From Porticoccaceae bacterium (GTDB lineage: Bacteria; Pseudomonadota; Gammaproteobacteria; Pseudomonadales; Porticoccaceae), in assembly GCA_029246925.1 (NCBI GenBank), contig JAQWMF010000032.1, positions 1 through 44,210 on the forward strand: a stretch of 44,210 nt of DNA. Reading direction: 5' to 3'. The notes beneath the pieces are model-generated. The model was not told where the DNA came from. It saw nothing but the letters and a program-made list of their open reading frames with translations, and made no database searches. Positions 1-44,210 of the stretch are shown here, piece by piece; position 1 is the stretch's first letter, and the number at the start of each line of letters is the position of its first letter. Made by a program: the position numbers and the translations under genes.

Positions 1-1976
1 GAGGTTTTCTTCACCGTGCCATTAGCGGTTGCCATAATGACATATTGATCTGCACTGTATTCTTCCACTGGCAAAATAGAACTAATACGCTCACCTTCAT
101 CTAACGGCAAGAGATTAACCATCGGGCGCCCTCTTGAGTTGCGACCTGCCACGGGTATTTGATATACCTTGAGCCAATAAACCTTGCCAAGGTTGGTAAA
201 GCATAGAATCGTTGCATGAGTGCTAGCAATAAGAAGATGTTCGACAAAGTCTTCATCTTTAACCGCAGTAGCAGATTTACCCATTCCACCACGACGCTGC
301 GCCTGATAATCGGTCAGCGGCTGAGTTTTAGCGTAGCCACCATGAGAGATAGTCACTACACGATCTTCTTCAGTAATCAAATCTTCAACGGTAAGATCGT
401 GCTGCGATTCAGTGATTTCTGTGCGACGCTCGTCACCAAACTGCTCCAATACTGCTTCAAGCTCTTCACGAATTACCAGCATTAAACGGGTGATATTGCC
501 GAGAATATCTTGATAATCAGCTATCTCTTCCAATTTGACTGTAAATTCTTCAATAATTTTATCCTGCTCCATACCTGTAAGTCGGTGCAGTCTTAATTCA
601 AGAATATCTTTGGCCTGTTCTGGACTAAGGAAATACTGACCCTTTCTTAATCCATACTGATCTTCTAGCCATTCAGGACGGCTAGCCTCTGGTCCGGCAC
701 GCTCTAGCATGGCCACAACAGAACCGGGAGCCCAGCCCTTAATAACCAATGCTTCTCTAGCCTCAGCTGGCGTGGACGATTTCTTAATCAATGCAATAAT
801 TTCATCAATATTAGCCAGAGCAATAGCAAAACCTTCTAGGGTATGCGCTCTTTCTCTCGCTTTTTTCAACAAATAGATAGTTCGACGTGTTACTACTTCA
901 CGGCGATGTCGAACAAAGGCTTCAAGCATCTGCTTTAGATTCAAAATCTTCGGCTGACCATCAACCAGCGCCACCATATTGATACCAAATACAGACTGTA
1001 ACTGAGTCTGGGCATAGAGATTGTTAAGCACAACCTCACCCATCTCTCCACGCTTAAGCTCAATGACTACTCGCAGACCATCTTTATCCGATTCGTCTCT
1101 AAGCTCAGATATGCCTTCAATTTTTTTATCTTTTACCAACTCAGCAATACGCTCTATCAAGCGCGACTTATTCAGCTGATAGGGAATTTCAGAGATAATA
1201 ATGGTCTCGCGCTTGGTTTTTTCGTCGACTTCAATATCGGCTTTCGCTCGCTGATAGATTCGACCTCTACCCGTGCGATAGGCCTGAATAATACCAGCCT
1301 TACCATTAATAATTGCACCAGTTGGGAAATCAGGGCCTGGAATATATTCCATTAGCTCATCAATAGTGATGTCTGAGTTTTCAATAATTGCCAGACAGCC
1401 CTTGACCACCTCAGTAAGATTATGAGGCGGAATATTGGTCGCCATTCCCACTGCAATACCCGATGAGCCATTGACCAACAAATTAGGAATACGCGTCGGC
1501 AACACATGAGGAATGAATTCTGTTTCATCATAGTTTGGAACAAAATCAACCGTGTCTTTTTCTAGATCTTCAAGCAGCGCATGAGCTAGCTTGGTCATGC
1601 GAATCTCGGTATACCGCATTGCCGCAGCAGAATCACCATCGATAGAACCAAAGTTACCCTGACCATCGACTAGCATATAGCGCAATGAGAACGGCTGAGC
1701 CATTCGCACAATGGTTTCATAAACCGCAGAATCACCATGAGGGTGATACTTACCAATTACATCACCAACCACACGGGCAGATTTTTTGTAAGGCTTATTC
1801 CAATCATTGTTAAGCTCACTCATCGCAAACAGTACGCGCCGGTGCACCGGCTTGAGACCGTCACGAACATCAGGCAATGCCCTGCCCACGATCACGCTCA
1901 TTGCATAATCTAAGTAAGATTGTTTTAGCTCATCTTCGATATTTACTGGGAGGATTGCCTTGGATGGATCAACCAT
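1..1976 (-). CDS. gyrA: DNA gyrase subunit A, 5' portion (cut by window edge)
   Basis: GyrA is the breakage-reunion subunit of the GyrA2B2 type II topoisomerase that introduces negative supercoils. It is absent from the ORF track only because it has no stop codon inside the window. Reading the minus strand from ATG at 1976 gives 658 uninterrupted codons. The N-terminus ([20 protein letters not shown]) and the segment [14 protein letters not shown] are unmistakable. The catalytic tyrosine is Tyr122 in AAMRYTEIR, so numbering matches E. coli exactly. In the quinolone-resistance region position 83 is Ser and position 87 is Glu, where E. coli has Asp. The visible part covers the winged-helix, tower and coiled-coil domains and enters the C-terminal beta-pinwheel (motif [11 protein letters not shown]). 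The rest lies beyond the left edge. Confidence 0.98.
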
Positions 1977-2093
1977 AATTTGTCTCTAAATATTCGATTT
2001 TATTTTATTGCTGCAACGCCTTTATGCGGCTCAGAAAGACCATCACTAAAAAGTTTTGATCTACCCCCTCTGGCAACAGGATTTAAGCAGCTT

Positions 2094-2102
2094 ATTCTAC
2101 CA
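2094..2102 (-). promoter_or_regulatory. Candidate gyrA promoter, extended -10
   Basis: On the minus strand the sequence TGGTAGAAT fits an extended -10 element (TGnTANNNT) about 120 bases before the gyrA ATG. No good -35 hexamer is seen at 16-18 bases, as expected for an extended -10 promoter. This would give a leader of roughly 110 nt. It was called by eye only. The rest of the 291-base gap between gyrA and the divergent amidohydrolase gene is AT-rich and holds no open gene. Confidence 0.35.
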
Positions 2103-2267
2103 TAGAACACAGGCTATAACCCATTAATATTACAGTCTAATTGAGGCTTACTAACAAACAATGAATTATCCGTTTTTTAAGACTTTAAAAGTGTAAATTT
2201 TTTAGCAAAACTCACTCAAAATGATACAAAAACTGGGTATACTTCTTTACCTAACCGAGGAAAAACT

Positions 2268-3587
2268 ATGCAGCCCATTTCAATTGATCTTCTCCTTCAT
2301 TGCTCGTGGGTACTGCCCATTGTTCCTAACAACCAAATTCTACAAGATTACAGCGTAGCCATTGATGGTGGACGCATTCTTGAAATACTTCCCACTGAAA
2401 GTGCTAAGCAAAAATACCACAGCGAACAAACTGAGGAACTCAATAGGCATATTTTGATGCCTGGACTCATTAACACCCAGTGCAATAGTAGCCTCAGATT
2501 ACTGCGTGGCATCAATCAAGATCTTCAGCACAAACATTGGCTAGAATCAGACCCATCTCTGCCCGAAACAGTTTTTTCTGACTCTAAATTTATCCATGAC
2601 AGTGTAAATATAGCTATTGCTGAGATGATTAGGACGGGAACAACCTGCTTCGCAGATACGCACAGCGCTGGAGAATTATTTATCGATATAGCACGCAAAA
2701 CCGGCATTCGCAGCCAAGCAGGTTTCACGCTTCAAGAAAGGTCTTCTATTTTCGGAAACAATGCTGATGATTATCTGCACAGAGGCCTTAAATTACGCGA
2801 CAACCACTCCCATCATCCACTCATTAAGATAGCTTGCAGCCTATCCCAAATTTGCGACATCGAGGATGCAACACTCGAGCGACTAGCCGCCTATGCCAAT
2901 GAGCTAGATTTACCGATTCAAATTCAATGCAATGAAACTTTAGAAGCGATTGAAACCTGCCTTAAAAAAACAGGCCACCGCCCTCTTCAGCATCTTAACG
3001 AAAAGGGCTTATTGTTACCTGAGACTCAGCTGGTCGGAATAAATTACCTCAACTCAGAAGATTCAAGTATATTAGAAAAAACCAACAACCATGTTGTGAT
3101 ATGCCCAGAATTGCATTCCACACTATCAAGCGAGACCCGCCCTTTAGATTCACTTGTACAGGCCGGTGTTAATCTAAGCCTCAGCACTGTCAAAGCAGTC
3201 GATAATAAGGATTTTAACCTTATGGCGGTTATTAAAGCTGCGGCAACTGCTATTAAGGGGAGCTGCGGGAAAGACTCTGAACAGGCGGCTCATCAAGCGT
3301 TGCGTATGGCAACCATCAATGGCGCAAAGGCACTGGGCTGGGAAAATCAAATCGGCAGTATTGAAGAGGGCAAGCATGCAGACTTGATCGCTGTAGAAAT
3401 AGATTCTATTCATCATCAACCACTGTATAATCCCGCCTCACAATTGGTCTACAGCTCAACCAACAGCCCTGTTACTCATAGCTGGGTAGCGGGTCAGTCA
3501 TTACTTAAGGCTGACAATTTATGCACACTTGATGAGCGAAAATTAATCCAATCAGCTAAAGATTGGGCTAAGCAACTCGTTAATTAA
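2268..3587 (+). CDS. TRZ/ATZ (MtaD-like) amidohydrolase homologue lacking all metal ligands
   Basis: The 439-residue protein aligns along its whole length with TRZ/ATZ-family 5'-methylthioadenosine/S-adenosylhomocysteine deaminases, as found next to ubiG in Pseudomonas. Framework motifs remain: HILMPGLIN (61-69), AIAEMIRTGTTCFAD, HRPLQHLNEKGLL, ALRMATINGAKALG and IGSIEEGKHADLIAVE. Every catalytic motif is replaced. The strand-1 HxH is Q71-C-N73, the HxHET histidines are Q220 and N222, the VHM histidine is G257, the HCPESN motif is ICPELH (278-283), and the GTD aspartate is V308. It should therefore be unable to bind Zn/Fe or deaminate. The frame is intact, with a good ribosome site (GAGGAA) before ATG, so it looks like a maintained pseudoenzyme and not a decayed gene. 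A structural or regulatory role is only a guess. Confidence 0.85.
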   Translation: MQPISIDLLLHCSWVLPIVPNNQILQDYSVAIDGGRILEILPTESAKQKYHSEQTEELNRHILMPGLINTQCNSSLRLLRGINQDLQHKHWLESDPSLPETVFSDSKFIHDSVNIAIAEMIRTGTTCFADTHSAGELFIDIARKTGIRSQAGFTLQERSSIFGNNADDYLHRGLKLRDNHSHHPLIKIACSLSQICDIEDATLERLAAYANELDLPIQIQCNETLEAIETCLKKTGHRPLQHLNEKGLLLPETQLVGINYLNSEDSSILEKTNNHVVICPELHSTLSSETRPLDSLVQAGVNLSLSTVKAVDNKDFNLMAVIKAAATAIKGSCGKDSEQAAHQALRMATINGAKALGWENQIGSIEEGKHADLIAVEIDSIHHQPLYNPASQLVYSSTNSPVTHSWVAGQSLLKADNLCTLDERKLIQSAKDWAKQLVN

Positions 3588-3627
3588 CCAGCAATAGCTG
3601 ACTCAAGGCAGGTATTCAAAAATTAGT

Positions 3628-4335
3628 ATGTCTAATACACAGAATGTTGACCCCAATGAAATTCGCAAGTTCGAAGAGCTAGCAAGCCGCTGGTGGGACA
3701 AAAACAGTGAATTTAAGCCACTCCATGATATCAACCCACTGCGCGCCAATTGGATTGATAACCTTGCCCCAGTGGCCGAAAAAAAGGTACTGGACGTGGG
3801 TTGCGGTGGCGGTATTCTTTCTGAGGCACTGGCCCAACGTGGAGCGCAGGTCACCGGCATCGATATGGGTGATGCACCACTGGGGGTAGCCAAGCTGCAT
3901 CAGCTGGAGTCAGGGTTATCCATCAATTATCAAAAGTCCACTGCCGAAGACTTTGCCAAAGACCACGAAAATACCTTTGATGTGGTGACCTGTCTAGAAA
4001 TGCTTGAGCACGTCCCCGACCCCAGTTCGGTGGTTAGGGCCTGCGCCAAAATGGTAAAGCCTGGCGGCACTGTGTTTTTCTCCACCATCAATCGCAACCC
4101 CAAGGCTTTTCTGTTCGCCATTATTGGCGCCGAGTATCTCTTGCGGCTGTTACCTCGCGGCACCCATGAATATGCAAAATTTATACGCCCTTCAGAGCTG
4201 GCCAACTGGTCTAGAGAGGCCAATTTACAAGTCAATAAGATGACTGGCTTATTGTTTAACCCGCTAACCAAACAATATAGACTTAGCGATTCTGATATGG
4301 ATGTTAACTATATGATCAGCACCCAAAAATGCTAG
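3628..4335 (+). CDS. ubiG: Ubiquinone biosynthesis O-methyltransferase UbiG
   Basis: UbiG performs both O-methylation steps of ubiquinone synthesis with S-adenosylmethionine, as part of the Ubi complex at the inner membrane. The 235-residue length is normal. The N-terminus ([14 protein letters not shown], 11-24) is the family signature. SAM-binding motif I is VLDVGCGGG (54-62), followed by the acidic loop [15 protein letters not shown] and the [10 protein letters not shown] segment. The ATG at 3628 is 40 bases after the amidohydrolase stop, and the 3' end overlaps mupP by 7 bases. The two are therefore very likely co-transcribed and translationally coupled. This ubiG–mupP–yciK order is standard in Pseudomonas relatives. 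Confidence 0.97.
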
Positions 4336-4988
4336 ATTTTAAAGCGCTACTATTTGATCTTGACGGGACTCTTTTGGATACAGCCCCAGACTTTATTCTC
4401 GCCATCAATAAACAACTTCGAACTCATGGTCGTCAACCTTTGGCTGAGAATGCCATTCGAACCTCTGTTAGCCATGGATCAATTGGCATGATCGAAAGCG
4501 TCTACGAAATCAAACAGGATCACCCAGAATTTGAAAGCCTTAAAGAAGAATTTTTAGAGATTTATCTTAGTAATATTGCCGAAAAAACAGAACTTTTTGA
4601 GGGGCTTCAGCAAGTGCTCGATAACTGCGGACGACGCAATATCCCCTGGGGTATTGTGACTAATAAGCCACTTAAATATACTGCCCCACTTATGGCAAAA
4701 TTAGGCTTGGATCAACAGTCAGCAACCACTATCTGTCCAGACCATGTAACCAACCCAAAACCTGACCCTGAAGCACTTATACTGGCCTGCTCGCAAATCA
4801 ACACAGCACCCAGTGACTGCATTTATATCGGCGATCATATTCGTGATATTCAAGCTGGTCGCAACGCAGGTATGCGAACCATTGCTGCCGAATGGGGTTA
4901 CATAGAAGAATTTGAGAATATTACAGAATGGAAAGCCGATTGGATGGTTAAAACATCAGTCGACTTAAACTCACTATTGTTCAGTTAA
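4329..4988 (+). CDS. mupP: N-acetylmuramic acid 6-phosphate phosphatase MupP (HAD family)
   Basis: This is a HAD-superfamily phosphatase of 219 residues. Motif I is [12 protein letters not shown] (DxD nucleophile and acid near residue 10), motif II is the Thr in VTNKP, motif III Lys follows in the PKPDPEAL region, and motif IV is [11 protein letters not shown]. The protein resembles phosphoglycolate phosphatases in general. Its place directly after ubiG and before yciK is the Pseudomonas MupP context, where MupP dephosphorylates MurNAc-6-P in the AnmK–MupP–AmgK–MurU peptidoglycan recycling route. The MupP assignment therefore rests on synteny plus family. A Gph-like phosphoglycolate phosphatase is the alternative. 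Confidence 0.85.
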
Positions 4989-5004
4989 TCAAAGGATTAC
5001 TACA

Positions 5005-5769
5005 TTGTTGTCAGCCCAAGAAATAGCCCATTATCAAGCTAGTAAAAACATACTTAAAGACCGCGTTATTTTGGTGACTGGTGCTGGTGACGGCATAGGT
5101 AAAGCTGCTGCTATAGCCTATGCGCAAGCAGGAGCAACTCTAATACTGGCAGGTAGAACTGTTGAAAAATTAGAAAAGGTTTATGATCAAATTATCGCCA
5201 ACGGCGGAATTGAACCACTGATATATCCCGTGGACTTCGAAGGCGCAACGGAAGATGACTTTAATGAGTTAGCTAATCAATGTGATCAGCAGTTCGGTAG
5301 ACTGGACGGCCTTCTACTCAATGCTGGCATCCTCGGCCAGCGAACTCCCCTCTCAAGCTACCGCCATGATGTTTGGACCAAAGTTCTTCAGGTAAATGTG
5401 ACATCACAGCATCTGATGACTAAGGCTCTAATGCCTATTTTAGAGGCATCAGATAATGCATCAGTGATATTCACTACGTCAGGTGTAGGTCGCGTAGGGC
5501 GAGCATTTTGGGGAGCCTATGCGGTATCCAAGTTTGCCGTTGAAGGATTAGTCCAAACATGGGCATCAGAAAATGAGAACCTAAATTCGGTGCGTATGAA
5601 CTGTATAAACCCCGGCGCTACCAGTACCCAGATGCGCGCGACGGCCTTCCCTGCCGAAAACCCAGAAAGCATTGCATCTCCTGAAGATATTATGCCCGCC
5701 TACCTCTATCTTATGGGCCCTGATAGCAATGAATTGAACGGTCAATCCATAGACGCTCAAATAAAGTAA
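5005..5769 (+). CDS. yciK: YciK-type short-chain dehydrogenase/reductase
   Basis: This is a classical SDR oxidoreductase of 254 residues. The NAD(P) glycine motif is VTGAGDGIGKA (24-34), the NAG motif is LLLNAGIL, and the catalytic Ser159, Tyr172 and Lys176 (YAVSK) are all present. The N-terminus (SAQEIAHYQASKNILKDRVILVTGAG) is typical of YciK. The physiological substrate is not established. The start is TTG at 5005, followed by a second TTG. A strong Shine-Dalgarno (AAAGGA) lies 8 bases before the first one, and no in-frame ATG would retain the N-terminus. It is 16 bases after mupP and probably in the same transcript. Confidence 0.92.
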   Translation: MLSAQEIAHYQASKNILKDRVILVTGAGDGIGKAAAIAYAQAGATLILAGRTVEKLEKVYDQIIANGGIEPLIYPVDFEGATEDDFNELANQCDQQFGRLDGLLLNAGILGQRTPLSSYRHDVWTKVLQVNVTSQHLMTKALMPILEASDNASVIFTTSGVGRVGRAFWGAYAVSKFAVEGLVQTWASENENLNSVRMNCINPGATSTQMRATAFPAENPESIASPEDIMPAYLYLMGPDSNELNGQSIDAQIK

Positions 5770-5880
5770 AAAATAGACTATCCTTAATGTGAGTATGTGA
5801 GTTTTTAATCTTTCAAACTTACGAATCTTCAATACTCTTGTAATTTAACACCAACCATCAAATGGATTTGAGGTGCATCT

Positions 5881-6204
5881 ATGTCACAAAAAAATATTTT
5901 ACCCTTCCTACTTATTCTAATTTTGTCTTCACTTGTTGCCTGTGGCGGCAGTGATGGCCAATCATCAGGCGACAAAGAGACAACTGAAGAGGGTAAAGAT
6001 AAAGAAGCCAAAGAGGAAATCGTTAAAGCCTGTGTTATTGGCAATAACCCTCTAGAAGAGGGTCAGTCTTGTACGATTTTAGACGTTAAGTATACCTGTT
6101 ATTTAAATAGAGTCAGCGGTGGCGGAATAAGCAGTAAAGTGATTGATATAAGTGGTACCGTAATTTACTGCACATTAAACCCACCAAAAGTGACTTTAAA
6201 ATAA
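5881..6204 (+). CDS. Small outer-membrane lipoprotein, paralogue 1
   Basis: This unrecognised 107-residue protein has a lipoprotein signal peptide: positively charged start, hydrophobic core and lipobox LVAC with Cys21. Gly at +2 predicts sorting to the outer membrane. A charged low-complexity linker (rich in D, E, K; about residues 24-48) leads to a small domain with four further cysteines in the pattern C-x-IGNNPxxEGQSC…YTC…IYCxxNPP. The next gene has the same pattern, so the two are tandem paralogues. Four conserved cysteines suggest two disulfides in the periplasm or at the surface. The ribosome site is GAGGTG. No function is assigned. Confidence 0.85.
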   Translation: MSQKNILPFLLILILSSLVACGGSDGQSSGDKETTEEGKDKEAKEEIVKACVIGNNPLEEGQSCTILDVKYTCYLNRVSGGGISSKVIDISGTVIYCTLNPPKVTLK

Positions 6205-6326
6205 AACTACCATGCTGAAAATATAGCCTATACTTAATTGCATATACGCCTTGGATTAAATGTAAGCTAAGGGGTGTCAATTAATACTAACTTCAGCATC
6301 TGAAATGAAATTTATGAGGCAATAAA

Positions 6327-6719
6327 ATGGATAATAAACACTTTAAATCATGGAGTATCGTTGCACTATTTCCTCTACTGGCAGCCTGTGGTAACGACAG
6401 TAGCGAGTCGTCTGGTGAAATGAATATTGCCAACTGCAATATTGGCAATAACCCCATTGCCGAGGGCCAATCATGTATGTTACAGGCAAATTCTACGTTA
6501 TACACATGTAACTCAGGGCTTGTAGTCACAAGCACACCGCAACTTAAACCAAGAAACAAGCTAAAGCCAGATGAAAAAGATGTGGTTACTGGGACAGGTA
6601 GCTCTGGCAAACTCAAAAACGAAGTTTTGACGGTTAGCACTGATACAGATAAATCAAGAAATGAGAGATCAATAGATGCTAAAGCAATTATTTATTGCGC
6701 ATCAAACCCTCCAAATTAA
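6327..6719 (+). CDS. Small outer-membrane lipoprotein, paralogue 2
   Basis: This 130-residue protein has a lipoprotein signal (lipobox LAAC, Cys21, Gly22) and the same cysteine domain as the preceding gene. The domain reads CNIGNNPIAEGQSC, then YTC, then IIYCASNPPN at the C-terminus. Compared with paralogue 1 the acidic linker is shorter, and a 40-50-residue polar insertion rich in K, S and T (about 70-110) separates the third and fourth cysteines. It is preceded by a GAGG ribosome site and separated from paralogue 1 by 122 bases, so each may have its own promoter. The family is unknown to me. Confidence 0.85.
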   Translation: MDNKHFKSWSIVALFPLLAACGNDSSESSGEMNIANCNIGNNPIAEGQSCMLQANSTLYTCNSGLVVTSTPQLKPRNKLKPDEKDVVTGTGSSGKLKNEVLTVSTDTDKSRNERSIDAKAIIYCASNPPN

Positions 6720-6730
6720 ATTTCGACATA

Positions 6731-7507
6731 GTGGGCTTTAAATCACCAAACAGTATTTTGATTGCCTTTGTGCTTATGGTTTCTCATCTAACTGCTTATT
6801 TAACGGGATATGCATCACATGAGAAACCAGAGCCATTTGCGATGGAGAAAGAAAAAAAAATTATTCGATCCTTTGAGAAAAATATCACAAAAGATTCCCA
6901 TAAAAAATCATCTAGCCATCAACCCAGCTTAAACAATAAAGACTATGCAACTAAAGTGCCCTCTAATTTTCCAACGGCTAACAACTTAAGAACAGCCGTT
7001 GAAAGCATGCATCCAGATCAACTTAATAACTACCTTTCCAAATATTTTGAGAGCGATGATTTAGATAAAATTGATGATCATGAAGCATTTGCACAGCGCT
7101 TGATTGATCTGTATTCAGGAGAAGAGGAAATCCCTGAAGAGCAGCCCGTTTTCCCCAAAGGGGAAATTGCAATAAGCACTAACAAGCAATATCCCGCAGA
7201 GAGATTAGATTCCTTTTCGGTCAACAACGATGTAAGGCTATATGCTCATTTAAAACTAGATAATTCAGCCAGTTTACTTTCAGAAGTGTTTATCAAATGG
7301 GAGCGTGCTGACGACAAAAAGATATTACTCTTCGAAAAAAAACTGTTTGACTCAACTCGCTATGAAAACTGGGTAAGTATCGCTCCTCAGGGCGGCTGGA
7401 GAGATGGCGAGTATCACGTCAGCTTTTATCACTTTAATTCTCAGATGAGCAAAATCGCCAGTTACACCTATTTTCTTAATGAAGTATCGGATTCTCCCGA
7501 AAGCTAG
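6731..7507 (+). CDS. Unrecognised membrane-anchored protein with C-terminal beta-rich domain
   Basis: I do not recognise a family with confidence. From GTG at 6731 the protein is 258 residues. The ORF track begins at TTG 6695, which overlaps the lipoprotein stop. Neither start has a clear ribosome site, so the start is uncertain. A single hydrophobic segment near the N-terminus (ILIAFVLMVSHLTAYLTGYA) is an anchor or signal. It is followed by a long polar, Lys/Ser-rich linker and an acidic helical stretch (ESDDLDKIDDHEAF). The C-terminal ~110 residues look beta-rich (VFIKWERADDKKILLFEKKL, WRDGEYHVSFYH) and recall, only loosely, DUF2914-type extracellular domains. It follows the lipoprotein pair by 11 bases and may be expressed with it. 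It converges with rluB. Confidence 0.7.
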   Translation: MGFKSPNSILIAFVLMVSHLTAYLTGYASHEKPEPFAMEKEKKIIRSFEKNITKDSHKKSSSHQPSLNNKDYATKVPSNFPTANNLRTAVESMHPDQLNNYLSKYFESDDLDKIDDHEAFAQRLIDLYSGEEEIPEEQPVFPKGEIAISTNKQYPAERLDSFSVNNDVRLYAHLKLDNSASLLSEVFIKWERADDKKILLFEKKLFDSTRYENWVSIAPQGGWRDGEYHVSFYHFNSQMSKIASYTYFLNEVSDSPES

Positions 7508-7529
7508 TATCAAAGTGATAACAGGTGGG

Positions 7530-8369
7530 TTATTTTTTCCAAGGATTACCGCGGGCGCGCAGGCGCTTTTCTTTGCGCTGCCTGATATCTTTCAAAACGG
7601 TGCTTTCGTTAAACTTAGGCGCCCGAAGGTTGACCGCTTTAAACAGCGAGCTCACCTGCTTGGGCTCTAATTCGATAAACTCTGACCGACGAATAAACGA
7701 TGGTAACTCAATAGGGCCATAGCTAATGCGCTTGAGCCGACTGACTTCAACATCTTGAGACTCCCAAAGACGGCGCACTTCTCGCGTTTTACCCTCAGCT
7801 AATATGCAGCGAAACCACTGATTACTGCTGGTCTTTTCCTCTGGGTTACGATGATGCTGTGCCTTTACCGTTTGGAACTTAGCTAGGCCATCATCCAAAA
7901 TAACACCATCAGTGAGATTGTTTAGCATCTTTTGGTCGACATCGCCGTGGATGCGCGCTAGATATTCCCGCTTAATTTCATAGGAGGGGTGCATCAAACG
8001 ATTGGCGAGCTCACCGTAATTTGTAAATAGCAATAAACCACTGGTATTAATATCCAGCCTACCAATAGCGATCCAACGCCCAGTGTTAATTTTTGGCAAG
8101 ACATCATAAACCGTAGGCCTGCCATCTGGGTCAGATGTCGTGCTGACTTCACCCTCGGGCTTGCTATACATTAGTACTCTCGGGCTTTCACCCTGACTGG
8201 TTTTTACAACTCGACCATCGACCATAATACGATCGCTGGCCTCGGCGCGATCGCCAAGGGTCGCCGTAGAGCCATTAACCGATACTCGACCATCGATAAT
8301 CCATTTTTCCAGCTCGCGACGCGAACCCAATCCAGAGGCGGCTAGAATTTTCTGTAATTTTTCACTCAT
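7530..8369 (-). CDS. rluB: 23S rRNA pseudouridine(2605) synthase RluB
   Basis: This is an RsuA/RluB/RluE-family pseudouridine synthase of 279 residues. An N-terminal S4 RNA-binding domain (EKLQKILAASGLGSRRELE) is followed by the catalytic domain. The catalytic Asp106 lies in GRLDINTSGLLLFTNYG, and further family motifs are HPSYEIKREYLAR and EGKTREVRRLWE. The C-terminus is basic (RQRKEKRLRARGNPWKK). Its start overlaps the end of scpB by 8 bases, so it is the last gene of the yciO–scpA–scpB–rluB operon. This linkage is conserved across many gammaproteobacteria. Confidence 0.95.
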   Translation of the reverse strand: MSEKLQKILAASGLGSRRELEKWIIDGRVSVNGSTATLGDRAEASDRIMVDGRVVKTSQGESPRVLMYSKPEGEVSTTSDPDGRPTVYDVLPKINTGRWIAIGRLDINTSGLLLFTNYGELANRLMHPSYEIKREYLARIHGDVDQKMLNNLTDGVILDDGLAKFQTVKAQHHRNPEEKTSSNQWFRCILAEGKTREVRRLWESQDVEVSRLKRISYGPIELPSFIRRSEFIELEPKQVSSLFKAVNLRAPKFNESTVLKDIRQRKEKRLRARGNPWKK

Positions 8370-9066
8370 TATTTAGACTATCATCCTTTTCATCATCAGG
8401 ATGAGTTTGATCTTCATCCTCAGGCTGTGAATTGATCACAGATTCATTTAGTGGTGCATTAGATGATTTGGGTAAATCATCGTTATTATTTGAGGGTACG
8501 CCCTGAGCCAGAGACAGCTCTAGGGCTGGATCAAGCTCAGTAAGATCTTTAATTTCACCCAGTGCAGGCAAGTCATCAAGGCTCTTTAAGTTAAAATAAT
8601 CTAAAAACTGTTTAGTCGTTGCAAAAAGCGCTGGCTTACCCGGCACATCCCGATAACCAACTACCCTAATCCACTCGCGCTCTTGGAGTGTTTTTATAAT
8701 CTCAGAGCTTACCGCAACACCTCGAACTAACTCAATATCACCTCGAGTTAGAGGCTGTCTATAGGCGATTAAAGACAGTGTCTCAAGCATGGCTCGCGAA
8801 TAACGCTTTGGTTTTTCTTCCCAGAGTCGATTAACCCAAGGAGCCAATTCTTGCTGCACCTGAAATCTGTAACCACTGGCTGTTTGCTTTAGATCAAAAC
8901 CGCGTCCACGACAATCTGTGTCTATCTCTTCAAGCGCAACTTTAAGCTGATCTCTTGGCGGTCGCTCTTGGTCTTCAAAAAGTCGCTCCAAATGATTTAG
9001 GTCGAGAGACTTTCCCGCCGCCATTAGGGCACCTTCTACTATTTTTTTTATTAGATCTGAATTCAT
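8362..9066 (-). CDS. scpB: Segregation and condensation protein B
   Basis: ScpB dimers bind ScpA and form, with SMC, the bacterial condensin that organises and segregates the chromosome. The 234-residue protein contains the two winged-helix domains, with typical motifs ALEEIDTDCRGRGFDL, YSRAMLETLSLIAYRQPLTR and VGYRDVPGKPALFATT. The last ~50 residues form an acidic, Asn/Ser-rich tail (EDEDQTHPDDEKDD) that looks disordered. The gene overlaps scpA by 4 bases (ATGA) and rluB by 8. The SMC partner is encoded at 23241-26738 in this window. Confidence 0.95.
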   Translation of the reverse strand: MNSDLIKKIVEGALMAAGKSLDLNHLERLFEDQERPPRDQLKVALEEIDTDCRGRGFDLKQTASGYRFQVQQELAPWVNRLWEEKPKRYSRAMLETLSLIAYRQPLTRGDIELVRGVAVSSEIIKTLQEREWIRVVGYRDVPGKPALFATTKQFLDYFNLKSLDDLPALGEIKDLTELDPALELSLAQGVPSNNNDDLPKSSNAPLNESVINSQPEDEDQTHPDDEKDDSLNNE

Positions 9067-9932
9067 GATGTTTTTGCTTTTACATGTATGGGTCCAAAGT
9101 TCTCACTTTGAACAATTTCTACAAGAGATTCTTTAATTAATTCCATCACCGCTAAAAAGGTAACCACGACACCTAAACGCCCTTCCTCAAGGGTAAAAAG
9201 CGCGACAAAGGGTACAAATTGATTGTTGCGCAAATTTTCCATGACCTGTGACATACGCTCTCGAGTAGAAAGCTTTTCCATTTCCACCTGATGACTTTCA
9301 AACATTTCTGAGCGCTTCAACACATCGGCTAACGCTGTAGCTAATTCTCGCATATCAACATCGGGATGAGGACGTTGCTGATCCCGATCTGGCGCCTCTG
9401 CTGTTGCTCGATGAAGATCACGCCCCATACGTGGTAATTCATCAATATCTTCAGCCGCCTGCTTAAAGCGCTCATATTCTTGGAGTCGCTTAATTAGCTC
9501 GGCGCGCGGGTCTTCTTCATCCTCTTCCTCTGACTGCTGCCTTGGCAATAGCATGCGGGATTTTATTTCTGCCAGCATGGCTGCCATAACCAAATACTCT
9601 GCGGCCAACTCCAACTGAATTGATGCCATTAACTCAATATAACCAAGATATTGCTTGGTAATTTCAGCCACATCAATATCTAGAATATCTAAATTTTGGC
9701 GTCTAATCAGATACAGCAAAAGGTCGAGCGGGCCTTCGAAAGCCTCAAGAATAACTTCCAATGCATCTGGCGGGATATAGAGATCTTTGGGCAAAATAGT
9801 TAATTCTTTACCCTGAACAACAGCAAATGGCATTTCTTCCTGCTGAGGTTGTTTTGATTCACTCACAGCCGCTACCACAGGGCTAACTGGCTCTGTTTTT
9901 ATCGCTTGATCTGAGCTGATTTGGTCAGACAC
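9063..9932 (-). CDS. scpA: Segregation and condensation protein A (kleisin)
   Basis: ScpA is the kleisin that bridges the SMC heads. Family motifs include FEGPLDLLLYLIRRQNLDILDI, ITKQYLGYIELM, EYLVMAAMLAEIKSRMLLPR and the C-terminal winged helix (FVPFVALFTLEEGRLGVVVT). A roughly 60-residue polar N-terminal extension precedes the kleisin core, as is seen in Pseudomonas-type ScpA. An acidic insert (EEEDEEDPR) follows the SMC-neck-binding helices. It is the second gene of the operon and overlaps scpB by 4 bases. Confidence 0.95.
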   Translation of the reverse strand: MSDQISSDQAIKTEPVSPVVAAVSESKQPQQEEMPFAVVQGKELTILPKDLYIPPDALEVILEAFEGPLDLLLYLIRRQNLDILDIDVAEITKQYLGYIELMASIQLELAAEYLVMAAMLAEIKSRMLLPRQQSEEEDEEDPRAELIKRLQEYERFKQAAEDIDELPRMGRDLHRATAEAPDRDQQRPHPDVDMRELATALADVLKRSEMFESHQVEMEKLSTRERMSQVMENLRNNQFVPFVALFTLEEGRLGVVVTFLAVMELIKESLVEIVQSENFGPIHVKAKTS

Positions 9933-9997
9933 TGGCTGCCCCTTGAATCATTATGTTTTGATTATACTCAGATTAAGTAATCTGAACATCATCAATA

Positions 9998-10615
9998 TTA
10001 AATTGCTGCGAAATCACCTGCACCCTGGCGCAATATAGCGGGCGTATCCTCAGTCATATCTACTACCGTGGTTGGCTCCATGCCGCAAAATCCGCCATCA
10101 ATCACAATATCTACCCGCGACCCTAAATGCTGATTGATTTCATAGGCATCAGTCATCGGGTATTCATCCTCTGGCATCATCAGAGTAACACTCATCATTG
10201 GTTCCTGCAGACTATCTAGCATTGCTTTTACTATTGGGCTCTCTGGTACTCGTATTCCAATGGTTTTTCGCTTGGGATGCATCAACCGACGTGGAACTTC
10301 TGAGGATGCCTTTAACACAAAAGTAAAAGGCCCTGGCGTTGTGGCCTTAAGAGCCCTAAAGGCTACATTATCAACCCGAGCGTAGGTTGCCAACTCTGAG
10401 AGATCTCGACAAATTAGGGTAAAGTTGTGATGTTTATCAAGACATCTTATGGCGCGAATACGATCCATGGCCTGCTTATCACCAATATGACAACCAAGCG
10501 CGTAAACTGAATCTGTGGGATATGCAATTACGCCGCCACGATGAATAATATCGACAACTGGATCAAGCAATCGTTGCTGTGGATTTTCAGGATGTATTGA
10601 AACAATTTCGCCCAT
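9998..10615 (-). CDS. yciO: YciO-type Sua5/YrdC-domain protein
   Basis: This is a 205-residue Sua5/YrdC-domain protein. Motifs are GGVIAYPTDSVYALGC, the KHHNFTLICRDLSELA segment, TPGPFTFVLKAS and TIGIRVPESPIVKAML, ending in PAILRQGAG. Sua5/TsaC make threonylcarbamoyl-AMP for tRNA t6A. The length, the GEIVSIHPENPQQR start and linkage to scpAB point to the YciO branch, whose cellular role is less certain. TsaD, a downstream t6A enzyme, is encoded elsewhere in this window but is not linked. It is the first gene of the scp operon. Confidence 0.9.
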   Translation of the reverse strand: MGEIVSIHPENPQQRLLDPVVDIIHRGGVIAYPTDSVYALGCHIGDKQAMDRIRAIRCLDKHHNFTLICRDLSELATYARVDNVAFRALKATTPGPFTFVLKASSEVPRRLMHPKRKTIGIRVPESPIVKAMLDSLQEPMMSVTLMMPEDEYPMTDAYEINQHLGSRVDIVIDGGFCGMEPTTVVDMTEDTPAILRQGAGDFAAI

Positions 10616-10748
10616 AATTATGAGGTTCTAACCAGTCAGTTAATTAACTATTGGATTATCTCATAGCCTGAGCTGAAAAACCTCCAGATAGATCAAAAAA
10701 CCCCTTACCTGTATAGTCTTTGAAATATTTTCCTTTTGGTTACCGCAA

Positions 10749-13700
10749 TTAAACGGCAGAATCCTTTACAGCCACCCCTGATTTTTTTACGCGACTATAT
10801 GAGGTTTTCAAAAACTGCTTACAAAAAACCTTAGCCTCAAGTGGTTGAGCGACTAAAAATCCCTGAAAACAATGGCAATTTAATTGGGTTAATATCTCCT
10901 TTTGAGCCTCTGTTTCAACACCTTCTGCAACGGTTTCAATATTTAGCTCTTTGGCGAGATTAACTATACTTTTGACTATAGCCTGATCCTCAGAATTGGT
11001 TTCAATACCCCCTGTAAATAATCGATCAATTTTTAAAACATCAACCGGTATCTCTTTTAGGTGATTAAGCGATGAAAAACCACTACCAAAGTCATCTAGG
11101 GCAATACTGACTCCAAGATTTCTTATTCTAAGAAGCTCTATACCAATTTTCTTAGTCTCACTGATAAGCGCATTTTCAGTTATTTCTAACTCCAATAAAC
11201 CCTTGGTCGCAGGATATTTTTGTATCATTGATGATACCTTGTTGTACAACGTATCCAATGTCGGACCACTGAGTGAAATATTGAGAGATAGGGTTAATTT
11301 ATATCCGCTCTTAAGCCATTTATTGAGCTGCTTTATTCCCTCCTCTAACACCCAGTCATTTATTTTAGATATTAAGCCAGAGGTTTCAGCAGTCTCAATA
11401 AATTCATTTGGCCCAATAACCCCTTTAACCGGGTGATTCCATCGTAAAAGTGCTTCAGCTCCCACAAGAGAACCCGTTTTAAATTCTATCTTGGGTTGAT
11501 AGAGTAACCTAAACTCATTCTGATCTAAGGCTTTGCGCAAATCTCTTTGCAACTCCAGTCGTGAACTGACTTCGGACGCCATGCCCGACTTATAGAAACA
11601 AAATCGATCACGATGCTTCTTTGCCTTAAACATGGCCGTATCTGCATGCTTTAATAGATCTGATATTTCTTTCCCATCAGTCGGAAATACCGAGACGCCT
11701 ATACTGGTAGTGACTAATATTTTGCGCCGTAAGAATACAAAGGGTTCTTTAAATGAATCGCATATCTGACCTGCGATCTCCTCTATCCCCTTAATTTTCT
11801 TAACGTTTTGCAAAATAATGGTAAATTCATCACCCCCGAGTCGCGCAATAAAATCCTGCCCTCTTAGGAAATTTCTTAGTCGATCTGCCACCGCCTTTAG
11901 TAGAAGATCTCCCACATCATGACCCATGGTATCGTTGACTACTTTAAAATGATCTAAATCCAAAAAAAGTACTGCGAACGTACTGTTTTCGATATTTGAC
12001 TGATCAATCATTAACTGTAAATGCTGCGTCAAATTGGTTCGATTCGGCAACCCAGTAAGGGAGTCGTGATAAGCCAGTTGCTTTATATTTCGCTCTGCCT
12101 TATTTGAAGCAATTAAATGATTGACACGCTTTTGAATTACCGATGTATTAACAGGCTTGTTAATAAAGTCAGTCGCTTCAACAGAAAATGCCATTGACAC
12201 AGCGTCCTCACTATCAGAAGCAGTGATAATAAGAACGGGGATATCTGCGCCAAATGGCATATTTCTGATGGTTTTACAAAGATCAAAGCCATTCAACCCA
12301 GGCATAATGGCATCCATTAAAATTAAGTCTGGCATACAACGATTACAAATTTCTAATGCTTCGGTTGCATTCCTTGCCTCATCAACCTCACAACCACTAT
12401 TTCTCAACGCTTCAGCTAACACCACTCTGGATGTACGATCATCATCTACAACCAAAACCAAATCCTTGCTTTCAAAGTGGTTAATCGATGTGTATTGCTT
12501 AGCAAGAGATTTTGTTTGCTTACTCAAATCTGAACTTAAAATGTCCGCTGCACTTTCAATTCTAAGAAGAATTTTTTGAATCTCTTGTAACTCTCCACGC
12601 CTAACCTGTTCCTCAAGCTGGCTACTGAGGCGAACCATTTGATCGGCGCCAAAATTTCTAGCAGCACCCTTTAATGTATGCGCGATATAGCATATTTCAC
12701 TTTCATTCTTTTGATTGATAGCAGAACGCAGATTTTGAATGTAGATTTCCATATCCAAACAAAAGTCTTTTATCACATTGGTTATGGAATTACCCACTGT
12801 ATTGACAAGCTGGTCTAGGGCTCGCGGATTATAACTCAGGTTATTCGCTGGAGTGTGATTTATGATCTTATGGCTCGAGGAGTCCATATCGTTGAGTGAG
12901 GATACTGCTCTGGCAATTGGGAAAAAGGTCCATCTGGATAACAGATCTCTCAAATGAACTAAGCTAAGAGGCTTTTTAATGAAATCACTCATTCCAGCTG
13001 ACATACAAAGCTCTCGATCTGTATCATTTGCTGCCATACCAATAATGGGCAGCTTTCCTGCATCCTGCTCTTCAAAACCTCTAATTTGACGGGTGGCTGC
13101 ATAGCCACTTAAAACTGGCATATTACAGTCCATCAGTACCAGATCAAAATCACCATAAACTACTTTTTCAACTGCCGCTTTACCGTTAGATGTAACCTGA
13201 TGCCGACAGTTTAGTCGCATCAACATTGCCTCTATCATTTGCTGATTAATTCGACTATCTTCAACAATAAGCACATTGATTCCATTTCCAGAATCCAAAT
13301 TAGCCAGCGTAGCAAGTTGCTTGGCATCAGATTGTGACGCTAACTGGTTAATTAAAATCTGCGTTAGAGATGTCGATAGGATAGGCTTTTCTAGCCGAGC
13401 AATCTGCAGACCATCCAGATGATAAGAGGAGAAATAAGGATTTGATAAAATCAGGGCAAAAGTATCGGAAAAAATAAGACTATCCTGTAATAAGCCAAAA
13501 AACTCCGCCAGAGGAATATCACCAAGATCCTCATCAACAATAACAGCGCTATATTTACTGGAATCTGATTCTGATACAATTTTCACCGCATCTTGACTAG
13601 AATCAGAGACTGTTACAACACCTCCTAGCGACCCTATATTATTCACCACACAATCTCTAATTAACGGTGATCGAGTAACTAATAAAAAATCTTGGTTTAA

Positions 13701-14492
13701 AAAGCCTTGCCTTTTTTTAATTGGCGTTTTAGTGGATACCAACTTTATTGGCAATTTAAGGACAAAATTACTCCCGCAGCCAAGGTCACTTGTTAACTCT
13801 ACTCGGCCTTTCATTATTCTAGCGAGTTCCTGAGCGATGGTTAGCCCCAAACCCAGACCCTGATATATTTTATCGAGGGTTGGATCAACCTGAAAAAAGG
13901 GCCTAAAAATTTTCTGATGATTCGTTTTAGCTATACCAATACCCCGATCTTTGACGGCAACATAAATGGTATCCGCTTCAGAATTTAGCTTTACATAAAT
14001 TGAAACCTCGCCGAAGTGGGTAAATTTAATCGCGTTATCTAAAAGCTGATACACTATTTGCTGAAGCTTTCTTGAATCTGTTAAGAAAACTGCGGGAAAA
14101 TCTTTGGGTAAAACGTAACCTAAATTAATGGATTTTTTGAGCGCTTTTTCAGCTAACTGTTCAATCACCTCATCTAAAATTTCTGCTAGGTGGCAATCCT
14201 GTTCAACCAGCTTTATTTGTCCGGCTTTGATTTCAAAATACGTTAGTACTGAATCAACCAAATTCATCAGCGATCGCCCAGATGAGCAGGCAACTTCTAG
14301 ATATTCTTTCTGCTTAAGTGACATTTCAGTCGTTAACAATAAATCTAGCATACCCAGCATTGTGCTAAGGGGCGCTTTGAACTCACTTGCTAGAACCTCT
14401 GAAAAGCCATCATCATAGACCTCATTATGGCTTGGGTTATTCACCATACACTCAGCGTCAGAGTTATTTGATGGCGGCTTGATGGTTAGCAT
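10749..14492 (-). CDS. Soluble hybrid histidine kinase–REC–HPt–REC–GGDEF–EAL protein with degenerate H-box
   Basis: Domains, in ORF-track numbering (1250 residues): HisKA ~31-100; HATPase ~140-253 (N-box LLDNAIKF, G1 DRGIGI, G2 GLGLGL); degenerate REC ~270-385 with no N-terminal acidic pair; REC ~408-522 with Asp458; HPt ~560-660 with His608 (AHTLKGAA); intact REC ~680-795 with Asp730; GGDEF ~803-970 (GGDEF at 889, I-site RGQD at 880); EAL ~980-1235 (EALLRW, ITEN, DDFGSG, KIDR, AEGVE). No membrane or sensor domain is visible. In the H-box the phospho-acceptor His is Ser39 (LASEFKAPL), so autophosphorylation at the usual site is impossible. Ala490 replaces the conserved REC Thr/Ser. ATG 14492 is chosen over GTG 14501 because AGAGG lies 8 bases before it. 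The likely output is c-di-GMP synthesis and/or breakdown. Confidence 0.93.
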   Translation of the reverse strand: MLTIKPPSNNSDAECMVNNPSHNEVYDDGFSEVLASEFKAPLSTMLGMLDLLLTTEMSLKQKEYLEVACSSGRSLMNLVDSVLTYFEIKAGQIKLVEQDCHLAEILDEVIEQLAEKALKKSINLGYVLPKDFPAVFLTDSRKLQQIVYQLLDNAIKFTHFGEVSIYVKLNSEADTIYVAVKDRGIGIAKTNHQKIFRPFFQVDPTLDKIYQGLGLGLTIAQELARIMKGRVELTSDLGCGSNFVLKLPIKLVSTKTPIKKRQGFLNQDFLLVTRSPLIRDCVVNNIGSLGGVVTVSDSSQDAVKIVSESDSSKYSAVIVDEDLGDIPLAEFFGLLQDSLIFSDTFALILSNPYFSSYHLDGLQIARLEKPILSTSLTQILINQLASQSDAKQLATLANLDSGNGINVLIVEDSRINQQMIEAMLMRLNCRHQVTSNGKAAVEKVVYGDFDLVLMDCNMPVLSGYAATRQIRGFEEQDAGKLPIIGMAANDTDRELCMSAGMSDFIKKPLSLVHLRDLLSRWTFFPIARAVSSLNDMDSSSHKIINHTPANNLSYNPRALDQLVNTVGNSITNVIKDFCLDMEIYIQNLRSAINQKNESEICYIAHTLKGAARNFGADQMVRLSSQLEEQVRRGELQEIQKILLRIESAADILSSDLSKQTKSLAKQYTSINHFESKDLVLVVDDDRTSRVVLAEALRNSGCEVDEARNATEALEICNRCMPDLILMDAIMPGLNGFDLCKTIRNMPFGADIPVLIITASDSEDAVSMAFSVEATDFINKPVNTSVIQKRVNHLIASNKAERNIKQLAYHDSLTGLPNRTNLTQHLQLMIDQSNIENSTFAVLFLDLDHFKVVNDTMGHDVGDLLLKAVADRLRNFLRGQDFIARLGGDEFTIILQNVKKIKGIEEIAGQICDSFKEPFVFLRRKILVTTSIGVSVFPTDGKEISDLLKHADTAMFKAKKHRDRFCFYKSGMASEVSSRLELQRDLRKALDQNEFRLLYQPKIEFKTGSLVGAEALLRWNHPVKGVIGPNEFIETAETSGLISKINDWVLEEGIKQLNKWLKSGYKLTLSLNISLSGPTLDTLYNKVSSMIQKYPATKGLLELEITENALISETKKIGIELLRIRNLGVSIALDDFGSGFSSLNHLKEIPVDVLKIDRLFTGGIETNSEDQAIVKSIVNLAKELNIETVAEGVETEAQKEILTQLNCHCFQGFLVAQPLEAKVFCKQFLKTSYSRVKKSGVAVKDSAV

Positions 14493-14771
14493 AACAACCA
14501 CCTCTTATAACTATAATCAACCGACCTTAAACGACTCACCTTGCTTAGTTTCAACATAGCTAGTTCTCCATATAAGTTACTCGTTTATATAGAGGTAGAA
14601 CAACTAACCTATAATTTCAATGTAATTTCGTATATTTTTTTTGGTTTTGCGACACAGTTCACATTATTTGTCGCTGAAAATTAGAAAAACTGCTTTGAAT
14701 TAGGAAAATCTCCTATCCAACAGTTACAATGACCAGCTGAATAAACGCCAAATCCTTAAATTGTATCCCCT

Positions 14772-15494
14772 ATGACAAACCAGCAACCCGAAGTAGCCAG
14801 CGACGGTTCAACAGAAAAACAAGAAAGTCTTCTGTTCAATTTACTGTGCAACATTATTTTGCCCACACTCATACTTACAAAGCTAAGCGGTGAAAATTAT
14901 CTAGGCATCAAGTTAGCCATTATCGTAGCCTTGGCATTTCCTCTTATTTACGGGTTGCATGACTTTATTTCTAGAGGAAAGCTTAATTTTTTCTCCGGTT
15001 TAGGCGTTATTAGCGTGTCCCTAACTGGCGGTATTAGCCTTTTTGAAATGGATGCTATCTATATAGCTATCAAGGAAGCCTCCATACCTGGGGTTCTCGG
15101 CATCGCTACGCTTTTGTCACTAAAGACTTCCCAACCGCTAATTCACACCTTAATTCTTAATGATAAGGTGTTTGATGTCAGCAGGATTAATCAAGCATTA
15201 GATGACAATGGCTGTCAGTCTGAATTTGATCAACTGCTCATTAATGCCTCATGGATTCTAGCCGGCTCCTTTTTTCTTTCATCTCTGCTAAATTATTTAT
15301 TAGCGGTTATTATTTTGACTGCTGAGCCTGGGACAGTTTCGTTTAATGAGCAGTTGGGCAAAATGACTGCTCTTAGCTTTCCGGTCATTGCCCTTCCAGC
15401 AATGGCAGTGATGATGGGCAATATATTTTATCTCTTTAGGGGTATCAAAAAGTTAACTGGCTTAGATCTTGAAACAATTGTTAAGCAGCGATAA
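14772..15494 (+). CDS. VC0807-like multi-pass membrane protein
   Basis: This integral inner-membrane protein of 240 residues has about six hydrophobic segments. After a polar N-terminus it reads LLCNIILPTLILTKLSGEN, then PLIYGLHDFISRGKLNFFS, LTGGISLFEMDAIYIAIKEA and LKTSQPLIHTLIL. This fits the uncharacterised VC0807 family, which recalls intracellular septation protein A (YciB). It sits 33 bases before yciI, the slot where relatives carry yciB, so it may be a substitute or diverged homologue. The function is unknown. The family assignment is from memory and moderately certain. The 270-base gap upstream (14502-14771), divergent from the hybrid kinase, is AT-rich and shows no open gene or clear promoter. 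Confidence 0.7.
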   Translation: MTNQQPEVASDGSTEKQESLLFNLLCNIILPTLILTKLSGENYLGIKLAIIVALAFPLIYGLHDFISRGKLNFFSGLGVISVSLTGGISLFEMDAIYIAIKEASIPGVLGIATLLSLKTSQPLIHTLILNDKVFDVSRINQALDDNGCQSEFDQLLINASWILAGSFFLSSLLNYLLAVIILTAEPGTVSFNEQLGKMTALSFPVIALPAMAVMMGNIFYLFRGIKKLTGLDLETIVKQR

Positions 15495-15527
15495 TTTAAA
15501 CGACGAATTAAACAGGAAAGATTTTTT

Positions 15528-15827
15528 ATGTGGTATGCAATTATAAGTGAAGACGTTGAAAACAGCTTAGAGAAGCGCAAAAAGGCAAGACCAGCCCATT
15601 TGGAACGACTTCATAAATTATGCAATGATGGCCGTTTGCTCATTGCAGGGCCTCACCCAACGATTGACAGCGAAGATCCCGGCTCTGCTGGGTTCTCTGG
15701 CAGCCTTGTAGTGGCTGAATTTGATTGCCTAAAATCGGCTGAAGATTGGGCTGCAAAGGATCCCTATATGATTGCAGGCGTTTACACCAATGTTACTATT
15801 AAGCCGTTTAAGAAAGTTTTACCCTAG
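15528..15827 (+). CDS. yciI: YciI family protein
   Basis: This is a 99-residue member of the YciI/dimeric alpha-beta barrel family. It begins MWYAIISEDVENSLEKRKKARPAHLERL, followed by GRLLIAGPHP, where the His of the proposed active-site His-Asp pair lies, and then the AEDWAAKDPYMIAGVY segment. The biochemical role is not settled; distant relatives are dehydrochlorinases. A Shine-Dalgarno (AGGAAA) precedes the ATG. It follows the VC0807-like gene closely, the usual yciB–yciI arrangement. Confidence 0.92.
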   Translation: MWYAIISEDVENSLEKRKKARPAHLERLHKLCNDGRLLIAGPHPTIDSEDPGSAGFSGSLVVAEFDCLKSAEDWAAKDPYMIAGVYTNVTIKPFKKVLP

Positions 15828-15900
15828 ATCAAATTTTCTGTTTAAAGTTATTAATCACCTTGAATTAAAGGTATGATCACTATCAATTATTTCGGCCTAA

Positions 15901-16620
15901 ATGGTAATATTTTCAATGAGCTATATTAAATTAAGTATTCTGTCAGCGTTTGTTCTTTTTTCTGAATTTGCTTTTTCAGAAACACCTAACGCTGCTGAAG
16001 AACTATCTGTAGATTCTGAAATTGGTTTTATTTCAGATGAATTCTATGTCCCCCTGAGAAGCTCGCCCTGCTCTACCTGTAAGATCGTTCATAAGGGTCT
16101 TAAGAGCGGAACCCAGCTTTATGTCTATGAGCACGAAGAAGATTGGAGTCTAGTAGCAACCGAAAGCGGTTATCGCGGCTGGATCAGACGCCAACATTTA
16201 ACCGAAAACAAAATTGCACGTTCAATTTTGACAGAAAACACCCATGAAATAGAGCGGCTAGGCAGTGAAAACCGTAGGCTTGAATTAGATATGCAAAATT
16301 CTTTCGAATTAGCAGAAAGTCTGCGTGCGCAGATTGCAAATATTGAAAGCGATCGAAAAAAACTGTCTAAGGAATTGACTGATATTAAATTAGTTTCATC
16401 TAAAGAGATCGCGCTGAATGAGCAGAACCAGTTATTGGTAACACACAATCATATGCTTCAGGAATCACGCGATGTACTTAGTGCTAATGTTGATGATCTA
16501 CAAAATAATACAAGAAATCAGTCGTTTCTCTATGGCGGTTTTTTGGTCTTTTTAGGCGCTATTTTAGCGGCAATTATTCCTCGTGTTCGCGGTAGAAAAC
16601 GTCTTTCAGAATGGCATTAA
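15901..16620 (+). CDS. Periplasmic SH3b/coiled-coil protein (TIGR04211/YgiM-like), C-terminal membrane anchor
   Basis: The layout is that of YgiM/TIGR04211 proteins: signal peptide (LSILSAFVLFSEFAFS), an SH3b domain (~42-100; YVPLRSSP…GYRGWIRRQHL), a long coiled coil (~108-200; IERLGSENRRLELDMQ…), a C-terminal transmembrane helix (~205-225) and a short basic tail (PRVRGRKR). The SH3b loop carries a CSTC cysteine pair. The topology predicts a periplasmic SH3 and coiled coil held by the C-terminal helix, perhaps sensing or binding peptidoglycan; function in this family is poorly known. ATG 15901 and ATG 15916 (MSYIK) are both possible starts, and neither has a strong ribosome site. In enterobacteria ygiM adjoins cca, but here cca is 18 kb away. 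Confidence 0.83.
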   Translation: MVIFSMSYIKLSILSAFVLFSEFAFSETPNAAEELSVDSEIGFISDEFYVPLRSSPCSTCKIVHKGLKSGTQLYVYEHEEDWSLVATESGYRGWIRRQHLTENKIARSILTENTHEIERLGSENRRLELDMQNSFELAESLRAQIANIESDRKKLSKELTDIKLVSSKEIALNEQNQLLVTHNHMLQESRDVLSANVDDLQNNTRNQSFLYGGFLVFLGAILAAIIPRVRGRKRLSEWH

Positions 16621-16639
16621 TAGGCTTAGGAATCTAGTT

Positions 16640-17275
16640 ATGTATAAATTATTTCAATGTGTGGTCTTCATCGCTGCGCTTGCTATTAGCTGCCTGTGCT
16701 TTGCACAGACAAACGCTCCTCAGGTTTCGTTGCAAACTAATGTCGGGGAAATTGTTATTGAGCTTAACCCAGAGGCTGCTCCGGTGAGTGTTGAGAATTT
16801 TATAGCCTATGTAAATGAAAGATTTTACGATGGCATTGTATTTCACCGCGTCATTAAAGATTTTATGATTCAAGCGGGTGGCCATAGATTTGATATGACG
16901 CCAAAGCCGCCCAGTAGACCTGCTATTGTTAATGAATCTAACAATGGTCTTAAAAATCTTAAATATTCAGTAGCCATGGCTCGCACCCGTATTCCCGACA
17001 GTGCAACCAGCCAATTCTTTATCAACCATAAAACCAACGCGTTTTTAGATGGCCAAGAAGGTCGTCCCGGTTATGCGGTATTTGGCAAGGTTGTTGAGGG
17101 AATGGATGTTGTAGACAACATTGCTACCACTAAAACTAAAAATCTTGAACGCTATGGTAATGTACCAATTGAAACCATTAGCATTATTAAAGCGCGTGTT
17201 TTAAAGCCAAAACCGGTAAAGCCAGTCATTAAAGACAGCGTCAAAACTGCACAACAAAATACACCAAAGAAATAA
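16640..17275 (+). CDS. ppiA: Periplasmic cyclophilin-type peptidyl-prolyl isomerase
   Basis: This PpiA-like enzyme isomerises X-Pro bonds during folding in the periplasm. ATG 16640 is preferred over the track start at 16583. It has AGGA 8 bases upstream and begins a clear signal peptide (MYKLFQCVVFIAALAISCLCFAQ), while the longer version would overlap the previous gene. Cyclophilin motifs are NVGEIVIELNPEAAPVSVEN, FYDGIVFHRVIKDFMIQAGG (catalytic Arg in FHR), ATSQFFIN and GYAVFGKVVEGMDVVD. A Lys/Pro-rich tail (KPKPVKPVIKDS) ends the 211-residue protein. Confidence 0.93.
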   Translation: MYKLFQCVVFIAALAISCLCFAQTNAPQVSLQTNVGEIVIELNPEAAPVSVENFIAYVNERFYDGIVFHRVIKDFMIQAGGHRFDMTPKPPSRPAIVNESNNGLKNLKYSVAMARTRIPDSATSQFFINHKTNAFLDGQEGRPGYAVFGKVVEGMDVVDNIATTKTKNLERYGNVPIETISIIKARVLKPKPVKPVIKDSVKTAQQNTPKK

Positions 17276-17287
17276 TTTAGGCTCTCA

Positions 17288-18034
17288 ATGACCGCACTGA
17301 GTATAAATCTTAATAAGATCGCCCTGATTCGCAATTCTCGAGAGGGGAATTATCCTAATATTCTCGATTTTGCAGAGACCTGTATCGACTGCGGTGTTGA
17401 TGGGATTACTGTTCACCCTCGACCTGATCAGCGGCATATAAGACCAGATGATGTTCGCCAATTAGCCACGCTAGTTGCCCCTCTAGATGAGGTGGAATTT
17501 AATATTGAGGGCAATCCATTGGCTGATGCCTGCGGTGATTACCCCGGTTTAGTTTTGCTAGTTGAGGAAACCCTGCCAGATCAGTGCACATTAGTGCCAG
17601 ACTCAGATAGCCAGCTCACCTCCGACCATGGTTTTGACCTTAATAAACAGGGCGAGCAACTTACTCCGATCATCAATAAGATAAAATCTATGGGCGTTAG
17701 AGTGAGTCTGTTTATGGACCCCGATTTAGATCAGATTAAACGGGCCTCAGAAGTGGGAGCAGACCGCATTGAGTTATATACAGGCCCCTTTGCAGCAGCT
17801 TGGGGATCTGAGCATCAAGATAGTTACTTTGAACAGCATTTACTGGCAGCTCAATTAGCCACTTCGCTTGGCTTGGGTGTTAATGCTGGGCATGATTTAA
17901 ATCTTAAAAATCTTGGCCAATATGCCAGTATTCCAGATCTTTTAGAAGTGTCGATTGGTCATGCCTTTACGGTTGACTCCTTAAACATGGGAATGATTCC
18001 TGCGTTGCGAGCCTACCAAGCGTTGCTGGCATAA
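17288..18034 (+). CDS. pdxJ: Pyridoxine 5'-phosphate synthase, Bacteroidetes-like subtype
   Basis: PdxJ condenses 1-deoxyxylulose 5-phosphate with 3-amino-2-oxopropyl phosphate to form pyridoxine 5'-phosphate, the last ring-forming step of vitamin B6 synthesis. The 248-residue barrel has LSINLNKIALIRNSREGN, GITVHPRPDQRHIRPDDV (His43, Arg49-His50), FNIEGNP (Glu74), DRIELYTGPFA and LGVNAGHDLNL. All catalytic positions (two His, two Glu) are kept. The HPRPDxRHI and NIEGNP signatures differ from the usual gammaproteobacterial form (HLREDRRHI, NLEM). It lies 12 bases after ppiA, not in the usual recO–pdxJ–acpS operon, which suggests displacement or transfer. Confidence 0.9.
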   Translation: MTALSINLNKIALIRNSREGNYPNILDFAETCIDCGVDGITVHPRPDQRHIRPDDVRQLATLVAPLDEVEFNIEGNPLADACGDYPGLVLLVEETLPDQCTLVPDSDSQLTSDHGFDLNKQGEQLTPIINKIKSMGVRVSLFMDPDLDQIKRASEVGADRIELYTGPFAAAWGSEHQDSYFEQHLLAAQLATSLGLGVNAGHDLNLKNLGQYASIPDLLEVSIGHAFTVDSLNMGMIPALRAYQALLA

Positions 18035-18041
18035 AATTTCT

Positions 18042-18854
18042 ATGAGTGGAAAATCCGGTAATTCGAATACCCAACATGGCGAAGATCGCGCTGAATATCT
18101 GGCGCGCAAAAAGTTTTTCGACCATATGATCACTATTTACGGTCGCAACCCTGTTGTTGAGGCTTTAAGAGATCCTGGACTGCAAATTTATAGACTGCAT
18201 CTGGCTAAATCTAATCGCGATAGTTCTGTTGTGAGAGAGCTTAAAGATTTGGCCGCTAAGCGCAATATTGAAGTGGCCTTGCATAGCCGAGAACAGCTTT
18301 CTAGAATTTCTCGCAATAGCAAACAGGATCAGGGGGTTGCCTGTGATATTTACTGTCCAGGCTTTCAGCCTTATCAGGAATGTCTGGATAATCTAGAACG
18401 GCCATCTAATAGTAAAAATATTTCTATTATTGCTTTGGACTCTGTTACCAACCCACAAAATCTAGGCATGATCATTCGCAGCGTGACTGCCAGCCCTGCC
18501 TATGGCCTGCTACTTCCCTCTAAGGGCAGCGCGGCTATTTCACCACTGGTTATTAAGGCTAGCGCTGGAACGGCGTTTAAAGGCAATATACTGTCCTGTA
18601 CCGATTTAGAACAATCACTCAAAGAGTTTCAAAAGCGTGGCTTTAAACTCTGTACATTGACCTCTCATAATGCCACGCCAATAACAGACTTTAATCCAAA
18701 TGAACCCACCATTTTTATTCTTGGCAATGAAACCCATGGTGTCAGTCAACGTATTATGGATATGAGTGATTACCGTATTAGCATACCTATGGCGAATGGG
18801 GTTGAATCTCTTAATGTTGCAGTAACTGCAGCACTGGTAGCATTTAATCTTTAA
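18042..18854 (+). CDS. TrmH/SpoU-family RNA 2'-O-methyltransferase
   Basis: This is a 270-residue SPOUT methyltransferase of the RlmB/TrmH type. A substrate-binding N-terminal domain (ITIYGRNPVVEALRDP) leads to the trefoil-knot domain with motif 1 NPQNLGMIIRS (catalytic Arg), motif 2 IFILGNETHGVS and motif 3 ISIPMANGVESLNVAVTAAL. The RNA target cannot be told from sequence. RlmB (23S G2251) is the nearest well-known relative, but the ~30-residue N-terminal extension argues for a separate subgroup. It begins 7 bases after pdxJ, and its 3' end overlaps the convergent MFS gene by 11 bases. Confidence 0.9.
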   Translation: MSGKSGNSNTQHGEDRAEYLARKKFFDHMITIYGRNPVVEALRDPGLQIYRLHLAKSNRDSSVVRELKDLAAKRNIEVALHSREQLSRISRNSKQDQGVACDIYCPGFQPYQECLDNLERPSNSKNISIIALDSVTNPQNLGMIIRSVTASPAYGLLLPSKGSAAISPLVIKASAGTAFKGNILSCTDLEQSLKEFQKRGFKLCTLTSHNATPITDFNPNEPTIFILGNETHGVSQRIMDMSDYRISIPMANGVESLNVAVTAALVAFNL

Positions 18855-20082
18855 CTGAGCGCGCACTCTTTACATGCCACAGTGGCGATCGGAGTGCTGT
18901 CACTATGGATAGTGCTAGGGTAACCCAAGCTATAGCAAAAAATGCATCTCTCAATCCGATCCATTCAACGGTTAATCCACAGATCAACGCACCTAATGGC
19001 GCACCTCCATAGAGGCATAACTGATAGATAGAGACTGCTCTTGAGCGCATATTATCTGGCACTTCATTGTGAAGAATCGTTCGCCCCAAAGTCATTGATA
19101 ACCCTGTGAAAACACCCCAAATATAGATCAATGGAAACAGTAGCCACAATGAGGGTTTTAGAGCGACTAAAGCAACCAAAGTCCCGCGAGCTAAAAAACT
19201 CAATACCATTAATCGTCCAGATTTGAAAAACATATTAGCCAGATTCATTACCCCTAAATTGACGCTGATAATCCCTAGAGTAAAGGCAATCTGTAATCCA
19301 GCATAGAGTGTGGCTCCGCCACCATAGAGCTGCTTAGCAATGAGTGGCACACCCACCAGATAGACACCAAAAGCGAGAAAACCTGTAGCAAAAACAATAA
19401 GGATTAAATGAAGCAAACTTTTGTTATGTCTAAAAAGCACCAAACCTTCTTTTAATTCAGTAATAAGATTTTTTAACGAGGTTGGTGGTTTTGGCGGTTG
19501 TTTTGCCTCTACCTCTGGAACTAAAGGATGACTGCGCCTGATAAATATCGAACTTAAAAGAAATACCAGCAATTGGAAACACAGCAAGTGTAGAGGATCG
19601 ACAATATCTAACTGCCCGGCAACGATAAAACCAGCTCCCTGCGCTATAAACTGAACCACCATAACCTTTGCCACTGCTTGGTGCATAATTTCTGGTGCGG
19701 CATAGCCCAGAAGGCTCTCTCTGGCAGGCTGAACGAAGGCTGTAATAGTGCCAAATAATGTACCAAAAATAACTAACTGCAGAAAGCTAACGCTTCCCAG
19801 CCAAAAGAAGACAGACAAACCACCCACTGGAATAAAATAAAGTAAATACAGTACAGATAGCCAACGTCCCCTATGTAGTCGGTCGGAAACTACACCACCA
19901 AGAAGAACAAATAGCAGACTTGGCAGTAACACCGCTAACTGGGCTAATCCTAGATGACTGGGAGAAAGTTCCAAAACTCCAACCACCAGCCAGGGGTAGA
20001 GTACTTTTTGAAGCCCCATACCAAGATTGCTAAGACCAATGGTTACCAAAAAATACCGGAAGGAAAACGATTGAATCGACAC
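18844..20082 (-). CDS. MFS transporter
   Basis: This 412-residue Major Facilitator protein has about 12 hydrophobic segments. The loop 2-3 motif is GGVVSDRLHRGRW and the central cytoplasmic loop is near residues 185-215. The second half has the TGLSMTLGRTILHNEVPDNMRSRAVSIYQLCLYGG stretch typical of MFS_3/EntS-like exporters. The substrate is not predictable. It is the last gene of the smc–zipA–ligA operon as found here, starting directly at the stop of the preceding small membrane gene, with the two reading frames abutting. Its 3' end overlaps the opposing trmH-type gene by 11 bases, so no terminator separates them. Confidence 0.9.
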   Translation of the reverse strand: MSIQSFSFRYFLVTIGLSNLGMGLQKVLYPWLVVGVLELSPSHLGLAQLAVLLPSLLFVLLGGVVSDRLHRGRWLSVLYLLYFIPVGGLSVFFWLGSVSFLQLVIFGTLFGTITAFVQPARESLLGYAAPEIMHQAVAKVMVVQFIAQGAGFIVAGQLDIVDPLHLLCFQLLVFLLSSIFIRRSHPLVPEVEAKQPPKPPTSLKNLITELKEGLVLFRHNKSLLHLILIVFATGFLAFGVYLVGVPLIAKQLYGGGATLYAGLQIAFTLGIISVNLGVMNLANMFFKSGRLMVLSFLARGTLVALVALKPSLWLLFPLIYIWGVFTGLSMTLGRTILHNEVPDNMRSRAVSIYQLCLYGGAPLGALICGLTVEWIGLRDAFFAIAWVTLALSIVTALRSPLWHVKSARSVKD

Positions 20083-20301
20083 TTATTTACGTCGTCCGCG
20101 GATTCTTGACACCGCCCAACCAAGCAACGAAGTAGGAATAAATATGATAAGCAGCCCCGCTAAGATATAAACAAAATTTTGCATAATGGTAGCTACTGAA
20201 AGCGGGTAGTTTTTGATCATTATCAGCAAAAAAAGTGCGCAAGCCAACATAGAGATAATCCAAGTCGAGCGCATTTTAATTAGACTTTTTGGCTTGGTCA
20301 T
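20083..20301 (-). CDS. Small two-helix membrane protein
   Basis: This unrecognised 72-residue protein has two hydrophobic helices (WIISMLACALFLLIMI and FVYILAGLLIIFIPTSLLGW), a basic N-terminus (MTKPKSLIKMR) and a basic C-terminus (RIRGRRK). The charge distribution predicts both ends in the cytoplasm. It lies 21 bases downstream of ligA and abuts the MFS gene, so it is probably co-transcribed with both. Retention between two closely spaced genes supports it being real. Function unknown. Confidence 0.65.
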   Translation of the reverse strand: MTKPKSLIKMRSTWIISMLACALFLLIMIKNYPLSVATIMQNFVYILAGLLIIFIPTSLLGWAVSRIRGRRK

Positions 20302-20322
20302 AATTTTATTTGGCGCCCCTAG

Positions 20323-22365
<2,043 letters not shown>

Positions 22366-23181
22366 TTAACCGCTGCGCTCCTGAAGAAGAACCGCCTGCT
22401 GTGCGCGATGCCGGTAGTGATCGATAGTTTGCTTGGTCATTGAACTGCGTGATTCATCCATAATATTAAGTTGCAGTTTTTCTGCCATTTGCTCAGCTAC
22501 ATTCATCATTAAATCAAAGATTTCACCGGGTTTATCCAAGTCTGAAGGCGCCATAAATAATGTGACACCCACCATCTTCTGTTGGCCAATAGTGGTAAGG
22601 TCAAATGTTCCAGGATTTAGCAGATTGGCCATACTAAATAGAACCGGCCCAGAACCAACTTCACTGGTATGGCGATGGAATATTTTCATATTACCGTATC
22701 TCAAACCAAGACTAACTGCGGTATCTAGTAATTTCTGACCATCGCAGGTTTGATCCTTAGCGGTCATTAGGTGAATCACTAACAGTTCTTGTCTCTCAGC
22801 CTGTTCGATCTTTTCAGCTTGCTTTTTAGGCACCGCTTTTATGCTAATCGGAGTAGGCTCTTGCTCAGCTGGTTCATCGTCCCAATCAAACTTAGCCTGT
22901 TCTGGCTGATGAAATAGTGAATTTTGTTTTTCATTTTCTACTGGCTCTGAATAGTCATCATCTCGAGTACCAACTACGCGAGAACCACCTGAGGGAAATT
23001 GACTATCAGAAAACGGATCTTCTTCGTATTCGTATCGCGAAGCGCGGCTAATCTCGCGAGAGGACATTTGCAAATTTTCATAGCGATTGCGTTTTTTACG
23101 GCGCAGAAAGTCGAGAACAATAGCCAAAAAAACCATTGTAGACACTGCAATCACTATCGTTTTTGGTTCAAAGTAATCCAT
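22366..23181 (-). CDS. zipA: Cell division protein ZipA
   Basis: ZipA anchors FtsZ polymers to the inner membrane at the division site. The 271-residue protein has an N-terminal transmembrane helix (TIVIAVSTMVFLAIVLDFL), followed by a basic cytoplasmic stretch (RRKKRNRYE). A flexible acidic linker then leads to the C-terminal FtsZ-binding domain (LLVIHLMTAKDQTCDGQKLL, NMKIFHRH, FSMANLLNPGTFD, VTLFMAPSDLDKPGEIFDLM). The linker is short compared with the E. coli protein. Position between smc and ligA confirms the call. Confidence 0.95.
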   Translation of the reverse strand: MDYFEPKTIVIAVSTMVFLAIVLDFLRRKKRNRYENLQMSSREISRASRYEYEEDPFSDSQFPSGGSRVVGTRDDDYSEPVENEKQNSLFHQPEQAKFDWDDEPAEQEPTPISIKAVPKKQAEKIEQAERQELLVIHLMTAKDQTCDGQKLLDTAVSLGLRYGNMKIFHRHTSEVGSGPVLFSMANLLNPGTFDLTTIGQQKMVGVTLFMAPSDLDKPGEIFDLMMNVAEQMAEKLQLNIMDESRSSMTKQTIDHYRHRAQQAVLLQERSG

Positions 23182-23240
23182 AGATAAAGAATACTCTAAT
23201 TGCTCTCGTTAAAGCCACTATTTGTAACCGAATACAGTGA

Positions 23241-26200
23241 TTATGCCCCTGCTAATTCAGCCGCTTGGTTTACATCTACAGTTACCAGTCGTGAAACACC
23301 TGGTTCATGCATGGTGACACCCATCAAATGACTGGCTGCCTCCATTGAAATCTTATTATGCGAGATAAAGATAAATTGAACATGATCTGACATCTCTTGA
23401 AGCATCGCTGCATAGCGCCCAACATTAGCATCATCCAGTGGCGCATCCACTTCATCCAGCATACAGAAAGGTGCAGGATTGAGCTTAAAGATTGAAAATA
23501 CCATGGCAATTGCAGTCAATGCTTTTTCACCACCAGATAACAGGTGGATTGAGCTGTTCTTCTTACCCGGTGGTCTTGCCATCAGTGCTACACCCGCATT
23601 AAGAAGATCATCACCCACCATTTCAAGGTAAGCGTGACCGCCACCAAATAGCTTTGGAAATAACTCTTGAATATGGGTGTTTACAAATTCAAAAGTATCT
23701 TTAAATTTGGTTCTGGTTTCACGGTCAATTTTTTGGATTGCATTTCGCAATGTGGTTAGCGCTTCTTCTAACTCAGCATTTTGCTGATCAAGATAATCTT
23801 TGCGCTCTGATTCCAATTTGTACTCATCGATTGCCGCTAAATTAATAGGTCCCAATCGCTGAATTCTGTTAGCCATTACCTGTAGATTTTCTTCCCAATC
23901 CACAATAGCCGAATCTTCATCAAGGGTTTCTAGCAACTCAGGAAGATCACCCTGCTTCTCTTTGATTTGGCTATCAATGGTGCTGCTTAGGGTAGTAATT
24001 TCTTGAGCAGAAAGCCTTTGTTGCTCGAGTTTGCCCTGGGCCTTTTGCGCTTCTTGTTCTAGCTCACCGCGGATTTTTTCTTGCTCGCGCATTTGGAATT
24101 CAACGGTCTCAACCGCCGCTCGCGCCTCAGTCAAGGTTTCTTCAACAGCTAGGCGCGAGGCCAGTGCATTTTCAAGCTCGACCTTATAGTTTTCTGACGG
24201 ATCTTCTTTGATATTAAAGGCCGCTTTAAGCTGCTCACGACGCTCACTAAGACGTTCAACCTGTACCTGTAGTCGCTGAATACCCTCGCGAACAGAGTCT
24301 AATTGCGTAGTTAGAGAGCGCTGACGCATCTCTAGCTGTTGTCGTTGAATGCGATCTTGATCTGCTGTTTGGCGGCTACTGTCTAATTCTGATCTAAATT
24401 GGTCACGTTTTTGAACCAACTGTTCCCGCTGCTGACTATCGACATCCATTTTTTCAATGGCCTGTTCTAAAGTCTTGCGCGCTGCCGATAGGTTTTGGGT
24501 TTCAGTTTTTGCCTGCGCCTCGACCTCTGACAATTCAGTTTCGGCTCTATGCTTACGCGCCTTAAACTGCTCGATTTGCACCTCAAAGCCACTTAGCTTA
24601 GAACGCAGTTCGGTGTATTTATGCTGCTGCTCTGAGTGCTTTGTATCTAGCGATTGACGATCCTGCTCAAGCTGTTTTAAAGAGGCTTCGTTTTTAGCCC
24701 GAGTCGACTCAAGCTGATCCACTTTTTTATGGGTTACAGCAAGCTGTTCTGTAATCTTCTCAAGCTCTTGCTTGCGCTGTAAAAACCCTGCCGTAGCGTC
24801 CTTATCACGGGCTACACGCAACCAGTTACTACCCAGCCAGATGCCCTCTGGTGTCACTACAGACTCCACAGCACTTAGCTTTGATTGAAGTGTTAATGCT
24901 TCAGCTAAACTATCTGCGGCATAAATATTTGCCAGAAGACCATCAACACCTTCTGCCTTGACTAAATCACTTAACAACCGACCCTTATCAGCCGCATTTT
25001 TAGCTGAAGTACCTTTGCTGATAAGGAGTAATTCACCTTTTTTAAAATCATCTAACAAATCTATGCTAGAAACCACATCATCTACTGCAATTGCCTGGAG
25101 ATAACTACCCAGCACTGTCTCTACTGCAAGCTCCCAGCCCTTGTCTGGAACCACAGAGTCAGCCAATCTAGGTTTGTTCGCTAATCCCTTATCAGCCAAC
25201 CACTTTCTTTCAGACTCGTCGCCTTTTGCCGCTTGCTGTAGTGCCTCTAGAGAGGCCTCACGACCCTTTAAGGTCTGTTGCTTGCTACGCAGGCTATCGT
25301 AATCTGCACTGGTTTGCTTTTCTTGCTCACGCAATGCTTGAATCTGTGTGCTGTGATCCTGACGTTGCTTATCAAGCTGGGTTCGCGCTGATTCAACTTT
25401 AATTAATTCAGCCTGAACCGCCGCCATTTCTTTTTCCGCTGGACTAGCTTGAAAGCTGCTAACTTCGGTAGATAAAGAAGTGCGACGCTCATCAAGACGG
25501 CGTAAAAGTTGTTCTATATGTTGAATTCGGGACTGCTGCACCTCAGCCTGCTGTCGTGGGTCTGCAGCTGACTGGGTAAATTCATCCCATGATTGCTGCC
25601 ATTGCTGCATTGCAGACTCAGCAGTTTGTAATAACTCTGATGAGGCTTTTTCAGCCTCTTGCGCCTTCGCTAATAGAGGCTCAAGCTCAGACTGTTCAGC
25701 ACCCCAACCAGCAGCCTTTTGTTTATCGCTATTCAGGTGCTGCTCTGCTTCACTGAAGTTATGCTCAGTTTGCTGAAGGTCTTTATCTAACTCCTGAGCA
25801 CGCTGTTGCGAGTGTTCAATCGCCTGCTCTAAGCGAGCAACTTCGCTGCCGATTTTGTAGAAGTTGGCTTGGATCTCATTAAATGAATCACTGGCTTGAG
25901 TAAAATCAGCACGCAGTTTTTCAATCGCTGTATCGCAGGCGCTGCGGGCAGTCAATAGCTTTTCATGCTCAAGCTCAAGCTTGCCAATAATCTGCTTTTG
26001 CTGTTGACCCGATTGATCATAATCGCGCCAACGCAAGGCTAATAATTCAACCGTTAATTGGCGTTCCTGTTTCTTGTACTCTGCGTACTTTTCAGCGGCC
26101 TTAGCCTGACGCTCAAGGCGACCTATCTGCCTGCCGAGTTCATCGCGAATATCAGTCAGACGCTCAAGGTTTTCCATGGTGCGATTGATACGTGACTCCG

Positions 26201-26738
26201 TATCTCTACGGCGCTCTTTATATCTGGAAATACCTGCCGCTTCTTCGATATACACACGCAATTCATCGGGTTTGGATTCGATTAGGCGCGAGATCATACC
26301 CTGCTCAATAATCGCATAGCTACGGGGACCTAAACCGGTACCCAAAAAGATATCGGTAATATCGCGACGACGACACTTGTTACCATTTAGATAGTAATTA
26401 GCCGTGCCATCTCGGGTAACTTTGCGCTTAATTGCAATTTCGTTGTATGAGGCGTATTCACCCACAATACGCCCTTCAGAGTTATCAAATACCAGCTCAA
26501 TAGATGCCTGACCAACCGGCTTACGGGCACCTGAACCATTAAAGATAACATCGGACATCGACTCGCCGCGCAAATTCTTGGCTGAGCTTTCACCCATCAC
26601 CCAGCGCACCGCATCGATAATATTGGATTTACCACAACCGTTGGGGCCGACAACCGCGCACAGATTACCAGGAAACTGAGCATTGGTGGGGTCCACAAAA
26701 GATTTGAACCCAGCTAATTTTATTGATTTAAGCCGCAT
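23241..26738 (-). CDS. smc: Chromosome partition protein SMC
   Basis: SMC is the condensin ATPase that works with ScpA and ScpB, also encoded in this window. The 1165-residue protein has Walker A GPNGCGKS (31-38), a long first coiled coil and a hinge near residues 510-650 (LADSVVPDKGWELAVETVLG, GIWLGSNWLRVARDKD). The second coiled coil, ABC signature HLLSGGEKALTAIAM and Walker B FCMLDEVDAPLDDANV follow. Start ATG 26738 gives the canonical MRLKSIKLAGFKSFVDPT. A GCCATT/AATGGC inverted repeat lies in the leader at 26771-26785. Being an SMC–ScpAB species, it is not expected to rely on MukBEF. Confidence 0.98.
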   Translation of the reverse strand: MRLKSIKLAGFKSFVDPTNAQFPGNLCAVVGPNGCGKSNIIDAVRWVMGESSAKNLRGESMSDVIFNGSGARKPVGQASIELVFDNSEGRIVGEYASYNEIAIKRKVTRDGTANYYLNGNKCRRRDITDIFLGTGLGPRSYAIIEQGMISRLIESKPDELRVYIEEAAGISRYKERRRDTESRINRTMENLERLTDIRDELGRQIGRLERQAKAAEKYAEYKKQERQLTVELLALRWRDYDQSGQQQKQIIGKLELEHEKLLTARSACDTAIEKLRADFTQASDSFNEIQANFYKIGSEVARLEQAIEHSQQRAQELDKDLQQTEHNFSEAEQHLNSDKQKAAGWGAEQSELEPLLAKAQEAEKASSELLQTAESAMQQWQQSWDEFTQSAADPRQQAEVQQSRIQHIEQLLRRLDERRTSLSTEVSSFQASPAEKEMAAVQAELIKVESARTQLDKQRQDHSTQIQALREQEKQTSADYDSLRSKQQTLKGREASLEALQQAAKGDESERKWLADKGLANKPRLADSVVPDKGWELAVETVLGSYLQAIAVDDVVSSIDLLDDFKKGELLLISKGTSAKNAADKGRLLSDLVKAEGVDGLLANIYAADSLAEALTLQSKLSAVESVVTPEGIWLGSNWLRVARDKDATAGFLQRKQELEKITEQLAVTHKKVDQLESTRAKNEASLKQLEQDRQSLDTKHSEQQHKYTELRSKLSGFEVQIEQFKARKHRAETELSEVEAQAKTETQNLSAARKTLEQAIEKMDVDSQQREQLVQKRDQFRSELDSSRQTADQDRIQRQQLEMRQRSLTTQLDSVREGIQRLQVQVERLSERREQLKAAFNIKEDPSENYKVELENALASRLAVEETLTEARAAVETVEFQMREQEKIRGELEQEAQKAQGKLEQQRLSAQEITTLSSTIDSQIKEKQGDLPELLETLDEDSAIVDWEENLQVMANRIQRLGPINLAAIDEYKLESERKDYLDQQNAELEEALTTLRNAIQKIDRETRTKFKDTFEFVNTHIQELFPKLFGGGHAYLEMVGDDLLNAGVALMARPPGKKNSSIHLLSGGEKALTAIAMVFSIFKLNPAPFCMLDEVDAPLDDANVGRYAAMLQEMSDHVQFIFISHNKISMEAASHLMGVTMHEPGVSRLVTVDVNQAAELAGA

Positions 26739-26917
26739 TTATAGGTCGTTTTTTTGGTCAATTTTGGTTGGCCATTTTTAATGGCTAGCCGGTATTCTAC
26801 ACAGTATAAGCAGAAGGCAAAACCATTTATCCAATTTTATGACAGAAATATGAGATGGATTTTTAAGACAACTTAATAAGACGGAAAAAAAGACCTAAAT
26901 TGCCTTAATTATTAGAC

Positions 26918-28147
26918 TCAATTGGACTTTATTTGCGCTGATATTTGAAGGTTTAGATGTTGTTTTACTGTGCTTAAATTTATCGGACTTATAGCGTCCT
27001 CCCAATCTCCCACCTGCGGTGTTGCCGAGCCTGTTTGGGATAATCTAGCCACCGCTTTAACCTCATTGACGCTAGATAGGTTATAGCCCACCATCACTGC
27101 ATCGGCATTGCTGAGGGTAATGGTAGTCGGCAAGTCCCCTGCCCTTAGTTTTTTCGCCGCCAATGGCATAGGTGCACCTGAGATGGCTACTAGTGCAACA
27201 TACACCGATTGCTCTGGATTAAACACAATAGATTGGTCGATGCTGACTGTTATCTCAACCTGAGGTGATACTGTGGCTTGTTCAGGCTCGATACCCAAGC
27301 GTTTTTGCGCGCGAGCAATACCGGCTTTAAGGGCTTTGGCGGTTGCAGAGGTTTGATTCATCTGTCTTTGCGCTTCTTGCCAGTAGGTAATGGCCAACTG
27401 CCATTGCTGGCTTTCAAATGCCTGAATACCCTTTAAACCCAATACCGTTGGATTGGATGAATCTATGGCAAATGCCTTATCCAGAGCCAATAACACCTCA
27501 TCTGTAAACTGGCTATTGGCTAGCATAAATAGGATTTCGGCATATTGCCCCAATAAATAACCATCGTCAGGACTTAGTTTAATCGCCTGCGAGTAGTAAT
27601 AGGCGGCACTGGATAAGTCATTTTTCTGAATCGCTCGTTTGGCTAGCAGTATCCAATAGTAAATATTGTCTGGACGTTGCTCGGCTCTTTTTTCAACTGC
27701 CGCATAAAGCTGATCCTGCAACTCTGTCGATTGAACAGCATCCGTTGATTCTGAGGCCTGCTGAATCAGGGTTAAAATGCGCTGATCGGCAGATGCGCCC
27801 ACAGACTGATAAATACCTAAACAAAACAGCGGCATTAGCAAAAGTACCACCGGCAATAACCAAACCGCCTGTCTGCTCTCTGTAACAATTGACTGTTGGG
27901 GCTCGGGGCTTTCGGTATTGCTGAGGAGTAACCGTTTGGCTTCAATTAAAAGCTGCTGATATTGCGCTTGATCTATTTGCTGTTGCTTTAACTGGCGATC
28001 TAGCTGTGATTGCTGGTCACGAAAAATCTGCAAATTGGCTTCCAGTACCTCGCCCTGATCAACCCGACCCCGACGTACAAAGGGATAAATCAAAAATAAA
28101 GAAGCAAGCACCAAAAGCCCTGCAATAAGAAGCCATAGGGTCATCAT
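26918..28147 (-). CDS. ccmI: Cytochrome c maturation protein CcmI
   Basis: CcmI chaperones apocytochrome c and delivers it to the CcmFH haem ligation complex. The 409-residue protein has two N-terminal membrane helices (WLLIAGLLVLASLFLIYPFV and VWLLPVVLLLMPLFCLGIYQ) flanking a coiled-coil cytoplasmic loop. A periplasmic TPR domain follows (YYWILLAKRAIQKNDLSSAAYYYSQAIKLSPDD). The C-terminal beta-rich domain (SVYVALVAISGAPMPLAAKK) is typical of the fused long CcmI form. It overlaps ccmH by 4 bases and ends the operon. The 179-base gap to smc contains only AT-rich sequence and the smc leader. Confidence 0.93.
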   Translation of the reverse strand: MMTLWLLIAGLLVLASLFLIYPFVRRGRVDQGEVLEANLQIFRDQQSQLDRQLKQQQIDQAQYQQLLIEAKRLLLSNTESPEPQQSIVTESRQAVWLLPVVLLLMPLFCLGIYQSVGASADQRILTLIQQASESTDAVQSTELQDQLYAAVEKRAEQRPDNIYYWILLAKRAIQKNDLSSAAYYYSQAIKLSPDDGYLLGQYAEILFMLANSQFTDEVLLALDKAFAIDSSNPTVLGLKGIQAFESQQWQLAITYWQEAQRQMNQTSATAKALKAGIARAQKRLGIEPEQATVSPQVEITVSIDQSIVFNPEQSVYVALVAISGAPMPLAAKKLRAGDLPTTITLSNADAVMVGYNLSSVNEVKAVARLSQTGSATPQVGDWEDAISPINLSTVKQHLNLQISAQIKSN

Positions 28148-28641
28148 TGATCGTCCTCGCCCAATAACTCGGATAACTGTTGCTGCTGCTTGTCAGTTAG
28201 CTCTGTGGTATCAGCTTTAACTCGACGTCCTGAAAAGGCGTAGCGCCATATAATAACGGCTCCAAATAAAACAAAACACAGAGGCGCTAACCACAGAAAC
28301 CCAGTATTTGTATTAACCTCAGGGCGATACAGAATAAATTCTGAATAGCGCGAGACCAAATGCTGCTTAATTTGATCATCGGTATTTTGCGCTTCAAGCA
28401 TAGAATGGATCTGCGCTTTCATATCTTTGGAAATTGGCGCATTGGAATCGGCTAAATTTTGATTCTGGCACTTTGGGCAACGCAACTCTTGAACCAATTG
28501 ATAGTATCGCTCGCGCAACGAGGGATCAGAAAATTGCACCACCTCGGTACTGGCCCAAACTTTAGATGGCTCAGCAAACTGAGCTAAAGGCATCAGAAAT
28601 ATTGCCATAGCGAGTAAAACATTTAATAAATACATTCGCAT
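28144..28641 (-). CDS. ccmH: Cytochrome c maturation protein CcmH (thiol-oxidoreductase)
   Basis: CcmH reduces or holds the apocytochrome CxxCH cysteines for haem attachment. The 165-residue protein has a signal peptide and the family motif LRCPKCQNQNLADSNAPIS, with redox cysteines C55 and C58. The RYSEFILYRPEV segment, a C-terminal transmembrane helix (FLWLAPLCFVLFGAVIIWRYAF) and a polar tail follow. It is the short CcmH form, with the TPR part in the separate ccmI. It overlaps ccmI by 4 bases and ccmG by 1. Confidence 0.95.
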   Translation of the reverse strand: MRMYLLNVLLAMAIFLMPLAQFAEPSKVWASTEVVQFSDPSLRERYYQLVQELRCPKCQNQNLADSNAPISKDMKAQIHSMLEAQNTDDQIKQHLVSRYSEFILYRPEVNTNTGFLWLAPLCFVLFGAVIIWRYAFSGRRVKADTTELTDKQQQQLSELLGEDDQ

Positions 28642-29177
28642 TATTCCATTTCACCGACTAACTGCTGATAAAGGCTGCTCATTTCATCATCCCAAACTCG
28701 CTGGTCTACTACACCAACGCGGCGGTATCGAATAATACCCTGAGCATCTACCAAATAGGTTTCTGGCGCACCAGTGACACCTAAGTCAAAACCTAAACTT
28801 CCTTGAGCATCGACAATATTAAATAGATAGGGGTTACCTTTTTGCTTAAGCCATTGAATAGCCTGCTGATCTTGATCTTTGTAATTAAGGCCAATAATCG
28901 CTATACCCTCAGCGGCTAATTGATTGAGCATAGGGTGCTCAATTCGGCAGGCAAAGCACCAGGTAGCCCAAACATTGACCAGTACCACCTGAGAATCAAG
29001 ATCACGCTCAGAGAGCAACTCCTGATCATTAGCAAGAGATGGCAAGATAAAAGACGGGAATGGTTCGCCTACCAGTGCAGATGGCAATTCCGTTGGGTCT
29101 CTATCTAAACCCTTGAGTAGAAAAAGACTCAAAATGGCAAAAACCATCAATGGAACAAACAGTGCTATGCGATTCAT
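28641..29177 (-). CDS. ccmG: Thiol:disulfide interchange protein CcmG/DsbE
   Basis: This membrane-tethered periplasmic thioredoxin-like protein of 178 residues keeps apocytochrome cysteines reduced. It has an N-terminal helix (ALFVPLMVFAILSLFLL), the LVNVWATWCFACRIEHP active site (C74 and C77, a CFAC variant), and the CcmG insert GVTGAPETYLVDAQGIIRYR with the cis-Pro loop. It overlaps ccmF by 4 bases and ccmH by 1, so translation is coupled. Confidence 0.95.
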   Translation of the reverse strand: MNRIALFVPLMVFAILSLFLLKGLDRDPTELPSALVGEPFPSFILPSLANDQELLSERDLDSQVVLVNVWATWCFACRIEHPMLNQLAAEGIAIIGLNYKDQDQQAIQWLKQKGNPYLFNIVDAQGSLGFDLGVTGAPETYLVDAQGIIRYRRVGVVDQRVWDDEMSSLYQQLVGEME

Positions 29178-31135
29178 GGCGCAACCTTATTGTTGGCCTG
29201 AGATTTTTTTCGGCGGCGATAACGTCGATCGGTAGCGGCTAATAGTCCACCAATTGCCACCATAACAGCCCCCAACCAGATACAGCGAACAAATGGTTTA
29301 ACCTGTAAGCTCAGTGCCCAAGCACCGTTTGCTAAGGGCTCACCCAGAGACACATAGATATCCCTTGTCAGCGACGGATCAATAGCCGCTTCGGTCATTA
29401 CCTGCCCGCCGGCATTGTAATGTCGTTTTTCAGGAAATAAATTAGCGACCAACTGATTATTTTTGGTGACTGTAATCTGCGCTTGAAATGCTGTGAAATT
29501 TGGCCCGTCAACAGGATTAACACCCGAAAAATTAAACTCATAGCCAGCAATCATCGCATTGTCACCGGGTGCCATGCGCAATTCACGCGTTTGATCATAA
29601 GCTGAACTCAAACCTACACCTAATACACAGATGGCTAAACCCGTATGCGCTAATTGCATCCCTAAATAGCTATGGCTTAGCTTGGCTACACGCTTTAGAT
29701 CAATGCCGATTTTATCTCTCAGATCTGCCGCAATTGTGGCTATCAGCCAAGCCGTCATAAAGACCGTTAATCCCGCAGTGATTGAGTAGCTGAAATCTGT
29801 TGCTAAATAGACTGGTAAAATACCTGCACTAACAATTGCCAGCAGAAGTGGCACAGGGATTTTACTGAGTATTAAACTACTGTCTGTAGATTTCCATTGG
29901 GTAAATACAGCAATGCCCAACGCTATAACTAGTCCAACCGTCAAAGGCACAAAGAAGAAATTAAAGTACGGAGGTCCTACGGAAATTTTACCCAATTCGA
30001 GGACGTCAGCGACTAATGGGTACAGAGTGCCAATGAGAATCATGGTCATTGAACTGACTAATATCACATTATTAATGAGAAGCATGACTTCTCTCGACCA
30101 ACCGCTGTAGGCTGCAACCTTCCGCATCGCTGGACCGCGAAGCGCGAATAGCATCAAGGAACCACCGATAACTATCGCCAAAAACATCAGCATAAATACG
30201 CCGCGCTCTGGGTCTGAGGCAAAGGCATGTACTGAGGTCAAAATACCAGAGCGCACCAAAAAAGTGCCTAATAAACTCAGTGAAAAGGCGAAGATGGCCA
30301 ATAACAGCGTCCAACTTCGAAACACACCACGCTTTTCAGTCGCAGAGACACTATGTATCAATGCTGTGCCTACCAACCACGGCATAAGCGAGGCATTTTC
30401 TACCGGGTCCCAAAACCACCATCCGCCCCAGCCGAGCTCATAATAGGCCCACCAACTCCCCAGAGTAATACCAATAGTAAGGAACACCCACGCCAAATTG
30501 ATCCAGGGTCGCGACCAACGCGCCCATGCACTATCAAATTGCCCACCAATCAGCGCGGCAATAGCGAAAGCAAAGGGAACTGCAAAGCCAACGTAGCCCA
30601 TATACAGCATGGGTGGGTGAATAATTAATCCTATATCCTGTAGAAGTGGATTAAGGTCAGCACCTTCCATAGGCACCATTGGCAATAAGCGCTCAAATGG
30701 GTTAGACGTAAGCAGTAAAAATAGTGCAAAACCCACAGAAATAGCCCCTAGCACTGAGAGTATACGAGCGGTAAGTACCAGCGGCAGTGAACGACTAAAC
30801 AGTGCAACTGCTACGGTCCAACCTGCCAATATTAGTGCCCATAATAATAGAGAGCCCTCGTGAGCTGCCCAGACTGCGCTGATTTTGTAATGATCAGGCA
30901 GCGCTGTATTAGAATGTTGTGACACATATTTGAGTGAGAAGTCATCATTCAAAAAAGCTATGGCCAAGCAGCCAAAGGAAATAGCTACAAAAAATAGCTG
31001 CCCCATAGACAGGGAGCGACCCAATCGCATCCAGCTAGAATAGCCCTTAAAAGAACCTATCATAGGCACCAGTGACTGCAAAAGTGCCATACCCAGTGCA
31101 ATAATTAGAGCAAAATGCCCCAGTTCTGCTATCAC
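29174..31135 (-). CDS. ccmF: Cytochrome c haem lyase subunit CcmF
   Basis: CcmF is the large polytopic haem-handling subunit that joins haem from holo-CcmE to apocytochrome c. The 653-residue protein has about 15 hydrophobic segments. The haem-binding WWD domain reads GWGGWWFWDPVENASLMPWL, and flanking periplasmic histidines are present (for example IIHPPMLYMGYVG and ALIHS). The C-terminal periplasmic loop (MAPGDNAMIAGYEFNFSGVN) precedes a final helix and basic tail. Length is standard. It overlaps ccmG and ccmE by 4 bases each. Confidence 0.97.
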   Translation of the reverse strand: MIAELGHFALIIALGMALLQSLVPMIGSFKGYSSWMRLGRSLSMGQLFFVAISFGCLAIAFLNDDFSLKYVSQHSNTALPDHYKISAVWAAHEGSLLLWALILAGWTVAVALFSRSLPLVLTARILSVLGAISVGFALFLLLTSNPFERLLPMVPMEGADLNPLLQDIGLIIHPPMLYMGYVGFAVPFAFAIAALIGGQFDSAWARWSRPWINLAWVFLTIGITLGSWWAYYELGWGGWWFWDPVENASLMPWLVGTALIHSVSATEKRGVFRSWTLLLAIFAFSLSLLGTFLVRSGILTSVHAFASDPERGVFMLMFLAIVIGGSLMLFALRGPAMRKVAAYSGWSREVMLLINNVILVSSMTMILIGTLYPLVADVLELGKISVGPPYFNFFFVPLTVGLVIALGIAVFTQWKSTDSSLILSKIPVPLLLAIVSAGILPVYLATDFSYSITAGLTVFMTAWLIATIAADLRDKIGIDLKRVAKLSHSYLGMQLAHTGLAICVLGVGLSSAYDQTRELRMAPGDNAMIAGYEFNFSGVNPVDGPNFTAFQAQITVTKNNQLVANLFPEKRHYNAGGQVMTEAAIDPSLTRDIYVSLGEPLANGAWALSLQVKPFVRCIWLGAVMVAIGGLLAATDRRYRRRKKSQANNKVAP

Positions 31136-31602
31136 TTTTCAGCCTCTTGAGGTGAATACTTACCCTGCTGTTTTAGTTTATAAGCCTGATTCATCGCATC
31201 GGCTACTTCAGGTGGGGTGTAATTTTCATCATGCTTAGCAAGCACCTGTGATGCGCGCAAAATTTTGGCGCTATCTAATTTACCCGTGGCAATAGCTGCT
31301 TCACCCTCAGCAAATAAATCAGGCAGGATTCCACTGTAACTAATTTTTAAATTCCCTATTCCATCTGTTACCCAAAAGCTTACATCCAGAGAATCTAGCG
31401 ATCTCTCGATAGAGCCTTCCACCACCATTCCGCCGGCCCTAATGGTGACATTTTCAGGCGCTTCGCCCTGAATAACCTGCGAGGGTGTAAAAAAATAGTT
31501 GGCATTTTGACCCAACATATAGGCAATTAACCCAGCCGCCAGCGAACTGGCAACCACGATCAATAAAACAACCTGTAGTCTCTGCTTACGAATGGGATGC
31601 AT
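31132..31602 (-). CDS. ccmE: Haem chaperone CcmE
   Basis: CcmE carries haem covalently bound to a histidine from CcmABCD to CcmF in the periplasm. The 156-residue protein has an N-terminal helix (LQVVLLIVVASSLAAGLIAYML), an OB-fold domain (GGMVVEGSIERS) and the haem-binding motif LAKHDENYTPPEV with His124 and Tyr128. The ATG lies inside the 3' end of ccmD, a 17-base overlap. Confidence 0.96.
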   Translation of the reverse strand: MHPIRKQRLQVVLLIVVASSLAAGLIAYMLGQNANYFFTPSQVIQGEAPENVTIRAGGMVVEGSIERSLDSLDVSFWVTDGIGNLKISYSGILPDLFAEGEAAIATGKLDSAKILRASQVLAKHDENYTPPEVADAMNQAYKLKQQGKYSPQEAEK

Positions 31603-31804
31603 CTAATGCCTCTTTTTGTGTAGCGGCCTGATTGACCTGCTGTAGCTTTATATGTAGCTGGATATTTTTGAATTCCTGCTTTTTTTGGCATAGAGGTTTA
31701 ACCATTAACCCAACCATTACAACAATAGATATAATGAATGCAGACCAGACATAGACGCCATGTCCATCCATAAAAATAAGCTGCTGTAGGCTATCAAAAT
31801 ACAT
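31586..31804 (-). CDS. ccmD: Haem exporter protein CcmD
   Basis: This small single-pass membrane protein of 72 residues is needed to release holo-CcmE from CcmABC. The FMDGHGVYVWSAFIISIVVMV motif, with GHGxYVW before the helix, is characteristic. A coiled, basic cytoplasmic tail follows. It lies between ccmC (2 bases) and ccmE (17-base overlap). Confidence 0.92.
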   Translation of the reverse strand: MYFDSLQQLIFMDGHGVYVWSAFIISIVVMVGLMVKPLCQKKQEFKNIQLHIKLQQVNQAATQKEALDASHS

Positions 31805-31806
31805 AA

Positions 31807-32571
31807 TTATTTCTCTGCTAATTTATCGGTTACAAGTTGTTTAACCCAACTCGCTCTATATTCACGTCGAAGAATCTCTGCTCTAGTAAAGAGAATCAAT
31901 GAAACTGCATAGAAGGCATAAAAACCTACAATCATGACCACCAGTGGCATAAACATATCTGGATGCATGCTGGGTGCACCAGTAAATTTAATGGTCGCCG
32001 GTTGGTGAAGGGTCTGCCACCAATCAACTGATTTATAAATTATAGGTACATTAACCATGCCCACTAAGCCCAAAATAGCTGATGCTTTATCTGCGGCCTC
32101 ATGGCTAGAATAGGTATGGCGCAATGCCATCACACCTATGTATAGAAATAATAAAATTAACATAGAGGTAATTCGCGCATCCCATACCCAGTAAGCACCC
32201 CAGGTTGGCTTACCCCAGATGGCACCAGTGACTAAGGCGATAAAGGTTAAAGCCGCACCAATGGGTGCCGCTGAACGCATTAGCATATAAGATAGTTTAA
32301 TCCGCCAAATTAGACCCACAGCGCCTGCTATAGCCATTAAATAATAGCCTGCTAGCGCTACCACAGAAGCGGGCACATGTACGTATATTATGCGAAAACT
32401 ATTACCCTGTTTTGCATCAGGCGGCGCATAAGCAAGCCCCCATACTAGGCCGGCAACAAGTAGAGACAACATAATAAAACTCAACCAAGGCAACCAGCGC
32501 TGAGTTTTTTGATAAAACCACCGCGGAGACCCAAGGCGGTGAAACCATGTCCATTGCAGATGTAAATTCAT
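31807..32571 (-). CDS. ccmC: Haem exporter/handling protein CcmC
   Basis: CcmC loads haem onto CcmE. The 254-residue protein has six hydrophobic segments and the WWD-type motif GKPTWGAYWVWDARITSML. Conserved histidines are in IYVHVPASVVAL and TLHQPATIKF. Motifs and length are standard. It lies 7 bases downstream of ccmB. Confidence 0.96.
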   Translation of the reverse strand: MNLHLQWTWFHRLGSPRWFYQKTQRWLPWLSFIMLSLLVAGLVWGLAYAPPDAKQGNSFRIIYVHVPASVVALAGYYLMAIAGAVGLIWRIKLSYMLMRSAAPIGAALTFIALVTGAIWGKPTWGAYWVWDARITSMLILLFLYIGVMALRHTYSSHEAADKASAILGLVGMVNVPIIYKSVDWWQTLHQPATIKFTGAPSMHPDMFMPLVVMIVGFYAFYAVSLILFTRAEILRREYRASWVKQLVTDKLAEK

Positions 32572-32578
32572 TTAACGT

Positions 32579-33259
32579 TTATCCATTTTTCGCAAGTCGC
32601 AGACCTGCGTTAATTGCTAGAGGGCAGAGCGCTATAGCTATGGCCAAAAAAGCAGCCAAAATAGCCAGTGGCGCCGTCCAATCAAGTCCATCAACGGCAC
32701 TTTGAATAGTCGCACTACCAAAAATAAGAACCGGCATATACAACGGCATAACAAGCAATGCCAAAAGAACACCACCCTGTCGCGGCAAGGTTAAAGCCGC
32801 GCCCACTGCACCAATCAAACTCAGCACAGCAGTCCCTAGAGCTAAACTTAATATCATTGGAATAACGGCCACTACAGGTAGTGAAAACCATATACCAATC
32901 AATGGCGACAACAATGTCAGTGGCAACCCTATCATCAGCCAATGGGCGGCTATTTTACCCAAAATTGGTAAAATCAGCATATTGGGCGACAGTAACATCT
33001 GCTCTAAAGAGCCATCCTGAAGATCATCACTAAACAGGCGCTCAACCGATAATAGTGTCGCTAGCACTGCTAGAATCCAAATAATACCGGGGGCGAGCTG
33101 TGCCAATCGCTCAGCTTCTGGCGCAATCGCCAGAGGAACAAGTGCCGAGATCAAGAGAAAAAATATCAAAGGTTTTACAAGGTCAGTCTTGTTTCTGATA
33201 CCAAGCAATAAGTCTCGATATAAATAGGCTGAAAAACCACCAGAAAGATAATTGTACAT
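32579..33259 (-). CDS. ccmB: Haem exporter protein CcmB
   Basis: This is the membrane subunit of the CcmAB ABC transporter, which uses ATP to release holo-CcmE from CcmCD. It has 226 residues and six hydrophobic segments. The FSAYLYRDLLLGIRNKTDLVKPL start and the LFSDDLQDGSLEQMLLSP loop are family signatures. It begins immediately after ccmA, with no intergenic base. Confidence 0.95.
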   Translation of the reverse strand: MYNYLSGGFSAYLYRDLLLGIRNKTDLVKPLIFFLLISALVPLAIAPEAERLAQLAPGIIWILAVLATLLSVERLFSDDLQDGSLEQMLLSPNMLILPILGKIAAHWLMIGLPLTLLSPLIGIWFSLPVVAVIPMILSLALGTAVLSLIGAVGAALTLPRQGGVLLALLVMPLYMPVLIFGSATIQSAVDGLDWTAPLAILAAFLAIAIALCPLAINAGLRLAKNG

Positions 33260-33892
33260 CTACATTACCTCCCTATATGACTGAAGCCTATAACTACGAG
33301 CCTCTATTTTAACCAGATCTTGGTGGGAGGAAAACACCATAGCGCCCCCACTATTCAAATGCTGCTGCATACAGCCCTCGATAAAAGCAACACCCTGCTT
33401 ATCAAGCGCAGCAAATGGCTCATCCAGATACCATAGAGAGGCCGTTGTGGTCACTAGGCGAGCCAGTGCAACACGTCGATGTTGACCTGCAGATAACCTG
33501 TAACATGGCATGTTTGCATAATGCTCAAGGCCCACCGACTGTAATGCCAATGCTATTTTTTCTGCTGAGGTATTATCTGGGCTCATCCATCTAAGATTTT
33601 CTTCAACCGAAAGTGTAGCTTTTACACCTGACTGGTGACCTATAAATAAAATATCAGAAAGATAGTCATATCGACATTTGCTAAACGTTTGACCGCGAAA
33701 AAAAATACTACCCGCACTTGGCTCCAGCAGATTGATCAATATTTGGAAAAACGTCGTCTTACCCGCCCCATTTGCACCCTCAATATGCAAAGCTTCGCCA
33801 GAGTTTAGCTGCAAACTCACAGGTTCGAAGAGCAACGTATCGTTGCGCTCAAAAGCAAGGTTATCGATTTTAAGTATATTTGTGGCGGCCAA
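33260..33892 (-). CDS. ccmA: Cytochrome c biogenesis ATP-binding protein CcmA
   Basis: This is the ATPase subunit of the CcmAB transporter. The 210-residue protein has Walker A GANGAGKTT (39-47), the Q-loop region FIGHQSGVKATLSVEENLRW, signature LSAGQHRRVALARL, Walker B LWYLDEPFAALD and the switch His in FSSHQD. It is the first gene of the ccmABCDEFGHI operon, all on the minus strand with overlaps or gaps of no more than 7 bases. A promoter would lie in the 95-base gap upstream or before the neighbouring small gene. Confidence 0.96.
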   Translation of the reverse strand: MAATNILKIDNLAFERNDTLLFEPVSLQLNSGEALHIEGANGAGKTTFFQILINLLEPSAGSIFFRGQTFSKCRYDYLSDILFIGHQSGVKATLSVEENLRWMSPDNTSAEKIALALQSVGLEHYANMPCYRLSAGQHRRVALARLVTTTASLWYLDEPFAALDKQGVAFIEGCMQQHLNSGGAMVFSSHQDLVKIEARSYRLQSYREVM

Positions 33893-33987
33893 TGGACTTC
33901 ATCAATCCCAAAAAAAATTAAGGCTCTATTATGCCAAAAAACTCAGCGGGATGCTGACTGTTGTACAAATGAATTAATATCTTCGAG

Positions 33988-34212
33988 CTACTCGTCCAAA
34001 TCATCAAAGTCAAATTCTCGCACCTGTCGATAAATACGGCTATCCTCAAGTTTCTGCTCTAACCTCCTTCTAGAACTGAAATCCTCTTTAAACTTTTTCT
34101 TTAGAGCTGTGCTATCACCACGATTACTTGACTGACCGCCTTGAGAATTAGAATCAACAGTATGCTGAAACTTGCTATCAATTTCTTCTACATTTTCAAT
34201 ATCGCTACTCAT
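33988..34212 (-). CDS. Small charged protein, PA3496-like
   Basis: This 74-residue, highly charged, cysteine-free protein has a polar N-terminal half (Ser/Gln/Asn rich). The C-terminal half is basic then acidic (FSSRRRLEQKLEDSRIYRQV, REFDFDDLDE). The RRRLE…ED/ER…DFD pattern recalls the PA3496 family, annotated as putative envelope integrity proteins in Pseudomonas. I am only moderately sure of that link. It lies 95 bases upstream of ccmA on the same strand and has no evident role in cytochrome maturation. The 260 bases between it and the divergent cca gene are AT-rich with no open gene. Confidence 0.6.
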   Translation of the reverse strand: MSSDIENVEEIDSKFQHTVDSNSQGGQSSNRGDSTALKKKFKEDFSSRRRLEQKLEDSRIYRQVREFDFDDLDE

Positions 34213-34472
34213 GGGCTACCCCACTATCTAAAAAAAACACAAAAGTCTTACATCTAAACGGTTAAATTCGAGCGATTTATGTCGCCAATAAAATACTTCC
34301 TCGCTCTTTTTTCTTACGATAATTAAATAATAGTCGATCACTGGAAAAATGCAGAAAATTGGCAACCCAATTTATTTATTAATGAGTTAAAATGATATTA
34401 ATATGAACTTAGCTAGCGATTGAGAACCTTTAGCGAGACCACTACAATGGATAAATTGAACAAGAGGTTAGT

Positions 34473-35702
34473 ATGCAAATTTATTTGGTTGGTGGCGCAG
34501 TTCGCGACAGCTTACTCAATTACCCAAGCACAGAAAATGACTGGGTAGTGGTTGGCGCCACACCCGAACAAATGACTAATCAGGGGTACAAACCTGTAGG
34601 CCAAGACTTCCCCGTATTTATTCACCCCAAGACTAGCGAAGAATACGCCCTAGCGCGCACCGAAAGAAAATCCGGTCATGGTTACAAAGGTTTTGAATTT
34701 TATACCTCCGTAGACGTGACTCTTGAAGATGACCTGATTCGCCGAGACCTAACTATTAATGCAATGGCTCAAGATAAAGAGGGTAATCTCATTGATCCTT
34801 TTGGCGGTCAAAAAGACCTTGAAAAAAAGAAACTTCGCCACGTCTCTGACGCCTTTACCGAGGACCCATTAAGAGTACTGAGAGTTGCACGGTTTGCCGC
34901 TCGCTACCAACATCTTGGGTTCTCAATCGCCGATGAAACAATGGATTTGATGAAATCAATTGTAGCGGATGGGGAAATGGCGTTTTTAGTAGCGGAAAGA
35001 GTCTGGAAAGAAACCTCTAGAGCACTCACCGAGCAATCACCACAGATTTATATTGAAGTTCTAAAAGACTGTGGTGCATTAAATGCCCTTTTCCCAGAAA
35101 TAGATACCTTATTTGGCGTGCCGCAACGGGCTGATTACCACCCTGAAGTGGATGCCGGCATCCATACCCTAATGGCGCTAGAGCAATCTGTAAAACTATC
35201 AGATTGCAGCGCTGTGAGATTTAGCGTTTTAGTCCATGATGTTGGCAAGACGCTAACATCCAAGACTGTACTCCCAAGTCATACTGGGCATGAAAAAAAA
35301 GGTTTACCCCTCGTCAAAGCCCTATGTGACCGATTAACTGTGCCCAACAATCATCGCCAACTTGCCATGGCAGTCACCGAGTACCATCTACATTCGCACA
35401 AAGCTAAAGAACTTAAACCTGCCACCATCTTGAAGCTTTTTCAAAATATTGGTGCCCTAAGAGATCATCATAGGTTAAGAGATTTTTTACATTGCTGTGA
35501 GGCAGATGCACGTGGTAGAACTGGTTTTGAAAATATTACATACCCTGCAAGAGACTACCTGACTGCAGCATTATCTGCTGTGAAAAATGTCGATATTTCT
35601 GACCTAGTTGCTGAAGGTGTCAAAGGGTCTGAAATTGGGCGTCAACTAAAACAGCGACAAATTGCGCAACTAACGACTTTTAAATCGGACTATCAGGGAT
35701 AA
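34473..35702 (+). CDS. cca: Multifunctional CCA-adding enzyme (tRNA nucleotidyltransferase)
   Basis: Cca builds and repairs the 3' CCA end of tRNAs. The 409-residue protein has the class II nucleotidyltransferase head ([13 protein letters not shown]). The metal motif is E21-N-D23, an ExD variant of the usual DxD. The [12 protein letters not shown] and [16 protein letters not shown] motifs and the C-terminal HD phosphohydrolase domain (LVHDVGK, then [10 protein letters not shown]) follow. The HD domain marks the gammaproteobacterial multifunctional form. AAGAGG lies 5 bases before the ATG. It is followed 9 bases later by the pteridine reductase. Confidence 0.97.
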
Positions 35703-35711
35703 GACGGCCTT

Positions 35712-36452
35712 ATGAATAATAGAGCAAAAGTGGTTCTAATTACTGGGGCAGCCCGCCGCATTGGCGCCAATATTGCGCAACTTTTTCACAATGCAAATTA
35801 TCGCGTGGTTATTCATTACAATCAGTCTGCTAGTGCCGCCAACAAGCTCTGCAAAACATTAAACGATATTGATCCAGATAGCTGTCTAATGATTCAAGCT
35901 AACTTAAGCAGCACCTCTGGTATAAAAAAAATAACGGATTTGATAGTCAATATGGGGCGACTTGATGTACTGGTTAACAACGCATCAAGCTTCTATCCAA
36001 CGCCTTTAAAAAACTGCGATCAAGAGCAATGGGATGATTTAATAGGAAGCAACCTAAAAGGGCCTTTTTTCCTAACTCAAGCATTAAGCCCCCTACTCAA
36101 AAGGCAGTTAGGCGCAGTAGTTAATATTTCAGATATGCATGCCCGGCAAGCGCTAGCTGCTCATTCAATTTACAGCATAGCCAAGGGGGGCAATATTGCT
36201 ATGACCAAAACAATGGCATTAGAGCTTGCACCTGAGGTTAGAGTTAACTCGGTTGCCCCAGGTGCCATTCTATGGCCTGAACACGAAGAAGATGATCTCG
36301 AAAAACAGCAGTCAGTATTAAAAAATGTACCCATGGGAAGACTGGGTAGTGCATCGGATATCGCAGATACGGTTTTCTTTTTAGCTGTAGACGCAAGCTA
36401 TATGACCGGCCAGACTATAGCCGTAGATGGCGGAAGATCCACCAGCCTTTAG
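35712..36452 (+). CDS. Pteridine reductase (PTR1/FolM-type SDR)
   Basis: This is a 246-residue short-chain reductase. The NADPH motif is TGAARRIG (11-18), a TGxxxRxG form that typifies pteridine reductases and differs from the common TGxxxGxG. Other motifs are VNNASSFYPTP (89-99), Asp141 in ISDMHARQAL and the catalytic Y154xxxK158. The C-terminus is TGQTIAVDGGR. Such enzymes reduce dihydrobiopterin or dihydrofolate to the tetrahydro form. Location beside folK and folB supports a folate/pterin role. Its end overlaps folK by 4 bases in convergent orientation, and it is likely co-transcribed with cca. Confidence 0.88.
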   Translation: MNNRAKVVLITGAARRIGANIAQLFHNANYRVVIHYNQSASAANKLCKTLNDIDPDSCLMIQANLSSTSGIKKITDLIVNMGRLDVLVNNASSFYPTPLKNCDQEQWDDLIGSNLKGPFFLTQALSPLLKRQLGAVVNISDMHARQALAAHSIYSIAKGGNIAMTKTMALELAPEVRVNSVAPGAILWPEHEEDDLEKQQSVLKNVPMGRLGSASDIADTVFFLAVDASYMTGQTIAVDGGRSTSL

Positions 36453-36949
36453 ACCGATGACTGCCATTCAAACTTAACTGGCCACAGATCTTGGCTCGCT
36501 TTATCAAATTCCTGCCAGTGTTCACCGATTGTTTTATGGGTCAATGGGTGGGTCATATCAGCCGCTAATTCCGCTAAAGGCTGAAGTACAAAAGCATTCT
36601 TCAGCACTTCGCTTCTCGGCAGACTAATACCGTCAAATTCACCCGCTAAATTATCCACTGTCAAGATATCTATATCCAAACTTCGCGGGCCAAATTTTGG
36701 CGCACTTCGATCGCGGCCATGACAATCTTCGATATGCTTTAGAATCTTGGTAACCTCACCCACAGGCAGATCTGAATTTACTCCTACCACCAGATTAAAA
36801 AAGCTATCGCCGTCAAAGCCCACTGCAACCGATTCATAAACAGTAGAAATCTCAAGAGCACCAAAGCGACCAGTAAGGGCATCCAGTGCCGCACCAATAT
36901 GATGTTCTCGATCAATATTACTGCCAAGACTTAAGTAAATTAATGCCAT
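36449..36949 (-). CDS. folK: 2-amino-4-hydroxy-6-hydroxymethyldihydropteridine diphosphokinase
   Basis: FolK transfers pyrophosphate from ATP to 6-hydroxymethyl-dihydropterin, just before dihydropteroate synthase. The 166-residue protein has IYLSLGSNIDREHHIGAALDAL, VAVGFDGDSFFNLVVGV and the PROSITE-type GPRSLDIDIL motif with the metal-binding DxD. Its ATG overlaps the folB stop by one base (TAATG), giving translational coupling. Confidence 0.95.
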   Translation of the reverse strand: MALIYLSLGSNIDREHHIGAALDALTGRFGALEISTVYESVAVGFDGDSFFNLVVGVNSDLPVGEVTKILKHIEDCHGRDRSAPKFGPRSLDIDILTVDNLAGEFDGISLPRSEVLKNAFVLQPLAELAADMTHPLTHKTIGEHWQEFDKASQDLWPVKFEWQSSV

Positions 36950-37320
36950 TAAACAGCAACTCCAGCTGGCTTTTCACCGCGTTGTATCAAAATACCCACA
37001 TCCTTGGAGCCCCGCAAAGCACCCGGCTTGCTGACTCGTAGCCTTAGCCAAGGAACAGAAAATTCATTGAGCACAATAGCCGCGACTTCTTCAGCCATAC
37101 GCTCTACCAGCAAAAATTCGCTCTCTTCAACAAATGCAATTAGTCGTTTAGCTATGGATTTATAATTTAATGCACATTGAATATCATCCGTTTCCCCTGC
37201 TTTGCGGATATCATGAGCCATATCTAAATCCAAACTGACCGTTTGTTTTACCTCACGCTCCCAGTCATAAATGCCAATAATGGTCTCAATACGCAAATCT
37301 CTAATATAAACAATATCCAT
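36949..37320 (-). CDS. folB: Dihydroneopterin aldolase
   Basis: FolB cleaves 7,8-dihydroneopterin to 6-hydroxymethyl-dihydropterin and glycolaldehyde. The 123-residue protein has the start DIVYIRDLRIETIIGIYDWEREVKQ, the catalytic Glu region (IETIIGIYDWE), ALNYKSIAKRLIAFVE and the C-terminal LRLRVSKPGALRGSKDVG with its Lys. It supplies the substrate for the next gene, folK. Stop and start codons overlap (TAATG) with tsaD and folK on either side. plsY, which lies between tsaD and folB in Pseudomonas, is absent. Confidence 0.95.
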   Translation of the reverse strand: MDIVYIRDLRIETIIGIYDWEREVKQTVSLDLDMAHDIRKAGETDDIQCALNYKSIAKRLIAFVEESEFLLVERMAEEVAAIVLNEFSVPWLRLRVSKPGALRGSKDVGILIQRGEKPAGVAV

Positions 37321-38360
37321 TAACTTAATTCCTCAATTGAAGAAAGGTTCTGCAGTGGCCAACGGGGCGTAACTGATAAAGCCAATTCACTTCGCTCACC
37401 CGCAAGCAATCTCTGACATCCGGCATAAGCAATCATAGCGCCATTGTCTGTGCAAAATTCATGTCGTGCATAGAAAACTTCAGCATTGTTTTTCGCTAAT
37501 TCTGTTTCTAGCTTTTCGCGCAAACGCTTATTAGCAGAAACTCCACCAGCAATCACCAGCTTACTCATACCCGTTTGCTTTAGTGCTCGCTTGCATTTTA
37601 TCACTAGCGTATCAACCACAGCCTCCTGAAAACCAGCACAAATATCCAGCACGGTTTGATCATCGGGAAGCACGTCATCTCCACGATATTTTTCAATCAA
37701 ATTTCTAGTATGAGTCTTTAACCCAGAAAAACTAAAATCTAGTCCAGGACGGTCAGTCATTGGTCGAGGAAAATCGAAGCGCTGCACCTGCCCTTTTTCA
37801 GCCATAGTCGCCAGTACTGGGCCACCAGGGTAATCCAAATCTAACATCTTAGCGATTTTATCAAAGGCTTCGCCGGCGGCATCATCAAGAGACTCACCGA
37901 GTAATTGATAGCGACCAATACCTTCAACCAAAACCAATTGAGTGTGACCACCAGAGACCAATAACGCCACAAAGGGAAATTCCGGTGGTGTGTCTTCCAA
38001 CATCGGCGCCAATAGATGGCCTTCCATATGATGTACGCCAATTACCGGCACATCCAAAGTAAAACCAAGGCCTGTTGCCATAGAACCGCCTACCATAAGC
38101 GCACCCATCAACCCGGGGCCTGCAGTATAAGCAATACCATCAATCGCCTGCTTGGTAACACCTGCTTTAGTGAGAACCTCATTTAGCATTGGCAGTATTT
38201 TTCTCACATGGTCACGAGAGGCTAATTCTGGCACCACACCGCCATAGTCAGCATGAAGCGCCACCTGAGAGTAAAGACTGTGCGCCAAGAGCCCTTTTGC
38301 ACTGTCATAGACCGCAAAACCAGTTTCATCACAAGATGTTTCAATTCCAAGTACAAGCAT
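37320..38360 (-). CDS. tsaD: tRNA N6-adenosine threonylcarbamoyltransferase
   Basis: TsaD transfers the threonylcarbamoyl group from threonylcarbamoyl-AMP to A37 of ANN-decoding tRNAs (t6A), working with TsaB and TsaE. The 346-residue ASKHA-fold protein has [16 protein letters not shown] and iron ligands His111 and His115 in HHMEGHL. Other motifs are [50 protein letters not shown] and [12 protein letters not shown]. It is first in the tsaD–folB–folK operon and divergent from rpsU, as in Pseudomonas. Confidence 0.98.
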
Positions 38361-38422
38361 TTTTAAGTATTTTGACCCACAGATAAGGTGTGCAACTTTA
38401 ACCTCTATGACGGTTTGTGTGA

Positions 38423-38467
38423 ACCCATTGATTCGTTTTACGGTTCAAAAAGCGAGTCAAGATGGGT
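38423..38467. repeat. Imperfect inverted repeat in the tsaD–rpsU divergent region
   Basis: ACCCAT near 38423 pairs with ATGGGT at 38462-38467, with partial extension (GATTCG against CGAGTC) around an AT-rich loop. It lies in the 287-base gap between the divergent tsaD and rpsU genes, where either leader could fold it. No T-run follows on either strand, so a simple terminator is unlikely. Chance or an operator are both possible. The remainder of the gap is AT-rich and includes the rpsU promoter. Confidence 0.3.
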
Positions 38468-38547
38468 GAATTTCACTTCCACCTGTGATTTTTGCCGCAA
38501 ATTTATGACCCAAACAGCTTAAATCACATTAAAAAGGCAAAAAGATT

Positions 38548-38576
38548 TTGCATCAATAGGGGTAAATGTATAGACT
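38548..38576 (+). promoter_or_regulatory. rpsU promoter with GC-rich discriminator
   Basis: A -35 box TTGCAT (38548-38553) and a -10 box TAGACT (38571-38576) are separated by 17 bases. A GC-rich discriminator (ACGCGCCC) follows. A-rich sequence (TTAAAAAGGCAAAAAG) just upstream could act as an UP element. This layout matches sigma-70 promoters of ribosomal genes under stringent (ppGpp/DksA) control. It was called by eye, and the expected leader is about 65 nt. Confidence 0.6.
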
Positions 38577-38647
38577 ACGCGCCCTTACAGAACAGCAGTT
38601 TTTATTTCTGCTGATTTTATTATTTATAACAACAGGATTATGCATCG

Positions 38648-38863
38648 ATGCCAAGTGTGCGTATTAAAGAAAATGAGCCGTTTGACGTAGCGTTGAGACG
38701 CTTCAAGCGTTCATGTGAAAAAGCAGGAATTCTAGCCAAGATTCGCTCTAAAGAATTTTATGAAAAGCCAACCTGGGAACGTAAGCGCAAAGGCGCTGCA
38801 GCTGTTAAGCGTAACCTTAAAAAGGTTTCTCGCGAATCACGCAAGTTCCAAAGGTTATACTAG
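38648..38863 (+). CDS. rpsU: Small ribosomal subunit protein bS21
   Basis: bS21 is the 71-residue protein of the 30S platform near the anti-Shine-Dalgarno end of 16S rRNA. The sequence [20 protein letters not shown] and the basic tail ([20 protein letters not shown]) are canonical. It is the first gene of the macromolecular-synthesis cluster rpsU–(yqeY)–dnaG–rpoD and is followed by a strong terminator, so downstream genes receive only read-through or use internal promoters. Confidence 0.98.
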
Positions 38864-38900
38864 ACCCTCGCTCACTGCGACGTTTAGTTAAGTATCCAGC

Positions 38901-38927
38901 AAAGAGCGCCTTGAGGCGCTTTTTGTG
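38901..38927 (+). terminator. Rho-independent terminator after rpsU
   Basis: AGCGCC (38905-38910) pairs with GGCGCT (38915-38920) around a TTGA loop and is followed by a T-rich run (TTTTTGTGTTT). An A-rich 5' flank pairs with the Ts. This attenuating terminator between rpsU and yqeY/dnaG parallels the one known in E. coli between rpsU and dnaG, which keeps primase levels low relative to S21. Confidence 0.85.
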
Positions 38928-38979
38928 TTTCTAGCAATCGTCGCTGTAATTAATTATTCAATGCCAACGGAGTATCAAC

Positions 38980-39423
38980 ATGAGTCTTAAAGCACAGATA
39001 AACAACGCCATGAAAGATGCCATGCGAGCAAAAGACAAACCTAGACTAGGTGCTATCCGTCTAATTCAAGCAGAAGTTAAACGCGTTGAAGTTGATGAGC
39101 GCATTGAAATCAATGATCAGCGTCTTGTTGTCATTATGGATAAAATGGTTAAACAGCGTCGCGACTCTATCACCCAATATGAGTCTGCAGGCCGCGATGA
39201 ATTAGCAGCCATCGAGATTGCAGAAATTGAAGTTATCCAAGATTTCCTCCCGACCGCACTCACAGAGCAAGAAATCGACGAGCTTATTCAAGCGGCAATT
39301 GCCTCAACTGGCGCTGAATCAATGCGCGACATGGGCAAGGTTATGGGCATATTAAAGCCTCAGATTCAAGGTAGAGCTGAAGCTGGGATTGTCAGTGCTG
39401 GGGTAAAAAAAGCACTCGTCTAA
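38980..39423 (+). CDS. yqeY: GatB/YqeY-domain protein
   Basis: This 147-residue helical protein is homologous to the tail domain of GatB, the tRNA-dependent amidotransferase subunit. Motifs are KPRLGAIRLIQAEVKRVEVDERI, QRRDSITQYESAGRDELAAIE, FLPTALTEQEID and MRDMGKVMGILKPQIQGRAE. The cellular role is not established. Its place between rpsU and dnaG is the usual Pseudomonas-type arrangement. Confidence 0.94.
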   Translation: MSLKAQINNAMKDAMRAKDKPRLGAIRLIQAEVKRVEVDERIEINDQRLVVIMDKMVKQRRDSITQYESAGRDELAAIEIAEIEVIQDFLPTALTEQEIDELIQAAIASTGAESMRDMGKVMGILKPQIQGRAEAGIVSAGVKKALV

Positions 39424-39493
39424 ATAAACTCAGTTTATTTCCCACTATAACCAGTTACACTATAGGCCAAAATAAATAGCTTACACTGGGATC

Positions 39494-41422
39494 ATGGCAG
39501 GCTTAATTCCACAAACTTTTATTGATGATCTTTTAGACCGCATTGACATAGTCGATGTGGTCAGTAGTCGTGTCCAGCTAAAAAAAACAGGAAAAAGCCA
39601 TAAGGGTTGCTGCCCTTTTCACGAAGAAAAAACACCCTCATTCACCGTCGCTCAAGACAAACAATTTTATTATTGTTTTGGCTGTGGTGCTGGCGGTAAT
39701 GCACTGGGCTTTGTAATGGAATTCGATCGCCTGGACTTTCTTCCTGCGGTTGAATTATTAGCCAAAAATGCGGGACTTGAAGTCCCCAGAGAAGCTACCG
39801 CAAACCCCAAAGCCAAACAGCATCGAGATGATTTATATTCGGTATTAACCGAAGCCGATAAATTTTACCGTCAAAAATTGCGTTCAGATGAAGCCAAGCC
39901 CGCAGTTAATTACCTTAAATCGCGTGGATTAACCGGTAAAATTGCCGCTCAGTTTGGCATCGGTTTTGCCCCACAGGGCTGGGACAATCTAATTAAAGCC
40001 GTAGCGGCCAATGATGAAAAAACCAAATTGCTTGCAGACTCAGGAATGCTTGTTATCAAACCTGAAGAAAAAAAACAGTACGACCGATTTCGCCATCGAA
40101 TCATGTTCCCAATTCGCGATCAGCGTGGCAGAACAGTAGGCTTTGGAGGCCGTGTATTAGACGATAGCACACCAAAATACCTCAACTCCCCAGAAACCCC
40201 TGTCTTTCACAAAGGCAGAGAACTCTACGGGTTATACGAGGCGCGCCAAGCACTTAAAGAAATACCTTATTTACTCATGGTAGAAGGCTATATGGATGTG
40301 ATTGCCCTAGCCCAATATGGCATCCATAACGCAGTCGCCACACTGGGTACCGCACTGACTGAAAATCATCTTCAAAAGCTATTTAGATATACCAGTGAAA
40401 TTGTTTTTTGCTTTGATGGTGATAGTGCTGGTCGCCGAGCGGCTTCAAGATCATTGGATATAGCCCTGCCTGAAATGCGTGATGGCGTCACCGCAAAATT
40501 TCTATTTTTACCTGAAGGTGAAGACCCAGATACCATGGTGAGAAACCTAGGTACAGAAAAGTTTAAATCACAAATTAAAGATGCTACGCCACTCTCAGAA
40601 TTCCTATTTGAAGAACTAATCAATGGCATTGATATTGACACTGGAGAGGGTAAAGCCAAACTTAGCAAATTAAGTGCCCCCAAAATTAACCGTATTCCTC
40701 AGGGTGTGTTCAAACAACTCATGCTCGAAGAGTTGTCTCGAAAAACAGGTATTGGTGTCGACGACTTAAAAACCTATGTCGGCAACCAAGCAGCTAGCTA
40801 TACAGACACAAAGGAAGTCCCTTCCAGCAAAACCCAACCACATTCTTCCCAGGATTGGGCATCTGAACCGATTCCTACAGACGACGACTATGGTTTTTCA
40901 TCTAATATTACCGAAGAAAAAATCTCAAAAATACGCCTTACACCCATAAAACACCTGACAGCGTTACTGATAAATCATCCCCAACTAGCAGAACACATTG
41001 ATAGCACCGAGCTTCTTGAATCAGCCACAGACTCCGATACAGCACTTTTTTTAAAATTATTAAAAGTGGTAAAAAGTAATCCAGATTACAAGCCGTCCCA
41101 TATATTTGCTTACTGGCATGGCACCTACAGCAACTCACAAGAGACGCAAACGCTTCAAAAATTAGCCGCCATTGAGCTTTACCACCCGCCCTCGGGAACT
41201 GGAAGAGATGATAATCAAGAATTCTGTGATGCCTACAAACATGTAACAAAAGAAGCCTTTTATAAACTTCCTGCAACAGAAAAAGCGATTCATTTACTGG
41301 AGCAAGAAAAACTTGAAGAAAGACAAATAAAACAACTACATAGGCTAAGATTAGAGCTAGCTAACGATAAGAAATCGGATAGCCTTAAACAGCAAATTAA
41401 GCAAAGATTGCTTACCCTGTAG
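39494..41422 (+). CDS. dnaG: DNA primase
   Basis: DnaG lays RNA primers at the replication fork. The 642-residue protein has an N-terminal CHC2 zinc finger (C40, H43, C61, C64), RNA polymerase core (PIRDQRGRTVGFGGRVLDDSTPKYLNSPETP), Toprim motifs (LMVEGYMDVIAL, VFCFDGDSAGRRAA) and a C-terminal DnaB-interaction domain after a polar linker near residues 430-470. The extreme C-terminus (LHRLRLELANDKKSDSLKQQ) is helical, as expected. It lies 70 bases after yqeY. Confidence 0.97.
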   Translation: MAGLIPQTFIDDLLDRIDIVDVVSSRVQLKKTGKSHKGCCPFHEEKTPSFTVAQDKQFYYCFGCGAGGNALGFVMEFDRLDFLPAVELLAKNAGLEVPREATANPKAKQHRDDLYSVLTEADKFYRQKLRSDEAKPAVNYLKSRGLTGKIAAQFGIGFAPQGWDNLIKAVAANDEKTKLLADSGMLVIKPEEKKQYDRFRHRIMFPIRDQRGRTVGFGGRVLDDSTPKYLNSPETPVFHKGRELYGLYEARQALKEIPYLLMVEGYMDVIALAQYGIHNAVATLGTALTENHLQKLFRYTSEIVFCFDGDSAGRRAASRSLDIALPEMRDGVTAKFLFLPEGEDPDTMVRNLGTEKFKSQIKDATPLSEFLFEELINGIDIDTGEGKAKLSKLSAPKINRIPQGVFKQLMLEELSRKTGIGVDDLKTYVGNQAASYTDTKEVPSSKTQPHSSQDWASEPIPTDDDYGFSSNITEEKISKIRLTPIKHLTALLINHPQLAEHIDSTELLESATDSDTALFLKLLKVVKSNPDYKPSHIFAYWHGTYSNSQETQTLQKLAAIELYHPPSGTGRDDNQEFCDAYKHVTKEAFYKLPATEKAIHLLEQEKLEERQIKQLHRLRLELANDKKSDSLKQQIKQRLLTL

Positions 41423-41461
41423 CAAAAAACGACAATATCTACAGTAAAATCCAAAATTACT

Positions 41462-41490
41462 GCGACAATAGATATTTTTTTCGATATAAT
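41462..41490 (+). promoter_or_regulatory. Internal rpoD promoter with GC-rich discriminator
   Basis: In the 106-base dnaG–rpoD gap there is a perfect -10 box TATAAT (41485-41490). A -35-like GCGACA lies 17 bases upstream (41462-41467), matching TTGACA at four positions. The sequence right after the -10 box is TGCGCGCC, a GC-rich discriminator much like that of the rpsU promoter. rpoD can thus be transcribed independently of rpsU–dnaG. Confidence 0.65.
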
Positions 41491-41528
41491 TGCGCGCCAT
41501 TTCAAGCGCATAAAACAGTATTAAAACT

Positions 41529-43376
41529 ATGAGCGAAAATCTAAAAAGTCAGCAATCCGGTATTAAAGATCTTATCGCCAAAGGGCGTGAACAAGGCTAT
41601 CTGACATACGCTGAAGTCAATGACCATCTTCCTGAAGGAATTGCAGACCCTGAACAGGTGGAAGATATCATCCAGATGATTAATGATATGGGTATCACCG
41701 TATTTGAAACTGCACCTGATGCCGAATCCCTTCTAATGATCTCTGGCGTTAATACTCCAGATGAAGTAGCAGCTGCAGAAGCAGCGGCAGCACTAGCCTC
41801 AGTAGAATCCGAACAGCATAGAACCACAGATCCAGTCCGCATGTATATGCGCGAAATGGGCTCAGTAGAACTTCTTACAAGAGAAGGCGAAATTGAGATC
41901 GCCAAAAGAATTGAAGAAGGTACCAGAGAATTAATGTCAGCCATTTCTGACTGGCCATCTACAGTTTCAGCCATTATTGCTGAATGGGATCTAGTTCTTT
42001 CGGGTAATCGAAAGCTGACCGACGTTATTAGTGGTTATCTAAATCCAATGGAGCATGTTCCATCAGCCCTTGCACAGCAACAGGCTGCTGAAGCCGAAAA
42101 ACTGGCGAATGGCGGTACTGATGACGATGAAAGTGACGAGGACGAAGATGAAGAACATGAAGGTGGCCTAGATCCAGAAGAAGCCAACCGTCGCTTTGAA
42201 GAAATACGCGAGCAGCTAGTCAAAACTGAGCGCTCTATCATTCGATACGGTCGAGATGGAAAAGCTTCGCAACAAAATCTAGAGGACCTAGCTGATGTAT
42301 TTAAATACCTAAAGCTTACTCCACGACAGTTTGACCCCTTAATTGGAATGGTCAGACGCGCTGTAGAAAGAATCCGCGCTGAAGAACGTGCGATTATGCG
42401 ACTTTGTTTGCGCTACGCCAAAATGCCACGCAAAGACTTTATCAAAAGCTTCCCAACCAATGAAACTGATATGAATTGGGTTAGCAAACTAGTTGATACT
42501 GGCGCCGACTGGGCCAAAGGGCTTAAGAATCAAGAAATAGAAATCGTTAGATGTCAGCGTAAATTAGCGCAGGTTGAAGCTGAAAATCAACTGAGTATCG
42601 CGCAGATTAAAGATATCAATCGTCGCGTGACCATGGGTGAAGCCATGGCTCGCCGAGCGAAAAAAGAAATGGTCGAAGCCAACTTGCGACTGGTTATCTC
42701 TATCGCCAAAAAATATACCAACCGCGGCCTACAGTTCCTCGATCTTATTCAAGAGGGAAATATTGGTCTTATGAAAGCGGTAGACAAATTTGAATACCGT
42801 CGTGGTTACAAATTCTCAACCTATGCAACCTGGTGGATTCGTCAAGCAATCACAAGATCTATTGCCGACCAAGCGAGAACCATCCGTATACCAGTGCATA
42901 TGATTGAAACCATCAATAAACTCAATCGAATTTCTCGCCAAATGCTCCAAGAAATGGGTCGTGAACCCTCTCCTGAAGAACTCGCAGAGCGCATGGAAAT
43001 GCCGGAAGATAAAATCCGCAAAGTACTTAAAATTGCTAAAGAGCCCATCTCAATGGAAACGCCCATTGGTGAAGACGAAGATGCCAATATTGGTGATCTT
43101 ATTGAAGATACCACCATTGCCTTGCCAGTAGATGAAGCAACTAAGTCTAATCTTACCGATTCAACTCGCAATGTACTGGGCAGCCTTACAGCACGTGAAG
43201 CAAAAGTACTTAGAATGCGCTTTGGTATTGATATGCATACAGATCATACCCTAGAAGAAGTAGGCAAACAGTTCGACGTAACCCGTGAACGTATTCGACA
43301 GATCGAAGCAAAGGCATTGCGCAAACTGCGCCACCCTACTCGCTCAGATCATTTGCGCAGTTTTATTGACGAATAA
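41529..43376 (+). CDS. rpoD: RNA polymerase primary sigma factor RpoD
   Basis: This is the housekeeping sigma-70 of 615 residues. Region 1.1 is at the N-terminus ([25 protein letters not shown]) and region 1.2 is [22 protein letters not shown]. An acidic non-conserved insert ([16 protein letters not shown], about 198-213) is followed by region 2 ([50 protein letters not shown]), region 3, and region 4 with the helix-turn-helix ([30 protein letters not shown]). All regions are intact. It ends the cluster, and its 3' flank enters the repeat array. Confidence 0.98.
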
Positions 43377-43400
43377 TTAAGAAAATAACTAAATTCGCAT

Positions 43401-43426
43401 CTTTGTAGTTTAAAATTAATACAAAG
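43401..43426 (+). terminator. Weak hairpin after rpoD, possible terminator
   Basis: CTTTGTA (43401-43407) pairs with TACAAAG (43420-43426) around a 12-base AT-rich loop, 25 bases after the rpoD stop. It is AT-rich and followed by GGTTATTT, not a clean T-run, so intrinsic termination would be inefficient. The palindromic repeats that follow may contribute to 3'-end formation. Confidence 0.35.
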
Positions 43427-43450
43427 GGTTATTTAGCATACCGCTCTGTG

Positions 43451-43580
43451 ACACCGCCTAGCGGCAAAAAGACAGGTTAAACAGCAAGACCGTTAAAGGT
43501 TTTTTGTTATTAGGCTAGGAGCCGCACAGCAATAGGAGTGAGCATAGGTAATGTATGTGACCGAGAATTGTGAGCACGCG
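43451..43580. repeat. First repeat copy, single B-type 130-bp unit
   Basis: This unit has the common 47-base start (ACACCGCCTAGCGGCAAAAA…) and goes directly to the B half (TAGGCTAGGAGCCGC). It differs from the later B halves in the hairpin arm (GCATAGGTAATGTATGTG in place of GCATACACAATGTATGTG) and in spacing upstream. It is therefore the most diverged copy and probably predates the amplification. Confidence 0.8.
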
Positions 43581-43840
43581 ACACCGCCTAGCGGCAAAAA
43601 GACAGGTTAAACAGCAAGACCGTTAAACGTAGGATTTTTGGCTCAGCGCAAGGCGAACAATGAGACCAGTGAAGGAACATACACCAAGTATGTGACTGAA
43701 CGAGCGAAGCAGTTCAACGTAGCGATCAGTCAAAAAGACAAGTTTAAAATTAACGCAGAGGTTTTGTTGGTAGGCTAGGAGCCGCACAGCAATAGGAGGG
43801 AGCATACACAATGTATGTGACCGAGAATTGTGAGCACGCG
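43581..43840. repeat. 260-bp dimeric repeat unit 1
   Basis: This unit contains an A half (43628-43730 region; ACATAC/GTATGT hairpin at 43677-43693) and a B half (CATACA/TGTATG hairpin at 43803-43817). By direct base-by-base reading it differs from the next unit at only three of 260 positions, so the duplication is recent or homogenised. Confidence 0.88.
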
Positions 43841-44100
43841 ACACCGCCTAGCGGCAAAAAGACAGGTTAAACAGCAAGACCGTTAAACGTAGAATTTTTG
43901 GCTCAGCGCAAGGCGAACAATGAGACCAGTGAAGGAACATACACCAAGTATGTGACTGAACGAGCGAAGCAGTTCAACGCAGCGATCAGTCAAAAAGACA
44001 AGTTTAAAATTAACGCAGGGGTTTTGTTGGTAGGCTAGGAGCCGCACAGCAATAGGAGGGAGCATACACAATGTATGTGACCGAGAATTGTGAGCACGCG
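43841..44100. repeat. 260-bp dimeric repeat unit 2
   Basis: This is the second copy of the 260-bp unit, with three substitutions against unit 1 (AGG to AGA, CGT to CGC, GAG to GGG). It is followed by a 31-base partial third copy (44101-44131, GACAAGTTAAA in place of GACAGGTTAAA) that abuts the tRNA gene. Confidence 0.88.
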
Positions 44101-44131
44101 ACACCGCCTAGCGGCAAAAAGACAAGTTAAA

Positions 44132-44208
44132 GGGCCCATAGCTCAGTTGGTTAGAGCAGTCGACTCATAATCGATTGGTCGTAGGTTCAAGTCCTACTGG
44201 GCCCACCA
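44132..44208 (+). tRNA. tRNA with anticodon CAT, probably tRNA-Ile2 (lysidine type)
   Basis: This is a complete 77-base cloverleaf with encoded CCA. The acceptor GGGCCCA pairs with TGGGCCC, the D arm is GCTCAGTTGGTTAGAGC, the anticodon loop is CTCATAA (CAT at 44166-44168), and the T arm is GTAGGTTCAAGTCCTAC. It is not the initiator: the first pair is G-C and the anticodon stem lacks the three G-C pairs. The stem, loop and variable region (CGACTCATAATCG, TTGGTCG, GGTTCAAGTCC) resemble E. coli ileX, so C34 is probably modified to lysidine by TilS to read AUA. Elongator tRNA-Met is the alternative. Confidence 0.85.
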
Positions 44209-44210
44209 TT

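Follow-up and report, generated by a model that had tools for sequence, protein, structure and literature searches.

Between rpoD and a tRNA gene with a CAT anticodon, a Porticoccaceae genome carries a tandem array of palindromic repeats whose last copy ends where the tRNA begins, which raises the question of what these repeats are and why they lie there. The window analysed here, a stretch of 44,210 nucleotides, is contig 32 of a 1.55-Mb assembly in 105 contigs and stops at 44210, 2 nt past the tRNA, so the repeat number of the array is provisional. The array itself is real and contains one truncated and five full elements of ~122 nt in the order A-B-A-B-A (43450–44131), the A and B types being one family that can be aligned along its length. 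Consistent with the head-to-tail 260-bp dimer described in an earlier note on this DNA, TRF finds in the window a single tandem repeat at 43502–44131 with a period of 260, 2.4 copies and 97% matches. The note's statement that two dimers differ at three positions is exact for the phase 43580–43839/43840–44099 (differences at 43633, 43720 and 43759), and nine differences are counted in the phase 43502/43762.

The array is preceded by rpoD (41529–43376, plus strand), which encodes a sigma-70 factor with Pfam sigma-70 regions 1.1–4; the closest named proteins found come from an unclassified gammaproteobacterium (74%) and from Porticoccus sp. NORP89 (72%). Unit boundaries were set by two covariance models, R1 and R2, and by a 51-nt direct-repeat family, D3. 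All of the elements lie on the plus strand. The 5'-truncated A-type element (43450–43481) retains the 3' part only, belongs to D3 and has a weak R1 match at 43389–43481 (E 1.06). It is followed by A-type hairpin copy 1 (43490–43611; R1 E 1.3e-20 over 43493–43611, R2 1.2e-12), B-type copy 1 (43624–43747; R1 E 2.0e-19, R2 1.9e-20), A-type copy 2 (43750–43871; R1 E 9e-25, R2 9.1e-18), B-type copy 2 (43884–44007; R1 E 1.7e-19, R2 6.8e-21) and A-type copy 3 (44010–44131; R1 E 2.5e-25). The tRNA (44132–44208, plus strand; Rfam RF00005, 76.1 bits) starts at a gap of 0 nt from this last copy, whose basal helix UUAAC/GUUAA closes one nucleotide 5' of the tRNA, and an Rfam search of the region gave no match other than the tRNA. 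The CAT-anticodon tRNA is most likely tRNA-Ile2, as judged from its anticodon region GACTCATAATC and its linkage to rpoD; this assignment also draws on what is known of E. coli ileX, and ARAGORN labels the tRNA as tRNA-Met.

The monomers, taken in phase, fold far better than dinucleotide shuffles, with z scores of –3.86 for B copy 1, –3.45 for B copy 2 and –4.18 for A copy 3, while the 260-mer in the arbitrary TRF phase gives no fold signal (z –0.97). Folded together, the last B copy, the last A copy and the tRNA form three separate neighbouring domains. The stems, which the earlier note had proposed to check by covariance modelling, are supported by covariation. In a 29-sequence alignment from the rpoD/tRNA locus, 8 of the 21 pairs show compensatory changes. 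In other families, the elements that adjoin stable RNAs (alignment A3 together with two Salmonella spacer copies) show such changes in 30 of 35 pairs, with 90% of cells paired and a covariation of 0.623, compared to 0.203 ± 0.014 in shuffled and at most 0.14 in slid alignments, values that are to be read with the fact that A3 was aligned with a model already carrying part of the structure, which favours that structure. The basal helix (columns 1–5 with 141–145) is absent from the aligning model and pairs in 85% of cells, and this helix, which ends at the tRNA, is among the parts that covary across families. Furthermore, 13 A-type copies from one locus in 13 genomes carry changes on both sides at 10 pairs, amounting to 22 both-side-change cells, compared to 7.0 ± 2.0 in shuffled and at most 6 in slid controls. 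No A-type copies were found elsewhere in those genomes, and the compensating changes therefore probably evolved at this locus. Taken on sequence grounds, it is strongly supported that the ~122-nt elements are a hairpin family maintained by compensatory change.

The order of rpoD followed by a CAT tRNA is conserved across the family, with spacers from 7–11 nt up to more than 700 nt, and copies of the element were found in relatives, as the earlier note had called for. Elements occupy this spacer in about 21 of 50 genomes of the genus, and also in a few of the family's other genera. Copy number at the locus ranges from 0 to 5 among relatives, and in contigs that reach the tRNA the model boundaries place a gap of –1 to 4 nt between it and the last element. 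At empty sites, only 7–11 nt separate the rpoD stop from the tRNA. Sister genomes differ: the array is A-B-B-B-B in G018, whose three internal B copies score identically, but A-B in its sister G034, and G068 carries three copies against two in its sister G023. The array is thus a genus-wide, copy-variable feature, not peculiar to one genome, and a housekeeping locus (rpoD and a tRNA) has a spacer that grows and shrinks among close relatives. Apparent 3'-end remnants of the element are all that is present in G029, G073 and G013, of which G029 and G013 lie beside the carrier G019 in an rpoD tree; these remnant-like ends suggest loss from carriers. The arrangement rpoD-element-tRNA(CAT) is also seen in further families of the same order. 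The own genome contains three divergent dispersed relatives, none of A or B type (C23:27670–27790, C23:28873–28984 and C50:13923–14034). That every strong family-level match lies at tRNA-Ile2 does not hold, as one exception (G080:C94, E 3.4e-10) has no tRNA nearby.

Other features of these spacers were also seen. The rpoD-array spacers of G002, G012, G018, G021, G034 and G069 contain another repeat-like stretch upstream of the elements (compare GATCCCTCG...GGGATGACAG), and the element-free spacers of G091, G097, G098 and G104 have by eye a promoter-like GGACAG...TATACT or similar before the tRNA. On the 3' side, a related integrase-like gene lies ~50–85 nt past tRNA-Ile2 in five genomes (G004, G008, G034, G071 and G123; for example L119), and G106 has a different integrase downstream of this tRNA; a Pfam integrase domain was confirmed for G008, G034 and G106. 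In several relatives the 3' end of tRNA-Ile2 thus has the look of an integration site; with regard to the mobile-element hotspot that the earlier note had suggested, this site is separate from the array. Integration here may explain why contigs break at this position. In L244, moreover, a partial sequence like tRNA(CAT) (1628–1708) separates the element from an intact tRNA and may be the scar of an integration event.

Beyond the family, R1, which was trained on copies at the rpoD/tRNA locus and is biased toward tRNA-abutting copies, detects relatives at class level in 41 of 281 genomes (E<=0.01) and at order level in 28 of 295 (E<=1e-5). Among the 23 order-level genomes with R1 relatives that lie outside the family of the window's genome, the examined locus adjoins a stable RNA in 16: a CAT tRNA in six (one of them, L277, with an insertion within the element), tRNA-Ile GAT in four, tRNA-Ala in one, 23S rRNA in three and tmRNA in two. 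Because of the training of R1, R2 was built from 39 dispersed copies, none of which adjoins a stable RNA; these copies had themselves been found via R1, and some bias may remain. R2 matches 46 of 295 order-level genomes (E<=1e-8). Surroundings were examined for 126 of its matches: 15 lie at a gap of –1 to 4 nt 5' of a tRNA or tmRNA gene, six lie 17–21 nt 5' of 23S, two lie inside 23S genes and most others are dispersed. All R2 elements before tRNA, tmRNA and 23S genes are on the same strand as the RNA gene, and no element was found at a tRNA 3' end among the R1 and R2 matches examined. Uniform placement would give about 0.005 tRNA/tmRNA cases, an estimate that ignores shared ancestry and intergenic concentration and so shows no more than that chance placement before tRNA and tmRNA genes is not credible. 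Covariance models recover members that BLAST misses.

Further sites were observed. In L341 (G588) and L363 (G570), superfamily hairpins at 801–911 lie within 23S genes, close to position 1866 of E. coli, and are candidate intervening sequences. In L324 (G037:C10), 164 nt separate a superfamily element (3531–3653) from a 16S rRNA gene downstream. L303 (G023:C1:2881100–2883500) contains at 796–1593 six tandem related copies with a ~128-bp period between two ORFs that by eye resemble gspF and gspG.

We tentatively favour, at a probability just short of even, a reading in which a mobile palindrome has lodged in a co-transcribed spacer and provides a cleavable spacer between the rpoD mRNA and the pre-tRNA. 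An ERIC-superfamily palindrome would have lodged between rpoD and tRNA-Ile2 and then expanded in tandem, its copies multiplying by unequal recombination between near-identical units, a route suggested by the near-identity of neighbouring copies. Each copy would be transcribed within the rpoD-tRNA transcript and folded as a hairpin; cuts by RNase III or RNase E within the hairpins would part the pre-tRNA and the rpoD mRNA, and cleavage by RNase P at the 3' edge of the last copy would take this copy off and free the tRNA. The part given to RNase III and RNase E is proposed by likeness to ERIC and Correia elements. RNase P contacts the leader and could be impeded by a hairpin that closes at –1. 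Among the putative functions raised in the earlier note, a leader for the tRNA precursor is the best supported, through abutment, strand, the conserved hairpin and recurrence at tRNAs and tmRNA. Many species live without the element, which is therefore dispensable.

Two alternatives concern the locus as it stands. Mis-assembly of tandem copies might be suspected in an assembly of 105 contigs whose contig stops 2 nt past the tRNA, the more so as contigs of several relatives break here too; yet the single-contig genomes G018 and G023 have arrays at the same site and the dimers in the window differ at 3–9 sites, which makes an artefact scarcely probable. A module serving rpoD or the tRNA as terminator or promoter would suit the placement between genes, and the promoter-like sequences before the tRNA in some element-free relatives could be read in its favour. 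Such a module is nevertheless very improbable: from rpoD to the tRNA no terminator-like site was detected, which also speaks against the termination module of the earlier note, and promoter matches in the region are at chance level, with no excess. Since there is neither a terminator nor a promoter excess, and sister species have a spacer of 7–11 nt, the tRNA most simply derives from the rpoD transcript.

Two other readings carry more weight. The elements may be neutral passengers, MITE-like sequences that insert widely and are tolerated beside stable RNAs as these transcripts are trimmed anyway, the array being slippage noise; this possible reading is nearly as good as that of a cleavable spacer, and under it deletion of the array should give no phenotype. 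The patchy presence, the remnant-like sites and the differing copy numbers of sisters are consistent with it, as are the tandem array at the unrelated G023 site and the copies within 23S genes, which resemble intervening sequences. Pairing is equally good in dispersed copies (94.8%); constraint on the hairpin is therefore not confined to stable-RNA sites and could be a consequence of mobility. By itself, however, a neutral passenger leaves unexplained that the tRNA/tmRNA cases, all on the strand of the RNA gene, lie 5' at gaps of –1 to 5 and never 3', and that compensatory changes have accumulated at one locus. The position may instead be set by insertion and not by selection, with transposition targeting TA/TTAA-like sites or the 5' edges of stable RNAs and the later fate being functional or neutral. 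Empty sites often end TTAA-like just before the tRNA, neighbouring copies share one TTAA, which is suggestive, and ERIC is reported to have TA at its termini together with a target duplication (PMC2229807). In other families, by contrast, the ends form inverted pairs that covary (for example TTGAC/GTCAA and CTGGC/GCCAG) in place of TTAA, and no transposase was identified; we regard targeted insertion as rather unlikely to be the explanation.

The position at stable-RNA 5' edges is the new part, and it points to a link between mobile ERIC-type repeats and stable-RNA processing. For ERIC-type repeats this gives a concrete hypothesis, either a role in processing or tolerance because of processing. 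A broader and doubtful extension is that mobile RNA hairpins, spread through the class, serve as general detachable leaders where the 5' ends of tRNA, tmRNA, 23S and 5S are processed, with ERIC as their dispersed descendants or relatives. A largely open-access literature search yielded no ERIC-like elements described at tRNA or tmRNA leaders, and the earlier suggestion of a family undescribed in this lineage is plausible, as no description was found in the literature searched.

ERIC, also called IRU or RU-1, is an enterobacterial MITE-like element of 127 bp; to our knowledge, such repeats have been recognized since about 1990 and their role is still unsettled. The window elements resemble ERIC in length, in the central core GGAGCNTACATAAGTANGTGAC and in being full-length imperfect palindromes. 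They differ in arrangement, as ERIC occurs in single dispersed copies while the window elements are tandem and tied to stable RNA. At two ERIC loci of E. coli, R2 aligns end to end (1–122), scoring 27.7 bits (E 5e-4) and 25.3 bits (E 1.6e-3) in 14 kb; R1 responds weakly there (16.9 and 16.4 bits). BLASTN with a B-type query over 20,395 E. coli records gave nothing at E<=0.01, and a control search with the ERIC core hit 5,393 of the 5,426 E. coli genomes. The termini also differ, the elements starting TTAAC/TAAAC and ending GTTAA/GTTTA and E. coli ERIC running TATACTC...GAGTATA. From the missing E. coli copy and these termini, the window elements are not ERIC sensu stricto, so the description ERIC-like holds as kinship and fails as identity; the comparison supports a broader superfamily of ERIC-like elements, to which E. 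coli ERIC belongs as a distant member.

In Yersinia, ERIC insertions are reported to expose an RNase E site (PMC2229807). Correia/NEMIS elements of Neisseria are small palindromic MITEs whose RNA hairpins are cut by RNase III (PMC10969869); they are described next to mRNAs, and their likeness to the window elements is one of hairpin type. The 23S intervening sequences, such as those of Salmonella helix 25/45, are excised by RNase III (PMC2672173). They are ~110-nt hairpins within a stable-RNA transcript, a setting presumed for the window elements, and two superfamily members lie within 23S genes; unlike them, the window copies sit in a leader rather than in mature RNA, and their excision is putative. 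The 23S–5S spacer of Salmonella (L035–L038) has a ~110-nt BLASTN match to the window in several rRNA operons, confirmed by R1 and R2 (R2 75.3 and 66.3 bits), for which no description was found in the literature searched. This ERIC-like insert lies 5' of 5S, in single copy, with flanks that differ from those of the window elements.
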